A stretch of 64,000 nucleotides of DNA. It comes from Nitrosopumilus sp. (GTDB lineage: Archaea; Thermoproteota; Nitrososphaeria; Nitrososphaerales; Nitrosopumilaceae). Below are positions 1 through 64,000 of the stretch, piece by piece. The notes under the pieces are model-generated. The model did no database searches, had not been told where the DNA came from, and saw only the letters and a program-made list of their open reading frames with translations. A program made the position numbers and the translations under genes. How positions within the stretch are numbered: position 1 is the first letter of the stretch; every line of letters starts with the position of its first letter. The DNA is taken from assembly GCA_029862745.1 (NCBI GenBank), contig JAOTWS010000002.1:186001-250000 (forward strand), given 5' to 3'.

Positions 1-61
1 ATTTTTCATAATTGTAGTTAGTTCAATAAGTTTTTCTTGGTCTATAATTAGATCCTAGATA

Positions 62-1201
62 ATGGGGGGAGTAAAAGTTGTTGTTTATGGTCTTAGTACT
101 GAGGGATATGCTATTGCATCCCAAATGGCCATTAATGGTGCAGATGTTTACATTATAGATGAATCAACTCCATCCGCAATTTCTCTCAAAGCAGAAATTG
201 CCAAAACATATCCTAATGTTTCATCTCTCAAAGAGGATGAACCTCTATTATCTATGGAACCAATTGATGTAGCAATTTCTAAAGCACAATACCTTTTCTT
301 TACTCCAAGAGTTAGAAAGACAGGACAAGATATTAAAACTGAAATTCATTCTAAATTTAAGGATGCGGTAACATCATTACAGAAAAACAGCTCAGTTATT
401 TTCACTCTTCCAACAGGATTTGGAGGTAACAATGAAAATATTTCATTGTTAGAGCATGTTACAGGTCTTGAAGCTGGAAAACAAATTTCTTACTATTATT
501 ATCCATTAGAGAATCTTAATGAGCAACCAAAAATTATTGGAACATTTAATGGAAAAGAGGATCTTACATTGTCTGGATTACTTACTGTTGGAAAAAAAGA
601 GAAACAATTTGCTACAATTTCATCGTCGGAACATCTTCATGCAATTAATGTCTTATCTAGATTCTCAAGATTATGTAGTGTTTTAGAGGTTTGTAAATAT
701 GCTCAAGATGAAATTACAAAAAATGATTTTGCTTTAGATGATTTTCAAGAAATTTATCTTGATAATATGGTTAGTGGCCTCTTTGATTTAAAATCTTTAG
801 GATCATCATTCGAAGGAACCAATAGTCTAATGTATCTAATTAATGGAAGTGTAAAAGGAATTGATGGATACATTAAACGACTAATTGATAAAATTCGTAT
901 AACATTGAAGAAAAATGATCTAAAAGCAAGCAGAACAAAAATTGTATTATCCTGGAGTCTTGATCAACATGCAATGCGTGGAGATAAAATTGAGATGCTC
1001 CAAAATTTAACATCTAGATTACGTGATTATATTGGTGATGTTGAATCATATGAAGATCCAAGTTTTGATCTATTTCACAGTGATAAAACTACAATTATTG
1101 TCACATGTTCAAAATCTGATTTTGATAATATTAAAAAAACCAAACAAGATTCTGATCTGATAATTGTAAAAGCTAATCCATTATGTGAAACAATTCAATA
1201 A
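62..1201 (+). CDS. Rossmann-fold protein resembling UDP-sugar dehydrogenases, function unknown
   Basis: The first 30 residues form a beta-alpha-beta dinucleotide-binding start (VVVYGLSTEGYAIASQM, a loose GxxxxG pattern). The stretch around residues 75-115 recalls the NAD domain of UDP-glucose/GDP-mannose dehydrogenases (buried beta strand with FFTPRV, then an SSVIFTLPTGFG segment). The catalytic Cys loop of those enzymes is not obvious, so this looks like a degenerate paralogue rather than an active dehydrogenase. It ends 26 bases before grpE in the same direction and may be co-transcribed with the chaperone genes. A TATA-like stretch lies at about 41-50. The fold is moderately sure, the function is not known. 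Confidence 0.6.
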   Translation: MGGVKVVVYGLSTEGYAIASQMAINGADVYIIDESTPSAISLKAEIAKTYPNVSSLKEDEPLLSMEPIDVAISKAQYLFFTPRVRKTGQDIKTEIHSKFKDAVTSLQKNSSVIFTLPTGFGGNNENISLLEHVTGLEAGKQISYYYYPLENLNEQPKIIGTFNGKEDLTLSGLLTVGKKEKQFATISSSEHLHAINVLSRFSRLCSVLEVCKYAQDEITKNDFALDDFQEIYLDNMVSGLFDLKSLGSSFEGTNSLMYLINGSVKGIDGYIKRLIDKIRITLKKNDLKASRTKIVLSWSLDQHAMRGDKIEMLQNLTSRLRDYIGDVESYEDPSFDLFHSDKTTIIVTCSKSDFDNIKKTKQDSDLIIVKANPLCETIQ

Positions 1202-1227
1202 TAGTATAAATTAGCTAAACTAGTACT

Positions 1228-1788
1228 TTGATTGGATTGTCAAAAGAAAATAATTCTGATGAAATTCCAGTTGATGTGATTTCAGAAACAAATCTTTCAT
1301 CAAAAGAATATGATCCTCCAAAAACCAGTGCTGAAGAATTATTAAAATTATTGGATTTAGAAAAACAAAAATCATCTGAATACGAAGAAAAATTTAAACA
1401 CGCACTTGCAGATTTTCAAAATCTTAATAGAAAAACACAATCTGATATACAAAATGGTGTAAATACAAAAATTAATGAATTCATATTAGATTTTTTGAAA
1501 ATTTATGATGATTTTGTAAGAGCTAAAGAAGTTTTCTCCGAAAGTAAAATCAATACAGACGGTCTGGACTCAATTCTTAAAAATATGGATTCATTATTAA
1601 AAAAATATAATGTAATTCAAATTGATGCATTAGGAGAGATATTTAATCCAAATTTACATGAAGCCATATCTATAATCACCGATCCTAATTTGGATGATAA
1701 TACAATTACAAGAGAGATCAGGAAAGGATATATTTCTCATGAGAGGGTTATAAGACCTACGTTAGTAGAAATTTCAAAAAAAGGATGA
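1228..1788 (+). CDS. grpE: GrpE, nucleotide exchange factor for DnaK
   Basis: GrpE releases ADP from DnaK. The 186-residue protein has a charged N-terminal part, a long coiled coil (about 40-95, with the [11 protein letters not shown] segment characteristic of GrpE) and a C-terminal beta domain (NPNLHEAIS, then [20 protein letters not shown]). The start is TTG: a TATA-like box at 1203-1211 lies the expected 20-25 bases upstream, which fits a leaderless message. It abuts dnaK, so the two are one operon. DnaK-system genes in mesophilic archaea are generally regarded as acquired from bacteria. Confidence 0.95.
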
Positions 1789-1793
1789 TAAAA

Positions 1794-3689
1794 ATGGCTA
1801 AAATTATTGGGATTGACCTAGGAACAAGTAACTCCGCGGCTGCGGTAATGTTGGGTGGGAAACCAACAATTATTCCAGCAGCTGAAGGAGCCACTGTGGG
1901 AGGAAAAGCATTTCCATCAGTTGTAGCATTTAGTAAAGATGGTGAGCTTCTAGTTGGTGAACCAGCACGAAGACAGTCTGTAACAAATCCTGATAGAACC
2001 ATAGTTGCTGCAAAAAGAAAAATGGGTTCTGATTATACTTTTAAAGTTTTAGATAAGGAATACAAGCCTCAACAAATCTCATCATTTATTCTTCAAAAAA
2101 TCAAAAAAGATGCTGAAGCATTTATTGGCGAACCTGTAGAGAAAGCAGTCATTACTGTTCCTGCATATTTTGATGATAATCAACGTCAAGCAACTAAAGA
2201 TGCTGGAACAATTGCTGGACTTGATGTTGTTAGGATTATCAATGAACCAACAGCTGCATCATTAGCATTTGGACTAGATAAAATTAAAGAAGATATGAAA
2301 ATTCTTGTATTTGATTTTGGTGGAGGAACATTAGATGTAACCATAATGGAAATGGGTGGAGGTGTCTTTGAAGTTCTTAGTACATCTGGTGATACTCAGT
2401 TAGGCGGTACAGATATGGACAAAGTTCTAATTGATTACGTTGTAGATCAATTCAAGAAAAAAGAAGGTCTTGATTTAACTCAAGATTCAACTGCAATGAC
2501 TAGAATTAGAGAAGCTTCCGAAAAAGCTAAAATTGAACTATCAACTGTTATGGAAACTGATATTAATTTACCTTTCATTGCACACGATCCATCTTCAGGT
2601 GCCAAAAATCTTGAATTAAGAATTACTAGATCTAAACTAGATGATTTGATAAAACCAATTGTTGAGCGTTGTAGACCTTCTATACTAAAAGCATTAGAAG
2701 ATGCAAAGTTAACCAAATCCGATATCAAAAAAATAGTTATGGTTGGCGGCCCAACCAGAATCCCATCAGTTAAAAAATTTGTAAGTGAAGTTGTTGGTCA
2801 AGTAACTGAATCTGGAGTAGATCCTATGGAGGCAGTAGCAATGGGTGCTGCAATACAGGCAGGAATTATCGCAGGAGATGTAAGTAGTGATATCGTTTTG
2901 CTTGATGTTACACCACTTACATTAGGAATCGAAACATTAGGTGGGGTAAGAGAACCATTAATTGAAAGAAACACAACAATACCTACTTCTAAGAGTAAAG
3001 TTTTCACAACTGCTGCTGATAATCAAACAGCAGTAACTATTCATGTTGTTCAAGGTGAACGACCAATGGCCACTGATAACGTATCATTAGGAAGCTTTAA
3101 TCTTACGGATTTACCACCTGCACCACGAGGAATTCCACAAATTGAAGTAAAATTTGATATCGATGCAAACGGGATTATTAATGTCACAGCTAAAGATCTT
3201 GGAACTCAAAAGGAAGCAAAAATCACAATTGAATCCTCATCAAAATTATCTAAAGAAGAAATTGAGAAATTAAAAGAAGACGCAGAAAAATTCTCTGATG
3301 AAGATAAGAAGAAGAAAGAAAGAATTGATCTAAAAAATGAAGCTGAAAGTTATATTTACACCACAGAAAAACTAGTCAATCACGATCTTAAAGATAAAAT
3401 TTCTCAAGAACAGGGAATCAAAATCACCGATGCTGTTAAAGAAGTTAAAGAAGCTCTTGATAAAGAACCATCTGAATTAAAGCCTAAACTTGAAGCATTA
3501 CAAACTATGGTCAGTGAAGTTACCACAGAACTTTACAAAAATGCTTCACCCCCACCTAATGCTGAAGGACAACAAAATGCTGAAGGACAACAAAATGCTG
3601 AAGGACAACAAAATGCTGAAGGACAACAAAATGCTGAAGGACAAAAAACAAATGATTCATCATCTACTGATGAAACAAAAACCAGCTAG
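1794..3689 (+). CDS. dnaK: DnaK, Hsp70 chaperone
   Basis: ATP-driven Hsp70 chaperone of the cytoplasm. It begins with the family signature [17 protein letters not shown], followed by [14 protein letters not shown] and [10 protein letters not shown] in the ATPase domain, then a substrate-binding domain ([20 protein letters not shown]) and a helical lid. The ATG at 1794 gives the usual N-terminus; an in-frame ATG at 1785, overlapping the grpE stop, would add three residues. The C-terminus is an uncommon low-complexity tail of five NAEGQQ-type repeats and an acidic/Ser-Thr end, where many bacterial DnaK proteins end in an acidic motif. Operon grpE-dnaK-dnaJ. Confidence 0.97.
3558..3647 (+). repeat. 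Five tandem 18-bp repeats in the 3' end of dnaK
   Basis: Five head-to-tail copies of an 18-base unit, four identical and the last with a changed end, encode (Asn-Ala-Glu-Gly-Gln-Gln)x5 in the disordered C-terminal tail of DnaK. The perfect identity at DNA level suggests a recent expansion and a length-variable tract. Confidence 0.97.
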
Positions 3690-3738
3690 TTTTCCAGATT
3701 CAATCATTTATACGGTAATTATGTTAAAGGAATGATTT

Positions 3739-4797
3739 ATGGCAGCAAAACGTGATTATTATGAGGTTTTGGGAGTATCTAAATCGTCTTCAATTGATGA
3801 AATTAAACAACAATATAGGAAATTAGCATTAAAATTTCACCCTGATCGTAACAAGTCTTCGGATGCCGGAGAGCATTTCAAAGAAATTTCTGAAGCATAT
3901 GCCGTTCTCTCTGATCCGCAAAAAAAACAAATCTATGACCAACATGGCCATGCTGGTGTAGATGACCGATTTACAAGTGATGATATTTTTCAAGGAGCAC
4001 GAGGTGCCGGATTTGATTCTATTTTTGAATCCATCTTTGGTCGTGGAGGAGGATTTGGTTTTAATCAACAACAACGTGGTTCTGATATTCTATATGAGAC
4101 TTCAGTAACCTTAGAAGATGTCTTACATGGAAAAAAAATTGATATTGATCTGCAAAAACAAATTCAGTGTGATATTTGTAATGGATCTGGTTGTAAACCT
4201 GGCACTAACAAGAAAACATGTGCCACATGTAATGGTCAAGGACAAGTAAGACAAAGTCGTAATATGGGATTTGCATCTTTTGTTACAGCCGCACCGTGTC
4301 CTACTTGTAGGGGCCAAGGATTTAGTATTGAAACACCATGTAATGAATGCAAAGGACAAGGAAAGAAAAAAGGCACCAAAAAAGTCTCATTTGAAATTCC
4401 ATCTGGGATTGATTCAGGTGATTATACTGTACCTGGAGAAGGAAATGAAATTCCTGATGGTTCCAATGGTGATCTAATTGTTAGAGTTAGGGTTCAACCT
4501 CATTCCAAATTCAAGCGAGATGGAAAAGACATTTTTTACGATCAGGATGTTTCAATGGTTGACGCAGCATTAGGTTGTGATGTCATTGTTCCAACATTGG
4601 AAGGAACAGAAAAAATTAAAGTTAATTCTGGGAGTCAACCAAATACTATAATAAAACTAAAAGGGAAGGGAGTTCCACATATCAATTATAGAGGTCGAGG
4701 AGATCAATACGTTAGAATTGTGGTAAATATTCCTACAAAACTCAATAAACATCAAAAAAATCTTCTAGATGAATTTAAAAAAATCAGTGATGATTGA
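3739..4797 (+). CDS. dnaJ: DnaJ, Hsp40 co-chaperone
   Basis: Stimulates the DnaK ATPase and delivers clients. Domains in order: J domain (residues 5-70, with the HPD motif in FHPDRNK), a short Gly/Phe-rich linker (GGGFGF), a zinc-binding region with four CxxCxGxG-type motifs ([32 protein letters not shown]), and two C-terminal beta domains ending near residue 350. It is a full type I DnaJ of 352 residues. It follows dnaK by 49 bases in the same direction. Confidence 0.97.
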
Positions 4798-4803
4798 TAA
4801 AAA

Positions 4804-5337
4804 ATGAAAATTGCGTTAGATGTTGATGGAGTACTTGCAGATGTCATTCAATCCTGGCTTAGTTATAGTAATACAATTAGACCAAAAATCTCTAAACATG
4901 AGATAACTGACTGGGAATTTTGGAAGAAATTCCAAATAAATCGCTTTGATTTTTATGAAGAGTTAAGTTCTTGTTGGAAAAATTGGTATTCAATACCTCC
5001 AACTGAAAAAAATTTATCAACTATTACAAAAAATCTCTCAAATCTTGGTCAGGTGGATATAGTTACTGCACGAGAAAAATCTACTGACTCATTTGTAAAA
5101 AATTGGTTAACTCATCATAACATATCATATGATAATTATGTTTCTGTCATTGATGGACCTATGAAAGCTGCTTTAGACTATGATGTATTCATAGATGATT
5201 CCCCTCTCAATGCAGCAAAATTTCTTGAGCATAACAAAAAAGTAATTCTATACTCACAACCTTGGAATGAACATATGTCTAATAATAGAATTCATAGAAT
5301 TACAAATCTTTCAGAAGTAGAAAATAAAATATGTTAA
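4804..5337 (+). CDS. HAD-superfamily 5'-nucleotidase-like phosphatase
   Basis: The N-terminal DVDGVLAD is the HAD nucleophile motif (DxDxV/T). A later Thr (VTAREK, about residue 90) and FIDDSPLNA (about 140) fit motifs II and IV. Size (177 residues) and motif style match the 5'(3')-deoxyribonucleotidase/NagD-like small HAD group, but the substrate cannot be read from sequence. It starts 6 bases after dnaJ, so it is probably the last gene of the chaperone operon. Confidence 0.8.
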   Translation: MKIALDVDGVLADVIQSWLSYSNTIRPKISKHEITDWEFWKKFQINRFDFYEELSSCWKNWYSIPPTEKNLSTITKNLSNLGQVDIVTAREKSTDSFVKNWLTHHNISYDNYVSVIDGPMKAALDYDVFIDDSPLNAAKFLEHNKKVILYSQPWNEHMSNNRIHRITNLSEVENKIC

Positions 5338-5502
5338 TTAATTTTTAACAAATTTTCTGATACTTATCTGATGCCCTTCTTTGATATGGGTAGAATGCGT
5401 TGTTTTTAATAACTCATTAATTTTATCATCATTATAGAATTTAATGTTGTAACGTCCTACAACTTTTTTACAATTTATACAATAAACTTCTTTAAATTCC
5501 AT
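5338..5502 (-). CDS. Small CxxC protein, 54 residues, unknown
   Basis: An ATG-initiated reading frame on the minus strand reads YCINCKKVVGRYN near the N-terminus and THSTHIKEGH near the C-terminus. The Cys pair and His cluster suggest a one-metal zinc site. The frame ends directly at the stop codon of the converging HAD gene, leaving no gap. The composition is protein-like and rich in Lys, but no family is recognised. Confidence 0.55.
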   Translation of the reverse strand: MEFKEVYCINCKKVVGRYNIKFYNDDKINELLKTTHSTHIKEGHQISIRKFVKN

Positions 5503-5580
5503 TTTCTTATTTGATTTATTTGGTGTAATTATTTTAGAGTATAATAAAGAAACTTATTCTCGATTTTAAAAATTAACAAT

Positions 5581-5665
5581 GCGGGAGTCGCCCAGCCTGG
5601 TCAACGGCGTAAGGTTCAGATCCTTATCTTCTAGGAGTTCGTGGGTTCAAATCCCACTTCCCGCA
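5581..5665 (+). tRNA. tRNA-Leu (anticodon CAG)
   Basis: Acceptor stem GCGGGAG pairs with CTTCCCGC-type 3' strand (one G-T pair), discriminator A. The anticodon stem TAAGG/CCTTA closes a 7-base loop TTCAGAT giving CAG. The long variable arm of about 14 bases marks a class II (Leu) tRNA, and GGTTCAAATCC is the T loop. CCA is not encoded. Confidence 0.96.
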
Positions 5666-5680
5666 TTATAGTCAGATACT

Positions 5681-7582
5681 TTACACTTTTTCCTTGATTA
5701 TTTTTAAAAGAAGATTGTTTATTACCTCTCCAGAAGCTTTGCCTCTTAATTCTTTCATGGCAATTCCCATCAATGGTCCTATTGCCCTTTCTTTTTGATT
5801 TCTGATGATTTCGTAATTGTTTTCTACTATATTGTAAATAATTCTCTCTAATTCTTCACCATCTACAATCTCAATTGAAGTATTTTTCAATGCATCTTCC
5901 GTTGTTTTTGATTTCCCAGACATGATATTTTCAAATATCATTTCAATTGACTCTTTGGCTATTTTTTTAGCTTCTAATAATTCAAATGACCTGATAACAT
6001 CCTCATTTTTTAATAAATTAGAATCTAATCCACTTCTTTCCAAATTAGTAATTAAAGAGCATAGAACTGATGCAACAAATGTGGGATTGATTGTAGTTTT
6101 TTCAACTATATTTTCAAACAGTTCAATATATTTTGAATCAAAAATCTGTTCTGCTAGTTGTAGATTAATTTTATACTTTGTTTGTAATTCCTTTATTGAT
6201 TCATCCCAAGATTTTGGTATGTTTTTCTGTACTTCTTCTAATTCTTTTTTTGTAATTATAATTGGCGGGATATCTGTTTCAGGATACATCCGTGCTGCTC
6301 CCGGTCTAGGTCTTAGAAATTTTGTTTCACCCGATTGAGTGGCTAATCGTGTATCAATAGGTATACCTTCATTTTTGATATACTCAATTCTTAGAATAAT
6401 TTGGTTTATTATAGTATGTATTTTTTCCTCAGGCGCAGCTAAAATCAAAAATGCATCGTTGTCATTAATTCTCAAGTTATTTTTTAAATTTAGTATATCT
6501 GAATTTTCTATACCATAATTTGGTATTTCATCTGAATGAAAAACCCCCCCAATTCCAAAAAATCGTACCAATTCTGCTACTTCTTTTCCCAAACGTATTT
6601 CATCATATGGTGAATATCCAAATATTCCTGCTAAATTTTTAAAAGACACCACAAAAATTTTTTGATTTTGTTTTATGGCATTCTGAATAATTTTTGATTT
6701 GCATTTTGAAAATAATTCAGTAATATCAGTTTTATCAAATTCATCATTATATCTCCAATTTTTCTCCTTTAATTTTTTTGAGATTAATAATAATCCATGT
6801 TGTCTTTTTGCTTCATATTTTACTACTTTTTCTAATTGCTCTAATTGTTGTACACCTTTTACTTCGATCACTACACCACCACCTTCTTTAATTGAAACAT
6901 TAACATCTTGTCGAATGGAGCCTAAACCTCTTCTTACTTTTTTTGTAGTCCTCAAAATTCTTCCTAATGATAAAGCTATATTTTTAATCTGATCTAATTC
7001 CACTTCGAATGGCTCTGTTGCAATTTCAATTAATGGAACCCCTAGACGTTCTAATCCATATTTTCTTACATACCCATCATCACCTAAGATTTTTGCAGCA
7101 TCTTCTTCTAGACAAATTGATTGAATTCCAATCTTTATTTTTCCCGCTTTATAGAATCCGCCTTGTGAAATTAACATTGTTCGTTGAAATCCAGTTGTAT
7201 TGGAACCATCAATTACCGTTTTTCTCATGGGATAAATTTCATCAAAAATATTTGCTTTTAATATAGATGAAATAATTAATGCAATTTTTCTTGCATCATT
7301 ATCTAATTCATGTGGTGGCTCTTCATCTTGCTCTACTAAGCAACTACTCTGTAGATTTGCATAATACATTATAGTTTTCGATTTTACACTCTCAAATAAT
7401 GCAGCAGGGTCAAATTCACCTAACTCACTTTTAGATGCTCGTAATTTTCTCTGGAATTTTATTGTATATTCATCTGATTCTATTGGTGTACAATTACAAA
7501 ATAATTTTTTATTTGTTGCAAGCTGTTGATGAATTTCTAAACCAACTTTTACACCTAAATCGCTAATCAATTTTTTTTCCAT
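5681..7582 (-). CDS. gatE: Glu-tRNA(Gln) amidotransferase subunit E
   Basis: With GatD this archaeal-specific enzyme converts Glu-tRNA(Gln) to Gln-tRNA(Gln). The 633-residue protein has the GatB/GatE cradle domain (KVGLEIHQQLAT at the start, RKTVIDGSNTTGFQRT, DVNVSIKEGGG), an internal AspRS-like insertion domain (about 290-410, with NYGIENSDI) and the C-terminal helical/YqeY-like tRNA-binding tail (ERAIGPLMGIAMKELRGKASG). The insertion separates GatE from bacterial GatB. gatD lies 11 bases upstream in the same direction. Confidence 0.96.
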   Translation of the reverse strand: MEKKLISDLGVKVGLEIHQQLATNKKLFCNCTPIESDEYTIKFQRKLRASKSELGEFDPAALFESVKSKTIMYYANLQSSCLVEQDEEPPHELDNDARKIALIISSILKANIFDEIYPMRKTVIDGSNTTGFQRTMLISQGGFYKAGKIKIGIQSICLEEDAAKILGDDGYVRKYGLERLGVPLIEIATEPFEVELDQIKNIALSLGRILRTTKKVRRGLGSIRQDVNVSIKEGGGVVIEVKGVQQLEQLEKVVKYEAKRQHGLLLISKKLKEKNWRYNDEFDKTDITELFSKCKSKIIQNAIKQNQKIFVVSFKNLAGIFGYSPYDEIRLGKEVAELVRFFGIGGVFHSDEIPNYGIENSDILNLKNNLRINDNDAFLILAAPEEKIHTIINQIILRIEYIKNEGIPIDTRLATQSGETKFLRPRPGAARMYPETDIPPIIITKKELEEVQKNIPKSWDESIKELQTKYKINLQLAEQIFDSKYIELFENIVEKTTINPTFVASVLCSLITNLERSGLDSNLLKNEDVIRSFELLEAKKIAKESIEMIFENIMSGKSKTTEDALKNTSIEIVDGEELERIIYNIVENNYEIIRNQKERAIGPLMGIAMKELRGKASGEVINNLLLKIIKEKV

Positions 7583-7593
7583 AGTTATCTTGT

Positions 7594-8883
7594 TTATGTT
7601 GAAAACTCAGATGCTATTTTATCAAGCATAATTTCTTTAATATCTTCACGATTTTCACTATTTCCAGATGCCCACATTGCCTTAACCAATGCTACTTCTG
7701 GAATCATATCTTCTAAAGGAATTATTCCTAAATTTAATAGATCCCTACCGCTCTCATAAACTGTCATTCTAACCCTCCCGTCTATGCATTGTGAAGTCAT
7801 TCCCATAAAAATACCCCTTTCATTTGCAATTTTTATTATTGGATACATATTTTTTCCAACATGCCCTAATCCTGTACCTTCAAAAATTATTGCTTTGTAT
7901 CCTCCGTCTATTATTGTCTTTAACATGTTAGGATCATAACCTGGATGATATTTTACTAGGGCAACTTTTAGATTTAATTTAATTTTATGTTTATATTCTT
8001 TAATTCTAAAAAAGTTATCTTTCATATTTCTATGAATCTCATTATTGTAAACAATGAATGCTGGATTGTCACCAACTGTTTGAAAAGCTCCTCTTTTACT
8101 TGTATGATTTTTTCTTACTCTTGTTCCAATATGACATGCAATAGCTTCATCGTTTTCATCTTGATGCATTACTATATAGATTCCATTTGTCTTACATTCA
8201 ACAAGAAATTTCACTGCTCCAATCAAATTCAGTGCAGCATCTGATGAAGCACGATCTGATGATCTTTGTGATCCCACTAATGCAATAGGTAATGGAAAAC
8301 CTGCAAGTGCAAAAGATAGAAATGCTGAGGTATAATGCATTGTATCTGTTCCATGAGCAATAATTATTCCTGAATAGTCTGATTTAGAATACTCATTGAT
8401 CTTTTCTGCAATTTTCAACCAATGCTCTGGCATTATGTTTTCAGAATATTCTGAAAATAACACTTTTGTATCAATATTTGCAATTTTTGCAAGCTCAGGA
8501 ACTGATAAATTTAATTCCTCGGCAGTCAATACAGGTGTTACTGCACCTGTTCTATAGTCTATCTTACTTGCAATTGTTCCTCCCGTAGATATTAACAAAA
8601 TTTTTGATAATCCATCAACTTGTTTTACCTCTTCATTTTTTTCAATTTTTTTTCTTACAGATTTTATTTTTTCAATGGTTTCAATCTTTTCAATATCTAA
8701 TCCTATATTGTAACCACTCTTTAATTTTAAAACAATATGTTTGTCATCATTGTGTTCATATCTTGGCATAATAATGCCTGAGTAAGTAAGATCTGCTAAT
8801 ATCTTAACTGAATCACCTATTGAAATCTGCTTTGATTTTAAAAGCTCTAATGAGTTCCCTTTATACCCTGTATATTCTGACAT
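7594..8883 (-). CDS. gatD: Glu-tRNA(Gln) amidotransferase subunit D (asparaginase-like)
   Basis: Supplies ammonia for GatE by hydrolysing Gln/Asn. An N-terminal extension of about 85 residues precedes a type I asparaginase domain. Asparaginase motifs are clear: LISTGGTIASKID holds the first catalytic Thr, and IIAHGTDTMHYTSAFL holds the second Thr-Asp pair. Length (429) is normal for GatD. First gene of the gatD-gatE operon. Confidence 0.96.
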   Translation of the reverse strand: MSEYTGYKGNSLELLKSKQISIGDSVKILADLTYSGIIMPRYEHNDDKHIVLKLKSGYNIGLDIEKIETIEKIKSVRKKIEKNEEVKQVDGLSKILLISTGGTIASKIDYRTGAVTPVLTAEELNLSVPELAKIANIDTKVLFSEYSENIMPEHWLKIAEKINEYSKSDYSGIIIAHGTDTMHYTSAFLSFALAGFPLPIALVGSQRSSDRASSDAALNLIGAVKFLVECKTNGIYIVMHQDENDEAIACHIGTRVRKNHTSKRGAFQTVGDNPAFIVYNNEIHRNMKDNFFRIKEYKHKIKLNLKVALVKYHPGYDPNMLKTIIDGGYKAIIFEGTGLGHVGKNMYPIIKIANERGIFMGMTSQCIDGRVRMTVYESGRDLLNLGIIPLEDMIPEVALVKAMWASGNSENREDIKEIMLDKIASEFST

Positions 8884-8915
8884 TTAGGAAAACTAGATTT
8901 GTTATTTAATTAAAA

Positions 8916-11102
8916 CTACCTGTAATAGGATGCTACTAATTTTTCGCCTAATTTAAGATCTTTTTGTTCTCTGACTTTCTTTACTGCTTCCTCAAAATGT
9001 TTCATAGTTACTTTTGCATCCATGCTATTTTTCTCAATATCCTTGACATCTGGATGTGAATCTAAGAATTCATGAATTACTATGGACACTGCAGTGTTTG
9101 CAATGGATGCTGTATCAGCACCACTCAGACCATCAGTTAATTCAGCAATCTTATCAATATCTACGCGCTGTGGATCACTTTCATCAGTATTAGTTGGTAT
9201 CTTTGCAGCATTAATTTTTAAGATGCTCTTTCTACTTTCTTTATCTGGAAGCGGAATCTGAATAATTTTATCAAATCTTCCTGGTCTTAGTAATGCAGGA
9301 TCAATCATGTCTGCTCTATTTGTTGCAGCTAAAACTATAACACCATGCATATTTTCCATTCCATCTAACTCTGTTAATAATTGGCTGACCACTCTTTCCG
9401 TAACAGCTGTTTCTCCACCTGCCCCTCTGATTGGTGCAATTGAATCAATTTCGTCAAAGAATACAACACATGGAGCTGATTGACGTGCTCTTTTGAAAAT
9501 CTCTCTAATTCCTCTTTCTGATTCACCAACCCATTTTGACAAAAGTTCAGGCCCCCTCACTGATACAAAATTTGCCTCACTTTGTGTTGCAACAGCTTTT
9601 GCAAGTAGTGTTTTTCCTGTACCACTTGGACCATGAAGTAATATACCTCTAGGCATTTTATGCCCTAATTTATCGTACAATCCTGGATATTTCATTGGCC
9701 ATTCAACTGCCTCTTGCAATTCTCGTTTTACTTCTTCTAAACCTCCAACATCTTCCCACTTTACATCTGGATTCTCAATGAAAACTTCTCTCATTCCAGA
9801 TGGAGTTACTTCAATCAAAGCTTTCTGAAAGTCTTCATGGTTAACAATTAGTTTATCTAAAGTTTCAGGGGGAAGTTTTTCTTCTTCCAAATTTAAAACA
9901 GGTAATAATCTTCTCAAACACTTCATTGCAGCTTCTTTACAAAGATATTCCAAGTCAGCACCAACGTATCCATGACTCACTGCTGAGATTTTCTCAATGT
10001 TTACATCATCTGATAATGGCATGTTTCTACTATGAATTGAAAGTATGTCTTTTCTTCCTTTTTTGTCTGGAACTTTAATCTCTATTTCTCTATCAAATCT
10101 TCCGGGTCTTCTAAGTGCAGGATCTATAGCGTTTGGCCTATTTGTTGCAGCAATTACAATTACTTTTCCCCTAGCTTCCAATCCATCCATTAATGATAAC
10201 ATCTGTGATACTACTCGTCTTTCTACTTCGCCTGTTACTTCTTCTCTTTTTGGTGCAATTGAATCAATTTCATCTACGAAAATAATTGATGGAGCTTTTT
10301 CTCGAGCTTCTTTGAAAATTTCTCTTAACCTTGCTTCACTTTCACCATAAAACTTACTCATGATTTCTGGACCAGATATACTGATAAAATGAGCTTGACT
10401 TTCATTTGCAACAGCTTTTGCAAGTAATGTTTTTCCTGTACCTGGTGGTCCATATAGTAAAACACCCTTTGGTGCCTCAATGCCTAACTTTTCAAAAATT
10501 TCTGGATGTCTTAACGGAAGCTCAATCATTTCCCTTACTTTCTTAATTTCATTTGATATTCCTCCAATGTCCTCATAGGTTACTTGTGGAACTCCACGTA
10601 ATGTCTCACCTTTTTCTGCAATGTGGAAGACAGTTTTCTGAGTAACCAATACTGCATCAGCAGATGGTGTTACTCCTATTACTTGAAAAGTTAAACGTCC
10701 ACCAAAATATGGCACCATTACATTGTCTCCTTTAATCAAAGGAACGCTCTCTAAAGCATCTGCAAGATATCTTTCATCGATTGGAGGAATTGCCTCTAAT
10801 GGTGCAACTACTACTTTTTCTGCAGCTACTGCTTTTATTTTTCTAACTGAAATTGTGTCACCAATTGCTATTCCTGAATTATTTCTTCCCAATCCATCAA
10901 TTCTAATAATTCCTTTTCCTTCATCGGATGGATATAGAGGAAGACATTTTGCAACTGTTCTTCGTTTACCCTTAATTTCTATAACATCTCCTGTGGATGC
11001 ATTCAATGTATCCATAGAATCATAGTCGATTCTTGCTACTCCTCTTCCAACATCTCTGGTATATGCTTCAAGAACTTTAAGAGAAAGAGCATTTTGACTC
11101 AT
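8916..11102 (-). CDS. CDC48/VCP-type AAA+ unfoldase
   Basis: Tandem-AAA ATPase of 728 residues. The N domain (1-180) is a double-psi barrel type adaptor-binding region. D1 has Walker A GPPGTGKT near 218 and Walker [14 protein letters not shown]2 has GPSGTGKT near 490, [12 protein letters not shown] and arginine-finger segments (RPGRFD in both). The protein ends in Ser-Tyr-Tyr-Arg, which fits the HbYX pattern by which archaeal ATPases dock to the 20S proteasome, so a role as proteasomal unfoldase is plausible (inference). Transcribed divergently from uL2. Confidence 0.96.
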
Positions 11103-11205
11103 AAATAAAACCCTTCACTCTAATTTTTATACCTTTGTGGTGATTTCTCAAAATTACAAATAATACCACAAGCTTAAAATCCTCTTTAAGTAGGAAACGA
11201 TCAAC
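11103..11205. promoter_or_regulatory. Divergent promoter region between CDC48 and uL2 genes
   Basis: For the minus-strand gene a TATA-like TATAAAAAT lies at about 11123-11131 (read on the minus strand), 21-29 bases before its ATG. For the plus-strand gene an AT-rich box CTTAAAATC lies at about 11172-11181, about 27-30 bases before the TTG. Both spacings suit short-leader or leaderless archaeal transcripts. Confidence 0.55.
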
Positions 11206-11940
11206 TTGGGTAAGAGACCATTAGTACGAAGGCGTGGGCGTGGAGGACATCAATTTAGATCCACATCCACTGGTAAAGTAGGCTCAAAAGCAAATTACCC
11301 TCGTTTTCCACTAGCAGAGCAACACAAAGGTGAAATTATCGATCTAGTTCATGAACGTGGTAGAGAAGCACCATTAGCAAAAATTAGATTTGAGAATGGT
11401 TCTGTTTCGTTTGTTCCAGCAATACTTGGAGCTAGAGTAGGTGAAGTTTTACAATTTGGATTAAAATCAGAAATAGAAAATGGAAATGTAATTAGCATCC
11501 AAAATATTCCTGATGGAACTATTGTATGTAATATTGAAAAGCATTTTGGAGATGGTGGTGCTATAGTCAAGTCTGCAGGTACTAACGCTACTGTTTTTTC
11601 TCATGGAGATGGTGGTGTTACTGTAAAATTACCTTCTGGCAAATTTACTACGTTAAACCCAAAAAATAGAGCAATGATTGGCACTCTTGCTGGCGGTGGA
11701 GCTACTGAACGATTCTTTATGAGTGCAGGTAATAAATGGCGTAGCTTCAGAGCTAAAGGAAAGAAGTATCCAATTGTTAGAGGTGTTGCTCAAGCAGCTT
11801 ATGTTCATCCACACGGTGGTGGTCGTCATCAACACGTGGGACAAAGTTCAACAGTTTCTAGAGATGCACCTCCTGGTGCAAAGGTAGGTAGCATTGCTGC
11901 TAGAAAAACTGGTAGAGCTAGAATTAAAGAAAGAAAGTAG
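11206..11940 (+). CDS. rpl2: Ribosomal protein uL2 (L2)
   Basis: Large-subunit protein at the peptidyl-transferase centre. The archaeal/eukaryotic form is recognised by the short N-terminus (MGKRPLVRRRGRGG) and the conserved C-terminal loop VHPHGGGRHQHVG followed by RKTGR. The start is TTG, chosen because it gives the usual N-terminus and sits about 30 bases behind a TATA-like box. It stands alone, away from a ribosomal protein operon. Confidence 0.96.
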   Translation: MGKRPLVRRRGRGGHQFRSTSTGKVGSKANYPRFPLAEQHKGEIIDLVHERGREAPLAKIRFENGSVSFVPAILGARVGEVLQFGLKSEIENGNVISIQNIPDGTIVCNIEKHFGDGGAIVKSAGTNATVFSHGDGGVTVKLPSGKFTTLNPKNRAMIGTLAGGGATERFFMSAGNKWRSFRAKGKKYPIVRGVAQAAYVHPHGGGRHQHVGQSSTVSRDAPPGAKVGSIAARKTGRARIKERK

Positions 11941-11984
11941 TTTTATCCTAAAATTGATTAATACCTTTTGGAAAAATAACTTTA

Positions 11985-12263
11985 ATGTCTAAACAGCGCA
12001 TTAGACTTTTTGTGACTGGTAAAGTACAAGGTGTTTTTTTCCGTCAGACACTAAAAGTAATGGCCAAGAAAAATGATGTTTTTGGATGGGTTAAAAATCT
12101 CAAAGATGGTCGTGTTGAAGCTGTTTTAGAAGGAGATGAAGACAAAGTTAGCAGACTTGTTGAGTGGGCTCACGGAGGACCAGCTAATGCAAGAGTTGAG
12201 GATGTCAATATACGTAACGAGAAATTTACTAATGAATTTTCGACATTTGATGTTTTATATTAA
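11985..12263 (+). CDS. Acylphosphatase
   Basis: 92 residues, the normal acylphosphatase size. Key segment LFVTGKVQGVFFRQTLKVMA carries the phosphate-cradle Arg and GWVKNLKDGRVEAVLEGD carries the catalytic Asn. Hydrolyses acyl phosphates in the cytoplasm. It overlaps the converging downstream gene by 4 bases. Confidence 0.92.
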   Translation: MSKQRIRLFVTGKVQGVFFRQTLKVMAKKNDVFGWVKNLKDGRVEAVLEGDEDKVSRLVEWAHGGPANARVEDVNIRNEKFTNEFSTFDVLY

Positions 12264-12583
12264 TGAATTTCTTCGAATGCATCTTTTATTGTTTGACTGA
12301 ACTCTGAAATTTTTTGTTCTTTTTTGATCTGAATAATCTGTATTGGTTCCTTTCTACTTTTCTGAATTTTGATTATTACTCCATCTCTTTCAGGTTCTAC
12401 ATCTACAAACCATCTGAATGTTATTGATTTACAAAAAACAACTCTATGCATCCTTACATCTTCTACTACTTTATCATCTAACGAGAAGCAAAATTCTCTA
12501 ATTGCATTAAAAAGTGGTAACACTGAAGTTGGGATCTGTTTCTTAAAATCCTCGTAACTTCTTTTGTTTCCAAATGAGATCAT
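12260..12583 (-). CDS. DUF5655-like protein
   Basis: 107 residues with a compact alpha/beta pattern, including SVLPLFNAIREFCFSLDD and an ITFRWFVDVEP segment. This resembles the small DUF5655 domain sometimes annotated as a predicted transport protein; that resemblance is from memory and moderate. No catalytic motif stands out. It lies between acylphosphatase and the SRP RNA gene. Confidence 0.6.
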   Translation of the reverse strand: MISFGNKRSYEDFKKQIPTSVLPLFNAIREFCFSLDDKVVEDVRMHRVVFCKSITFRWFVDVEPERDGVIIKIQKSRKEPIQIIQIKKEQKISEFSQTIKDAFEEIH

Positions 12584-12620
12584 TTCTTCTACAAGTATGT
12601 AAATTTAATTTTGATTATAA

Positions 12621-12940
12621 ATGGTAGTAGATCTGTTGGTTCCAGTCTAGACGAATAGCCCCATTTCAAGGCATACAAGATCCGCCACGTTGACGAGGAA
12701 GCGTGGATGCTCCACCTTAGGATTGTTCCCTCCCGGACCTCATCCCTTTCGATAGTTCGGTCTTAGAAGTTATTCCTTCGAATATTTCTAGTCCTGCAAC
12801 CACCCGCCTCGGCGTGATTTCATTTCCGCACACCCAGCGGGAATTATCCATCTAGAGATTTACCCAACAGTTACTGATCTCTGCATATAGCCGGTTTCAG
12901 AATAGGGCACGGCTGGCACCCTGATCTTACCTACTACCAT
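12621..12940 (-). ncRNA. Archaeal signal recognition particle RNA (7S RNA)
   Basis: A 320-base GC-richer block without coding potential. Its two ends are perfect 10-base complements (ATGGTAGTAG / CTACTACCAT), as expected for SRP helix 1. Read on the minus strand it has GAAACCGGCTATATGC near the 5' end, typical of the archaeal helix 3/4 region, and GAGGTCCGGGAGGGAACA in the middle. The latter matches the helix 8 core that binds SRP54, with a GNRA loop (GGGA) and the conserved asymmetric-loop bases. RNase P RNA was considered, but its signature regions are absent. Confidence 0.88.
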
Positions 12941-12970
12941 TTTTCTTTAGAAAGTATTGTTATATTTGCA

Positions 12971-13885
12971 TTAGGTTTGATTTTCTTTTAGTTTTAAAAT
13001 CATAGTACAAACTGAGCATACATTTCCGGTACACTCATTTCCACATCTTTTACATATTGTTTTTTGTTTGAAATCTGAATTCTTTACAATTTGAGATACT
13101 TTAAGAATTGACTGATACATATTATTTTTGATTCCACTATGCTGATTTTCCAATGAATTTAGAAATTCACGAATTTCCGTTCTGATTCCTTCATTCATGT
13201 GTGGACAAGGTTCAGATTGAAATGGCATGTCATTTGTAAATGCATAAAAAACTATTTCAGATTCGTATATCTCGCAAAATGGTTTTATTTTTCTTAAAGT
13301 ATTTAAAGATGTGTCAGGATCCATCCAACCAATTTTTGTTATATCTCCTGAAAGCATGTTTATCACAAATGTTTGTAGTGTATCATCTAAATTATGACCT
13401 GTTGCAATCACATCTGCCCCAATATCTTTTGCTGCAAAGTCAATTGCTCTTCTTCTGAGTGTACCGCAAATTGAACATGATGAAGTTTTTTTATTATCTC
13501 TTAATTCTAATGTCTCATCAAGTGTCAATTCAAATAGATCTTTGTAGGCGTAAACTTTATGCTCTACATTTAATTCATTACAAAATTTTTCAACAATTTC
13601 TAATGCCTCATTTCTATATCCTGGAATACCCTCATCTATTGTGATTGCTTTAATTTTAAAATTATGAGTTGATGCCATTTCATTAATGATTTTTAGTAAT
13701 GCTAAGGAATCCTTTCCGCCAGATACTGCAACTGCAACTAATTCATTATATTGAATCATGTTATATTTTGAGATAGTTTTAGCAGTTTTTCTTACTAATG
13801 AATTTGAGAAACATTTTGAACATAATTTTTCACCTGAATATTTTCTTGTATATACTGCGAGATTTTCACATCTATCACATTTCAT
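12971..13885 (-). CDS. TtuA/NcsA-family tRNA 2-thiolation enzyme
   Basis: Adenylating ATPase of tRNA sulfur modification (TtuA/Ncs6 group). An N-terminal zinc finger (CDRCENLAVYTRKYSGEKLCSKC in spirit: C-x2-C...C-x2-C) precedes the PP-loop SGGKDSLALL near residue 55. A central Cys pair (SSCSICGTLRRRA) fits the Fe-S/sulfur-handling site, and a second zinc finger closes the protein (CKRCGNECTGNVCSVC). Length 304 is typical. TtuA (position 54) and NcsA/Ncs6 (position 34) cannot be separated with certainty here. Confidence 0.88.
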   Translation of the reverse strand: MKCDRCENLAVYTRKYSGEKLCSKCFSNSLVRKTAKTISKYNMIQYNELVAVAVSGGKDSLALLKIINEMASTHNFKIKAITIDEGIPGYRNEALEIVEKFCNELNVEHKVYAYKDLFELTLDETLELRDNKKTSSCSICGTLRRRAIDFAAKDIGADVIATGHNLDDTLQTFVINMLSGDITKIGWMDPDTSLNTLRKIKPFCEIYESEIVFYAFTNDMPFQSEPCPHMNEGIRTEIREFLNSLENQHSGIKNNMYQSILKVSQIVKNSDFKQKTICKRCGNECTGNVCSVCTMILKLKENQT

Positions 13886-13984
13886 AAATTTATGTATTTT
13901 TTTCCATTAATGATTCTTTAGTCTATTGATCAGTATATCATAATCCTTTAGAAAAATTGCAGATTCTACATTTTAAATAATTTA

Positions 13985-14241
13985 TCACGTAAAAATTATT
14001 TTTTGGCTACTAAAATCCCTAAAGTGACAATCTGTATCAATAACTATAATATGATCATCATACTTTGCAACTACTTGATACTTTTTACCCATGTTCAACT
14101 ACTCTCCTCAAATATCCACGTCAACCCCACCATATCTATTGCAATAACACTACTAGTTGGTGGGTTTTTGGCCTCACACTCAACCAGAGAAACTAATTTG
14201 TTTGGTATCTGGTCATGTTTGTATTGTATTACAGTTGACAT
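13985..14241 (-). other. Two possible tiny minus-strand reading frames in a 667-bp gap
   Basis: The stretch 13886-14552 has no convincing gene. On the minus strand two ATG frames lie three bases apart: 14095-14241 (48 residues, including KLVSLVECEAKN) and 13985-14092 (35 residues, MGKKYQVVAKYDD...). Their composition is protein-like. A frame upstream of them (down to about 14350) also reads protein-like until a stop at about 14245, which suggests a decayed larger gene. A longer plus-strand frame at 14003-14380 is Cys/Trp/Ile-rich and looks like its antisense shadow. Confidence 0.25.
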
Positions 14242-14552
14242 GGCTTATGTTAGATGGCAGATTATATGTAAATACCCCTTGATTTGTGGCATGCCTTTAT
14301 TTAGATACTGGATATGTTTTCTGGAAATAGGATTAACTAGCCGAGATATTTTAAAACCCATAATGGATTTTAAAAAATAAAGTTACAATACATAAAGAGA
14401 ATATTGCAAAAGACCAAGTAATACTAGCTGAGTTTGTAAATAGTAATTCTTAGCCTGAAGACTTAGAATTGCCTCTAAATTTCCATAAAATTTAAAATTA
14501 ATTATTTTACACTTGAGTATGTATAACGAACTAAGCTACCTTTATGTATTTT

Positions 14553-15749
14553 CTATATTGTAAACCATCCGGATTTCAAATATGACAGTGCAATATTAAG
14601 ACCGAACAAGGCAAAGGTACCTGCATAAATTCCCCACATTACAATATTGATTGTTTTATCTGAAGCTCTTTTATCAATAATAGTATGAATGAATTTCCCA
14701 CCATCTAATATTGGTAAAGGAAGCATATTGATTATTCCTATAAAAAATGAAATCATCCATAGCCATAGCAAAAACATTGAAACATTTGGATCATTCCACT
14801 CAATGAAATTCATCACAGGTTTGTATGCAAAAGAGTTATCTCTCATTATTCCTATCAACCCTCTCTCAGGATCTTCAGGAGATGGCATTACTTCTAGACC
14901 AAATTCTAATGTTTGACCGTCTCTAAGAACGGTAACACTTGCAGTTTCTCCCGGATTCAAACTGGGAAAATCAACAGGGCTGTGAATCGGTATCCCGTTA
15001 ATTGAAGTAATGATGTCATTTGCAAGTAATCCTGCTTGCTCAGCTCCTGAGTTTTCTATGATTGATAATATCAAAACTCCTTGAGGTAATTCATAGAATA
15101 TACTTAGGAGAGGTTCAGGTAATACCATGGCAAAAAATGGATTTGTTAATAGAATGGCACCCAACACAAATGCAAAAATTACATTTGATGTTGCCCCTGC
15201 ACCAATAACTCTTAATTTTGAAATTTTTTTGGCTTTTTCAAATTCTTCTTCATCAGGCTCTACAAATCCTGCAAACATTGCAATAAATATCGCAAAGCCT
15301 CCAGTCTTAATCTTTATTTTTTCCAGAGCAGCTACAATTCCATGTGCTCCTTCATGCACAACTAATACTATTGGAATTGAAAGTAAAAAATATGCAATTG
15401 ATGATGCAGAAGTCAATGTAACTCCTGGGATAAGTACAGTTAATGCTTGAAAATCAGTTTGTGCTACAAAAAAGTTTGAGACGTTATTTAACAAAAACCA
15501 AAAAGCAAAACCCATCATTAAGAAACCTGCAATTACACTTGTATCAGCAAAAACCCTGATACCCCTTTTTGTTCTCCCTAGGATTTTTAATAGAGCTGAA
15601 TTAATTCCCTTGTTTTTGTATACCAGACTATAGGATTTTATCTCAAAACCATACTTTTCTAGTTTAAGAGCTTTTGCAATTACAACTATTATTACCCAAG
15701 CTATTAAGACATAGATTATCGAATTTTGAGTAATAAAATCAAGTTCCAA
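14553..15749 (-). CDS. Site-2 protease-like membrane metalloprotease (M50) with PDZ domain
   Basis: Intramembrane zinc protease. The zinc motif HExxH is seen as VVHEGAHGIVA near residue 135. A PDZ domain follows (ENSGAEQAGLLANDIITSINGIP), and the second active-site motif is NMLPLPILDGGKFIH near the C-terminus. Several hydrophobic segments flank these. The frame is open back to 15830, which would overlap the divergent cutA gene; a TTG at 15749 gives ELDFITQNSIIY as N-terminus and leaves 43 bases for promoters, so it is preferred. Probably cleaves a membrane-bound regulator (inference). Confidence 0.88.
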   Translation of the reverse strand: MELDFITQNSIIYVLIAWVIIVVIAKALKLEKYGFEIKSYSLVYKNKGINSALLKILGRTKRGIRVFADTSVIAGFLMMGFAFWFLLNNVSNFFVAQTDFQALTVLIPGVTLTSASSIAYFLLSIPIVLVVHEGAHGIVAALEKIKIKTGGFAIFIAMFAGFVEPDEEEFEKAKKISKLRVIGAGATSNVIFAFVLGAILLTNPFFAMVLPEPLLSIFYELPQGVLILSIIENSGAEQAGLLANDIITSINGIPIHSPVDFPSLNPGETASVTVLRDGQTLEFGLEVMPSPEDPERGLIGIMRDNSFAYKPVMNFIEWNDPNVSMFLLWLWMISFFIGIINMLPLPILDGGKFIHTIIDKRASDKTINIVMWGIYAGTFALFGLNIALSYLKSGWFTI

Positions 15750-15792
15750 ACTAATTGTTAATTTTTTAAAGTACGGACATTTATCGGTTACT

Positions 15793-16104
15793 ATGAAACC
15801 CGTGATAATTATCTCGACATATCCTAACAAAAAATCAATTTTAAAAATTGCAAATAACCTTGTAAAAAGTAAGTTAGTAGCATGTGTTAATATTTCAAAA
15901 ATCTCTTCAGTTTATTCTTGGAATGATAAAATAGAAAATACATCTGAATATCTTGCAATATTCAAATCCATTACAAAAAATAAAACTCTTCTAAAAAAGA
16001 AAATTAAAGAAACTCATCCATATAATATCCCTGAAATTGCAGAAATCGATGTTACTTCTATTAACAAGCCATATATGAATTGGTTAATAGAATCCACCAA
16101 CTAA
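15793..16104 (+). CDS. cutA: CutA1 divalent-cation tolerance protein
   Basis: 103 residues with the CutA pattern: alpha/beta ferredoxin-like start (VIIISTYPNKKSILKIANNLV), KLVACVNISKISSVYSW with the conserved Cys, and HPYNIPEI near residue 77. The family forms trimers; its link to copper tolerance is historical and the molecular role is unsettled. It overlaps the converging pelota gene by 4 bases. Confidence 0.93.
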   Translation: MKPVIIISTYPNKKSILKIANNLVKSKLVACVNISKISSVYSWNDKIENTSEYLAIFKSITKNKTLLKKKIKETHPYNIPEIAEIDVTSINKPYMNWLIESTN

Positions 16105-17144
16105 TGTTCTATAGAATATCGCAACAATGAAACTATTCCACCTAAACCCGTAACTCTTAGCCCTATATCTGTAGACGAATCAACACTGTAAATTTTCACA
16201 CCTTTACTTTCAGCGTCATTTAGAAAGTCAATAATTTGTTGTTCATCATTATCTTGAATAGCTTTATCTGAAAATACTAGGGATTCAACTGCTCCAATTT
16301 GATTTGCATTAAAAGTTTCATTATATCCCATTGAAAATTTTCGACTCTTTTTATTTGCAAGAATCATTATTTCATCTATAATTGATGCAACCTTTGATAA
16401 TTTACTATCTGACATTATTTCATGCATTGCTTGAGATTTTGTAAATGTATAAATCCCATCTTCTCCACCAGAATCAATCCCTTCTACAACTTGAATCTTA
16501 TATTTTTGTGATTTTTGAAGAAAATTTGCAAATCGTTTTTTTGTTTCACCAGGACCAAAAATTACTATTATATCCCCTTCTCTAAAAATAGAAGATATTG
16601 CTTGTTGGGTTTGCTCAAAAAATTTCTCAATATTAAAACTAGTTTTGTATCTTTTTCCGCCAGAACCAGAATAAATATTTGGCATAAATTCTAAATGAGT
16701 TCCTCGTAACCTTGCAATTCCACAATCAGCTGTATCAATAGCTACAAGAACAAAACTAACTTGATTGTTAGATGACTCTAAAAGTTCTTTTTCTATTAGT
16801 AACCATTTTTTCTTTGAAATTGTAATTCCGTCATTTATTTTTAAAATAAATGAATGGTGTGATCCATGTGGTACTGATTCATTACTTGATTCAGAAATTG
16901 TTCCACCAACCCTCAGTCTATCTAACACACCATCTAATGAAATTTTTTCTACTACTAATGCAATTCTTATTTTGATTCTTTCACCTTTATCAGGTCTTGA
17001 ATAATCCTTTTCTTGTTTTAGCACCCTTGTTGTATCGCCAATTACTTTATCATTTTCCTTAATTATGCGACGTAAATTCAAGAGATCTTCTGAATCTTCT
17101 GGAATGACAGAAATTGAATTATCATCTATAATCTTTGTAATCAT
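16101..17144 (-). CDS. pelA: Pelota (Dom34), ribosome rescue factor
   Basis: Archaeal pelota acts with aEF1A and ABCE1 to free stalled ribosomes. At 347 residues it shows the three-domain layout: Sm-like N-terminal domain (NDKVIGDTTRVL), central eRF1-like domain (FVLVAIDTADCGIARLRG) and C-terminal L7Ae-like domain (VKIYSVDSSTDIGLRVTGLGGIVSLLRY). The GGQ loop of eRF1 is absent, as usual for pelota. Read after the 134-residue gene upstream (31-base gap), so probably one operon. Confidence 0.95.
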   Translation of the reverse strand: MITKIIDDNSISVIPEDSEDLLNLRRIIKENDKVIGDTTRVLKQEKDYSRPDKGERIKIRIALVVEKISLDGVLDRLRVGGTISESSNESVPHGSHHSFILKINDGITISKKKWLLIEKELLESSNNQVSFVLVAIDTADCGIARLRGTHLEFMPNIYSGSGGKRYKTSFNIEKFFEQTQQAISSIFREGDIIVIFGPGETKKRFANFLQKSQKYKIQVVEGIDSGGEDGIYTFTKSQAMHEIMSDSKLSKVASIIDEIMILANKKSRKFSMGYNETFNANQIGAVESLVFSDKAIQDNDEQQIIDFLNDAESKGVKIYSVDSSTDIGLRVTGLGGIVSLLRYSIEH

Positions 17145-17175
17145 GATATGCTAAATCCTATAAGAAGAAAAAAAT

Positions 17176-17580
17176 TTAGCTTGTTTTTGCTTCCTCAGAT
17201 TTTTTCTTTAGATAGTTTTCAACCCAATCTAAAGTAAGAACACCTGATTCGGAGAGATTTGTAAGAGAGTTTGCAGATGCTTCTCCAGTGACTTTACCGT
17301 TATTTCTTCTAATTTGACGCCATTTTAGTGCCGTATTTCCACTTTTTGAATTATAAATTATTCCAAGAACATCCCTTGCATTAACAAATGTAATGTCTCT
17401 AATCTTTTTCAAAGTCACTTTATCAGCCGCTTCTACATAAATTGCACCTAGATCATCTCCTCTTTCTGCAAACACTTCAAAATCTTCCAAATAACTCCGT
17501 GGCGCATAAGATTTACATGTACTTGAAATGATGAATCTTCTAAAATTTTCCAATGAAGCTGGTGTGTCAATTGTGACCAT
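17176..17580 (-). CDS. Conserved-looking hypothetical protein upstream of pelota
   Basis: 134 residues, soluble, alpha/beta in character, with LEDFEVFAERGDDLGAIYVE in the middle and a charged helical C-terminus (DWVENYLKKKSEEAK). No family or catalytic motif recognised. The operon position in front of pelota hints at a translation-related or quality-control role, but this is only context. Confidence 0.6.
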   Translation of the reverse strand: MVTIDTPASLENFRRFIISSTCKSYAPRSYLEDFEVFAERGDDLGAIYVEAADKVTLKKIRDITFVNARDVLGIIYNSKSGNTALKWRQIRRNNGKVTGEASANSLTNLSESGVLTLDWVENYLKKKSEEAKTS

Positions 17581-17656
17581 TTTGAATGATTAAACTAATA
17601 GCCATTTATCAAGCTTCTTGAAAGACTCAATAGGAATCTGACTAAAATATGGCTTG

Positions 17657-17714
17657 CAGGCTGTGATGAATATATCCCTTTGATTGATGATGAGGATCTT
17701 GAGTTCTGAGCCTG
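17657..17714 (+). ncRNA. Candidate C/D box guide sRNA
   Basis: A 58-base unit with all four boxes in order and correct spacing. A terminal stem CAGGC (17657-17661) pairs with GCCTG (17710-17714). Box C GTGATGA is at 17663-17669, D' TTGA at 17680-17683, C' ATGATGA at 17687-17693 and D CTGA at 17706-17709. Guide regions are 10 bases (before D') and 12 bases (before D). This is the layout of archaeal sRNAs that direct 2'-O-methylation of rRNA or tRNA with L7Ae, Nop5 and fibrillarin. The targets were not determined. Confidence 0.8.
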
Positions 17715-17750
17715 TCTTAGTTTTTAATGGATGATTCTCATTGAAAAACT

Positions 17751-18170
17751 ATGAAATCCCTAACAGAATATCTAACATTTGAAGTTAAAACACGAAGAGC
17801 CTTTGTAAATATCACAGAACATGTAAGTAAATTAGTTACAAAAAGCAAAATCCAAGAGGGTCTTTGCCTTGTAAATGCAATGCATATCACTGCTAGTGTT
17901 TTCATTAATGACAACGAAGGTGGTTTACTTCATGATTATGAAAAATGGTTAGAAGGTTTGGCACCACATGAACCAACTAGTAAGTATGAACACAACAAAA
18001 CTGGTGAGGACAATGCAGATGCTCATCTAAAACGACAAGTTATGGGGAGAGAAGTAGTTATTGCAATTACAAATGGCAAGTTAGATTTTGGACCATGGGA
18101 ACAAATTTTCTACGGGGAATTTGATGGTAAAAGATCAAAAAGAGTTTTAGTTAAAATAATTGGAGAATAG
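17751..18170 (+). CDS. YjbQ family (UPF0047) protein
   Basis: 139 residues of the YjbQ/UPF0047 fold. Signature features are the [25 protein letters not shown] segment with the conserved His and Asn-Asp, and [19 protein letters not shown] near the C-terminus. Family members have been linked to thiamine-phosphate synthase activity, but the physiological role is unsettled. It ends at the stop of the converging small zinc-ribbon gene. Confidence 0.9.
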
Positions 18171-18335
18171 TTATCCAAAATCTGCATCACGTTTTTGACT
18201 TTGTGATTCATTTCTTCTTGCAGAAGCTCTAAATTCTTCATCATGATTTTGAGGTCCATGTCCACATGTTACACATGCAATCTTGAATCCGTCATCATTT
18301 TTTTCATATGTTTCACAGCCACAAAAACATGCCAT
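18171..18335 (-). CDS. Small zinc-ribbon-like protein, 54 residues
   Basis: ATG frame reading MACFCGCETYEKN, then CVTCGHGPQNHDEEF, then a charged tail with RRNESQSQKRDADFG. The CxCxxxx...CxxCGHG arrangement supports a zinc ribbon. It fills the gap between yjbQ (adjacent, convergent) and the dtxR gene. It looks like the kind of small Cys-rich protein common in Thaumarchaeota; function unknown. Confidence 0.65.
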   Translation of the reverse strand: MACFCGCETYEKNDDGFKIACVTCGHGPQNHDEEFRASARRNESQSQKRDADFG

Positions 18336-18376
18336 GATCAAATATAATTTCTAAGAAGATATAACTTTTGGGATGG

Positions 18377-18826
18377 TTATCCTGATTTACAGCATTGACC
18401 AATTGGAATTTCATGATCATGTGGACATTTTCTTGGATGCTTTAACATTGTACAAAGAGCATCTGTAAACTGTTTGTTCATATGATGCTCTATACCACAA
18501 ACCATTTCTTCATCTATCTCTACTTTTAATGCACTATCCATTAGTACTTCTAATAATCTACTGTTTCTCATCATACTTGCACCTATTCGTTCACCATCTT
18601 CTGTAAGTTTAACTCCTGCTTTGTTGTAATTTACTAAATTTTTATTGTTTAATTTTTTTAGCATCTGAACAACACTAGGTTGTCTAACATTGAGCATTTT
18701 TGCAATTGTACTAATTTTAACATCTTCTCCTTTTTCTTTGATATGCCAAATTGCTTTTAGATACATCTCCACATGTTCTGCTTCAGCAGTTCCTACAAAG
18801 AGAGTCTCTTCATCTATACTGTCCAT
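18377..18826 (-). CDS. DtxR-family metal-dependent repressor
   Basis: 149 residues. The N-terminal winged helix (VKISTIAKMLNVRQPSVVQMLKKLNNKNLV) binds DNA. The dimerisation/metal domain has MVCGIEHHMNKQF, with Cys, Glu and His at the positions that bind metal in iron-type DtxR/IdeR rather than the manganese-type MntR (which has Glu in place of Cys). CPHDHEIPIG closes the domain. It lacks an SH3 domain. Two bases separate it from the trmB gene, so the two regulators are co-transcribed. Confidence 0.92.
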   Translation of the reverse strand: MDSIDEETLFVGTAEAEHVEMYLKAIWHIKEKGEDVKISTIAKMLNVRQPSVVQMLKKLNNKNLVNYNKAGVKLTEDGERIGASMMRNSRLLEVLMDSALKVEIDEEMVCGIEHHMNKQFTDALCTMLKHPRKCPHDHEIPIGQCCKSG

Positions 18827-18827
18827 A

Positions 18828-19595
18828 TTATACCTTCTTTGAATCTTTTAATAAATATTCGAAGTATTGACGTGCAAATCCTGCTAATCCTGCATGATCT
18901 GCCCAAATTGCAACAACTTCAGAAGTATTCACACCACCAATTTCTGGACCTAATAAAATTACTACATATCTTTTGTCAGATATTATCCCTCCACCAAACA
19001 AGCCTTTTTTGATTGTTACAGTTGCCACTCTTTTAATTGCCTTGATTGACTCTTTATCCATTTTATCTGATGTGAGTATTGTAATGTTAACTCCTTTATC
19101 ATGCAATGATCTTAATTTTGGTAATGCCTGTTTTACTAGATCCACTCCTGCTTCAGGTAATGCAATCATTACTTCATTCCTGCAAATCTCTACCATTTCT
19201 AAAATTTTTGCAGCAATATTCACTGCACCAGAAAGTACCCAAATATCTGGTCTTTCACTAGTCCCACTTTTTTCATATAGTGGAACCAACTCATTTAAAA
19301 TCACATTTTGATTAATCGAAAAATCGTTCTCCATTTTTTGTTTTGTAGTTTCTAGTCCTGTAGATGGTGATTTTGGAAAGTATTTTGTTGGTCTAGAATC
19401 ATCAGAACCAATCCAACCTTTATCTTCAAGAGTTCCCAACACTTCGTAAATTTTTGAGTATGGCACTCCTGATCTTTGACTAAGATCTGATGCAGTTAAT
19501 TCTCCTGATTTAAGTAGAGTAGAGAATGTCCTGATCTCATAACTTGTTAGGCCAATTTTTTCTAAGGCTTTTCTTGTATTATCAGATATACTCAT
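18828..19595 (-). CDS. TrmB-family transcriptional regulator
   Basis: 255 residues. The N-terminal winged helix reads LTSYEIRTFSTLLKSGELTASDLSQRSGVPYSKIYEVLGTLEDKGWI (positions about 14-60), a classic TrmB signature. A short coiled coil (about 80-105) and a C-terminal phospholipase-D-like sensor domain (IWVLSGAVNIAAKILEMVEICRNEVMIALPEAG) follow. The ligand is unknown. First gene of the trmB-dtxR unit, divergent from the tetraether synthase candidate; the shared intergenic region holds a palindromic site. Confidence 0.92.
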   Translation of the reverse strand: MSISDNTRKALEKIGLTSYEIRTFSTLLKSGELTASDLSQRSGVPYSKIYEVLGTLEDKGWIGSDDSRPTKYFPKSPSTGLETTKQKMENDFSINQNVILNELVPLYEKSGTSERPDIWVLSGAVNIAAKILEMVEICRNEVMIALPEAGVDLVKQALPKLRSLHDKGVNITILTSDKMDKESIKAIKRVATVTIKKGLFGGGIISDKRYVVILLGPEIGGVNTSEVVAIWADHAGLAGFARQYFEYLLKDSKKV

Positions 19596-19626
19596 ATGCG
19601 ATCTAGTCGATCAGTTTTCGTATTTA

Positions 19627-19644
19627 AATCAGGTATGCCTGATT
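19627..19644. promoter_or_regulatory. Palindromic operator candidate AATCAGG-N4-CCTGATT
   Basis: A perfect inverted repeat with 7-base arms and a 4-base spacer sits between the divergent trmB-dtxR unit and the radical SAM gene. Position upstream of both genes and symmetry suit a dimeric winged-helix regulator (TrmB or DtxR). The TATA box for the plus-strand gene, TTATATAT, is at about 19678-19685. Confidence 0.55.
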
Positions 19645-19712
19645 ACTAAATTCCACCCTAGGCATAGTATGAAATGCATTATATATCATCTCAGAAAAAT
19701 GATAATTGTAGT

Positions 19713-21377
19713 ATGGCACTAATTCAAATATCAAATCAATCAAGTAAAAATTTAGGAAAAAAGTCCACAATTAGATTCACTCAAAGTATATGCCCTGACT
19801 GTAACATGATTTTGGATGCAGAGGTCTTTGAGAGAGATAATAAGGTCTTCATGTCTAAAGTATGCCCAACTCACGGTGAATGTGAGGAGTTGTATTTTGG
19901 CTCTTATGAAATGTATAAAAAATTCAGTACATATTGGATGGATGGTAAAGGTGCTCATTCTCCAAATGTAATGATTGACAAGTGTTCATGTCCAAATAAC
20001 TGTGGATTATGTTCAAACCACCTGTCTCACAGCGGATTAGCAAACATGATCGTAACTAACAGATGTGATTTAACATGCTGGTATTGCTTTTTCTATGTAA
20101 AGAAAGGCCTAGAAGGTGCTTACATGTATGAGCCAGATCATACACAAGTTAGAGCAATGATGAAAACACTAAGAGCTGAAAGACCAATTCCAGGAAACTC
20201 TATGCAGATTACTGGTGGTGAACCAATGCTTAGAGAAGACATTGCTGATGTTATTAAAATAATGAAAGAAGAAGGTGTAGACCACATCCAAATGAATACC
20301 AATGGAATCCGACATGCAATGGATCCAGAAGCTGCAAGAGAAGTAAGATTAGCAGGATGTAACAACTTGTATCTATCTTTTGATGGTGTAACTGCAAGAA
20401 CCAATCCAAAGAATCACTGGGAGATTCCATATGCACTTGATAGTTGCAGAAAAACTGGAACTACTGTAGTATTCGTTCCAACAGTGATCAAATCAATTAA
20501 TGATCATGAATTGGGTGGAATTATTAGATATGCACAAAAGAATATGGATGTAGTTCATGCTGTGAACTTTCAACCAGTATCACTAACTGGAAGAATGGGT
20601 AAAGGAGAACGTGAAAAATATAGAATCACAGTTCCTGACTGTGTTCAAAGAATTGAAGAGCAAACAAACGGTGAAGTAACCGTTGATGACTGGTTCCCAG
20701 TCCCAAGTTGCATGCCACTGACTAATGTAATTGAAGCATTCTCAAGCAAACCTAAATACGAATTGTCGATTCACTTTGCTTGTGGTGCAGGAACATACAT
20801 CTTTGAAGATGCAGATACAAAGAAGTTTGTTCCATTAACAAAATTTTGTGATATTCAAGGGATGTTGGAATTATTTGAAGATAAAGCAGAAGAGATTCGT
20901 TCTGGTAAAAACAAGTACTTTACAATGCTTGAAGTTGTAAGAAAACTTAAGGGCTTTGTTGACACAAAGAAACAACCAGCAGGATTAGATCTAGCAAAAA
21001 TGTTTGGAAATATTCTCATGAAGAGATCATTTGATTCAGTTGGTTCATGGCATGTCAAAGGATTATTCCTTGGTATGATGCACTTTCAAGATAAATACAA
21101 CGAAGATTTGGAAAGACTTCAAAGATGTGATATTCACTATCTTACTCCAGACCTCAGAATAGTTCCATTTTGTGCATTCAATGTAATTCCAGAATGGTAT
21201 AGAGATAGAATCCAAAAGAAATATTCGATTACTGTAGAGGAATGGGAAGAACGAGAAGGCGTTAAATTAGAAGATGGTCTATACAGAGGTCTTATGAGAC
21301 GCGGTGCAGGTGATGAACTTGCAGCTGGCTGTGCAAAGAGTCAGATGTTTCATGATGCCGCACAAGCAACAATGTAA
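19713..21377 (+). CDS. Radical SAM protein, tetraether lipid synthase (Tes) candidate
   Basis: The radical SAM motif CDLTCWYC lies near residue 110 of the longer frame, followed by the SAM-binding GGEP segment (QITGGEPMLRED). Before it stand extra Cys motifs: SICPDC, KVCPTHGE and CSCPNNCGLC. This set matches the MJ0619-type enzymes (Tes) that join two diether tails into GDGT, as described in established work on archaeal lipids. The frame is open from an ATG at 19674, but the TATA box TTATATAT at 19678-19685 lies inside it and 28-35 bases before the ATG at 19713, so the later start is preferred. The substrate assignment is by family resemblance. Confidence 0.85.
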   Translation: MALIQISNQSSKNLGKKSTIRFTQSICPDCNMILDAEVFERDNKVFMSKVCPTHGECEELYFGSYEMYKKFSTYWMDGKGAHSPNVMIDKCSCPNNCGLCSNHLSHSGLANMIVTNRCDLTCWYCFFYVKKGLEGAYMYEPDHTQVRAMMKTLRAERPIPGNSMQITGGEPMLREDIADVIKIMKEEGVDHIQMNTNGIRHAMDPEAAREVRLAGCNNLYLSFDGVTARTNPKNHWEIPYALDSCRKTGTTVVFVPTVIKSINDHELGGIIRYAQKNMDVVHAVNFQPVSLTGRMGKGEREKYRITVPDCVQRIEEQTNGEVTVDDWFPVPSCMPLTNVIEAFSSKPKYELSIHFACGAGTYIFEDADTKKFVPLTKFCDIQGMLELFEDKAEEIRSGKNKYFTMLEVVRKLKGFVDTKKQPAGLDLAKMFGNILMKRSFDSVGSWHVKGLFLGMMHFQDKYNEDLERLQRCDIHYLTPDLRIVPFCAFNVIPEWYRDRIQKKYSITVEEWEEREGVKLEDGLYRGLMRRGAGDELAAGCAKSQMFHDAAQATM

Positions 21378-21443
21378 ATCTAATTTTTAAAAAATTTATT
21401 ATTTTTTTTCAAAAGAATAATAACCATTTAGTTTCAAACGAAT

Positions 21444-23588
21444 TTGTTGATTCTACAATCTCAATTATTTAAAATAAAATTTTTTGATTTTGAGGTAAGG
21501 CATCTACTAATAATTGGAATATTAATTCTAGCATTTTCTATCTCTTTTCTAATTCGCTATCAACCTGCGGAATATGGATTTGAACTAAATGAATTTGATC
21601 CTTTTTTTAATTTCCGTGCTACACAATTTATTGTAGAAAATGGTATTTCTGAATATTTCCAGTGGCACGATGATTTGAGCTGGTATCCAGAAGGGCGTAA
21701 TGTATCAGCAAGTTCACAAGTAATGTTACATACAACAGCAGCTATAACTTATGAAATTTTTGGTGGCAATTTATCATTATATGATTTTACAATTTTATTT
21801 CCTGTGGTTATTGGCTCACTAACGGTAGTGGTAATTTTTGCACTAGTTAGAGTCTTAAGTGGAACTACAGCAGGTCTCTTTGCAGCGTTACTATTTTCCG
21901 TCTCATTACCAATCATCTTGAGAGGAACATTAGGATGGTTCAAATCAGAACCACTGGGAATATTTTATGGATTATTGGGACTCTATTTCTTTTTGAGTGG
22001 CATAAAGTCTAAAAATAAAAAGATTGCAATTTTGAAAGTTATTTCTGGAGGAATATTGATGAGTTTTGGGTTGGCATCTTGGGGAGGAATCCAATTTTTA
22101 ATTATACCTGTTGGATTATTTATTTTAGCTTTACCTTTTGTTAGAAAAGATCATAAATTTTTAATTTGGAGTATTCCGTTATTCACTGCAACATTTCTCT
22201 TAGTGACAAGTATGTTTGAGAGGCCTGGTTTAAATTTTGTATTTGGTTTAGGTGGATTTGCATTAATTGTTCCAAATCTTTTCCTAGTTGTATGTATTTT
22301 TGTACAAAAAATGAGTAAAGAAGAAAATAAACTAAAAAATGGATTGCTTTTATTGATCTCTGTAATTTTAGTGGGTTCCTTTTTAATAACTATAAATGCA
22401 GAATCAAATTTTTTACCATTACCTTCATATCGTTATCTTAATGCAATTAATCCATTTTTAACAACAACAAACCCACTAGTTGACTCAGTTTCTGAGCATG
22501 CTACCACAGCTATAGAACAATCATTTCTATTTCACTCTGTTTTAATGATATTTTCTGGTATTGGTATTTGGTTTATCATATCAAAAAATATCACAAATAT
22601 TGGATCTTTCCTAAAAAATGACTCGATAACATTTGTGTTGATTTTTGCAATAACAGGAGTTTATGTTAGTTCTGCCTTTGTAAGATTGGAAGTATTTGCA
22701 TCAATCTCAATAATACTTCTTTCTTCAATAGGATTATCTATTCTTACAAAAGAATCTTTTAAGAAAAATACAACTACTGTTTCTAAATTTACAAAACCTA
22801 TACAAATTCTTTATTTTGTCGGAATTATAATTATTCTCATGGTTCCGTTAGTGTTACCTGCTAATGGCAACTGGATTACACTCTCTGATGTCCCACCAAC
22901 AATTTTGACTGGTGGTACTCAATTCCAAGTGGCAACAGATGATTGGAAAGATTCTCTAGAGTGGATTAAGTTAAATACGCCAAAAGACTCTGTCGTGGCT
23001 GCATGGTGGGATTATGGCTATTGGATAACTACGCTCTCTGAAAGATCCACACTAGCAGATAATGCAACAATAGATACAAAACGAATACAAAACATTGCAA
23101 AATCTTTCCTAGCTACGCCTGATGAAAGTTGGCATATGCTAAATGAAATGGGAGCTGATTATATTGTTATGTTCATTGCAGGTGAAAAATTAAATGTAGA
23201 TCATGAAGGAATGCCACTTTACATATTAGGCGGAGGTGGAGATGAATCTAAAAAACAATGGTTTATGAGAATTGCAGAAGAACCGGTGGAAAAATATGTC
23301 CATGTAGATGGTATTAGTGGAACCGATTATTTTTGGAATGAAACATTGCTTGGTAAAATGATTCCTTTTACTATTCTAGCTTATCATAATTTCCAAACTC
23401 AACAACAATCTGAAATATTTTTACCTGGATTTACAGAAATTCTTACTCCTGAAATAAAATATCTTGCTGATGGAGATGGCCCTTTCAAATTTGTTTATGC
23501 GTCACCAAGTGTAATTAATGCAAAAAATGGTCCTATGATTGGTGTATTTGTTTATGAAGTAAACAAAGATTATGCTTCAGAAAAATAG
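21444..23588 (+). CDS. aglB: STT3/AglB oligosaccharyltransferase
   Basis: Membrane enzyme that transfers a lipid-linked glycan to Asn of secreted proteins. About a dozen hydrophobic helices fill the first 470 residues. The first acidic motif is in ELNEFDPFFNFRAT, and the catalytic WWDYG motif appears as VVAAWWDYGYWIT near residue 515, in the exterior C-terminal domain. 714 residues is normal for AglB. The start is TTG (21444 or 21447). Located just upstream of the sugar cluster, which may supply its glycan. Confidence 0.95.
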   Translation: MLILQSQLFKIKFFDFEVRHLLIIGILILAFSISFLIRYQPAEYGFELNEFDPFFNFRATQFIVENGISEYFQWHDDLSWYPEGRNVSASSQVMLHTTAAITYEIFGGNLSLYDFTILFPVVIGSLTVVVIFALVRVLSGTTAGLFAALLFSVSLPIILRGTLGWFKSEPLGIFYGLLGLYFFLSGIKSKNKKIAILKVISGGILMSFGLASWGGIQFLIIPVGLFILALPFVRKDHKFLIWSIPLFTATFLLVTSMFERPGLNFVFGLGGFALIVPNLFLVVCIFVQKMSKEENKLKNGLLLLISVILVGSFLITINAESNFLPLPSYRYLNAINPFLTTTNPLVDSVSEHATTAIEQSFLFHSVLMIFSGIGIWFIISKNITNIGSFLKNDSITFVLIFAITGVYVSSAFVRLEVFASISIILLSSIGLSILTKESFKKNTTTVSKFTKPIQILYFVGIIIILMVPLVLPANGNWITLSDVPPTILTGGTQFQVATDDWKDSLEWIKLNTPKDSVVAAWWDYGYWITTLSERSTLADNATIDTKRIQNIAKSFLATPDESWHMLNEMGADYIVMFIAGEKLNVDHEGMPLYILGGGGDESKKQWFMRIAEEPVEKYVHVDGISGTDYFWNETLLGKMIPFTILAYHNFQTQQQSEIFLPGFTEILTPEIKYLADGDGPFKFVYASPSVINAKNGPMIGVFVYEVNKDYASEK

Positions 23589-23613
23589 TTCAAAAATCAA
23601 TTATGTTAAGAAA

Positions 23614-24012
23614 TTAATTACTTTGACCTTGACCTGATTCAATTTTTTTAAGCATTTTTCGTAATTCTTGAATTTCTTCCTTTGTTGCTGTTCCCATTTG
23701 AATGTCAATAATTGTTCCTAAAACTCTACAAAACAACGGACTTTGTTTTAATGATACATCTGCCTCAATTTTTAATTGTGTTTTTCTATGCCAAGCACCT
23801 ATTCCAATTGCTATAGGGATATATAATAAAATAAAAACCACTACAAAAATCCATAAACTAGAAAAAATCTCATTTAATTCTGGAATTTGTTCTATTAATA
23901 ACCTGTAAAAAATTAAAATAAAGTTTGCAAATGATAGAGCAAAAATCAAATAATAACTATGACCCTGTCTAAAGTCAAACCATCGTCGTCTAATGAAATT
24001 TTTATCCAACAA
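23614..24012 (-). CDS. Two-helix membrane protein, unknown
   Basis: 132 residues. Two hydrophobic spans (about 22-40 and 53-72) form a hairpin after a basic N-terminus (NFIRRRWFDFRQGH), and a charged cytoplasmic-looking helix (TKEEIQELRKMLKKIES) ends the protein. The RxWFDFRxGH start is seen in small thaumarchaeal membrane proteins, but I cannot name a family. Convergent with aglB. Confidence 0.6.
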   Translation of the reverse strand: MLDKNFIRRRWFDFRQGHSYYLIFALSFANFILIFYRLLIEQIPELNEIFSSLWIFVVVFILLYIPIAIGIGAWHRKTQLKIEADVSLKQSPLFCRVLGTIIDIQMGTATKEEIQELRKMLKKIESGQGQSN

Positions 24013-24134
24013 AAAATTAATACTAATTACAATGTTAATAATAGAGTGTAAATTTTTTTTACGTATATATGAAAATATACTAGTTTTTGAATATATGAAT
24101 TATAATATAAGTAGAAAATGATTATTTTTTAATC

Positions 24135-25349
24135 ATGCAAATGGATGAATTACAAATAGAAAAAATAACAAATATTCTTACATTACGATATAGTCCCTCT
24201 AAAAATTTCTTTTTGCCTAAAATGAAACCTTCAGATTTTAATTCTAAATTAAATATTGATCATACATCACAAGTTGAATTTCTTCTAAAAAATTCTATAA
24301 CTCAATTCATTAACAAAAAAAACCCAAAAAATATCTGTATAGCTTTAAGCGGTGGAATTGATTCTATAACTGTTTTATCTCTAGTTAAAGAATTATTTCC
24401 AGAATTAATTATTAATGCAATTAGTTTTGGTTTTGATGAAAATGATTATGATGTAGAAAAAGCAAAAGAAATTTCTCAAAAATTTGATATTGGTTTCGAA
24501 TCAGTCATTTTTACTAACTTTATGAATAATTTACCTGAACAAATTTCAATAATTCAAGAACCTAAAATTAATTATTATTGGTATGCTGTAGCAAAAAAAG
24601 CCAAGGAAAAATCTAATTTTTTATTAACAGGGGATGGATCTGATGAAATATTTGGAGGTTATACTTTTAGATATTCAAAATTTCTTGAAATTATGCAAAA
24701 CTCTTTTTCTTGGAAAGAAAGAGTAAAATCATATTTAGAATGTCATAATCGAGATTGGGTACCTGATCAAGAAAAAATATTTGGTAAAAAATTAAATTTC
24801 TCATGGGAAAAAATTTACAAAATTTTTAAACCATATTTTAATAATAAATTAACTCCATTAGAACAAGTTTTTCTTGCAGATTATATGGGGAAACTAATGT
24901 TTGATTGGATGCCTTCTTATTCAAAAATTTATTCTTATCTTGATTTAGAAGGATTTTCACCAATGCTTGATTCTGATTTAATTCAATATTCTAGTTCTAT
25001 TCCAATAGAAAAAAAATTTGACAAAAAAACTAATATGGGAAAATTAATTCTGAGAGAAATTTTAAACAATAAAAATATCTCTCTTGATTCAACCAAAAAA
25101 GGATTCACTCCAAATTTTTCTTCTTTTTGGAATATTTATGGAAAAGAAATAACTTCAAGTTATCTACGTGACGCTAGAATTATTAGAGATAACTGGGTTT
25201 CACAAAACTGGGTAAATTCTGCATTAAAAATTATTGATGAAACAAATGACATCCGTTATATTAATAAATTACTTCATGTAATCTCTTTTGAAATTTGGTA
25301 TAGATTATTTATTACAAAAGAGATGGTTTCAACAGATAAGCTACTTTAA
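24135..25349 (+). CDS. Asparagine synthase-like amidotransferase domain, no glutaminase
   Basis: 404 residues with the PP-loop ATP site ALSGGIDSITVLSL near residue 75 and the synthase signature LLTGDGSDEIFGGYTFRY near 160, plus KKGFTPNF near 320. The N-terminal Cys-dependent glutaminase domain of AsnB is missing, so ammonia must come from elsewhere, or the enzyme joins another nucleophile. Next to glycosyltransferases such proteins may amidate a sugar acid (inference). Strongly AT-rich like the neighbouring glycan genes. Confidence 0.8.
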   Translation: MQMDELQIEKITNILTLRYSPSKNFFLPKMKPSDFNSKLNIDHTSQVEFLLKNSITQFINKKNPKNICIALSGGIDSITVLSLVKELFPELIINAISFGFDENDYDVEKAKEISQKFDIGFESVIFTNFMNNLPEQISIIQEPKINYYWYAVAKKAKEKSNFLLTGDGSDEIFGGYTFRYSKFLEIMQNSFSWKERVKSYLECHNRDWVPDQEKIFGKKLNFSWEKIYKIFKPYFNNKLTPLEQVFLADYMGKLMFDWMPSYSKIYSYLDLEGFSPMLDSDLIQYSSSIPIEKKFDKKTNMGKLILREILNNKNISLDSTKKGFTPNFSSFWNIYGKEITSSYLRDARIIRDNWVSQNWVNSALKIIDETNDIRYINKLLHVISFEIWYRLFITKEMVSTDKLL

Positions 25350-25386
25350 TCATCTCAAGTTTTGAATTATTGACTATTTCTAATAT

Positions 25387-26241
25387 TTATGAATATGATT
25401 TCTTTTGGAAATTATAAAAAATATTTGTTTTGAGAAATTTAATAATTAGTTGTTTTTGATAGTCACGAATATCATTTCTTATTTCTTTAGGAAATGAAGA
25501 AAAATATCCACTCTTAGCAGGTTTGTATGTTAAATATTTCCAAAACATATTGAATACACCTTTGTGATGAATTGCTTTATTTTTCAATAATTCCATACAA
25601 CATCTACCTATAACAAAAAGTGGATGATATCCTAATGCTTTCATTCCTCTGCCGAATTCTTCAAAATTATGCCCATGACCCAATTCTTCTCTATGTTCTA
25701 ACAATGCATTCTTGAATACTCGAATTTCATATCCTTGTAATAAGGCTCTGTAAAGTATTTCTGATTCATATCCCATAATTTCATAGTATTTGTCATAATT
25801 TTTGAAAAAGAATGACTGTTTAACCAATCTGCCTCCTCCATGAGGAACTTTTGTTTTAAATGGAATATGATCACCTGAACAAATTACTAATTTTGGATTT
25901 TTTTCAAATTCATTTATTAATTTTTTGACATAGTCATTTTCATAAACTACATCACCTGCGCCAATCATATGAAAATCATAATCTTTTGTTAAACACATAT
26001 TCCATAATGTTGGAATTCTAGAATAATCTCTAGTTTTACTGTCTGTATGAATCACATTAATTAATTCTGGATTTTGTTTTTTATAATTATCCAAAATCTG
26101 ACCTGTTTTATCTGACGAACCGTCATTGACAACACAAATTTTTTTGGGTTTGTGTGATTGATTAATTACACTTTCCATAACATCTGAAATAGAATCTTCA
26201 GAATCTCTAACACAAAAAAAATGATAATATGTTTTTTCCAT
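25387..26241 (-). CDS. Family 2 glycosyltransferase
   Basis: 284 residues with a GT-A start: CVNDGSSDKTGQILDN (nucleotide-binding Asp) near residue 37 and DFHMIGAGDVVYEND near 90 in the place of the DxD site (here GAGD). A helical C-terminus with a weakly hydrophobic part follows. Third gene of a minus-strand unit GT4, deacetylase-like, GT2. The sugar and acceptor cannot be predicted. Confidence 0.85.
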   Translation of the reverse strand: MEKTYYHFFCVRDSEDSISDVMESVINQSHKPKKICVVNDGSSDKTGQILDNYKKQNPELINVIHTDSKTRDYSRIPTLWNMCLTKDYDFHMIGAGDVVYENDYVKKLINEFEKNPKLVICSGDHIPFKTKVPHGGGRLVKQSFFFKNYDKYYEIMGYESEILYRALLQGYEIRVFKNALLEHREELGHGHNFEEFGRGMKALGYHPLFVIGRCCMELLKNKAIHHKGVFNMFWKYLTYKPAKSGYFSSFPKEIRNDIRDYQKQLIIKFLKTNIFYNFQKKSYS

Positions 26242-26298
26242 ATTTTAATTAGATCATCACATAATAAAAAATAACATATCTAATTTTGGTCATATTTA

Positions 26299-27039
26299 TT
26301 ATAACATTATCTTTTGATAGTATTTTTTTAATAATGCTTTATGATGCATTATTTCCATATCTATTTTTTTTTCCTCATCTTTTTTTAATTCTTTAAATGC
26401 AAGATCTGTTGATTTATAGTCATTAACCCACCAAATAGGATGAGTGAGGATCTGTAATTTTTCATGTTTATTGATATGTTTACACATACATCCTTCTCGC
26501 CAATAACGACCACTATCACTAATGTATTTTGTTTGTTTTAGGATTTCAGGATCTCTTGAATCAATAAACCCTTCATTTTTTAAATTTATAAAAATTTCTC
26601 TTGTTTCTGATGGAACATGCTGTGAAACAGAAAAAATTTTTTTTTGAATTATGAGTTCTAACATTTCAATTTCCTTTTTTATAATATGAATTTCTTCTTT
26701 AGATGATTCTGGAAAAAAATCTGTATCATAGTGTAATCCAATCTCATGTCCCAAATCTGATATTTCTTTGATTATTTTTGTATTTGACTTTGAAAGTGCA
26801 TTGTAATAGCTACTATGTAATAAAATGAAATATGTAGCTCTTAAACCATGTTCCTTTTCCAACTTTGCCATCTTTAACGCATAATCTAATGAAATATCGA
26901 CATCATGACGTAAAATTAAAAATTTTTTATATTGTTTGAGTTTATTATATTCTCCAACAGTACCAATAAAATATTCTTGTTTTAATAAAGTTAAAACTTC
27001 AAAATAATGTTTACAACTGAATTCACAATCCAAATTCAT
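26299..27039 (-). CDS. Polysaccharide deacetylase-like protein, copy A
   Basis: 246 residues. The NodB-like pattern is seen as LILRHDVDISLDYALK near residue 43 (HD-x-D) and LGHEIGLHYDTDFF near 95 (HxxxH), which suits a metal-dependent polysaccharide deacetylase of the WbmS-like type. Residues from about 12 to 210 are identical to copy B (28328-29098) but for one Lys/Asn change; only the first 11 and last 40 residues differ. It lies between GT4 and GT2 on the same strand. Confidence 0.85.
   Translation of the reverse strand: MNLDCEFSCKHYFEVLTLLKQEYFIGTVGEYNKLKQYKKFLILRHDVDISLDYALKMAKLEKEHGLRATYFILLHSSYYNALSKSNTKIIKEISDLGHEIGLHYDTDFFPESSKEEIHIIKKEIEMLELIIQKKIFSVSQHVPSETREIFINLKNEGFIDSRDPEILKQTKYISDSGRYWREGCMCKHINKHEKLQILTHPIWWVNDYKSTDLAFKELKKDEEKKIDMEIMHHKALLKKYYQKIML
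26422..27009 (-). repeat. 588-bp inverted repeat, left arm
   Basis: Reverse-complement identical to 28364-28951 over 588 bases by direct reading, with one visible substitution (a Lys codon AAA here, Asn AAT in the other arm). The arms end sharply inside the two deacetylase-like genes and enclose 1,354 bases with the GT4 gene and the divergent promoter region. Confidence 0.97.
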
Positions 27040-27106
27040 AGTTTGGATATTTTAAATAACTATTAGTATATTAGCATATCAAAGCCAAATTTATTATAAA
27101 AATAAG

Positions 27107-28195
27107 TTATGAAATTTTATTTACATTTCCTCCATCGATAATTTTTTTATAAATTGAAATACTTTTGAAAATAATGCTTTTTGGAGAATGATGCTTAACT
27201 ACCCATTCTCTTCCTCTTTTCCCTATATTTTTTCTGAATTCTTTATCTTTTAAAACCTGTAAATTCTTCAAAATATCTTTGTGATTTTTGCAATGCAATA
27301 CTGGTGGATCTTCATCATGTAAATTTTCATAGATATCTGGAGGGCAATTTACCAAAAGTGGTTTACCACATGCTAATGATTCACAACCAATACCTCCCAA
27401 TCCAGATAAAATAAATTGATCAGCTATTATGTCAGCATGGATATATTGCCATCTTAATTCTTCATAATTTAAAGGGCCTTTGATGAATTTAACATTATTT
27501 TTTAATCTCAATCTTTCAACAAGCCTATGTGTATTTTCTGAATCAACACCTCTATCAATAATTGTCAAAATAGAATCCGGTGAATTTTTTATAAATTCTG
27601 CAAAAGCTTCAATTAAAATATTATTTCCCTTAAATTTAAAATTAAGATTTGTAGGATGAAAAATTGTCAAAGTTGAGTTGTTATTCAAATTTGAATCATC
27701 TGGTTTAAAATAATCTGTATCCCACATGATTGGAACAAAAATACCTGTATGAATATTTAATTTTTGTAATAAAACCTTGTCTGGTGGCGTAGTGAAAAAT
27801 ATTGTTTTAGGTTTTCTTAGTGCTCTTTTCATTAATATGCCTCTAAGTGAATTAGAAAATGCTATTTCACTTAGGTCGCTTCCTACAATTTGAGGAACAT
27901 ACTTTTTTCTTGAAATATATGCAAAAATTGTAAAATCATATTGAGATTGTATTAGATCATATTTTTTATCCTGCATAATCTTTAGAATTCTTCTTTTCCA
28001 ACCTGATTTACCTTGCTGATAAAATTTTATCCAATCAGGATATTTCCCGTTCAAACTAGAATCAGTTTTTAATGGATCATACACACTAGGTGGATTTGAC
28101 TCCATTAGCAAATCTGCAGAGATACCTATTTTTTGTAAATACTTACAATTTAGATAACCTACATTAGCAATATTCCCTGCAAATAAAATTTTCAT
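27107..28195 (-). CDS. GT4-type glycosyltransferase inside the inverted repeat
   Basis: 362 residues with a GT-B layout: N-terminal Rossmann start (KILFAGNIANVGYLNCKYL) and a C-terminal donor-binding motif LSGLGGIGCESLACGKPLLV near residue 265. It is the first gene of the minus-strand unit and is flanked on both sides by the 588-bp repeat arms. Inversion would place it on the plus strand ahead of copy B and the LpxD-like gene. Confidence 0.87.
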   Translation of the reverse strand: MKILFAGNIANVGYLNCKYLQKIGISADLLMESNPPSVYDPLKTDSSLNGKYPDWIKFYQQGKSGWKRRILKIMQDKKYDLIQSQYDFTIFAYISRKKYVPQIVGSDLSEIAFSNSLRGILMKRALRKPKTIFFTTPPDKVLLQKLNIHTGIFVPIMWDTDYFKPDDSNLNNNSTLTIFHPTNLNFKFKGNNILIEAFAEFIKNSPDSILTIIDRGVDSENTHRLVERLRLKNNVKFIKGPLNYEELRWQYIHADIIADQFILSGLGGIGCESLACGKPLLVNCPPDIYENLHDEDPPVLHCKNHKDILKNLQVLKDKEFRKNIGKRGREWVVKHHSPKSIIFKSISIYKKIIDGGNVNKIS

Positions 28196-28327
28196 ACTTT
28201 TTTAAGCTATCAATTTAAATTTAAATCAGTCATTATCTTAACTTTTGTTAAAAATAAATAATTTTATTACTAGTTTTTTGTAATGCATTTAAAATATAAC
28301 TAAAATTAAAATTTAATAGTGAAAAAA

Positions 28328-29098
28328 ATGGAAATATTAAAAAATTGTAGTTTTTCCTTAGATCATTATTTTGAAGTTTTAACTTTATTAAAACAAGAAT
28401 ATTTTATTGGTACTGTTGGAGAATATAATAAACTCAAACAATATAAAAATTTTTTAATTTTACGTCATGATGTCGATATTTCATTAGATTATGCGTTAAA
28501 GATGGCAAAGTTGGAAAAGGAACATGGTTTAAGAGCTACATATTTCATTTTATTACATAGTAGCTATTACAATGCACTTTCAAAGTCAAATACAAAAATA
28601 ATCAAAGAAATATCAGATTTGGGACATGAGATTGGATTACACTATGATACAGATTTTTTTCCAGAATCATCTAAAGAAGAAATTCATATTATAAAAAAGG
28701 AAATTGAAATGTTAGAACTCATAATTCAAAAAAAAATTTTTTCTGTTTCACAGCATGTTCCATCAGAAACAAGAGAAATTTTTATAAATTTAAAAAATGA
28801 AGGGTTTATTGATTCAAGAGATCCTGAAATCCTAAAACAAACAAAATACATTAGTGATAGTGGTCGTTATTGGCGAGAAGGATGTATGTGTAAACATATC
28901 AATAAACATGAAAAATTACAGATCCTCACTCATCCTATTTGGTGGGTTAATAAATTTGATACACGTAAAGATGTATTATTAGAATTTGAAAAAAATGAGA
29001 TAGAAAAAATTGATTTAAAAATTAATGAATATAAAGAAATGGTTAATAGATTATTAATTAAATTAAAAGCACCCAGTGATGAATTTGAAAAAATGTGA
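28328..29098 (+). CDS. Polysaccharide deacetylase-like protein, copy B
   Basis: Paralogue of copy A with the same HDVD and HEIGLH motifs; unique N-terminus (MEILKNCSFSLD) and C-terminus. ATG at 28328 is preferred to a GTG at 28319: it matches the copy A length, and a TATA-like TTAAAATATAAC ends about 28 bases upstream. It overlaps the LpxD-like gene by 23 bases, so the two are co-transcribed. The near-zero divergence from copy A points to recent duplication or continuing gene conversion. Confidence 0.85.
   Translation: MEILKNCSFSLDHYFEVLTLLKQEYFIGTVGEYNKLKQYKNFLILRHDVDISLDYALKMAKLEKEHGLRATYFILLHSSYYNALSKSNTKIIKEISDLGHEIGLHYDTDFFPESSKEEIHIIKKEIEMLELIIQKKIFSVSQHVPSETREIFINLKNEGFIDSRDPEILKQTKYISDSGRYWREGCMCKHINKHEKLQILTHPIWWVNKFDTRKDVLLEFEKNEIEKIDLKINEYKEMVNRLLIKLKAPSDEFEKM
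28364..28951 (+). repeat. 588-bp inverted repeat, right arm
   Basis: Partner of 26422-27009. The common stretch starts at CATTATTTTGAAG and ends at GGTGGGTTAAT; beyond both points the flanks are unrelated. The sharp edges inside coding sequence mean that recombination would yield two full-length chimeric deacetylase-like genes. Confidence 0.97.
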
Positions 29099-30002
29099 AA
29101 TCACAGTTTCTCAAATAGTATCTTTTTTAGGAAATAATAAAAAATTAAAAATTTTAAATCCAAAAGAAAAAATTAAAAATTTTGAATCAATCATAAATGC
29201 AAAAAAATCATATATGACCTTTTGTTCTATATTAGAAGAAAAAGGTATAAAATTAATTACTAATTCAAAAGCAACTTTGATTATTTGTCATGAAAGTTTG
29301 GCAAATCAGGATTCAAATTTAAAATCTAATATTATCTATGTAAAAAACCCAAGATTAGATTTTATTAAATGTCTTAAGAAATTTTTTAATGATGAACAAA
29401 TTATGAAGGGTATTCATTCAACTGCGATTTTGAAGACAAAAGATATTGGAAAGAATGTTTACATTGGACCATATGTTCAAGTTGGAAAAAATGTTTCAAT
29501 AGGTGCTAATACCATTATCTATGGAAATGTTGTAATTTATGATAATGTAATAATTGGTAAAAATGTCATAATTGATTCAAATACAGTACTTGGAACAGAT
29601 GGATTTGGTTTTGAAAGGAATAAATTAAAAAAATTAGAAAAATTCCCTCATTTTGGAGGAATAGTAATTGGCAATGATGTAGAAATTGGTTCAAATGTTT
29701 CAATAGATCGAGGAACAATAGATGATACTATAATAGGAGCTGGAAGTAAGATTGACAATCTTGTTCATATTGCACATAATGTTAAGATTGGAAAGAATTG
29801 TTTAATTATAGCAAATTCCTTAATTGCAGGAAGTTGCATTCTCGAAGATAATGTTCACATTGCAATGTCTGCAACTATTAGAGAAGGAACAAAAATTGGC
29901 AAAAATGCCTTTGTTGGAATGGGTTCTGTTGTAACAAAGAATGTTCCGCCAAATCAAACTGTTTATGGAAATCCTGCACGTTCCATCAACTTTATAAAAT
30001 AA
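29076..30002 (+). CDS. LpxD-like hexapeptide acyltransferase
   Basis: 308 residues. An N-terminal alpha/beta domain (to about 105) is followed by a left-handed beta-helix of hexapeptide repeats (IGKNVYIGPYVQVGKN..., IGANTIIYGNVVIYDN) and the LpxD-like sequence VLGTDGFGFERN and NLVHIAHNVKIGKN, with the catalytic-type His. Bacterial LpxD N-acylates UDP-3-acyl-glucosamine for lipid A; an archaeon has no lipid A, so here the enzyme more likely N-acylates an amino sugar of a surface glycan (inference). Confidence 0.85.
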   Translation: MMNLKKCEITVSQIVSFLGNNKKLKILNPKEKIKNFESIINAKKSYMTFCSILEEKGIKLITNSKATLIICHESLANQDSNLKSNIIYVKNPRLDFIKCLKKFFNDEQIMKGIHSTAILKTKDIGKNVYIGPYVQVGKNVSIGANTIIYGNVVIYDNVIIGKNVIIDSNTVLGTDGFGFERNKLKKLEKFPHFGGIVIGNDVEIGSNVSIDRGTIDDTIIGAGSKIDNLVHIAHNVKIGKNCLIIANSLIAGSCILEDNVHIAMSATIREGTKIGKNAFVGMGSVVTKNVPPNQTVYGNPARSINFIK

Positions 30003-30023
30003 TTAAAATATATTTTGCTTTTT

Positions 30024-30923
30024 CTAACTCAATCTCATTGAATACGAATTTAAAATTATATTTGCATCAATTTCCTTTTCATTTTCAAAATTTACTTTTA
30101 ATATGCGTAGTAATCCATTACCTGTAATGATATTTACACTACCATCATCAAAAATCTGTGCAATTTGTCCTGGAACCCCAAAATATTTGTGATTACTTTT
30201 ATCTAGTTTAGATTTTTTTATGTATAATTTCTTTGATTTCAGAAATGTAAATGCAGGATAGGTTGGTTCTAATCCCCGAATTAAATTGAATATGTCTCTA
30301 CTATTTTTACCCCAATTTATGACTCCATCATCAGGAATTCTTTTACAGCCATAAGTTCCATTTTCTGGTTGTTTTATAAGAATGGGGTTTTCATCTAATA
30401 CCTTGAATAAATTTTCTTTAATCAATTCAACAGCAAATTGAGAAATTTTATTTTTTAAATCAACAATGGTGTGTTCATCATTAATTTCAATTTCTTTTTG
30501 CGCAATAATGTCTCCATTATCTACCTGTTTATTCATTAAAAACATCGTAATTCCAGTTTTTTGTTCTCCGTTAATTATGGCCCAATTAAGAGGAGCAAAT
30601 CCTCTTAAATTTGGAAGTAATGATGCATGTAATCCAATTATTCCCTTTTTTGGAATTTCTAAAATATCTTCTGAAAAAAGTTTTCTGTATCCAACAACCA
30701 TTATTGCCTTTGGATTGATCTCTTTTATTTTTTCTACAGTTAAATTTTCTGAAAAAAATAATGGAATTTGTTCTTTTTGCGCAATAATATCTACTGATTT
30801 TTCCCATTTCTCATGTTTTTCAGGCTTGAAAGTAAAAATAGCATCAACATCAATTTTCATTTGAATGATTTGCTGAAGACAATCATATCCTATCTCTTGA
30901 CTACCTATGAAGACAATACCCAT
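30024..30923 (-). CDS. Formyltransferase-family protein (ArnA/Fmt-like)
   Basis: Two-part protein of about 300 residues. The N-terminal domain has the formyl-transfer motif LHASLLPNLRGFAPLNWAI and DNGDIIAQKEI of 10-formyl-THF enzymes. The C-terminal half resembles the Fmt/ArnA C-domain. In this setting it probably formylates an amino sugar made by the DegT aminotransferase. The ATG at 30923 (5 bases after the epimerase stop) is preferred to a TTG at 30947 that would overlap it. Confidence 0.85.
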   Translation of the reverse strand: MGIVFIGSQEIGYDCLQQIIQMKIDVDAIFTFKPEKHEKWEKSVDIIAQKEQIPLFFSENLTVEKIKEINPKAIMVVGYRKLFSEDILEIPKKGIIGLHASLLPNLRGFAPLNWAIINGEQKTGITMFLMNKQVDNGDIIAQKEIEINDEHTIVDLKNKISQFAVELIKENLFKVLDENPILIKQPENGTYGCKRIPDDGVINWGKNSRDIFNLIRGLEPTYPAFTFLKSKKLYIKKSKLDKSNHKYFGVPGQIAQIFDDGSVNIITGNGLLRILKVNFENEKEIDANIILNSYSMRLS

Positions 30924-30928
30924 ATCTT

Positions 30929-31867
30929 TTAGAAATCTTGTCTCCAAATAATGTATTTGGATATTCCTTCTTCTAATTTCACAATTGGTTTATACCCTAA
31001 AATTTTTCTGCTATGTGTAATGTCAGCACAATGTCGTTTTACATCCCCTTTTCTATCTTTAACAAATTTTAATTCTATTTTATTTTCATTGCCTGTAATC
31101 TCTTGATATTTTTTTACTACTATTTTTGCAATTTTCTTAATTGATTCTTCTTTACCCTGTCCAATATTGAGCGTATCTCCTATCGCATTTTTAGTTTGAT
31201 CAGATAGCATTATTCCATTTGCAGTATCATCAACATATGTAAAATCACGTGTTTGATTTCCTGTACCATGAATAATTGGAAATTTCTTTTCTAAAATTCT
31301 TTCATAAAATTTTGGTATAGCTGCAGAATATGTATCACTTCTCATATATTCTCCATAACTATTGAAAGGACGAACTATAACCATCTTTAACCCATCTGAT
31401 TTTTCAAATCCCCTTACATATAGTTCGGATGCAGCTTTTGAACCTGCGTAAATTGTTGTTGGAAGTAATGGATGATCTTCTTTCATAGGTATTTTCATTG
31501 CACTTCCATATACTTCACTGGATGAAATATGGATCATTTTACATTTTAGTTCAGTACAAGCTTTTGCAACAAGATAAGTTCCGTAATCATTTACTTTTAC
31601 AACTTCTTCAGGTTTATCAAACGACATTGTAAGTGGTTTAACAGCTAAATGAAATACAACATCCATTTTTCTAGAGGCTGTTTTAAATTTATCATAATTT
31701 AGTATGCTTCCTTTGATAACTTTGATATCTTTTGGAACATTAGATTTTCCACTGGCATTTGAAAAATCATCATAAATTGAAACATTATAATTATTTTCAT
31801 AAAGTTTTTTTGCTAGTGTCGAACCAATAAATCCTAAACCACCAGTAACTAATGCTCTTCGCTTCAT
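30929..31867 (-). CDS. NAD-dependent sugar epimerase/dehydratase
   Basis: Extended SDR of 312 residues: NAD site TGGLGFIGSTLAKKL at the start, catalytic Tyr-x3-Lys in TIYAGSKAASELYVRGFE near residue 135, and substrate segments RPFNSYGEY and DFTYVDDTANGI. It resembles UDP-glucose 4-epimerases or dTDP-glucose dehydratases; the precise reaction is not decided. Middle gene of the unit DegT, SDR, formyltransferase. Confidence 0.9.
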   Translation of the reverse strand: MKRRALVTGGLGFIGSTLAKKLYENNYNVSIYDDFSNASGKSNVPKDIKVIKGSILNYDKFKTASRKMDVVFHLAVKPLTMSFDKPEEVVKVNDYGTYLVAKACTELKCKMIHISSSEVYGSAMKIPMKEDHPLLPTTIYAGSKAASELYVRGFEKSDGLKMVIVRPFNSYGEYMRSDTYSAAIPKFYERILEKKFPIIHGTGNQTRDFTYVDDTANGIMLSDQTKNAIGDTLNIGQGKEESIKKIAKIVVKKYQEITGNENKIELKFVKDRKGDVKRHCADITHSRKILGYKPIVKLEEGISKYIIWRQDF

Positions 31868-31908
31868 AGCTTTGCTTTTTTACTTATATTAAAATTCTTT
31901 TTCATTCA

Positions 31909-32994
31909 TTAAATATTTTTTAATGTTTTTGATATAATATTACAAATTATCTCTTGATCATCTTGTGTAATTTCTTCATGTAATGGGAGAGATATAGTGT
32001 TTTTATATAAAAACTCTGAATTTTTTAAACTAGAATGTTTTGAACATTTTTGAAATACTGGAAGACAATGAAGCGCATAAGTACCAATTTGTGATTCGAT
32101 ATTATTTTTAGCTAATTTTTGAATAACTCTATCACGTAAATTTGGTTTTGTAATTACACAAACAAATGTCTGAAATGTATGCCTAGAATTTTTAGTTTGT
32201 TTCTGAATTTGTATACCATCTATTTTTTTAAATAATTCCGAATAGATCTTTGCCATTTTCTGTCTATTTTTAATTATTCTCTCAATCTTTCTTAATTGTT
32301 CTAAGCCTATTGCACTTTGAATATCTGACATTTTGTAATTTGTCCCAACACTGGTAAATTCATTATCTTTTTTTCCAAATGATTTGAAACTTTTAATCTT
32401 ATTAGCCAATCTTCTGTCATCTGTTGTAATCATACCTCCTTCACCTGTTGTAATTATTTTTCTTGGGTGAAAACTAAAACAACTAACATTAGCCAATGAA
32501 CCAACAAATTTTGAACCTAATTTTGAACCTAAACTGGTTGCAGCATCCTCTACCACAATCATTTTTTTCTTTAATTTATAAAATTCGTTTTCTAAAGGAT
32601 TACCAAAAATTGATACAGGTGAAATTATTTCAATATTATCAAAATTCTTTTGTTCTACTATATCTCTTGTTATATTCATTGTTTCAATATCTACATCTAC
32701 TAAAATTGGTTTCCCGCCGGCCAATATTATTGCGTTTACTGTAGCCGGAAATGTAAAATCTGAAACTAATACCCTCTTCCCTTTAATATTGAGACATTCA
32801 AAAACTGCATGTAATGATGTTGTTGCAGATGTTGTTGCTATGGCAAATTTTGTTTTGACATAATTTGATATGCCAATTTCAAATTTCTTTGTGACATTAC
32901 CTTCAGTTAAAAATTTTGATTTAAACACTTGTTTGACGGATCTAATTTCATTATTATCTAAAGATGGTCTCATAAGATAGATTTTTTTCTTCAT
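31909..32994 (-). CDS. DegT/DnrJ/EryC1/StrS sugar aminotransferase
   Basis: PLP enzyme of 361 residues that aminates keto-sugars. Features: LDNNEIRSVKQVFKSKFLTEG at the start, VEDAATSLGSK near 150, and the Schiff-base Lys in SFHPRKIITTGEGGMI near 180. Together with the SDR and formyltransferase next in line it suggests a pathway to an N-formylated amino sugar. Confidence 0.93.
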   Translation of the reverse strand: MKKKIYLMRPSLDNNEIRSVKQVFKSKFLTEGNVTKKFEIGISNYVKTKFAIATTSATTSLHAVFECLNIKGKRVLVSDFTFPATVNAIILAGGKPILVDVDIETMNITRDIVEQKNFDNIEIISPVSIFGNPLENEFYKLKKKMIVVEDAATSLGSKLGSKFVGSLANVSCFSFHPRKIITTGEGGMITTDDRRLANKIKSFKSFGKKDNEFTSVGTNYKMSDIQSAIGLEQLRKIERIIKNRQKMAKIYSELFKKIDGIQIQKQTKNSRHTFQTFVCVITKPNLRDRVIQKLAKNNIESQIGTYALHCLPVFQKCSKHSSLKNSEFLYKNTISLPLHEEITQDDQEIICNIISKTLKNI

Positions 32995-33076
32995 ACAGTT
33001 CTTATTTTTTTATGCTAATAAACCAGTTTTTTTTGTTACACAAAACTAATTAATTAATAAAAATTGTCCTTTTTTA

Positions 33077-33886
33077 TTGAAAACCATTGATATTGTATCT
33101 GGTTTGGGAGAAATTGGCACTCCTATTTTGAAACTATTTTCAAAATCTAACATTGTTTTAGGTTATGACATCAATCCAAAATTAATGAATTTGAAGAAAT
33201 TTGAAAAATATAAAAATTCAAATGTAAAATTTTTACACATATGCATTCCATTCAATGACAAATTCTTAAAGAATGTATTATCACTTTATAAAAAATTCAA
33301 ACCACAAATTATTGTTATTCATAGTACTGTGGCTCCTTATACTACCAAATCATTACAAAAAAAAATCCCAATCCCTGTTATCTATAGTGCAACTAGAGGT
33401 GTTCATAAAAGAATGTTACAAGATCTAAAAAAATATACTAAATTTTATGCCTTAGAAAAAATAACTTCAAATCAAAAATGGGCATCTTCTGAATACACAA
33501 AACTTTTGAAAAAATCTAATATCAAATCAAAGAAAATGTCAGAACCAATTACATTAGAATTAGCAAAAATTGTTGTGGATACAACTTATTATGGTTGGTT
33601 GATAAATTATGCTCAGCTAAGTAATATTATTGCTAAAAAACATGGAGTGGATTATGATGAAATGTGGGAATTTTCTGATGAAATTCATAAATTTATAGGT
33701 AATAGACCAAAGATGTTTCCAGGATTTATTGGTGGTCATTGCGTGATTCCTAATTTATCATTAATAGACGAGGAATCGTTTTGGCAAATTGATAAAATCA
33801 ATAACATCTATGCTAAAAAAGTAAAAAATGCAAAATCCATTGCAAAAAAATATGTTAAGGGAAGACAATCATACAATTCAAAATAG
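33077..33886 (+). CDS. Short UDP-sugar-dehydrogenase-like protein
   Basis: 269 residues, about 150 fewer than full UDP-glucose/ManNAc dehydrogenases. The NAD domain is intact (IVSGLGEIGTPILKLF, GxGxxG) and VIHSTVAPYTTKSL matches the family's STVPPGTT region. PGFIGGHCVIPN near residue 225 matches the catalytic Cys loop (GGHC). The C-terminal UDP-binding domain is absent, so it may not be a standard dehydrogenase. TTG start. Convergent to nothing: a stem-loop follows its stop. Confidence 0.75.
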   Translation: MKTIDIVSGLGEIGTPILKLFSKSNIVLGYDINPKLMNLKKFEKYKNSNVKFLHICIPFNDKFLKNVLSLYKKFKPQIIVIHSTVAPYTTKSLQKKIPIPVIYSATRGVHKRMLQDLKKYTKFYALEKITSNQKWASSEYTKLLKKSNIKSKKMSEPITLELAKIVVDTTYYGWLINYAQLSNIIAKKHGVDYDEMWEFSDEIHKFIGNRPKMFPGFIGGHCVIPNLSLIDEESFWQIDKINNIYAKKVKNAKSIAKKYVKGRQSYNSK

Positions 33887-33889
33887 CGT

Positions 33890-33908
33890 CAAAAATCATA
33901 GATTTTTG
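33890..33908 (+). terminator. Stem-loop after the dehydrogenase-like gene
   Basis: Perfect 8-base arms CAAAAATC and GATTTTTG around a 3-base loop begin 4 bases after the stop codon at 33886, followed by GTTTTAAC. Position fits a transcript 3' end, though archaea need only a T-run. Confidence 0.45.
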
Positions 33909-34101
33909 GTTTTAACTATACATTAAGGATTATTGCACAATTTCTAGCCATTTTTTTTAAGCCACATACATTATTTGACTGTCAATTTATTATAATGTTT
34001 ACGAATTAATCAGGTATTTTAAAAAAATGCAATGAGGAATAGTATTTGGAGAAAATTTCTTTAGGTTGATTTTAAATATAGTTCTAAAATTTTTATTTTA
34101 A

Positions 34102-35169
34102 ATGGAAAATATTGATATCCAAACCCATTCTTCATTAAGGACAGTAGAGTGGAAAGATAATAAAGTTGTAATGATTGATCAAACCAAATTACCTAATAAA
34201 CTTCTTTTTGTAGAATATGATGATTTTAATCAGGTAGCTGATGCCATCAAAACTCTTGTAGTTAGAGGTGCACCTGCAATTGGAGTATCTGGTGCTTTTG
34301 GATTGGCATTGGCAGTATTACAAAGTAAAGCAACTGTTAAAGATCAATTATTATCCGATTTAGAATCTGCTAGAAAAATCCTCTTTGCAACTAGACCAAC
34401 AGCGGTAAACTTAGGTTGGGGATTAGAGAAAATTATGCGTGTTGCAAAATCTGGAAATTCAGTTGAACAGATTAAAGAATTAGTTATTTCTGAAGCAAAA
34501 AAAATGGCCGAGGAAGATATTGAAATAAACAAAGCAATGGGGAAGAATGGTTCTGTTCTTTTTGATAATAATGATACCATAATGACACACTGTAATGCTG
34601 GTGCGCTTGCTACTGTTGCATATGGAACTGCATTAGGTGTAATTAGAGCAACTAGAGAGAGTGGTAAAAATGTAAAAGTAATAGCAACTGAAACAAGACC
34701 AATACAACAGGGTTCGAGACTAACCGTTTTTGAGCTGAAACATGATGGATTTGACGTTAGCCTAATTCCAGATACTGCTGTAGGATATTCTATGGCAAAT
34801 GGTTTAGTACACAAAGTTGTAGTTGGTGCTGATAGAATTGTTAAAACTGGTCATATTTTTAACAAAATTGGAACTTATCAGGTAGCAACTATGGCAAAAC
34901 AACACGGAATTCCATTTTATGTTGCAGCACCATTATCTACAATTGATTTGGAAACTAAAGCAGAAGATGTCATCATTGAGATGCGTAAGGGTAGTGAAGT
35001 TACAGGAATTGGTGACAAAAAAACGGCACCTGATGATATCAATGTGATTAATCCTGCTTTTGATATGACTCCTCCTGAACTAATTTCAGGAATTATAACA
35101 GAAAAAGGAGTGGTTAAAGCTCCTTATGAGGAATCTATACCAAAATTATTTCAATCTGACAATTCATAA
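34102..35169 (+). CDS. mtnA: MtnA-like methylthioribose-1-phosphate isomerase
   Basis: 355 residues of the aIF2B/MtnA family. Key segments: VVRGAPAIGVSGAFGLALAV near 50, MTHCNAGALATVAYG with the catalytic Cys near 160, ETRPIQQGSRLT, and VVGADRIVKTGHIFNKIGT with the catalytic Asp near 245. It isomerises 5-methylthioribose-1-phosphate in methionine salvage. Archaeal relatives may act on ribose-1,5-bisphosphate, so the substrate is less sure than the family. Confidence 0.88.
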   Translation: MENIDIQTHSSLRTVEWKDNKVVMIDQTKLPNKLLFVEYDDFNQVADAIKTLVVRGAPAIGVSGAFGLALAVLQSKATVKDQLLSDLESARKILFATRPTAVNLGWGLEKIMRVAKSGNSVEQIKELVISEAKKMAEEDIEINKAMGKNGSVLFDNNDTIMTHCNAGALATVAYGTALGVIRATRESGKNVKVIATETRPIQQGSRLTVFELKHDGFDVSLIPDTAVGYSMANGLVHKVVVGADRIVKTGHIFNKIGTYQVATMAKQHGIPFYVAAPLSTIDLETKAEDVIIEMRKGSEVTGIGDKKTAPDDINVINPAFDMTPPELISGIITEKGVVKAPYEESIPKLFQSDNS

Positions 35170-35461
35170 TTTCATTACTTCTCTCAACTTTTGTTTAAGA
35201 TTTAACAATCTATATTAGAATCAAACCTTGAAAAACAAATCCAAGACTATCTTGATTCAGTTTAGATAATATCTAGTAGCAAAACCTAAATTAATATCTG
35301 TAGATCTTACGTTGATCATCTTGTAAGTGGAGTAAGAAAAGATGAACTAGAAATCTAAATCTTAATTCTAAATTTTTTATAATCCTCATTAGTATTATGA
35401 AGTATTATGTATTATAACGTAACCTTACTTTTTATTATCCAATTTTATTTAGAAGAATGGA
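35170..35461. other. Non-coding gap, possible decayed coding sequence
   Basis: No open frame of useful length. Short protein-like stretches in different frames (for example SYVDHLVSGVRKDELEI before a stop near 35358) hint at gene decay, but this is weak. AT-rich promoter-like sequence precedes 35462. Confidence 0.3.
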
Positions 35462-35677
35462 TTGAAGATTATAATAAAAAATGGTGAATCGACCATATTG
35501 TATCATGATTCTAGTGATGTATCTGTCCTTCCAAAAAGTAAACTAGTAAGAACATTTAATGATGATGGCTCTTTGATTGAAGAGTTTAAACTTCTTGACA
35601 AAAAAATTGCTTTGAATGATGATTTTGATAACGATCAAACTGAAATTGTCGTAACTTTGAATGTTGAAAGAAAGTAA
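35462..35677 (+). CDS. Small hypothetical protein, 71 residues
   Basis: TTG-initiated frame encoding alternating beta strands (MKIIIKNGESTILYH, SKLVRTFNDDGSLIEEFKLL) and an acidic C-terminus. Codon use looks like real coding sequence. No family recognised, no close neighbours. Confidence 0.5.
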   Translation: MKIIIKNGESTILYHDSSDVSVLPKSKLVRTFNDDGSLIEEFKLLDKKIALNDDFDNDQTEIVVTLNVERK

Positions 35678-35943
35678 TGAAATCATCTAATTTTCATCAG
35701 TGATTCCATTTCGTATGAGTTTGCAAAAATGTTAAAATAAGTTTTAAATTCTAGTCACATCAGTTAATATCCAAATTATTGGATTTAAAAAAATGTTGTA
35801 CAAAATTAAAAAAAATTATTGAAATTTTAATATTTATCAATTTGTATAATCACTATCACGATTATTAATGAATAAAGGAAACATTAATCATCATTTCTTG
35901 ATGTACATGTAAATCGTTAGAATATTTTAGGATTATTTTGAAC

Positions 35944-36018
35944 TGGGGACGATGGGATTTGAACCCATGATCTCCAGCACCCGAGGCTGGCAGTATACCC
36001 AAGCTAACCTACGTCCCC
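35944..36018 (-). tRNA. tRNA-Pro (anticodon CGG)
   Basis: Read on the minus strand: acceptor GGGGACG/CGTCCCC, discriminator A, anticodon stem CCAGC/GCTGG around CTCGGGT (anticodon CGG), and T arm ATGGGTTCAAATCCCAT. No intron. CCA not encoded. Confidence 0.95.
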
Positions 36019-36155
36019 ATTAAATTAAATTGAAAACATAATTTAATTTCATAAATCCCATCAAGACCGTGACCCAATCCACAAATAGTCAAAATAGAAT
36101 AATTTTGATGTTTATTTTTCTACACGAATAAATATTTCCTAAACATATGATAACC

Positions 36156-36331
36156 ATGGCAAAAAGTCTTAGTTGTGCAGATGCTGGTGCTGATTGTGGA
36201 TGGTCCATAACTGCAGTACTGAAGAAGATTTAATGGCTAAAGCCACAGAACATGTCAAAGAATCTCATAAAGAATTAAAAATTACACCTGAACTTACTAA
36301 AAAAATTAAGTCTCTCATAAAAGATGTATAG
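36156..36331 (+). pseudogene. DUF1059-family small protein, single-base frameshift
   Basis: The ATG frame reads MAKSLSCADAGADCGWSITA and then runs to a stop at 36231-36233. The next frame continues without a break as STEEDLMAKATEHVKESH to a stop at 36329-36331. Joined, they give a complete DUF1059 protein (about 59 residues, CADAG-x-DCGW metal-site start and an EHVKESH helix). The shift lies at about 36212-36215 and equals the loss of one base (GCA-AGT read as GCAGT). It may be a true pseudogene, an assembly error or recoding. Confidence 0.8.
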
Positions 36332-36607
36332 GTGAAATTCTTTCCTCTATTTTTTCTTTAAACTAGGCATAAATCATTATTTTGAATCCAAACTTTGTTG
36401 TGCTACATAGGTTGGATTCAAACTATGTTTGTTGGAGATTTAAATTAAATTTCAAAATCTTCATCTAGTTTATAAGAAATTTAGTAAATTGATCAATTTG
36501 TAGCATGAAATCAATTGTAAATATCTGATTATTTGATACAAATCAGATGGTTAATTCAAGCTAATTAATAGAAAGTTTTTATTGTTTTTCAAACTGTAGC
36601 ATACAAT

Positions 36608-37246
36608 ATGACTGTTGTTTCTGCACAAGCAATTGAAGATTCCTTAAAGCAATGCATGGATCCTGAAGTTCCTTTAAACATTGTAGAAATGGGATTAATC
36701 TATGGTATAAATGTTGAAGAAAACAATGATGTTAATATTAAAATGACAATGACTACTCAAGGCTGTCCACTTCATGAAACTTTGGTACAAGATGCAACGA
36801 GATATGCTAAAAAGGTTCCAGGAGTAAACAATGTCAAAATAGACATTGTATGGGAACCTGCATGGTCAATGGATAAAATGACTGAGGAAGGAAAAATGAA
36901 ATTAAAAAATATGAGTGTTGCTATGAATACTCCTGCGCCAATTAATTATGAAACCGCATTTCCTCAGGGTGTTGGGAAATTAGTACAACAAGAAGATGGT
37001 TCTATGGTTTTGGCAAATGAACATGAACAAGGGTTTATGGTAAATCAAGCAATAGTAGATTTTTGGAAATCATGTAATGGACAACGCAAAGTTACAGAAC
37101 TAGTAGAAGTCTTTGCACAACAAACAGGTCTTAAAAGAAATCAAGTAGAAAAAGAAGTCATGCAGTTATTACAACAATTACGTGATGGTGGATTAATTGC
37201 AATTGCAGGTCAGCCAGACACCCCAAATGTTGAATTTAAAAAATAA
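36608..37246 (+). CDS. MIP18/SufT-like domain fused to a PqqD-like domain
   Basis: Residues 1-105 form a MIP18 (DUF59) domain: DPEVPLNIVEMGLIYGI and MTTQGCPLHETL with the conserved Cys, as in SufT/PaaD-type Fe-S assembly factors. After a linker, residues about 140-205 (GFMVNQAIVDFWKSCNGQRKVTELVEVF) have the PqqD winged-helix pattern. PqqD domains chaperone peptides for radical SAM enzymes. The fusion suggests Fe-S cluster delivery or maturation of a partner; no such partner is adjacent. Confidence 0.85.
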   Translation: MTVVSAQAIEDSLKQCMDPEVPLNIVEMGLIYGINVEENNDVNIKMTMTTQGCPLHETLVQDATRYAKKVPGVNNVKIDIVWEPAWSMDKMTEEGKMKLKNMSVAMNTPAPINYETAFPQGVGKLVQQEDGSMVLANEHEQGFMVNQAIVDFWKSCNGQRKVTELVEVFAQQTGLKRNQVEKEVMQLLQQLRDGGLIAIAGQPDTPNVEFKK

Positions 37247-37248
37247 TT

Positions 37249-37896
37249 CTAAAAAATATAGTTTGAATTTGCACCATCAAAATTTATTGTGACACCTGAT
37301 AGATATTTTATTTTATTTTCAATTATGGCTTTGACAAAACTTCCAATCTCCTCAGGACTTCCTAGTCGTTTCATAGGCAAAGATTTTTCGAATTCTTTTA
37401 CATTTTCTATTAATTCTTGAGTTCTATCTGTATTAATTGGACCTGGAGAAATGTTGATACAACTAATATTTTTTTGAGCATATTCTTTACTTAATACTTT
37501 GAAAACTTCACTAAATGCTGCACGATATGCAGCAGATATGATCAATTTTGAATTTGGTTCTTTTATTACATTAGAACTGATCAAGAAAATATATCCATTA
37601 TCATTAATTTTGATATTCTGTAAAATGGTACAAAATCCTAAGAATAATTGGTTGTGATATAAATTCCAATCCTCTTCTGTAATTGCCAAAAATGGTTTTG
37701 GAGAAGGACCACCAGTATTGAGAACAAGAATATCTGTTTGTGTATTTTTTTCCAAAAATTCTCTCACACTTTTCAAATCTGATGTATCTATATCATTCTT
37801 AGATGCTGCAAAAACATCAATTTTTATTGATTTGAGAGAATTTGAAATTGCTTTTCCTATTCCCCTCGAACCACCAAGAACAATCGCTTTAGTCAT
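37249..37896 (-). CDS. Short-chain dehydrogenase/reductase family protein
   Basis: 215 residues with a clear NAD(P) site (AIVLGGSRGIGKAISNSL) and LVLNTGGPSPKPF in place of the usual NAG motif. The catalytic Tyr-x3-Lys is not kept: the segment reads SAAYRAAFSEVFK, with Phe in the Lys position. The NTGGP type of SDR (3-oxoacyl reductase-like) often lacks the standard pair. The C-terminus GVTINFDGANSNYIF is normal for SDRs. Convergent with the MIP18 gene. Confidence 0.85.
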   Translation of the reverse strand: MTKAIVLGGSRGIGKAISNSLKSIKIDVFAASKNDIDTSDLKSVREFLEKNTQTDILVLNTGGPSPKPFLAITEEDWNLYHNQLFLGFCTILQNIKINDNGYIFLISSNVIKEPNSKLIISAAYRAAFSEVFKVLSKEYAQKNISCINISPGPINTDRTQELIENVKEFEKSLPMKRLGSPEEIGSFVKAIIENKIKYLSGVTINFDGANSNYIF

Positions 37897-38143
37897 ATCC
37901 TGTAAATTACCGTGATAATTAAATTTCTTTACTAAAGGAATTACTTCTTATTGAATTGAAAAATTCTCTCAAAATTGATTATTGTTTTATCTTTGAGTAA
38001 AAACTAGGATTGGATTAGCTAGCACTAGCACTACTTTTTTTCACCAAATTGTTTGCATTAGCAATCTTGGGAGCTCAAACATTTTTTCATGAAAATATAC
38101 TGATGATGGAGTCTCTTTACAAGGTATACTTTGTGGATGTGAG

Positions 38144-39760
38144 ATGCCAATGAATTATCCATACGGCCTTACACACAATCCTTATCCTAGCAGTCCTACA
38201 CCAACTGAAAAGGATGCCCAAATTTTGGGCGGGACTAGACACATACAAGCCAAGGAATCAATATTGGAATGCATAACGGATCTATACAGACAATCATCCA
38301 AGCATCAATCCAATGAAAATGACTTTAGACTAATTACAGTAATACAAGATGTCGGATGCGGAAAAACTCACCTTGCTTTGCACATCAAGGGACTAAGAAT
38401 GAGACAAAATATTGAAAGCGCATACGTAGATCTGGCAACAATTTCACCTAAAACAAAGGAAAGCCTGTATGATGCAATTATCGCAGGATTCAACAAATCT
38501 ACATTTGATGAACTGAGGGAAAAATTCCTAAAAGACATCTGTGACAAGGCAGACAAGGGTGATCTGCTGGCAAAAAAAGCGCTAGGTTACAGGTTTGTAG
38601 ACAAACTTATGGGAACTACAATACAGGATAAAACTGATGATATTCTTAACAATAAAAAAACACATTCTAGTGAGAATCTAAAAAAATACTTGGCCTCTAA
38701 CTACAACGCGCACGAGTCGCTAATAATTCAAAACATTATTGGCAAGATATTTGACCCTATATCAAACTTGGATGAATTTTTAGGACGTCTATCAGCTATT
38801 TCCAAATTCAGCCATAATCTTCTTGGTAAAATTACAATTTATACATTTGATGAGCTAGATGCAGATCCAGGCTCTGCTGAAATCGTAAAATCAATAATCA
38901 ATAGACACTTACCATCCTCTGTTGTGATGCTTATTACAACTCCATCTGAATATTCTAAAATAAAAGAAATTAACGTATCCCTCTTTGACAGACTAGAAAA
39001 GGCAAACTATAAGATTAATCTGGCTGGTTCAAATTCAATAGATGAGTTATCTGAAATTGCAATCGAATACATCAAACAAAACAAAAAGAGTGTGAGGTTC
39101 ACAAAAAAACAGCAAAACGACTTGACCGGTAAAATAAGAGTATTATGTGATGAATTTCCTGATTTCACAAGTGTGCGATCGCTGATCAACATTTTGTATC
39201 ATGCTATGGAAAAATCTTATCAATTAAACCATGAAGAGATTTCTGAAGAGGCACTTGATGAAACTATTAAGAACGCATTTCCGGGATTAAAGGTACATGA
39301 CAGCGTTCTGGATGTTCCAATAGGGCAGTTTTTGAAATTGCGACTAGAATCTATTGAAAGTAAAACACAATCAAAGATAAAAGAGGCCATTTCTAACCTT
39401 GTCAATTTTGCACATGATACAGGAATGATTACAAAGCCTGAAAATTCAAAACGAATGCTGGATGCAATTTATACCGATAAGTATGGAACAAAGATAGGAA
39501 TTGCAGTAGCAATGAATAAGGATCATGATAAAAACTCTATCTCCATTCAAAATATTCTAAAAGCGTCTGCTTTCGTAGACAAACTGTTGATACTTACAAA
39601 TACCAATGTACCAAAAACCCCCCAAGCTACAATCATTAACATTGACAAAGTGAAGATGGTTGACTTGCTTTATTTTAGTAACAGATACTCTGACAACAAA
39701 ATACTAGAACCAGAAAATGAAAAAATCCATGCTTTAGCCAAGACTATATCAATTATCTAA
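38144..39760 (+). CDS. Large P-loop ATPase, ORC/ExeA-like N-terminus, unknown role
   Basis: 538 residues. The start YGLTHNPYPSSPTPTEKDA followed by GGTRHIQAKESIL recalls ORC1/TniB/ExeA-type AAA+ ATPases. Walker A is unusual: VIQDVGCGKTHLALH has GKT but no first Gly. Walker B is clear (ITIYTFDELDAD near residue 235) and ITTPSEY follows as sensor-1-like. The region after residue 380 has a mixed alpha/beta domain (IGIAVAMNKDHD...DKLLILTNTN) that could be nuclease- or sensor-like. GC content and codon use look higher than the neighbours, which suggests separate origin. Not recognised further. Confidence 0.75.
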   Translation: MPMNYPYGLTHNPYPSSPTPTEKDAQILGGTRHIQAKESILECITDLYRQSSKHQSNENDFRLITVIQDVGCGKTHLALHIKGLRMRQNIESAYVDLATISPKTKESLYDAIIAGFNKSTFDELREKFLKDICDKADKGDLLAKKALGYRFVDKLMGTTIQDKTDDILNNKKTHSSENLKKYLASNYNAHESLIIQNIIGKIFDPISNLDEFLGRLSAISKFSHNLLGKITIYTFDELDADPGSAEIVKSIINRHLPSSVVMLITTPSEYSKIKEINVSLFDRLEKANYKINLAGSNSIDELSEIAIEYIKQNKKSVRFTKKQQNDLTGKIRVLCDEFPDFTSVRSLINILYHAMEKSYQLNHEEISEEALDETIKNAFPGLKVHDSVLDVPIGQFLKLRLESIESKTQSKIKEAISNLVNFAHDTGMITKPENSKRMLDAIYTDKYGTKIGIAVAMNKDHDKNSISIQNILKASAFVDKLLILTNTNVPKTPQATIINIDKVKMVDLLYFSNRYSDNKILEPENEKIHALAKTISII

Positions 39761-39911
39761 AATATTCTAGTTTTTACAACTTTTATCAAAGATGAAATTT
39801 TACTAATTGAAGAAAAATCAAGACTATATTGAAACATCTTCAATAATTCAATGATGAGTTATAGTGGAATTGAATCAAATTTCAATTTAATTGGAATATT
39901 TTTACTACTAC

Positions 39912-40151
39912 TTAGATTTCTTTAATTTCTGTAATTGTTCCTAACACTGAGTCCATTTGGATGATTGCTTTTTTCTCTTCCCATCCAAGTGCAACATACC
40001 AATCACCTAAATCGCTATGATATTTTGTCTCTAATGTTTTTATATTTTCTGGCAATACATCATATTTTTTTGCAATCCCAGATACCGCAAGTGTAATCGC
40101 ATCTTTTTCCTTTTCTAGTCTCCTTTTCATTAATCCTATTCCTGGACTCAT
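39912..40151 (-). CDS. Small hypothetical protein, up to 79 residues
   Basis: A helix with KRRLEKEKDAITLAVSGIAKKYDV is followed by strands (DWYVALGWEEKKAIIQMDSVLGTITEI), a shape like a single PepSY-type domain. An alternative ATG at 40130 would remove seven residues. Function unknown. Confidence 0.55.
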   Translation of the reverse strand: MSPGIGLMKRRLEKEKDAITLAVSGIAKKYDVLPENIKTLETKYHSDLGDWYVALGWEEKKAIIQMDSVLGTITEIKEI

Positions 40152-40261
40152 GTCATGACTACATCATATCATCTAATATAGTTAATTCATTCAATTACCT
40201 ATAATATTGAATTTTCCCAATCCCAACATTTGAAATAGCCTATGCATGATGAAATAACAAA

Positions 40262-40855
40262 ATGAATCTAATTCAAAAATTATCTAATTCCACATTAGCT
40301 AAATCTAGCACACTTGTTTCACTAGTATCAATTCTAGCAGTTATTGCTCCTGTCATAGTAGTTTCGGCAGGTTTTTGGGATGCCATATCTCATCTTCAAA
40401 AAGAGCCTGAATTCTTTTGGAGCCCATCTCATATTGTAGTGTACACTGGTGTCTCTATGACCGGTTGTGCTGCAATCATGGGATCTTTGTTAATATTTAG
40501 AAAATCAGTTCATGGCTCTCTTAAAACTGGAATTAATTTTGTTATTATTGGTTCCATTCTCCAAATTGTTTCGGGTTTTGGTGATTCATTATCTCATGAT
40601 GTATTTGGAATTGATGGATTGATCTCTTGGTCTCATCAACCATTAGAATTTGGACTAGTTCTTGCATCATTAGGAGGAGTATTGATATTAAAAAACAGAG
40701 AACATACTAAACTCAAAGCATTTCTTCCTTTTTCAATTATAGCCTTTTTGTTTTTTACCACTTGGCTACTCTTTAACATAATTCTAATTTTTGGACACAC
40801 CATACAATGTATTCAAATCTATGAAATATTTTCTTCAGGTTGTGCTATATTGTAA
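40262..40855 (+). CDS. Multi-span membrane protein, unknown
   Basis: 197 residues with five hydrophobic spans (about 20-40, 58-78, 88-108, 124-142, 155-178). Conserved-looking polar residues sit between them: FWDAISHLQKEPEFFWSPSHI, SGFGDSLSHDVFG and SWSHQPLEFG. The His/Asp-rich loops could bind metal or heme, but nothing proves this. Its 3' end overlaps the next, convergent gene by 37 bases. Confidence 0.65.
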   Translation: MNLIQKLSNSTLAKSSTLVSLVSILAVIAPVIVVSAGFWDAISHLQKEPEFFWSPSHIVVYTGVSMTGCAAIMGSLLIFRKSVHGSLKTGINFVIIGSILQIVSGFGDSLSHDVFGIDGLISWSHQPLEFGLVLASLGGVLILKNREHTKLKAFLPFSIIAFLFFTTWLLFNIILIFGHTIQCIQIYEIFSSGCAIL

Positions 40856-41310
40856 TTTTTTATTTTTATGTATGATGTTATCATCATTCCAAGAGCTCCT
40901 AATAGAAGCATAATTCCTGCTGGCATCATTTTCTGAGAATTTGTATTTCCGAATTCTACTTGTAAATCAATAGAATTTTTTGCAATATTTGTAATTTTTA
41001 TAGTATATGTACCGTTTTCATTAAAATCAAAATACCCCACAGCCATTTTTGTATTAATTTTTTGTTCCTTAATTACATTATCATCATCATCTAATATCTG
41101 AACAAATACATATTCTCCTGCAAATTCAGGCATGTACAACTTGTAATATCCTATATCTGCACCTAGCAATTCTGTTTTTACTTCAATTGAATTTGATTGC
41201 TTTAGTAAAATAGAATCATATGCTTTTTCAGTTTCATTAAAAATTAATGATGTCCAAATCATTCCAACAATTACCAACACTAATGAAATCTTGAATGGAG
41301 ATATCTTCAT
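40819..41310 (-). CDS. Membrane-anchored extracytoplasmic beta protein
   Basis: 163 residues. An N-terminal signal anchor (ISLVLVIVGMIWTSLIF), a beta-rich domain of about 100 residues (GYYKLYMPEFAGEYVFVQILDDDDN) and a C-terminal membrane helix (IMLLLGALGMMITSYI) are visible. It looks like a small surface protein of a type frequent in Thaumarchaeota. Function unknown. Confidence 0.6.
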   Translation of the reverse strand: MKISPFKISLVLVIVGMIWTSLIFNETEKAYDSILLKQSNSIEVKTELLGADIGYYKLYMPEFAGEYVFVQILDDDDNVIKEQKINTKMAVGYFDFNENGTYTIKITNIAKNSIDLQVEFGNTNSQKMMPAGIMLLLGALGMMITSYIKIKNYNIAQPEENIS

Positions 41311-41350
41311 TTCATTATAATGAATAATTATTTACTTTATAAGATAATCT

Positions 41351-41425
41351 AGGACTCGGAGGGCTTCGATCCCTCGACCTAGCGGTTCGAAGCCGCTCGC
41401 ACTATCCAGACTGTGCAACGAGTCC
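41351..41425 (-). tRNA. tRNA-Arg (anticodon TCG)
   Basis: On the minus strand: acceptor GGACTCG/CGAGTCC, D stem GCAC/GTGC, anticodon stem AGCGG/CCGCT around CTTCGAA (TCG), and T stem GAGGG/CCCTC around ATCGAAG. The T loop starts with A instead of T and the base after the acceptor is T, both unusual. It sits just ahead of an aminotransferase gene on the other strand. Confidence 0.93.
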
Positions 41426-41469
41426 AAACAAGTAAGAATTTAACAGGCCTAAATATCTGTCTAGATGCT

Positions 41470-42642
41470 TTGAAAGTATCAAAAAAAGTAATTGGTGTTG
41501 AATATGCAATTCGAGATATTGTTCTTACTGCAAGAACAGTAGAACAAAAGGGAATGCAGGTTGATTATCTCAACATTGGTGATCCTGTTCAATTTGGTTT
41601 TCAACCACCTGAAAATGTAAAACAAGCTTTGATTGATGCAATTAACAAAGGTGAAAATTACTATTCCTCCTCTGAAGGTATTTTGGAATTAAGACAAGAG
41701 ATTGCTAAAAAAGAAAACGCAAAGGGTCTCTCAATTGGTGCTGATGAAATTCTAATCACTAATGGTGTTTCTGAAGGACTTGATATGGTAATCTCCTCAA
41801 TTGTAGAAGAAGGAGATGAAATATTATTACCTGGACCCTATTATCCACCATATGCTTCCTATGTTAGATTGCATGGAGGTATTCCTATAGAGTTTGCAGT
41901 TGACTTGGATAATTCTACACCTGACATCGAAGATATTAAATCTAAAATCACTCCAAAAACTGTTGCTATTTGTCTAATCAGCCCAAACAATCCTACAGGT
42001 GTAGTGTTTAATGAAAAATCTCTCAAAGAACTAGTAAATATTGCAAATCAAAATAATCTATACATCATATGTGATGAAATCTATGATCAAATAATTTTTG
42101 ATGAAAATTTTGTAGGAATTGGTAAAGTTGCAGGAGATTCACCTGTAATTATTCTAAATGGATTCTCAAAAGTACATCTAATGTCTGGCTGGAGAATTGG
42201 ATATATTGCATTTAATCAATCGCCACAACTCGAAGCACTACGTGAACACCTTCCAAAACTGGCAAGAGTTAGAATTGCAACTGCTCTTCCAGTACAACAT
42301 GCCGCCTTGGAATCTCTTCGTGGACCGCAAGGTTACATCAATGATTTTGTCTCTGAAATTAAAAAACATCGAGACTTGGTTGTAAAACGACTCAACGAAA
42401 TACCTGGTCTTTCTTGCCCTAATCCAAAAGGGGCATTTTATGCATTTCCAAAAATTGAAGACAATAGATTTGGTACTGATAAGGAATTTGTTACAAAATT
42501 ACTTGAAACAAAAGGTGTTCTAACTGTTCATGGTTCGGGTTTTGGTAAGAAATATGGCAGTGGACATTTTAGATTAGTTTATCTTCCTGATCTAAAAGTT
42601 TTAGATTCTGCAATGAACAAAATTGAAGAATTTATGAGTTAG
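41470..42642 (+). CDS. Class I/II PLP aminotransferase (alanine/aspartate type)
   Basis: 390 residues. Fold type I features: ILITNGVSEGLDMVISSI, PNNPTGVVF with substrate Asn, IICDEIYDQIIFD and the PLP Lys in GFSKVHLMSGWRIGYIA near residue 238. The frame is open upstream into tRNA-Arg, where a GTG exists, so that start is not credible; the TTG at 41470 gives MKVSKKVIGVEYAIRDIV and normal length. Likely AlaT/AspC-like; substrate not certain. Confidence 0.9.
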   Translation: MKVSKKVIGVEYAIRDIVLTARTVEQKGMQVDYLNIGDPVQFGFQPPENVKQALIDAINKGENYYSSSEGILELRQEIAKKENAKGLSIGADEILITNGVSEGLDMVISSIVEEGDEILLPGPYYPPYASYVRLHGGIPIEFAVDLDNSTPDIEDIKSKITPKTVAICLISPNNPTGVVFNEKSLKELVNIANQNNLYIICDEIYDQIIFDENFVGIGKVAGDSPVIILNGFSKVHLMSGWRIGYIAFNQSPQLEALREHLPKLARVRIATALPVQHAALESLRGPQGYINDFVSEIKKHRDLVVKRLNEIPGLSCPNPKGAFYAFPKIEDNRFGTDKEFVTKLLETKGVLTVHGSGFGKKYGSGHFRLVYLPDLKVLDSAMNKIEEFMS

Positions 42643-43037
42643 TAATCCCACACTGAAAATTTCTCAGGAATTATCTCTATAATACAGTCAGTATCATCTA
42701 GTAACTCTTTTGCAGATTTGTTATCCAACGTATTAAAATATCGTAAAAGAATTTTTTTTGCTAATCTTTTTACTTTGTTGTTTTCTAAAATCAAATCTGC
42801 GTTTCCTTGAATCATAACTCCATAAATTTCTGGAGCATTAATTCCTACATCAATACAGCAAGAAACTCGTTTATTTTTCTTGATATTTATTGCCTTTTGT
42901 GTTCTAGTATTTGTTCCTATGTGGAATTTTTTTTCACTATATTTGTACCAAACAGGAACAATGTGAGGCATTTTGTTTTTGTCAATTGTGGCTAGCCGCA
43001 ATATTTTCTGAGACTTTAGAAATTCATTTCTGTTCAT
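42639..43037 (-). CDS. Pyridoxamine-phosphate-oxidase-like flavin/F420 protein
   Basis: 132 residues of the split-barrel PPOX family: ILRLATIDKNKMPHIVPVWY at the start, FHIGTNTRTQKAINIKKNKRVSCCID, and GVMIQGNADLI. Small archaeal members often bind F420. The nearby F420-NADP reductase fits that, as inference. It overlaps its upstream neighbour by 14 bases. Confidence 0.85.
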   Translation of the reverse strand: MNRNEFLKSQKILRLATIDKNKMPHIVPVWYKYSEKKFHIGTNTRTQKAINIKKNKRVSCCIDVGINAPEIYGVMIQGNADLILENNKVKRLAKKILLRYFNTLDNKSAKELLDDTDCIIEIIPEKFSVWDY

Positions 43038-43254
43038 GTTTTCTAAATCCTAATGCAATCATAAAAATCCCAAAGATCAACATTGCCATTGAAACTTTTT
43101 CATTAGTAATTTCACCATTTATCAAAAATTCTTCAACAAAGTCTATGCCCCATATCAATAATTGTTGGATCATTACTATTCCCCCCATAACACAAAAAAG
43201 AACACCCATCGCTGTAAACCAATTTCTACCACGCCTATAATGTTCATAGCTCAT
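43024..43254 (-). CDS. Small two-helix membrane protein
   Basis: 76 residues with two hydrophobic spans (about 15-36 and 52-68), a basic start (YRRGRNWFTAMG) and a short charged end. Same strand and overlapping with the PPOX-like gene, so co-transcribed. Function unknown. Confidence 0.6.
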   Translation of the reverse strand: MSYEHYRRGRNWFTAMGVLFCVMGGIVMIQQLLIWGIDFVEEFLINGEITNEKVSMAMLIFGIFMIALGFRKHEQK

Positions 43255-43272
43255 GTTAAACGAAAAATAGGT

Positions 43273-43944
43273 TTAGATAATTTTGATTCCTGGATTTTTT
43301 AGCTTGTTTCTTATCATTGCATTGAGAAGTAACGGTGTTGACATTTCTGCAAGGTATGATAATTCTATTGGTCCCAAGTAAATTGCTCTTAATCCCTTGA
43401 TTTCACCAATCAATCCATTTACTACCTGAACCGATTCATCATCATCTCCGCAAACGAAGATATCGTAATCTAGTTCTAGTGTTGGATTTACTAATTTTTT
43501 TTCAGAAATTACATGAAATGCTGAAACTATCTTTGATTTATTTTTCATATGGTTTGATACAAGCTTGTATGAAAATGGTTTATTTTCTTTAATTGAAATA
43601 CATTCAAATCCCACATCTGTTTTTGTCATTGGAACAATTGGTGAAACTACAACACAACTGTCTTTGACTTCAGATAATATTCCAGAACAAACAGAATCAA
43701 TATTCTCATATGGGATTGATAAAATTAAAACGTCACTTTCTTTTGCAACTGAAATATTGTCATTTCCAGAAATTGATCCTTTAATTTCTCCAAATGCTTC
43801 TTTTGCCATATTGGAATATTCTTTTGCAGACTCAGATGCTCTTACAGCATCTCTAGAGCCAACAATAACATCGTGGTTTTGCGACCATCTTAAAGCAAAA
43901 CCTTTTCCCATTCCTCCAGTTCCGCCAATTATTCCAATCTTCAT
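43273..43944 (-). CDS. npdG: NADPH-dependent F420 reductase
   Basis: 223 residues. The N-terminus KIGIIGGTGGMGKGFALRWSQNHDVIVGSRD is the F420-NADP oxidoreductase NADP-binding signature, and VLILSIPYENI and SPIVPMTKTD follow as expected. It moves hydride between F420H2 and NADP+. First gene of a minus-strand group with the small membrane protein and the PPOX-like protein. Confidence 0.9.
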   Translation of the reverse strand: MKIGIIGGTGGMGKGFALRWSQNHDVIVGSRDAVRASESAKEYSNMAKEAFGEIKGSISGNDNISVAKESDVLILSIPYENIDSVCSGILSEVKDSCVVVSPIVPMTKTDVGFECISIKENKPFSYKLVSNHMKNKSKIVSAFHVISEKKLVNPTLELDYDIFVCGDDDESVQVVNGLIGEIKGLRAIYLGPIELSYLAEMSTPLLLNAMIRNKLKNPGIKII

Positions 43945-43994
43945 AGTATCTATCTGATAATCTTATTATTATCTCTATTTGAATTTTAATCAAT

Positions 43995-44618
43995 TTGGGT
44001 CAGATTATTTTCCTTAGACACGGTCAGGCCAAAAATAACACTGAAAGAATCTTAGCTGGAAGAACCGAAGGCATTCCCTTAACTGAGATTGGAATTAAAC
44101 AAGCAGAGCATACTGCTGAATTACTAGAACACATAAATATCTCTACAATTTATTCCAGTCCAATCCAAAGAGCAAAGCATACTGCAGAAATCGTTGCAGA
44201 GCACAATTCACTTAATGTTACAATTGATGAACGACTAATTGAGCTTGATATGGGTAAATTTACTGGCATTCCATATGATGAAATTTTTACTAGTCATGGA
44301 AATGTCTTTATGAAATTCTATAATGGCGAATTGGAAATTGCTCATAATGGGGTAGAAACTTTCGCTGAAGTAAAAAAACGAGTTTTAGGAATAGTTGATC
44401 ATGTAATTGAAAAACATCCTGATGAAAATGTGGTACTTGTTACTCATATGGATCCTATCAAGGCTATGTTATCTACCATAGTTGATCTCTCTCCTACCAA
44501 CTTGTTTGAATTAGTCATTGCAAATGCATCTCTTAACATTTTTAGAGAAAAAGATAGAAAGTTCTCCCTTTCAGGATTAAATGTGATGCATCCATCTAGA
44601 TTCGATCAGGGTTATTAA
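43995..44618 (+). CDS. Histidine phosphatase (phosphoglycerate-mutase-like)
   Basis: 207 residues with the RHG catalytic motif FLRHGQAKNNTE near residue 7 and the second His in VLVTHMDPIKAML near 150; ELDMGKFTGIPYDEIF between them is typical of cofactor-independent-type RHG phosphatases such as CobC-like enzymes. The start is TTG. Substrate unknown. Confidence 0.88.
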   Translation: MGQIIFLRHGQAKNNTERILAGRTEGIPLTEIGIKQAEHTAELLEHINISTIYSSPIQRAKHTAEIVAEHNSLNVTIDERLIELDMGKFTGIPYDEIFTSHGNVFMKFYNGELEIAHNGVETFAEVKKRVLGIVDHVIEKHPDENVVLVTHMDPIKAMLSTIVDLSPTNLFELVIANASLNIFREKDRKFSLSGLNVMHPSRFDQGY

Positions 44619-44635
44619 CTAGTAATCTTGAAAAC

Positions 44636-44664
44636 CCTTAAATAGAAATTATAGATGACGTCAT
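44636..44664 (+). promoter_or_regulatory. Promoter and palindrome upstream of the oxidase operon
   Basis: A TATA-like CTTAAATAG lies at about 44637-44645, and a perfect 10-base palindrome ATGACGTCAT at 44655-44664 ends 10 bases before the first ATG (44675). The palindrome would cover or touch the expected transcription start, a place where a repressor could act. Confidence 0.45.
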
Positions 44665-44674
44665 TCAATCGCTA

Positions 44675-44935
44675 ATGAAAAAGATAGTTGTGTTATTCTT
44701 AGTATTGGCAGTTATGGTAATAGTTCCAGTTATAGAATCCGCGTTTGCTGCAGGAGACGAACCTGGTGAATATCTAGATCGTAGGGTGATTATTTGGAAC
44801 TTGTTTTTTAAAATGATGACTATAGCATTTGTAGTTGGTGCTGTAGTATCAGGTACAATTATTTGGCAATGTTGGAGATTTAGAGAATCACATCCAAAAG
44901 CAAAACCTACACCATATGAGGGGACGGACTGGTAA
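44675..44935 (+). CDS. Cytochrome oxidase subunit II, N-terminal membrane part (split)
   Basis: 86 residues: a signal-type hydrophobic start (VLFLVLAVMVIVPVIESAFA, cleavage likely near 25) and a second span (MMTIAFVVGAVVSGTIIW) ending in CWRFRESHPKAKPTP. The WRFR ending of the first helix is the hallmark of COX2. The stop comes two bases before the TTG of the next gene, which carries the second helix and the CuA domain, so subunit II is encoded in two pieces. Confidence 0.75.
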   Translation: MKKIVVLFLVLAVMVIVPVIESAFAAGDEPGEYLDRRVIIWNLFFKMMTIAFVVGAVVSGTIIWQCWRFRESHPKAKPTPYEGTDW

Positions 44936-44937
44936 AA

Positions 44938-45369
44938 TTGGGTGGACATTCTAATTGGCCTGAATGGATCTATGTTGGTGTTGTAATTGCGTTAATGGTT
45001 TGGGTAGGAGCAGAAGCTTGGGAAGCAGAAAGACTTGTAGAGCATGTTCCTGCAGATGCTGAAATTATCAAAGTTACTGGGCAACAATGGCTTTGGACTT
45101 TTGAGCATGAAGATGGTACTAAAGAAAGAGGTGAATTACACGTTGAAGTCGGCAAAGCATACAAGTTTGAGATAGAATCCATAGATGTTAATCATTCTTT
45201 TAACATTCATGATTATGTTGTTTTAATGGATGCAATTCCTGGTAGAGTTAATACTGTATGGTTTGCACCAACTGAGGTAGGACAACATGATATCCAATGC
45301 AGAGAGTATTGTGGATTAATTCACTATAACATGAGAGGAACATTATACGTGGAGGAACCATCATCTTGA
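44938..45369 (+). CDS. coxB: Cytochrome oxidase subunit II, CuA domain
   Basis: 143 residues. One membrane helix (EWIYVGVVIALMVWVGAEAW) is followed by the COX2 cupredoxin: VTGQQWLWTFEHEDG (aromatic electron entry), a His in VNHSFNIHDY, and the CuA site CREYCGLIHYNM (C-x3-C-x3-H-x2-M). It receives electrons from a blue copper carrier. It pairs with the preceding small gene to complete subunit II. TTG start. Confidence 0.93.
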   Translation: MGGHSNWPEWIYVGVVIALMVWVGAEAWEAERLVEHVPADAEIIKVTGQQWLWTFEHEDGTKERGELHVEVGKAYKFEIESIDVNHSFNIHDYVVLMDAIPGRVNTVWFAPTEVGQHDIQCREYCGLIHYNMRGTLYVEEPSS

Positions 45370-45406
45370 TAACGCTTTTATCACAATTATTTGGAGGAAT
45401 TAACTA

Positions 45407-46933
45407 ATGGTTCTGGAATTACAAAAACCACGTCCAATTTGGCAAATAATGTTTTCAACACATCATACTGATGTAGGTTTACTTTACTTAATCACATCGC
45501 TTGCATTCTTGTTCATGGGTGGTGCATTAGCTCTTGCAATTAGAGCAGAGTTGTTCTTACCTGGTGCACAAATAATTACAGATGCAATGACCTTTAACAG
45601 AATCTTTACTGTTCATGGTACTACATTGATCTTTTTGTTTATCATACCATTTGCATCAGCAGTTGGTAACTACTATGTTCCAATTATGGTTAGATACAAG
45701 GATATGGCATATCCAAAACTTAATGCAATTGCATTTTGGATGATTCCACCGGCTGGTGCACTCATTTGGTTAGGTTTTGCAGACTTTACATGGTATGCAA
45801 CACCACCGTATTCTATTATCAGTGCTCCAGGACCAGCAGCTGATATGTGGATATTTGGACTAAAGATTTTGGGTATTTCATCAGTACTTGGTGCAATCAA
45901 CTTTGTTGTTACAATTCTCAAATGTAAGCATCCAGACATGTCAATTGGACAAGTTCCACTTTTGGCATGGTCATTTTTGTCATCATCATTAATTATACTA
46001 GTTGCAATCCCAACATTTGCTGCAGCCCTGTTAATGTTACTTACTGACAGACTTGGTGTTAGTGGATTCTTTAATCCTGCAATGGGTGGAGATCCAATTG
46101 CATATGCTCACTTGTTCTGGTTCACATTCCATCCAGAGGTTTACGTACTAGTAATCCCTGCAATTGGAATGATGTATGAAATCATTCCAAGGTTTTCAAG
46201 AAAGCCAATTTACAGCTACAATTCTGGTGTCTTTGCATTTGTTTTACTATCTATAGTTGGATTCTCATCATGGGCACACCACATGTATGCGACTGGTATG
46301 TCATTTACAGAAAAAACAGTCTTCATGGTAGGGACTCTTGCAGCAGTTCCAGCATCTGCAATGCACGTCTTTAATTTTGTAGCAACAATGTGGAATGGTA
46401 GAATTAAATTTGCAACGCCAATGATGTGGGCAGTTGGAGGAATTGCATTATTCTTCTCTGCAGGTGCAGGTGGTGTAGCAAATGCTGCTATGCCATTAGA
46501 CTTTACAACGCATGATACGTACTGGGTAGTTGGTCACTTTCATCTCTTTGTGATGGGTACTATTGCATTTGGTTCAATTGGATTTGTTTACTACATGTTC
46601 CCATATGTTACAGGAAGAATGTACAATGAAACAATGGGCAAAGTCCACTTTGTCATGTCATTTATAGGAACTGTTCTGGTGTTCTTTACACAACACGTAC
46701 TTGGTTTGTATGGAATGCCAAGAAGAATTTTTGATTATCCTCCAATTCCGGAATGGATTGTTATGAACCAGATTGTAACAGTTGGTGCTATGATTATTGG
46801 TGTCAGTATGGCAATCTTCTTGGCAAACATGATTTACAGTTCTGGAAAAGGAAAACTTGCAAATCCTGAAGATCCATTTGGTGTAGGTGGCAAGTATTAC
46901 TATCCATTTGAGGCAAAAAATCCATCACATTAG
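45407..46933 (+). CDS. coxA: Heme-copper oxidase subunit I
   Basis: 508 residues, twelve membrane spans. Low-spin heme ligand His in MTFNRIFTVHGTTLIF and later HFHLF; CuB/heme site FTFHPEVYVLVIP (with the His-Pro-Glu-Val-Tyr signature of A-type oxidases, Tyr crosslink) and SWAHHMYATGM; VVGHFHLFVMG carries the heme a and a3 His ligands. Terminal oxidase of the respiratory chain. Part of an operon with the two subunit II genes and the cupredoxin. Confidence 0.96.
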   Translation: MVLELQKPRPIWQIMFSTHHTDVGLLYLITSLAFLFMGGALALAIRAELFLPGAQIITDAMTFNRIFTVHGTTLIFLFIIPFASAVGNYYVPIMVRYKDMAYPKLNAIAFWMIPPAGALIWLGFADFTWYATPPYSIISAPGPAADMWIFGLKILGISSVLGAINFVVTILKCKHPDMSIGQVPLLAWSFLSSSLIILVAIPTFAAALLMLLTDRLGVSGFFNPAMGGDPIAYAHLFWFTFHPEVYVLVIPAIGMMYEIIPRFSRKPIYSYNSGVFAFVLLSIVGFSSWAHHMYATGMSFTEKTVFMVGTLAAVPASAMHVFNFVATMWNGRIKFATPMMWAVGGIALFFSAGAGGVANAAMPLDFTTHDTYWVVGHFHLFVMGTIAFGSIGFVYYMFPYVTGRMYNETMGKVHFVMSFIGTVLVFFTQHVLGLYGMPRRIFDYPPIPEWIVMNQIVTVGAMIIGVSMAIFLANMIYSSGKGKLANPEDPFGVGGKYYYPFEAKNPSH

Positions 46934-46945
46934 GAGATAAATAAA

Positions 46946-47908
46946 ATGAGTCACGAGAATAACCAAACAATTTACAGAACAACTCCAGCTAGAACTGGAA
47001 AAATGATGATAATTATGTTAGGAATTTGTCTTGTGGGCGGAGTAATATTCTTTTCACTGTGGGACTATTGGATTTCAGAACCTGCACCAGTTGTTGCAAT
47101 GATGGCAGGTACTGCAGGTACAACAGCACAAGCAGTACAAACTGGAGATACAATTACAAAAGATCTTATATTTATTGAATCATCGGACTTTAGGACTTTG
47201 GCGTTTAATGCATTACCAGGTGAACCTGATAACAATCCAACAATTAACATGGAAGTTGGAGACAAAGTAATCTTTAATGTAGATAATGCAGGAAAATCAT
47301 TTCATGCATTTGGTGTTACAAAGGATGCTGAAGGCTTTGCTGGAATAATTCCTGGTAGTGAAGTAGCATCAATGTCAAACCCATTAAAACCAGGTGAAAG
47401 TGGATCTTCTGAATTTATTGCAGGTGAAGAGGGGATTTACTATTATATCTGTACTATTCCCGGTCATAGAGAGCAAGGAATGGTTGGTTCAATTATTGTA
47501 GGTGATGTTTCCGTTGAAGAAGTTATGGCAGTACCAGAACCAAAGGTAATGGAAGAAATTACTGAATCCGAAGTGATGGAAGAAGTAATGGTGCCAGATC
47601 CTGTAGCATATGATGGAGTAATATCTGTTCCAGATGGTTCTGGAGTTCCAGGATGTGAGCAAACAAGCGAATGTTATATTCCATATCATGTTACAGTTTC
47701 AGTAGGTGATGAAGTTACTTGGTCAAATGATGACTCAGCAGCTCATACAGTTACAAGTGGAACACCATCAGGTGGTTCTGATGGCAATTTTGACAGTAGT
47801 TTGTTTATGGCAGGTGGTACATTTTCAGTAACATTTGATGAAGCAGGTGAATATCCATACTATTGTATGGTTCATCCTTGGATGATCGGTATCATTACAG
47901 TTAGCTAG
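46946..47908 (+). CDS. Membrane-anchored protein with two cupredoxin domains
   Basis: 320 residues. One N-terminal helix (MMIIMLGICLVGGVIFFSLW). Cupredoxin 1 (about 70-185) ends YYYICTIPGHREQGM (Cys, His, Met ligands; His in FHAFGVTK). A Glu/Val-rich linker (about 190-220) joins it to cupredoxin 2 (about 220-320), with AAHTVTSGT and YYCMVHPWMIG. Both have full type 1 copper ligand sets. It probably passes electrons to the CuA domain (inference from operon). Confidence 0.92.
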   Translation: MSHENNQTIYRTTPARTGKMMIIMLGICLVGGVIFFSLWDYWISEPAPVVAMMAGTAGTTAQAVQTGDTITKDLIFIESSDFRTLAFNALPGEPDNNPTINMEVGDKVIFNVDNAGKSFHAFGVTKDAEGFAGIIPGSEVASMSNPLKPGESGSSEFIAGEEGIYYYICTIPGHREQGMVGSIIVGDVSVEEVMAVPEPKVMEEITESEVMEEVMVPDPVAYDGVISVPDGSGVPGCEQTSECYIPYHVTVSVGDEVTWSNDDSAAHTVTSGTPSGGSDGNFDSSLFMAGGTFSVTFDEAGEYPYYCMVHPWMIGIITVS

Positions 47909-47920
47909 AAACGAGAAATC

Positions 47921-48364
47921 TTGGCAATTCAATATCTTGCATTAACAACAATGATTGTACTGTACTCTCTAATGTTTGTTGGAGGATATATTTCAGCCGC
48001 TGGACTTGGATTGACTTGTCCTGAATGGCCTCTATGTCCTGATGGGATAATGCCTTCTGAGGAATATCTTATAGAATGGATTCATAGATTTGTAGCAGCT
48101 ACTACTGCAAGTTTAGTTGCTGCAACAATGATTGCTACCTGGTTAAACAAGAATGCTGATAAAAAGATCAAATTTACAAGTACATTTGCATCTGCCCTAG
48201 TAATTACACAAATTACATTAGGCGCACTTGTAATTGATACGAAACTGCATGCAGTCTTAGTTGCAATACATCTTGGATTTGGAATTTTATTATTCGCAAT
48301 GGTATTACTAACTACAATATTTGCATTTAGACTCTCTAAAATTGCATTAAAATCTAATGTTTAG
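47921..48364 (+). CDS. ctaA: Half-size heme A synthase (CtaA-like)
   Basis: 147 residues with four membrane spans, about half of a bacterial CtaA. GYISAAGLGLTCPEWPLCPDG holds the paired Cys and WP motif, followed by YLIEWIHRFVAATTAS with the essential Glu and heme His; HAVLVAIHLGFGI gives the second His pair. Compact archaeal CtaA proteins are known to be active as dimers or with this half size. Makes heme A for the oxidase just upstream. TTG start. Confidence 0.88.
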   Translation: MAIQYLALTTMIVLYSLMFVGGYISAAGLGLTCPEWPLCPDGIMPSEEYLIEWIHRFVAATTASLVAATMIATWLNKNADKKIKFTSTFASALVITQITLGALVIDTKLHAVLVAIHLGFGILLFAMVLLTTIFAFRLSKIALKSNV

Positions 48365-48878
48365 GTTTTTTGAACATTGTTGGCAAGTAAATGTAAATCA
48401 TTATTCCCATCAAGACTAAGGCACCTACAATAATTGAACTAAAGAAGATAATTCCAAATGGACTCTGAGTTCCCATATTAAATGTATAAGTGATAATTCC
48501 GTCTCTTCCTTCCATGTCATACAGATCAATCTTTACAATATGGTTCCCTTGAGTTCTCCACACATAATCAAAATCCCAATGAGATCCTTCTATTGATGTT
48601 GGAGGTATTGTATCTACTTGTTGACCATTGAAGAAAATTCGCATTCCCATTGTAAATCTGTCAACGTCTTTATATTCAAATCCCTTGGTAACTTTTACCA
48701 AAAATTGAGATGGTTCTTCAATTTGAGGAAATTCTGGTGCAGTAGCTACTTGGACTCTATACCCTGCCTCAAATGATTCAGCAGAGTTAAACATAGAATG
48801 GGCATTAGCATCTATAAATCCTGAGATCGATGATAGTAGTAAAATAAAGAGGAAAAATCCTGATCTCTTTTTAGTCAT
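48354..48878 (-). CDS. Secreted membrane-anchored protein, unknown
   Basis: 174 residues: signal peptide (FFLFILLLSSISGFIDANA), a beta-sandwich-like exterior domain (about 30-135, with QFLVKVTKGFEY and GNHIVKIDLYDMEG) and a C-terminal membrane helix (IIFFSSIIVGALVLMGIMIYIY). The N-terminal His after cleavage (AHSMF) resembles copper-handling secreted proteins, and it converges on the oxidase operon with an 11-base overlap. A role in copper delivery is speculative. Confidence 0.65.
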   Translation of the reverse strand: MTKKRSGFFLFILLLSSISGFIDANAHSMFNSAESFEAGYRVQVATAPEFPQIEEPSQFLVKVTKGFEYKDVDRFTMGMRIFFNGQQVDTIPPTSIEGSHWDFDYVWRTQGNHIVKIDLYDMEGRDGIITYTFNMGTQSPFGIIFFSSIIVGALVLMGIMIYIYLPTMFKKPKH

Positions 48879-48972
48879 ATAAAATATAATGAAATAGTCA
48901 TGAATATAATGTAAATCAATTCCCTCTGGAAAATCTTCAAAACCTTTAAATTCTAACTGGCAAGAACTTCAT

Positions 48973-49578
48973 TTGTTGACACTCGTAACAAAATCAATCG
49001 ATATCAAAACACCTGTAGAGAATGTTTTTACCTACTTTGCAAGACCAGAACATGTTTCTGATCAAATCAAAAATGATACTGTAGGTATGACAGTCGTTCC
49101 TATGGACATCAAAGAAGGAATGGGTGTGGGTACAACCTTTAGAATCATAGGTGACTTTAGTGGTAAACGTTTAGAGTGGGATTGTGAGACAACTGAATTT
49201 ATTAGAAATGAAAAAATCGCTGCAAAGCAGATTGAAGGTCCATTCAAGAGATGGCAAATTACTAACGAATTCAAAGCATTAGGTAATAATCTGACTAGAG
49301 TAACCATGTCTGTAGATTATGAAATGCCATTTGGTCCTTTGGGAGCAATTTTGGATAAAGCAAAATTTGCAAAATCTGCTGAGAAAGGAATGGAGACTGC
49401 TCTTTACAACGTTAGAGGTTTACTTGAAGGAAATGGATCAATTCCCGTATACATTACCTTAGATGCATACCAAAAACTTCTTGCCGAAAAGAAAAAGATG
49501 AATGATGTCCCAGTTTCAACTGCACTTACAGCAATCATTGAAAAGTACAATGAAATTGAAGCTAAAACACAAAACTAA
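48973..49578 (+). CDS. SRPBCC (START/CoxG-like) ligand-binding protein
   Basis: 201 residues. Residues 1-140 show the SRPBCC helix-grip pattern (KSIDIKTPVENVFTYFARPEHV, VGTTFRIIGDFSGKRLEWDCE, TRVTMSVDYEMPFG). A C-terminal helical stretch of about 50 residues is extra. The ligand is unknown; the family binds lipids or hydrophobic molecules. TTG start at 48973 or 48976. Confidence 0.8.
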   Translation: MLTLVTKSIDIKTPVENVFTYFARPEHVSDQIKNDTVGMTVVPMDIKEGMGVGTTFRIIGDFSGKRLEWDCETTEFIRNEKIAAKQIEGPFKRWQITNEFKALGNNLTRVTMSVDYEMPFGPLGAILDKAKFAKSAEKGMETALYNVRGLLEGNGSIPVYITLDAYQKLLAEKKKMNDVPVSTALTAIIEKYNEIEAKTQN

Positions 49579-49637
49579 ATTTTCATTTATTTTAAAATCT
49601 TAAGATTAATAACAACTCTTGGCATAATTGTTTCGGT

Positions 49638-49711
49638 GGGTCTATGGCGCAGCCAGGTAGCGCACCGGACTCTTAATCCGGTTGTCAAGGGTCCGAATCC
49701 CTTTAGACCCG
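49638..49711 (+). tRNA. tRNA-Lys (anticodon CTT)
   Basis: Acceptor GGGTCTA/TAGACCC, anticodon stem CCGGA/TCCGG around CTCTTAA (CTT), T arm AGGGTCCGAATCCCT, discriminator G. No intron, no encoded CCA. Confidence 0.95.
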
Positions 49712-49808
49712 CTGCTTGAATTTTAGAATCTTTTACAACATTATATTCAAATTTACAATTATTTTACCAAAATCTATACGAGTTTCAAAATTACAAATTG
49801 AATAGAAA

Positions 49809-50363
49809 TTATATTTTTTTAATTAGGGTGAATCTAGATTTGTCAGGTTCTATTTCCTCATGCATATCCACATTACTCACAATTTTAACTTTATAATCTG
49901 ACCATTTTTCCACAACATTACGAAATTTATGATTTGCATCAATTTGTTTTTCTGACTCGTTAAACTTTTCGCAATTCATAATGTATCTTCTAGCCACTCT
50001 ATACATTTCTGAAATTCCTTTTTCTACTGTATCATCATCTAAATAATTTAACAATTGATGTGTAAATACAAAATCTATTGATGAATCTTCAAATGGTAAA
50101 TCGGTTATAGTTCCTTTCTTAAAATCCACTGTATTTTTCTTTTCTTTTGCTATTGCTAACGCTTTATCATTTAGATCAATTCCATGAATTTCAAATGTAT
50201 CTGGAAATAATCTTAAATCTATTCCAGTACCACATCCTATCTCTAAAACACTTATACATCGTAAGGATGTGGCTAAATCTCTAGTAAATTTTGCAAATTC
50301 TTCATTAAATCTTGCCTCATTTTTATCTGTATATTTGTCCCAAAATTCCTTGTTGTAACTCAT
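49809..50363 (-). CDS. Class I SAM-dependent methyltransferase
   Basis: 184 residues with motif I VLEIGCGTGIDLRLF near residue 40, the Asp of motif II in IHGIDLNDKAL, and IDFVFTHQLLNYL near 105. A small Methyltransf_11-type domain with no distinguishing insert. Substrate unknown. Confidence 0.85.
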   Translation of the reverse strand: MSYNKEFWDKYTDKNEARFNEEFAKFTRDLATSLRCISVLEIGCGTGIDLRLFPDTFEIHGIDLNDKALAIAKEKKNTVDFKKGTITDLPFEDSSIDFVFTHQLLNYLDDDTVEKGISEMYRVARRYIMNCEKFNESEKQIDANHKFRNVVEKWSDYKVKIVSNVDMHEEIEPDKSRFTLIKKI

Positions 50364-50400
50364 ATGATTTTTTCAATCAAGCTATATTTGATATTAATTA

Positions 50401-50562
50401 TTAGTGCTTGCATTTGCATAGGACCAATTTGGTATCAAAAGTACAATCATGTGGGCCTTCTGATTTTCCTTGAGTGGGTATCTCTTTCATACAATCATCA
50501 TGACGACCTTTTCTACAAAACCAGCAAATTTCGTGAGTATCACCTGTTGCACATGAATCCAT
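50401..50562 (-). CDS. Small Cys-rich protein
   Basis: Reads MDSCATGDTHEICWFCRKGRHDDC..., then HDCTFDTKLVLCKCKH: seven or eight Cys and several His, probably two zinc sites. An upstream TTG-like extension to 50622 is open but overlaps the ilvE stop, so the ATG at 50562 is preferred (53 residues). It sits behind ilvE on the same strand. Confidence 0.6.
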   Translation of the reverse strand: MDSCATGDTHEICWFCRKGRHDDCMKEIPTQGKSEGPHDCTFDTKLVLCKCKH

Positions 50563-50603
50563 GCTCTCTATCAATTTTTGTGGGTAAAAAACTTCGTGGA
50601 AAA

Positions 50604-51518
50604 TTAAATGAACGTTAACCATGGCAAAAACCTCTTGTCATTACCCATTGCAGCATCTAAAAATGATTTCTGTAGTTCCTTTGTAATTTTTCCAATCTTT
50701 GCATCTCCTATAATGACTTTATCAATTTGTGTAACTGATTTTACTTCAGCGGCTGTTCCTGTCATAAATATCTCATCAGCAGAATACAAATCTCCTCTTT
50801 CAAGATCTCTTTCTATTATAGAGCCACCATTTTCTTCAATGATTTTAATCACACTATCCCTTGTAATTCCATCTAGTCCTCCTGCTGAAAGTGGTGGTGT
50901 TTTAATAATATCGTTCTTCACAACAAAAATATTTTCCGCACTACCTTCAGCGACTTTTCCATGTATGTTTAGCATTATTGCTTCATCGTATCCATTATCA
51001 AGTGCTTCTACTCGTGCTAGTGCCGCATTTGCATAGTTTGATGCTGCTTTTGCTTGCATTGGTTGAAATCTTGAATCTATTTTAAGCCAACTTGAAACCT
51101 TACATTTTGCCCCAGAAAATTTCCCTGCTTTCCCTTCACCCATAGCCCATTCCCAACATGCAATTGACACATCAACTTTATTTGGAGTTGGTGTGAGACC
51201 CATTGTACCAAATCCATAGTATGCTAGTGGTCTAACATAACATTCTTGCAGACCATTCGCTTTTATCGTTTTAATTATTGCGTCTGTGATCTCTTTTTTA
51301 GAAAATTGCATTTTCATTGAGTATAATTTTGCTGAATTGAAAAATCTGTCAACATGTTCGGTAAGTCTAAAAATTGCTGAACCATTTGCAGTGTTATAAC
51401 ATCTAATTCCCTCAAAGATTGATGTTGAATAATGTAAGGCATGAGTAAGTACATGGACTTTGGCATTTTTGAATGGAACTAATTTTCCATTCATCCAAAT
51501 TTTACCCTTTTCTTTCAT
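50604..51518 (-). CDS. ilvE: Branched-chain amino acid aminotransferase
   Basis: 304 residues of fold type IV. GKIWMNGKLVPFKNAKVHVLTHALHYSTSIFEGIRCY is the class IV start, KAASNYANAALARVEALDNGYDEAIMLN holds the PLP Lys-adjacent region, and GSAENIFVVKNDIIKTPPLSAGGLDGITRDSV is the signature of IlvE. Last step of Val, Leu and Ile synthesis. Confidence 0.94.
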   Translation of the reverse strand: MKEKGKIWMNGKLVPFKNAKVHVLTHALHYSTSIFEGIRCYNTANGSAIFRLTEHVDRFFNSAKLYSMKMQFSKKEITDAIIKTIKANGLQECYVRPLAYYGFGTMGLTPTPNKVDVSIACWEWAMGEGKAGKFSGAKCKVSSWLKIDSRFQPMQAKAASNYANAALARVEALDNGYDEAIMLNIHGKVAEGSAENIFVVKNDIIKTPPLSAGGLDGITRDSVIKIIEENGGSIIERDLERGDLYSADEIFMTGTAAEVKSVTQIDKVIIGDAKIGKITKELQKSFLDAAMGNDKRFLPWLTFI

Positions 51519-51600
51519 AGCAAAGCAAAAAAAACTATCTAATTTAAAGAATTATTTTTTAATTACTTTTTACTGCATTTGAAACCTACATATCCCATGA

Positions 51601-51819
51601 ATGACAAGTTTTGTTATGGAATGGATTTTGGGATTTGGTGGAATTATCTTTCTTGTTATAGGCTTGATTGGTCAGGCAATTGAAATGAGAAAAATTCGTA
51701 TGACTAACAAAGATGAGGATTTAGGTTCAGTAAATATTTTCATAAACAAGAAGAATTTCAAGTGGTATGTAATACTTGGTATTGGAATTATTCTATGGTT
51801 TATAGCTGAGCGTATATAA
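51601..51819 (+). CDS. Small two-helix membrane protein
   Basis: 72 residues: helix 1 (MEWILGFGGIIFLVIGLIGQAI), a basic/acidic loop (RKIRMTNKDEDLG) and helix 2 (WYVILGIGIILWFIAERI). The regular topology supports a real gene; function unknown. Confidence 0.6.
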   Translation: MTSFVMEWILGFGGIIFLVIGLIGQAIEMRKIRMTNKDEDLGSVNIFINKKNFKWYVILGIGIILWFIAERI

Positions 51820-51820
51820 A

Positions 51821-51838
51821 ATGATCTATATAGATCAT
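51821..51838. repeat. 18-bp perfect palindrome
   Basis: ATGATCTATATAGATCAT reads the same on both strands and lies directly behind a stop codon (51817-51819). It could be a protein-binding site, or a short hairpin at the end of the membrane-protein transcript. Confidence 0.7.
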
Positions 51839-51869
51839 CTCTAAATACTAGAAATTGTAACGTATAATG

Positions 51870-51971
51870 TAGCGTGTTTTGGGTAACGCCGAACTAAATC
51901 TAGATAATGGTTCAAGAACAAACCCATGTTGGTGTTTACAGGTGAAAACCCGTAACACCATTATTTCGCTA
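51870..51971 (+). ncRNA. Candidate structured RNA between convergent genes
   Basis: About 100 bases with nested complementarity: TAGCG (51870-51874) with CGCTA (51967-51971), ATAATGG (51904-51910) with CCATTAT (51958-51964), and a hairpin in GGTGTT...AACACC (51931-51959) capped by GGT-GAAA-ACC, a GNRA tetraloop. A second hairpin GCGT...ACGC lies at 51872-51889. A TATA-like GTATAATG is just upstream at 51862-51869. No coding frame. Strand and identity are not proven; the 3' end touches the lysC stop codon. Confidence 0.4.
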
Positions 51972-53384
51972 AATAAAATTAATATCTGAAATTTCTTGAT
52001 GAATTGCCTTAATGGCTTTTCTAATGTTATCATCTGCATCTTCTATGACAATAATTATTCTTGATGTTTCTTCTTGTGCATCCATATTCAAAATATTTAA
52101 CCCTGTTTCACCAATCTTTGCACTAGTTCTTGATGCAACTTGCTGAACTCGCCACATCTCATCACCAATTAATGTGATTACTCCTCTATTGTATGTAATC
52201 GTAGCAAGCGGATCAAATCCCAATAAATATTTTTCATTTCTTTTAACATACTCTTCATCTAAGAATAATATCCTGGAAAATTCTATTCCATCTTTTGTAA
52301 ATGGTGATAAAATTACAAATTCACTATATCGTTTGTCTTTTTCCAATGACGTTAACAGCTTTTGAATTGAATTTGTCTCAATTCTAAAAATTGCACAATT
52401 TTCTTTACCTGCAACAATTTTTATTGGATGTCCTTTCTGTTTCTCCAATTCTCTTTTTATTGTAGTTGTTTTCACTGGATTTTTCATATTTGTAATAGTA
52501 ATAGGTATGTCTACACCATTTTCAACAATTTCTTTTATTGAAATTGGATCTAAAATTTTCATTCCAAACATTCCTGCAAGTCTTGCTTCGTTGTATGATA
52601 ATTGGATTATTTCTCTTAATCCAGATTCCACAATTTTTGGATCTGCAGAAACTACAGCACTGTCTTTTTCAAAATCTACACTTGTTTGGTATTTCTTATG
52701 AAATAGTATCCCTAGATCTACCGCAGTTCTATCTGATCCACCACGCTCATATGTAGTGGTAACACCATCTACTGTTTTTCCAATAAATCCACCAATTGTA
52801 ACCACTTCATTTTTTTCAACCAATTCTTTTATTTTATCCATTTTTTCTCTAGATTCTGCTGCAAGAAAATTTGTAAATTCAATATTATCATCAGTAATTA
52901 TAGGCCAATCTTCAAATTTTACAGCATCAGACTTTATTCTATTGCTTCTTAGAATATGGTTCATTACATGTGACATTAGGATCTCGCCAGAGAATGCCAA
53001 TGCTGTTGAGCGTATCTCATCTGCAAATTCTTTTCTCTCAAATGCATCATCTAGGGCTTTTTGTGCCTTTTCTAAATGAGTTTTAATTGCATTCTCGCAG
53101 TTTTCTTTATTTTCAAAATTTACCAGTTCAAGAATTTTTTGATATGTTAATTTTACAGTATTCAATGTTGGTCTTATTCCATTTTTTGCATTTTCCCCTT
53201 GCTCTAAAATAATGTCAGTAAGTGAACGTTTCTCCTCATTGTGGACTGTTAATGGAGCTGAAAAAACAGTAATCACTTTGGAATCTTTTTTTAAATCATA
53301 TACGCGTTTAACAATTTCTGGAATGAATATGCCATTTGGGCCTATTGCACTCCCCCCAAATTTAGCAACTACTAGTCTAGTCAT
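51969..53384 (-). CDS. lysC: Aspartate kinase
   Basis: 471 residues. The kinase start reads VVAKFGGSAIGPNGIF, with TTYERGGSDRTAVDLG near 215 as the catalytic/ATP loop. The last 150 residues hold two ACT domains (KNPVKTTTIKREL..., then ITLIGDEMWRVQQVASRTSAKIGETGLNI), which usually bind Lys or Thr for feedback control. First step of the aspartate pathway (Thr, Met, Lys). Confidence 0.94.
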   Translation of the reverse strand: MTRLVVAKFGGSAIGPNGIFIPEIVKRVYDLKKDSKVITVFSAPLTVHNEEKRSLTDIILEQGENAKNGIRPTLNTVKLTYQKILELVNFENKENCENAIKTHLEKAQKALDDAFERKEFADEIRSTALAFSGEILMSHVMNHILRSNRIKSDAVKFEDWPIITDDNIEFTNFLAAESREKMDKIKELVEKNEVVTIGGFIGKTVDGVTTTYERGGSDRTAVDLGILFHKKYQTSVDFEKDSAVVSADPKIVESGLREIIQLSYNEARLAGMFGMKILDPISIKEIVENGVDIPITITNMKNPVKTTTIKRELEKQKGHPIKIVAGKENCAIFRIETNSIQKLLTSLEKDKRYSEFVILSPFTKDGIEFSRILFLDEEYVKRNEKYLLGFDPLATITYNRGVITLIGDEMWRVQQVASRTSAKIGETGLNILNMDAQEETSRIIIVIEDADDNIRKAIKAIHQEISDINFI

Positions 53385-53426
53385 AGTATTTTATCAAAAC
53401 CTAATTACCTTCTATTAAGCATTTGA

Positions 53427-54446
53427 TTATTTATTCATCATCTTTTCGATGATATCTGATGCCACCTTTGCGCCATCTGTATTTACTTGATTTCTTTTCT
53501 CTTCTAGTTTTTCTAAAATTAACACATCCAATTTTTTTATGTCCTCAAAAACAAACCCTTGTTCTCTTGCATTGTCTTCCTGTTCAAAATGATTCTTGAT
53601 TGGTATGAATATACCTGGGGTCCCATAAGCCTTAGCTTCATCTATAGTTGATTTTCCAGCCAAAGAAATTATCAAATCTGCGGCAAAAATTAACTCATGT
53701 AAATTATCAACAAATCCTAAATTTCTAACATTTTCAAACGTTTTACTAATTGCTGGTCCTGAAACTAGAACAACTTGAATATCTTGATTAATTTTTGAAA
53801 TAGCCTTTAAGGCCTCTTCAATAAGGAAAACTCCTGCATCAGTGCCTCCAATTGAAATAACTATAGTTTTTTTATCAAATAAAAATTTTTTCCTTAGTTC
53901 TTCTCTTGAAAAATTTGTTTTTCTAACTATTGACCCCACTCTTTTGATATTATCCTGATCATCACCAATTTCAGGAATAATCACTACATCACATTTTTTT
54001 ATTATATTCTGCATTGATTTATTCATTCTTTTTTCAATAAATGATGCAAATCCCTTCGTAAAACGTGTCTCTAAAATATCAGTGATAAGTACAGTTCGAA
54101 TCTTCATGTTTTGTGCATTACTTAATGATGCAAAATCTTCATCACTAATTACCATATCTGGATTATCCATTTGAAGAATTTTCTGTGAAATATTTTTGCA
54201 ATCTTTATAGTAATTATAATAATTCCACAACCATCGTGTTTGGTTTTTCAGTGCTCCACTTTGTATGATAAATGGTGGTGGTTTATACGCATCGTGTACT
54301 TTAAAATCTAAATTTCTTAGAATTTTTACAGCTCCACTACCTGTCACAAAGTTTGTCACAGCATTTTCAAAGTTATTTACAATTGCAATATCTCGAGTTA
54401 CATGACCTAATCCTATTGGACTGGAAAAAAAATCAAAAACATTCAT
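53427..54446 (-). CDS. MurG-like (GT28/GT1) glycosyltransferase
   Basis: About 340 residues, GT-B fold. N-terminus FSSPIGLGHVTRDIAIVNNF has the Gly-rich glycosyltransferase turn and His. The C-terminal half reads VISIGGTDAGVFLIEEAL, then ADLIISLAGKSTIDEAKAYGTPGIFIPIKNHFEQEDNA, the UDP-GlcNAc-binding motif of the GT28 group. An ATG at 54446 is preferred to an upstream basic extension to 54467. Confidence 0.85.
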   Translation of the reverse strand: MNVFDFFSSPIGLGHVTRDIAIVNNFENAVTNFVTGSGAVKILRNLDFKVHDAYKPPPFIIQSGALKNQTRWLWNYYNYYKDCKNISQKILQMDNPDMVISDEDFASLSNAQNMKIRTVLITDILETRFTKGFASFIEKRMNKSMQNIIKKCDVVIIPEIGDDQDNIKRVGSIVRKTNFSREELRKKFLFDKKTIVISIGGTDAGVFLIEEALKAISKINQDIQVVLVSGPAISKTFENVRNLGFVDNLHELIFAADLIISLAGKSTIDEAKAYGTPGIFIPIKNHFEQEDNAREQGFVFEDIKKLDVLILEKLEEKRNQVNTDGAKVASDIIEKMMNK

Positions 54447-54524
54447 GATTCTCTTTTTTTTCCTCAAATTTCTAGATTCTTACATGTCTCAAAGTTTAAA
54501 TGGTTTTTAGAAAGGTAGGTTTCT

Positions 54525-54599
54525 GGGCTCATAGTCCAGGTCGGTTATGACGTCGCCCTTACACGGCGAAGATCCGGGGTTCAAATCCCCGTGGGCCCA
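54525..54599 (+). tRNA. tRNA-Val (anticodon TAC)
   Basis: Acceptor GGGCTCA/TGGGCCC, anticodon stem TCGCC/GGCGA around CTTACAC (TAC), T arm CGGGGTTCAAATCCCCG, discriminator A. Its last 16 bases plus two more are repeated 949 bases downstream, as at tRNA-targeted integration sites. Confidence 0.95.
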
Positions 54600-54601
54600 T
54601 A
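54584..54601 (+). repeat. 18-bp direct repeat at tRNA-Val 3' end (att-like, copy 1)
   Basis: AATCCCCGTGGGCCCATA spans the T-stem/acceptor end of tRNA-Val and two flanking bases. The same 18 bases recur at 55533-55550. Confidence 0.9.
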
Positions 54602-54673
54602 CCCTATATTGGGACAAATATCATTAATGAAAATCTATTTACCGTTTAATTATCATTCATTCTACTGAATAAC

Positions 54674-55486
54674 ATGGTCAGGCAGGGAATTTTGATTGGT
54701 GTAGCAATTGGTGTATTTTTTGCAGGATTAGGAATAGGATATACTGCTTTACAATCATCTACTCCGACAACACCAATGATGATGAATTCCCAACAAATGC
54801 AACAAATGATGAATGACCCTCAGACAATGAATCAATGGATGAATACTATGATGAATGATCCTCAAATGCAACAACAGATGATGAGTCACATGATGGGGAA
54901 TCAAGGTATGATGAATTCAATGATGAACAATCAAGACATGATGAACATGATGATGGGAAATAACATGATGATGGATGGAAATATGATGATGGGAAATAAC
55001 ATGATGATGGATGGAAATATGATGATGGGAGGTCATATGATGGATTCTGGAATGATGGGACAAGGAATGATGAGTTCTCAATCTTCACAAACAATTCCTA
55101 CAGATACAGAACCTCAAACTAGAACATTTCAAATCAGCATGGAAGAAGTAGAGTTCTATGCTGAAGTTGAAAATGAAGGAGGAAAAGAGGGAATCGCCTT
55201 TGTCGAACTACACAGATGGGAACCAAACACCATAATTGTAAATCAAGGAGATACTGTAGTTCTTGAAATTACTAATCCAAGAAAACACGCACATACATTA
55301 TCAATTCCTGCTTTTAATGTAAATTCAGAAATGCTTGAACCAAGAGAGGGAGCAGATACGGTAACCTTTGTTGCTGATACTCCAGGTGTTTTCACATTTT
55401 ATTGTGGTCTACCATACAATCCTGACAAACTGTACTGTGATCCTGATCACAACATGATGACAGGAACTCTAATTGTTTTAGAATAA
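54674..55486 (+). CDS. Met-rich secreted cupredoxin
   Basis: 270 residues. N-terminal signal or anchor (GILIGVAIGVFFAGLGIGYTAL), then about 95 residues of Met/Gln/Asn-rich sequence (many MMM, NNMMMDGNMM blocks), then a cupredoxin domain (about 150-270). Copper-ligand candidates are HAHTLSIP (His) and FYCGLPYNPDKLYCDPDHNMM (two Cys, His, Met), which looks more like a CuA or nitrosocyanin-type site than type 1. The Met-rich part probably binds Cu(I). Lies between the tRNA-Val and the repeat of its 3' end. Confidence 0.88.
   Translation: MVRQGILIGVAIGVFFAGLGIGYTALQSSTPTTPMMMNSQQMQQMMNDPQTMNQWMNTMMNDPQMQQQMMSHMMGNQGMMNSMMNNQDMMNMMMGNNMMMDGNMMMGNNMMMDGNMMMGGHMMDSGMMGQGMMSSQSSQTIPTDTEPQTRTFQISMEEVEFYAEVENEGGKEGIAFVELHRWEPNTIIVNQGDTVVLEITNPRKHAHTLSIPAFNVNSEMLEPREGADTVTFVADTPGVFTFYCGLPYNPDKLYCDPDHNMMTGTLIVLE
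54947..55033 (+). repeat. 36-bp tandem repeats in the Met-rich cupredoxin gene
   Basis: Two identical 36-base units (54947-54982, 54983-55018) and a 15-base partial third. They encode MMMGNNMMMDGN-type repeats, so the Met-rich linker grew by recent duplication. Confidence 0.93.
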
Positions 55487-55532
55487 TTTTCATGCCTATC
55501 TGCGTCCATTTTTATCCCCAAAAAGGTGGCTG

Positions 55533-55550
55533 AATCCCCGTGGGCCCATA
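55533..55550 (+). repeat. 18-bp direct repeat of the tRNA-Val 3' end (att-like, copy 2)
   Basis: AATCCCCGTGGGCCCATA, identical to 54584-54601; similarity continues loosely after it (TATTGGGACAAA vs TTCTTGGGACTAAA). There is no tRNA body before it. No integrase gene is found in the 949 bases between the copies. Confidence 0.88.
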
Positions 55551-55713
55551 TACTTTCTTGGGACTAAAATAGGATTGCCCTTCTAAAGAATTGAACCTTT
55601 GAAATTTTCTCTGTGCATTTAACCAAGAGTAATTTAATTATAATGATTTTTGGTAAAATTTGGTTTTAATCAATGGTTATAATCATATACTAATATTGTA
55701 CAATGAGCAAAAA

Positions 55714-55963
55714 ATGTCTAAAAAAATTACTAATGTGGTTTTCTTAATTGCGGCCTTTAGTGTGATCTTTCTAATTTTACAACCCAATGCTTTTGGTGTG
55801 GAAAATAATCCACTTGATTTTCCAATTGGTCTAAAGATAGGCGAAACTGCAACTATCAATTCTGATTGAGCGATTACCAGTTCAAAAAGGAATAAAACTT
55901 TCTGTTTTGGAATTGTCTTGGGAGGATTTTCTAGGGCTGTCTTGGGTTTCTGAGGATGAGTGA
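55714..55963 (+). pseudogene. Short secreted protein, probably frameshifted
   Basis: An ATG frame encodes a signal peptide (MSKKITNVVFLIAAFSVIFLI) and 30 residues ending NSD at 55869. The next frame continues, without a start, as ERLPVQKGIKLSVLELSWED to a stop at 55961-55963. Together they suggest a secreted protein broken by a frameshift near 55865-55870. The 51-residue frame could also be a real short gene. Confidence 0.4.
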
Positions 55964-56330
55964 TATTGAAGATAACAAATCATCCCCAGACCAAGCAGAA
56001 TTTAATCAGCACTAAATTTACAAAGGTAGATTACTTGAAATGGGTTTTAGATAATCTATAACTGAGATTATTCTTCAGCAAATATCCTAGATATACCTCT
56101 AACTTCTTCCAAAGATCGATTTGAATTAGTATTGTTCCCTTTCATGATATTCATTATGTAAAATTTGTTTATAACATTCACGAATCATTTGCAGATCATT
56201 TATTCATATTATTGTGTAGAAAACTCAAAAACAGTTCATTATGTGATTAACTGAATAGAAGTTAGTAAAGTGTATGTTTTAAAATGCTTTTTTTTAACAC
56301 ATTTAATATCTAATATTTAATTAATGATCT
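55964..56330. other. Non-coding 367-bp stretch
   Basis: AT-rich with no frame of useful length. A 28-codon minus-strand frame (about 56075-56160, MNIMKGNNTNSNRSLEEVRG...) was seen but is too short to support. A T-run and AT-rich promoter-like sequence lie at 56280-56325 in front of the YkgJ-like gene. Confidence 0.4.
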
Positions 56331-56900
56331 GTGACGCTAAAAGTAACCCCAAGTGATTCTAATATCTCTGAGGCTGGAAAATTCCCTTGTATTTCATGTC
56401 ATACAAATTGTTGTAAAGAGTATGTGATCTTTGTTAATGCTCATGACATTTACCGACTCTCAGTTGGATTGGGATTACCTCCAGAAAATTTTCTTGAGAT
56501 TTATGGAGCAAAAGATTATGATCTTGGAATAAAGGTAAAAGAAGGTCTGTTAGATCTTGCTTTAAAACAAAAAGATGGTGGATGCATATTTCTTGAAGAA
56601 TCTAAAGACGTCTTTAGATGTACCGTAAATGACTTTAAACCAAGTGTGTGCAAATCATACCCATTTCAAATGAAAAATAGAAAATTAATCCAGATGAGTG
56701 ATAAGATGTGTCCTGTTGAGTGGAATACTAAAGAATTTGAGGATATGATGTTAACTCATCTTAAAAAAGACGAAGATGAATGGAAGTTTTATGACAAACT
56801 TATCCAGGAATGGAATGCAATGCATTGGAGAAAAAAACCACTATCTGAATTTTTGAAATTTATACTAAATAGAGTAGTTTTAGAAAGATCTATAATCTAA
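56331..56900 (+). CDS. YkgJ-family Cys-cluster protein
   Basis: 189 residues. The start carries CISCHTNCCKEYVIFV (C-x2-C-x3-CC), followed by GGCIFLEESKDVFRCTVNDFKPSVCKSYPF, which is the YkgJ metal/Fe-S-binding signature (zinc- or iron-chelating domain). Start GTG. Function of the family is not settled. Confidence 0.85.
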   Translation: MTLKVTPSDSNISEAGKFPCISCHTNCCKEYVIFVNAHDIYRLSVGLGLPPENFLEIYGAKDYDLGIKVKEGLLDLALKQKDGGCIFLEESKDVFRCTVNDFKPSVCKSYPFQMKNRKLIQMSDKMCPVEWNTKEFEDMMLTHLKKDEDEWKFYDKLIQEWNAMHWRKKPLSEFLKFILNRVVLERSII

Positions 56901-56973
56901 CTTCCTAACTATCAAAATATGTCTGATAACCAATGGTGGAATAATTTTAAAGAACTTGAAGAAGACATTGAAT

Positions 56974-57160
56974 CTAATTGATATTATATGTATAATTAAT
57001 TTCATAATTATTTGAATCTATTTTCATCATCATTCCCAATCCACATTTTTTACATCCTTTTGTCTTTACCTCTACATTTGTATTATTACCTAAGTTATCT
57101 TAGAAGCCTATCTTCTCCAACAAGATCATCAATTCCTGCAAGTATATCTATTTTTTTTAT
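56974..57160 (-). pseudogene. Zinc-ribbon small protein, frameshifted remnant
   Basis: On the minus strand the frame ending at 56974 reads DNLGNNTNVEVKTKGCKKCG... and on to YEINYTYNIN. One frame over, just upstream, it reads IDILAGIDDLVGEDRLLR before a stop. A single shift near 57100 would join them to a small protein with a VKTKGCKKCGLG zinc-binding knuckle. No start codon was found at the 5' end, so this is taken as a remnant. Confidence 0.35.
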
Positions 57161-57681
57161 TTTTCTTTTATTTCATTATAATCTTGCATTATTTTTGGTA
57201 ATTTGTCATCGTGGTTTTTCTTTATGTTATATTTCTTACAAAACTCAAAGTAATTTGGCCAGTTTGTTTTTGCAATACTTCCATAATCGTCTTTTACCAT
57301 TTTATCATACCAACCAATTATAATAAGACCGTACCCAAAAAAACGTCGTAGGTATGTCCCTATTTCTGTTGGAATTTTACCTCGCAATGTAAGAAAAGCA
57401 ATTTCATCAAGATTATTGAGGTAATCATTTGCATACCTTTCACAATCCTCTGTTGTTTGTAACACGGTATTTTTTTCTAGTCTTTTAGTTAGATCTTCAT
57501 GAAATGATCTCAGTAATTGTGCATACGTAGCTCGAGTGTTTTCTTTTGTAGCTTTCCATGTAATCCATAATGTAATTGCAAAAATAGTCATAGTTACAGA
57601 ACTAATCATCACTGCTAAAACAGGAGTCTCTATGGATTGTGGGATAATTTGAAGATATACTCCATTCAAGATATTTAACAT
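57157..57681 (-). CDS. Membrane-anchored hypothetical protein (DUF4760-like)
   Basis: 174 residues: one N-terminal membrane helix (LAVMISSVTMTIFAITLWITW) then a helical cytoplasmic domain (ENTRATYAQLLRSFHEDLTKRLEKN, YANDYLNNLDEIAFLTLRGKIP). The pattern matches DUF4760-type proteins only loosely. Function unknown. Confidence 0.6.
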   Translation of the reverse strand: MLNILNGVYLQIIPQSIETPVLAVMISSVTMTIFAITLWITWKATKENTRATYAQLLRSFHEDLTKRLEKNTVLQTTEDCERYANDYLNNLDEIAFLTLRGKIPTEIGTYLRRFFGYGLIIIGWYDKMVKDDYGSIAKTNWPNYFEFCKKYNIKKNHDDKLPKIMQDYNEIKEK

Positions 57682-57915
57682 GAATTTCTAAAGATGTGTG
57701 CCTATTATTATGATTCTACTTTTGAGTAATTATGCTTATTTTTATACTCACAAAGTGATGGATGAGCCACTGTGGATTACAACAGTGAAAGATTAGGCCA
57801 AATTGACTAATCTCTGGATGGTGGTAAATTGGTAGATGACTCTAGGAATACCTTTACTCATTTAAAGAATTTTATTTAAACTAGAATAGTTTCTATTGGA
57901 TTACTTGGTATGGTT

Positions 57916-57934
57916 ATACTTACCTACTAAGTAT
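57916..57934. promoter_or_regulatory. Inverted repeat ATACTTA-N5-TAAGTAT upstream of pirin gene
   Basis: Perfect 7-base arms with a 5-base spacer lie 45 bases before the pirin start. An HxlR-type regulator is encoded just downstream, so this is a possible HxlR operator. Confidence 0.45.
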
Positions 57935-57978
57935 GTAATTACTACCATCTTTAAATCACATATTCTGTATTGTATATT

Positions 57979-58881
57979 GTGAAACAAAACACAAATCAAG
58001 ATCTAGTGAGCGATGAAACACAGACTCGCTCTGTATTACAAGTGATTAATTCCAAAATAACATTGGAAGGTGAAGGATTTTTAGTACACAGAGCATTTCC
58101 GAATGGAAGTCTTAGAGAGTTTGATCCATTTCTTTTGTTAGATGAAATGGGACCAATTGAAATATCACCTGGAGATGCAAAAGGTGCATCAGATCACCCT
58201 CACAGAGGATTTGAAACTGTCACATACATGGTTAATGGTGTATTTGAACACAAAGATTCGCAAGGACATTCAGGAAAAATAAAAGCAGGAGATGTTCAAT
58301 GGATGACTATAGATTCCGGTGTAATTCATTCTGAAATGCCAGAAAAAGGATTTGTACAAAAAGGTGGTACACTGCATGGATTCCAGTTATGGATAAACTT
58401 GCCAAAAAAAGACAAGACGATGAAACCACGTTATCAAGAATTATCATCAAATAAAATTCCTACAGCACAAAATGATGGTGTACAAATCAAAGTAATTGCA
58501 GGAGAATCAATGGGAAAAAAAGCAGTGATTCAAACAAGAACTCCAATAACGTATCTTCATTTTACTTTACAGCCCAATTCTAAAATAACACAAACAATCC
58601 CAAAAAACTATAATGCATTTGCATACATCATTAAAGGAAAGAGTTTTTTTGGAGATGGGCAAATCCCCGCACACAAAGAACAGATTGTTTTATTTGAGCA
58701 AGATGCGAATAAAATAACCATCAAATCATCAATATCATCGTTAGATGTGTTATTGATTGCAGGTGTTCCATTAGGAGAACCTGTAACTCGTTATGGACCT
58801 TTTGTAATGAATACTGAAGAAGAAATCAAACAAGCCATACTAGATTACAATAATGGGAAGATGGGAAAAATTGTTTTTTGA
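57979..58881 (+). CDS. Pirin-family protein
   Basis: Two-cupin pirin of about 300 residues. The metal-binding N-terminal cupin shows SDHPHRGFETVTYMVNG (two His) and DSGVIHSEMPEKG (His, Glu). The C-terminal cupin is present without a full metal set. Bacterial and archaeal pirins include quercetin dioxygenases and stress proteins. The frame is open from a TTG at 57970; GTG at 57979 is an equal choice. Next to hxlR and a flavin reductase on the same strand. Confidence 0.92.
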   Translation: MKQNTNQDLVSDETQTRSVLQVINSKITLEGEGFLVHRAFPNGSLREFDPFLLLDEMGPIEISPGDAKGASDHPHRGFETVTYMVNGVFEHKDSQGHSGKIKAGDVQWMTIDSGVIHSEMPEKGFVQKGGTLHGFQLWINLPKKDKTMKPRYQELSSNKIPTAQNDGVQIKVIAGESMGKKAVIQTRTPITYLHFTLQPNSKITQTIPKNYNAFAYIIKGKSFFGDGQIPAHKEQIVLFEQDANKITIKSSISSLDVLLIAGVPLGEPVTRYGPFVMNTEEEIKQAILDYNNGKMGKIVF

Positions 58882-58950
58882 GAAATTTATCTCTGAACCA
58901 TTAAATCCCACGCTCACTTTTTATAATTAGGTGGTATTTTGTTACTATAT

Positions 58951-59307
58951 ATGGAAACAGAGTTTGAAAAAGAGAAAAGAACTCGTAATCATGTAACTTG
59001 TAATGCTAATGATATTTGGAGTGTTCTTGGAAAAACATGGGCATTACTGATTTTAAAAAAACTTTCAGAAAATCAATCGACACGATTCAATGAAATAAAA
59101 AAAGCTATTCCGATGATTAGCAATACTGTTCTATCTGAAAGATTAAGAGATCTTGAAGTACACAGTTTGATTACAAGAAAAGTCTATGCTGAAGTACCTT
59201 TGCGTGTAGAATACAGCATAACAAAACAAACACATGAACTAGGAAACATTTTGAAACAACTTGATAATTGGATATTACGATGGAGAAGTGAAAAACCTAA
59301 GAAATGA
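58951..59307 (+). CDS. HxlR-family winged-helix regulator
   Basis: 118 residues. NDIWSVLGKTWALLILKKLSENQSTRFNEIKKAIPMISNTVLSERLRDLE is the HxlR DNA-binding signature, with a Cys (HVTCN) near the N-terminus at the position where YodB/HypR-type regulators sense quinones or oxidants. The ATG at 58951 is preferred to a TTG at 58939. It overlaps the flavin reductase by 4 bases (ATGA), so these two are co-transcribed. Confidence 0.9.
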   Translation: METEFEKEKRTRNHVTCNANDIWSVLGKTWALLILKKLSENQSTRFNEIKKAIPMISNTVLSERLRDLEVHSLITRKVYAEVPLRVEYSITKQTHELGNILKQLDNWILRWRSEKPKK

Positions 59308-59882
59308 CATTGACAAAAATTCTTGCATTTGCAGGTAGTACTCGCACTGATTCATTTAACAAAAAATTAGTCAAGATAGCAGCTGCTGGGGCAAAAGAAG
59401 CTGGTACTGATGTCACAATAATTGATCTTCGTGATTTCCAAATGCCACTTTATGATGAAGATTTAGAAAGACAAGAAGGATTACCGTCTAATACACGTAA
59501 ACTTAAAGAATTGATGGCATCTCATGATGGATTTCTTATCGCATCTCCAGAATACAACAGCTCAATTTCTGGTGTTCTCAAAAATACCATTGATTGGACA
59601 TCAAGACATAGTAATGGAGAATCACCAATGTCTTGTTTTAAAGATAAAGTAGCAGGACTGATGAGCGCATCGCCTGGCGGACTAGGAGGACTACGAGGAT
59701 TGGTTCATGTACGTGCAATTCTTGAAAACATGGGAGTACTTGTAATTCCAGAACAGATTGCAATATCAAAAGCACATGAAGTCTTTAACTCCGATGGCTT
59801 CATGAATGATCCTAAACAAGAGCAGCGAATAAAGAGTATTGGTGCTAATCTTGCTAAAATTCTTCAAAAATTAAATTCTTAA
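59304..59882 (+). CDS. NADPH-dependent FMN reductase
   Basis: 192 residues, flavodoxin-like. FAGSTRTDSFNKKLVKIAA (phosphate-binding loop for FMN) and LIASPEYNSSISGVLKNTIDW (the SPEYN-type motif of the NADPH_FMN_red family) are clear. It reduces FMN or quinones. With the HxlR regulator and pirin it forms a likely quinone/oxidative-stress group. Confidence 0.92.
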   Translation: MTLTKILAFAGSTRTDSFNKKLVKIAAAGAKEAGTDVTIIDLRDFQMPLYDEDLERQEGLPSNTRKLKELMASHDGFLIASPEYNSSISGVLKNTIDWTSRHSNGESPMSCFKDKVAGLMSASPGGLGGLRGLVHVRAILENMGVLVIPEQIAISKAHEVFNSDGFMNDPKQEQRIKSIGANLAKILQKLNS

Positions 59883-60129
59883 TGGAACTTATTCTCTCTC
59901 TCAATAATATTCAGGTCCTCTAAAATTGATATCAAAAATAATGTCGAGCCTAAATTCTATCAGATCTCAGCAATAAACGATGATGAATAAAATTGGATAA
60001 CTTATCTCAGAATAGTCTCATTTATAGACGAAACAAAATATTTGAAGATGTTACCCTAGAAAATATTTTTATTTTTCTAAACAAGATAAAAAACTACTAC
60101 AAGATCAAAATTTTTGAAATTTAAAAAAA

Positions 60130-60837
60130 CTATTCTTGTTCAGGGATTATTGTTCTGTTTGTTTTTTGTTTGATGATTAATTCTATAACTAGTCCTGAAA
60201 TTATGACTGAAAGAACCATGACTGCAGACCATAAAACTCCAATTTGTGGATCTGATATGCCAGTTTGAAGAAATTCTTGCATGTTCTCTGTTTGTTCTGG
60301 AATGGAACGCATCATAGATTGTGTAGACTCATCTGCTATAGGAGGAATTTTTGATTTAGTATTTTCTGATATAATACTTTGATTTTGGATTAATTGCGAT
60401 GAGAACCATACTGCAATTGAGACTCCTCCTAATGTTGCAAGTCTGTGAATTCTTGTGAATGAATTAAACAGAGATTTACTTTTCTTTGCAGGTTTTGTCA
60501 TTTCTGATGGAAGAATTACTATTGCAAACTTGTCAATTGTATAATATTTCATATCGTGTGATTTTGAGTTTTTCCCAATATTTCTAATCTTTATGATCTG
60601 AACTGATTGCATTTTTTTTAAATGATGAATTACTAGTGGCAATGACATCTCTGTTTTTTGTGCAATTTCATTAGCAGAAAGGGATTGATTAAACAATAGT
60701 TTGAGAATACTTCTGCTTGAATCAGATGACAAAATCTCGCCAATTGTTTTTAATCTCTCATCTTCAGTTGATATAATGTCTACTCTGTCAGACAAATTTG
60801 AAACATCATCCGGATTCATGAACGCTGGTTCTTTCAA
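60130..60837 (-). CDS. Membrane-anchored ArsR-like transcription regulator
   Basis: 235 residues. Winged helix in the N-terminal half (EILSSDSSRSILKLLFNQSLSANEIAQKTEMSLPLVIHHLKKMQ), then two membrane spans near the C-terminus (ATLGGVSIAVWFSSQLI about 133-150, and LWSAVMVLSVIISGLVIELI about 200-220) with a loop of about 50 residues between them, on the outside if the DNA-binding domain is inside. Such membrane-bound one-component regulators are common in Thaumarchaeota. Signal unknown. Confidence 0.8.
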   Translation of the reverse strand: MKEPAFMNPDDVSNLSDRVDIISTEDERLKTIGEILSSDSSRSILKLLFNQSLSANEIAQKTEMSLPLVIHHLKKMQSVQIIKIRNIGKNSKSHDMKYYTIDKFAIVILPSEMTKPAKKSKSLFNSFTRIHRLATLGGVSIAVWFSSQLIQNQSIISENTKSKIPPIADESTQSMMRSIPEQTENMQEFLQTGISDPQIGVLWSAVMVLSVIISGLVIELIIKQKTNRTIIPEQE

Positions 60838-60904
60838 CTTGTACTATTAAGATTTCTGATTAAATTTTGATTTAATCAGATCTTATCTTTAAAATTTTAT
60901 ACAT

Positions 60905-60960
60905 CTAATCATGAAAAAATCAAAACAACTAATCATGAAAAAATCAAAACAACTAATCAT
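60905..60960 (+). repeat. 24-bp tandem duplication upstream of a decayed gene
   Basis: Two perfect 24-base copies (60905-60928, 60929-60952) and 8 bases of a third. Each copy contains ATGAAAAAATC, so they look like a duplicated start region of the pseudogene that follows. Confidence 0.85.
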
Positions 60961-61228
60961 TACCATGCTAATGGTCTGGCAGTGTCTATTTCCTTTGTAA
61001 CATTGTATCCTAAGGTTGATCCCCAAGAAGTTACATCAGTTTCATCTGGATCTCAAAGCTGATTTATTAGCGTAGGCAATAGAGAATGTAAAATCAAAGG
61101 CTGGCAAAGCAATAACACCACTTGATCATTATATCATAGGAACTAAAAGTGCCTTGCTATCAGAATCTGGAATACCTTATCCACAACCAGTATTCAGGGG
61201 CCATTTTGGAGAATCTAAAGTAATATAA
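60961..61228 (+). pseudogene. Decayed gene with frameshift and in-frame stop
   Basis: Frame 1 reads YHANGLAVSISFVTLYPKVD... from 60961 to a stop at 61060. The next frame takes over at about 61049 as DLKADLLA, one stop, then AIENVKSKAGKAITPLDHYI... to a stop at 61226-61228. Both stretches are protein-like and continuous. The family is not recognised. The rest of the gap to 61451 holds AT-rich sequence with no gene seen. Confidence 0.5.
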
Positions 61229-61484
61229 TCATCAACTTCAGTATTCTCTTCTGAACAACATATCACAACATCATACAAATTTTATTTCTTATCGGAAGCA
61301 ACCAATTTTTTTACTCATGGAAGTTTTTTTACGTTATTTTTGTACTGGATAAATATTTTCAAAATTTTTTTAATTCTTATTTGTATTGATTTCTAGCTCC
61401 AAAACGACAGCTTAATCCACATGGGCACGTTTTAAACTTAAAAATTCTATTTTGATTAAATATTTGATTCTTCAACACCATATC

Positions 61485-62474
61485 ATGTCTGAACAAGTAG
61501 TAACTAAAAAATTTCTTATTTTTACTATATTTGTTTTATTTTCACTCATTTTTGTAGGTGGAATTTTTGCTGCAACAAATACAACAGCAGTGAGTGCCGG
61601 ACAAGAGTTATCATATCCTTCCTGGTTGATAATTTCTTATCTAGCTGGTCTTTCAATGATTATTCTTCCATGTACTTTACCACTTGTATTCATAATAATT
61701 CCACTTAGTATGGGAAAGGGAGGAAAAAAGGGACTTTGTATGGCATTACTTTTTGGTGCTGGATTGACAACCACAATTACATTTTACGGATTTGGAATTG
61801 GTGCTTTAGGCCAATCAGCAGATTTAGATCAAATCTCTGTTTACATGTTTTTAATTGCAGGTATTGCAGCATTTGTCTTTGGTTTATCACAACTCAAATT
61901 ATTTGAATTAAAACTTCCATCTTATTCAGGAACTCCAAAATTTATTCAAAATAGAGGTGATTATTCTAAATCCTTTTTCATGGGATTGCTCTTAGGTAAC
62001 GCTGGAGTTGGATGTCCTAATCCTATGTTTTATTGGCTTTTGATCTATATTGCAGGAAGTGGAAGTGTAGAAATTGGAACAAGCTTGGGTATTGTACATG
62101 GAGTTGGTCGCGCAATTCCACTAATCTTGTTATCTATTTTAGCAATTATTGGAGTAAATGCAACAAAAGGAATTACTATTAATCGTCAACGAATTGAAAA
62201 TATCACTGGTTGGATGTTGATTATAATTGGTGCATTTTTGATAATCAATGGTATTCCTGGTGGACACGAGTGGTATGAAAGTACAATCATTCATCATGGG
62301 TGGAACAATCTTGTTTCTACAACTCTCTTGCCTCCAGAATTCCATGTTGGTGAGCACATACATCATCACACCTCAGAAATGCCTGAGGAGTTTGTACCTA
62401 TTCTATTTTTAGGCTTGATTATATTCCCAATAGTTTGGTATTTTAGCAAGAAAAAGCGAGATACATGTGCATGA
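61485..62474 (+). CDS. CcdA/DsbD-like thiol-disulfide membrane transporter
   Basis: About 330 residues. N-terminal signal-like helix, then six to seven membrane spans of the CcdA type. The redox Cys are seen in MIILPCTLPLVF (helix 1) and GNAGVGCPNPMFYW (helix 4), as in CcdA/DsbD. A His-rich exterior loop near the C-terminus (GEHIHHHTSE) suggests metal contact. The ATG at 61485 is preferred to an upstream TTG at 61452. It carries electrons out to extracytoplasmic thiol proteins. It overlaps the next gene by 4 bases. Confidence 0.85.
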   Translation: MSEQVVTKKFLIFTIFVLFSLIFVGGIFAATNTTAVSAGQELSYPSWLIISYLAGLSMIILPCTLPLVFIIIPLSMGKGGKKGLCMALLFGAGLTTTITFYGFGIGALGQSADLDQISVYMFLIAGIAAFVFGLSQLKLFELKLPSYSGTPKFIQNRGDYSKSFFMGLLLGNAGVGCPNPMFYWLLIYIAGSGSVEIGTSLGIVHGVGRAIPLILLSILAIIGVNATKGITINRQRIENITGWMLIIIGAFLIINGIPGGHEWYESTIIHHGWNNLVSTTLLPPEFHVGEHIHHHTSEMPEEFVPILFLGLIIFPIVWYFSKKKRDTCA

Positions 62475-62608
62475 AAGATCCTGTATGTGGAATGAAAGTT
62501 GAAGAAAAAGGAGAATTATTTATTCATAAAGGAAAAGAATACAGATTTTGTTGTGCAACATGTAGATGGGCATTTGAGAAGAATCCAGAACAATTCACCG
62601 AATCATGA
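62471..62608 (+). CDS. YHS-domain metal-binding protein, 45 residues
   Basis: Reads MKDPVCGMKVEEKGELFIHK, then YRFCCATCRWAFEKNPEQF. This is a complete YHS domain (DPVCGM and CC-x2-C Cys set), as found at the ends of copper ATPases and in metal-handling small proteins. It overlaps the CcdA-like gene and the thioredoxin-like gene by 4 bases each, so all three are one operon. Confidence 0.88.
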   Translation: MKDPVCGMKVEEKGELFIHKGKEYRFCCATCRWAFEKNPEQFTES

Positions 62609-62829
62609 AAGTACAAATTTTAACTACTCCTGATTGCTCAAATTGTAACATTTTAGAAAAAATGTTAGATCGACTTGGAGTACAATATGATGTGATTAAT
62701 GTAACCAAAAACCCTGAGTATTTAGAAAAATATCCTATTTTTACTGCTCCCGGACTAGTAATAAACGAGAAATTGGAATTTATTGGTATTCCAAAAATTG
62801 AAGAATTAAAAAGTAAATTTTGTAACTGA
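62605..62829 (+). CDS. Thioredoxin/glutaredoxin-like protein, 74 residues
   Basis: Small thioredoxin fold with the active site TTPDCSNCNILEKM (CxxC), a cis-Pro in FTAPGLVINEK and a short C-terminal helix. No signal peptide, so it acts in the cytoplasm, where it may feed electrons to or from the CcdA-like protein. Third gene of the overlapping operon with CcdA and YHS. Confidence 0.88.
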   Translation: MKVQILTTPDCSNCNILEKMLDRLGVQYDVINVTKNPEYLEKYPIFTAPGLVINEKLEFIGIPKIEELKSKFCN

Positions 62830-62868
62830 CAGGCAAGTTTTTTAGACATTGTCTACTTGTATTTTCAA

Positions 62869-63120
62869 ATGACTGATTATTCAATGCATGAAAAAATGAT
62901 TATTATTCAATATGCAATCAAAAAATATGATAATGAAAATATCGTTATTGAGAAACTAAAATCAGTATTGACTGAAAAAGATATTCAAAGAAATATTGAT
63001 ACTCTAATTGGAACACAAAAGGTTAGAAGAATAGGCCCTGAAATTCTTCAAAATAATGAAAGTCATACTGAATTGCCTGAACTACCTGAAAACCTTAAAG
63101 ACATGATTGAAAATCTTTAA
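62869..63120 (+). CDS. Small hypothetical protein, about 83 residues
   Basis: Helical protein: MTDYSMHEKMIIIQYAIKKYD, ENIVIEKLKSVLTEKDIQRNIDTLIGTQKVRRI, acidic C-terminus. The central part could be a small winged helix. ATG at 62869 chosen over an upstream TTG. Same strand as the CcdA operon, 39 bases behind it. Function unknown. Confidence 0.5.
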   Translation: MTDYSMHEKMIIIQYAIKKYDNENIVIEKLKSVLTEKDIQRNIDTLIGTQKVRRIGPEILQNNESHTELPELPENLKDMIENL

Positions 63121-63224
63121 TTTAAAAATTCTTAAATTAACAAATTTGAAAAACATATTGTTTTTTCCATGCTCTTGATCAAACAAATTGTCTTGGATAT
63201 TTGTTGAAGATAATATCACAAATC

Positions 63225-63434
63225 ATGTTGAAAGATATTACAGTAATAATTCAAATTTTTAGAAACAATGAAGTAGTTCACTTTCCACAGGCAAATACAA
63301 TGTCTGATAATGATTTTGAATACAAATTCAGAATTTTAAATATTAACAATGGAGTTGCAACCAAAATTTTTGCCAGATCTTATACTGTTAAAATCTGTAA
63401 AGTTGCATATCTGAATCAATATGGTGTAATTTAG
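63225..63434 (+). CDS. Beta-rich small protein, perhaps a domain fragment
   Basis: 69 residues, MLKDITVIIQIFRNNEVVHF... ending VKICKVAYLNQYGVI. The pattern of strands (ITVxIxxxxxxVVHFPQANT, DFEYKFRI, SYTVKI) resembles one Ig-like repeat of large secreted thaumarchaeal proteins, here without a signal peptide. It could be a remnant. It overlaps the converging radical SAM gene by 4 bases. Confidence 0.4.
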   Translation: MLKDITVIIQIFRNNEVVHFPQANTMSDNDFEYKFRILNINNGVATKIFARSYTVKICKVAYLNQYGVI

Positions 63435-64000
63435 AATCCACGTAAGCCTTGGGGGCGTATAATCTCTGGATGTTGTTTCATCCACTCTACTTTGTCTACC
63501 ATATCTTGTTTATCTTGAGGAAAAGTACCTTTGATGGTGTATGCATTTGAACCATGATTTGCTCTAAAAATAATCTCGTCTTTTGAATCTATCTGACTTA
63601 TCAAATCATGAAGCTCATCTAGTGATTCATCATCATTAATTCTTACAAATTCACCTTCATATTTCTCCAAAAATTCTTGTTTAATACCATTCTCTAGATA
63701 TAGAGTTAGGGCTCCGACATAATTTGGTGAACACGCGCTGATCACTTCTGCAGTTCCTTTGATGTGTTCTTTGGAATATTTTTTTCCTCCCAACCCTAAA
63801 ATTACCATACATGACATTACATATCCAGCTTCTTTTGCCTTATTGACTGATCTGATAATTGTTTTTGCAACTGCACCTTTTGTTACTTTTTTTAGAACAA
63901 TATCCGAACCGCTCTCAATTCCCAAATAGAACATATCCAATCCAGCTTCATTCATTTTCTTTAATTCCTCTGGAGTTTTTTTAAGAATGTTCATTGGCAT
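63431..64000 (-). CDS. Radical SAM protein, C-terminal part (cut by window edge)
   Basis: 189 residues are visible. FYLGIESGSDIVLKKVTKGA is the SAM-domain strand-4 signature of the HemN/MiaB-like radical SAM group, and CMVILGLGGKKYSKEHIKGT follows. The radical SAM CxxxCxxC must lie beyond base 64000. The C-terminal tail (EIIFRANHGSNAYTIKGTFPQDKQ) is like that of archaeal Elp3/HemN-type proteins of unknown substrate. Partial gene. Confidence 0.85.
   Translation of the reverse strand: MPMNILKKTPEELKKMNEAGLDMFYLGIESGSDIVLKKVTKGAVAKTIIRSVNKAKEAGYVMSCMVILGLGGKKYSKEHIKGTAEVISACSPNYVGALTLYLENGIKQEFLEKYEGEFVRINDDESLDELHDLISQIDSKDEIIFRANHGSNAYTIKGTFPQDKQDMVDKVEWMKQHPEIIRPQGLRGF

Follow-up and report, generated by a model that had tools for sequence, protein, structure and literature searches.

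In Campylobacter fetus, RecA-dependent inversion at the sap locus occurs between oppositely oriented homologous surface-protein genes that surround a promoter segment, and the inversion picks which gene gets the promoter. The locus that we describe here differs from sap in that every one of its genes retains upstream DNA in both states. The haloarchaeal virus phiCh1 inverts tail-fibre genes by means of a recombinase that is encoded in the invertible segment, and the tail-fibre proteins are changed by the inversion (PMC4284463). Our locus is like that of phiCh1 in that a segment able to invert lies between two genes of opposite orientation and its inversion would swap the ends of those genes, but this segment is without a recombinase and the exchanged tips are about 10 residues long. 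In Thermococcus kodakarensis, homologous recombination between the integrated TKV2 and TKV3 produces an inversion that is carried by part of a natural population (PMC8371274). There, as would be the case here, archaeal DNA inverts via homologous recombination between related sequences that face opposite ways; however, the T. kodakarensis event is a large inversion of chromosomal DNA lying between integrated elements, whereas ours would involve a gene segment of 1.35 kb. A further parallel is ectopic gene conversion between inverted paralogs, which has in common with our locus diverged ends, a near-identical middle and abrupt edges, and which needs no recombinase. Our locus departs from ordinary ectopic conversion in that the pair encloses a glycosyltransferase (GT4) gene, so that a crossover would invert a transcription unit; the conversion event itself is one that we infer. 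Genomic islands are mentioned in relation to S-layer glycosylation in recent glycoproteomic work on ammonia-oxidising archaea (PMC12153357). Open-access titles and abstracts on phase variation, inversion and gene conversion in Nitrosopumilus and Thaumarchaeota described no switch of the kind considered below.

The window, the whole 64-kb stretch of DNA that was analysed, had been singled out in an initial annotation for two deacetylase-like genes (here copies A and B) in opposite orientation that enclose a GT4 gene and share a near-identical inverted repeat of 588 bases with one mismatch. The open reading frames confirm this arrangement, and recomputation returned the same repeat coordinates, with 587 of 588 positions identical between the reverse complement of one arm and the other (Table 1). 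The arms are the only inverted repeat of at least 60 bp within the window, and no third copy of the deacetylase repeat was found in the genome, a 17-contig draft in which the pair lies on a 257-kb contig. Elsewhere in the window, positions 9425-10507 hold direct repeats of 72-74% identity inside one open reading frame that reads as a CDC48-type two-domain AAA ATPase; these are ordinary.

Table 1. Features of the inverted-repeat locus and its immediate neighbours, in window positions
Feature	Position	Strand	Evidence or remark
GT2 glycosyltransferase gene, downstream of copy A	25387-26241	-	Pfam PF00535, 3.8e-14
Copy A, extra CE4/NodB-like deacetylase-like gene, between GT4 (upstream) and GT2 (downstream)	26299-27039	-	ORF; AlphaFold model of the family
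C-terminal end of copy A, diverged from but homologous to that of copy B	26299-26421	-	60% nt identity over 26322-26421
Left arm, middle of copy A	26422-27009	-	587/588 identity to 28364-28951 reversed
Enclosed segment, 1354 bp (GT4, divergent promoter region, N-terminal tips of both copies)	27010-28363	.	invertible by crossover between arms
GT4 glycosyltransferase gene, between arms	27107-28195	-	Pfam PF00534, 1.2e-10
Copy B, CE4/NodB-like deacetylase-like gene, overlaps LpxD-like gene	about 28319-29098 (start GTG 28319 or ATG 28328)	+	ORF; overlap with LpxD conserved in DT_77 and CoA_2_bin.4
Right arm, middle of copy B	28364-28951	+	587/588 identity to left arm
LpxD-like hexapeptide acyltransferase gene, downstream of copy B	29076-30002	+	NCBIfam NF002060, 1e-69 (over cut-off); Hexapep PF00132

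Neither copy A nor copy B gave a Pfam match at the threshold used. The AlphaFold model of the deacetylase family (pLDDT 91.8) found its best PDB matches among CE4 carbohydrate esterases, peptidoglycan and chitin deacetylases, with E values down to 2.2e-6 and TM-scores of only about 0.45. The residues of the HDxD and HxxxxH metal motifs (H47, D48, D50, H100 and H105) are invariant in 29 family sequences. Model and motifs together uphold the deacetylase-like identity first proposed for both genes, and the two copies are predicted CE4/NodB-like deacetylases.

The surrounding genes encode GT2, GT4, the LpxD-like acyltransferase, a formyltransferase, an epimerase, a DegT aminotransferase and an Asn-synthase-like amidotransferase. 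The locus is an amino-sugar glycan island beside an apparent AglB/STT3 gene, so read from its sequence and a WWDYG motif. In the asparagine-synthase-like protein (24135-25349), Pfam detects the synthase domain and no glutaminase domain; the product probably acts as an amidotransferase on a sugar acid. The LpxD-like protein is a full-length match to NF002060 in an archaeon, an organism that should be without lipid A. It is probably an N-acyltransferase acting on another amino sugar. The overlap of the deacetylase and LpxD genes, seen in the window and in both Nitrosopumilus DT_77 and Nitrosarchaeum CoA_2_bin.4, suggests translational coupling.

What made the two arms so alike? Their sole mismatch (26923/28450) is an A6T5 run against A5T6, which gives Lys against Asn. 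The near-identical codons hold one non-synonymous and no synonymous differences, a result that purifying selection cannot give and that points to recent conversion instead. Both arm edges are abrupt, and they fall in the family-conserved motifs HYFEV and LTHPIWW. Just past the arms on the C-terminal side, the two copies continue in register with 60 of 100 nucleotides identical (binomial P about 3e-7 against 35% expected by chance; unrelated neighbouring sequence gave 30/99), and their protein tails share 10 of 41 amino acids. Because these flanks are homologous yet only 60% alike, the copies were most likely older paralogs before they were homogenised. On the N-terminal side the tips are very short; their DNA identity is at background (11/30), and they are alike only as protein. 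With identity dropping from 587/588 to 60/100 at the C-terminal edge, the pair therefore has the near-identical inner tract, the abrupt edges and the diverged homologous flanks of a conversion tract, in agreement with the initial suggestion of recent exchange between the copies.

We consider it probable that the locus records a recent ectopic gene conversion between older inverted paralogs, in a geometry that is competent for inversion. Two older paralogous deacetylase genes would have flanked GT4 as an inverted pair within a hypervariable glycan island. Recombination between their homologous sequences, presumably dependent on RadA, would lately have copied the middle of one paralog onto the other and left 588 bp near-identical between diverged ends. 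The conserved HYFEV and LTHPIWW motifs at the edges are where diverged paralogs would pair best. We infer that conversion is the source of the arm identity; since it explains that identity, no switching is needed. The donor was most likely copy B and the recipient copy A. The tail of copy B resembles that of the CoA_2_bin.4 deacetylase (z 9.3), and its overlap with LpxD is common to the DT_77 and CoA_2_bin.4 homologs, which argues that copy B is the long-standing, orthologous gene and that copy A was probably the recipient. In its body, the deacetylase has about 50% identity with each of three relatives, and this sequence does not settle the direction of copying. Donor assignment from the N-terminal tips was dropped, as 10-15 residues do not discriminate. 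Among the genomes compared, no relative carries both copies.

Could copy A have arisen without any older paralog, as a recent partial inverted duplication in which template switching copied about 588 bp of copy B and other ends were joined to them? Near-identity and abrupt edges would be equally expected from such an event, and only one deacetylase copy is present in relatives that have a clear homolog. The short tail of copy A is also weakly similar to the tails of relatives: copy B apart, its family similarity is weak, and an HMM of the other tails did not separate it from shuffles. However, the C-terminal flank of copy A is in register with that of copy B at the identity given above, and its N-terminal tip fits the family, with 10 of 15 residues shared with Thaumarchaeota REEA14. 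The in-register flank and the family-like tip make it probable that copy A was a full paralog beforehand, and we regard a partial duplication as unlikely.

The 1.35-kb segment could invert through ordinary homologous recombination between the arms. When 27010-28363 was inverted in silico, all open reading frames stayed open: 26299-27054 on the minus strand, and GT4 at 27178-28266 and 28334-29098 on the plus strand, which then reads GT4-copy B-LpxD. Each N-terminal tip keeps its own upstream DNA. The inverted gene products are those that the initial annotation had predicted, all intact, and the locus has, like an inverton, inverted repeats around a segment whose flip leaves intact genes. Since every gene is intact and has upstream DNA in both orientations, a flip would be expected to alter linkage, and perhaps expression level, more than to switch any gene on or off. 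A bacterial promoter and terminator scan gave chance-level results only; its models are bacterial and uninformative for an archaeon.

The window inverted in silico has the gene order of DT_77, whose copy of this island carries GT4-deacetylase-LpxD, with a single deacetylase, flanked by AglB on one side and by dehydrogenase/eIF2B-like genes on the other. In REEA14 the GT4 gene lies directly upstream of LpxD and is co-directional with it, and the deacetylase is on the other strand. CoA_2_bin.4 has deacetylase-LpxD-GT2, without such a GT4 alongside. The GT4 gene of the window is thus reversed relative to both informative relatives, DT_77 and REEA14, and their co-directional GT4 and LpxD make a past inversion plausible. 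However, these relatives are distant, with GT4 proteins 42-49% identical to that of the window; the GT4 tree gives poor resolution within the clade to which all three belong; and gene order in the island is very plastic and differs among the genomes compared. On such sequence comparisons, a past inversion of the segment may or may not have happened, with the chances roughly balanced. Independent gene shuffling could have produced the difference in GT4 orientation. The opposite orientation in the relatives fits the flip first envisaged, and at their distance it is suggestive only. A single-sequence search of genome and viral contigs for the deacetylase found no close relatives and no viral carriers; a separate search gave one weak phage record.

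The initial annotation went further and proposed a DNA inversion switch in use, that is, active phase variation in which arm recombination flips GT4 between the GT2 and LpxD gene sets and so varies the surface glycan. This proposal would be suited by long inverted arms of near-identical sequence that bracket a segment with promoters inside a glycan island, and by the opposite relative orientation of GT4 in relatives. However, the assembly holds one orientation only (it is a draft, and the single assembled genome of the species). Comparable arms were absent from the loci compared: no near-identical inverted pair was found in 13 other islands, some of them covered only in part by the stretches searched, and no such pair of deacetylases was found in some 90 loci that hold a homologous deacetylase gene. 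Across the whole genome, the tyrosine recombinase family PF00589 gave nothing over the cut-off and two weak partial matches on other contigs, and the serine recombinase family PF00239 gave no match. A site-specific recombinase route was therefore rejected, since no intact integrase or resolvase candidate was found in the genome, and homologous recombination is the likely route for any inversion. Finally, with all genes intact and provided with upstream DNA either way, a small change in output is expected. On this evidence active phase variation is decidedly improbable. We conclude that a selected, reversible switch at this locus is unlikely, and the claim of a switch in use is not sustained.

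Two other inverted pairs were seen during these searches. In the counterpart of this island in another genome of the genus (G011:C77), a 1.14-kb inverted paralog pair of 71% identity occupies about 153470-154595 and 155839-156952 (L224/L225). That pair is the closest approach to such arms among the 13 islands, but it is old and has diverged too far to act as a switch now. An inverted repeat of 184 bp without mismatch lies near a Planococcus contig end (L112, 13153-13336 and 13774-13957).

It is very improbable indeed that the locus is an assembly artefact, with moderately similar copies collapsed to one consensus, the enclosed segment oriented arbitrarily, or both: in a draft such as this, with arms longer than short reads and an enclosed unique segment whose orientation is hard to fix, short-read assembly could over-homogenise the arms or guess the orientation, but one contig spans both arms, and the two copies have distinct flanks, intact frames and one preserved difference.

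Recent conversion between paralogs remains our reading, and overall we judge this to be an unusual locus with an ordinary mechanism. If gene conversion alone has acted, the locus cleanly illustrates how paralogs become homogenised within an archaeal glycan island that changes fast. If flipping of the segment does occur, ammonia-oxidising archaea would have a recombination-based means of surface variation, with a bearing on virus escape. A reversible move of GT4 between two operons by homologous recombination, if true, would be the first such phase-variable locus in ammonia-oxidising archaea in the literature searched.
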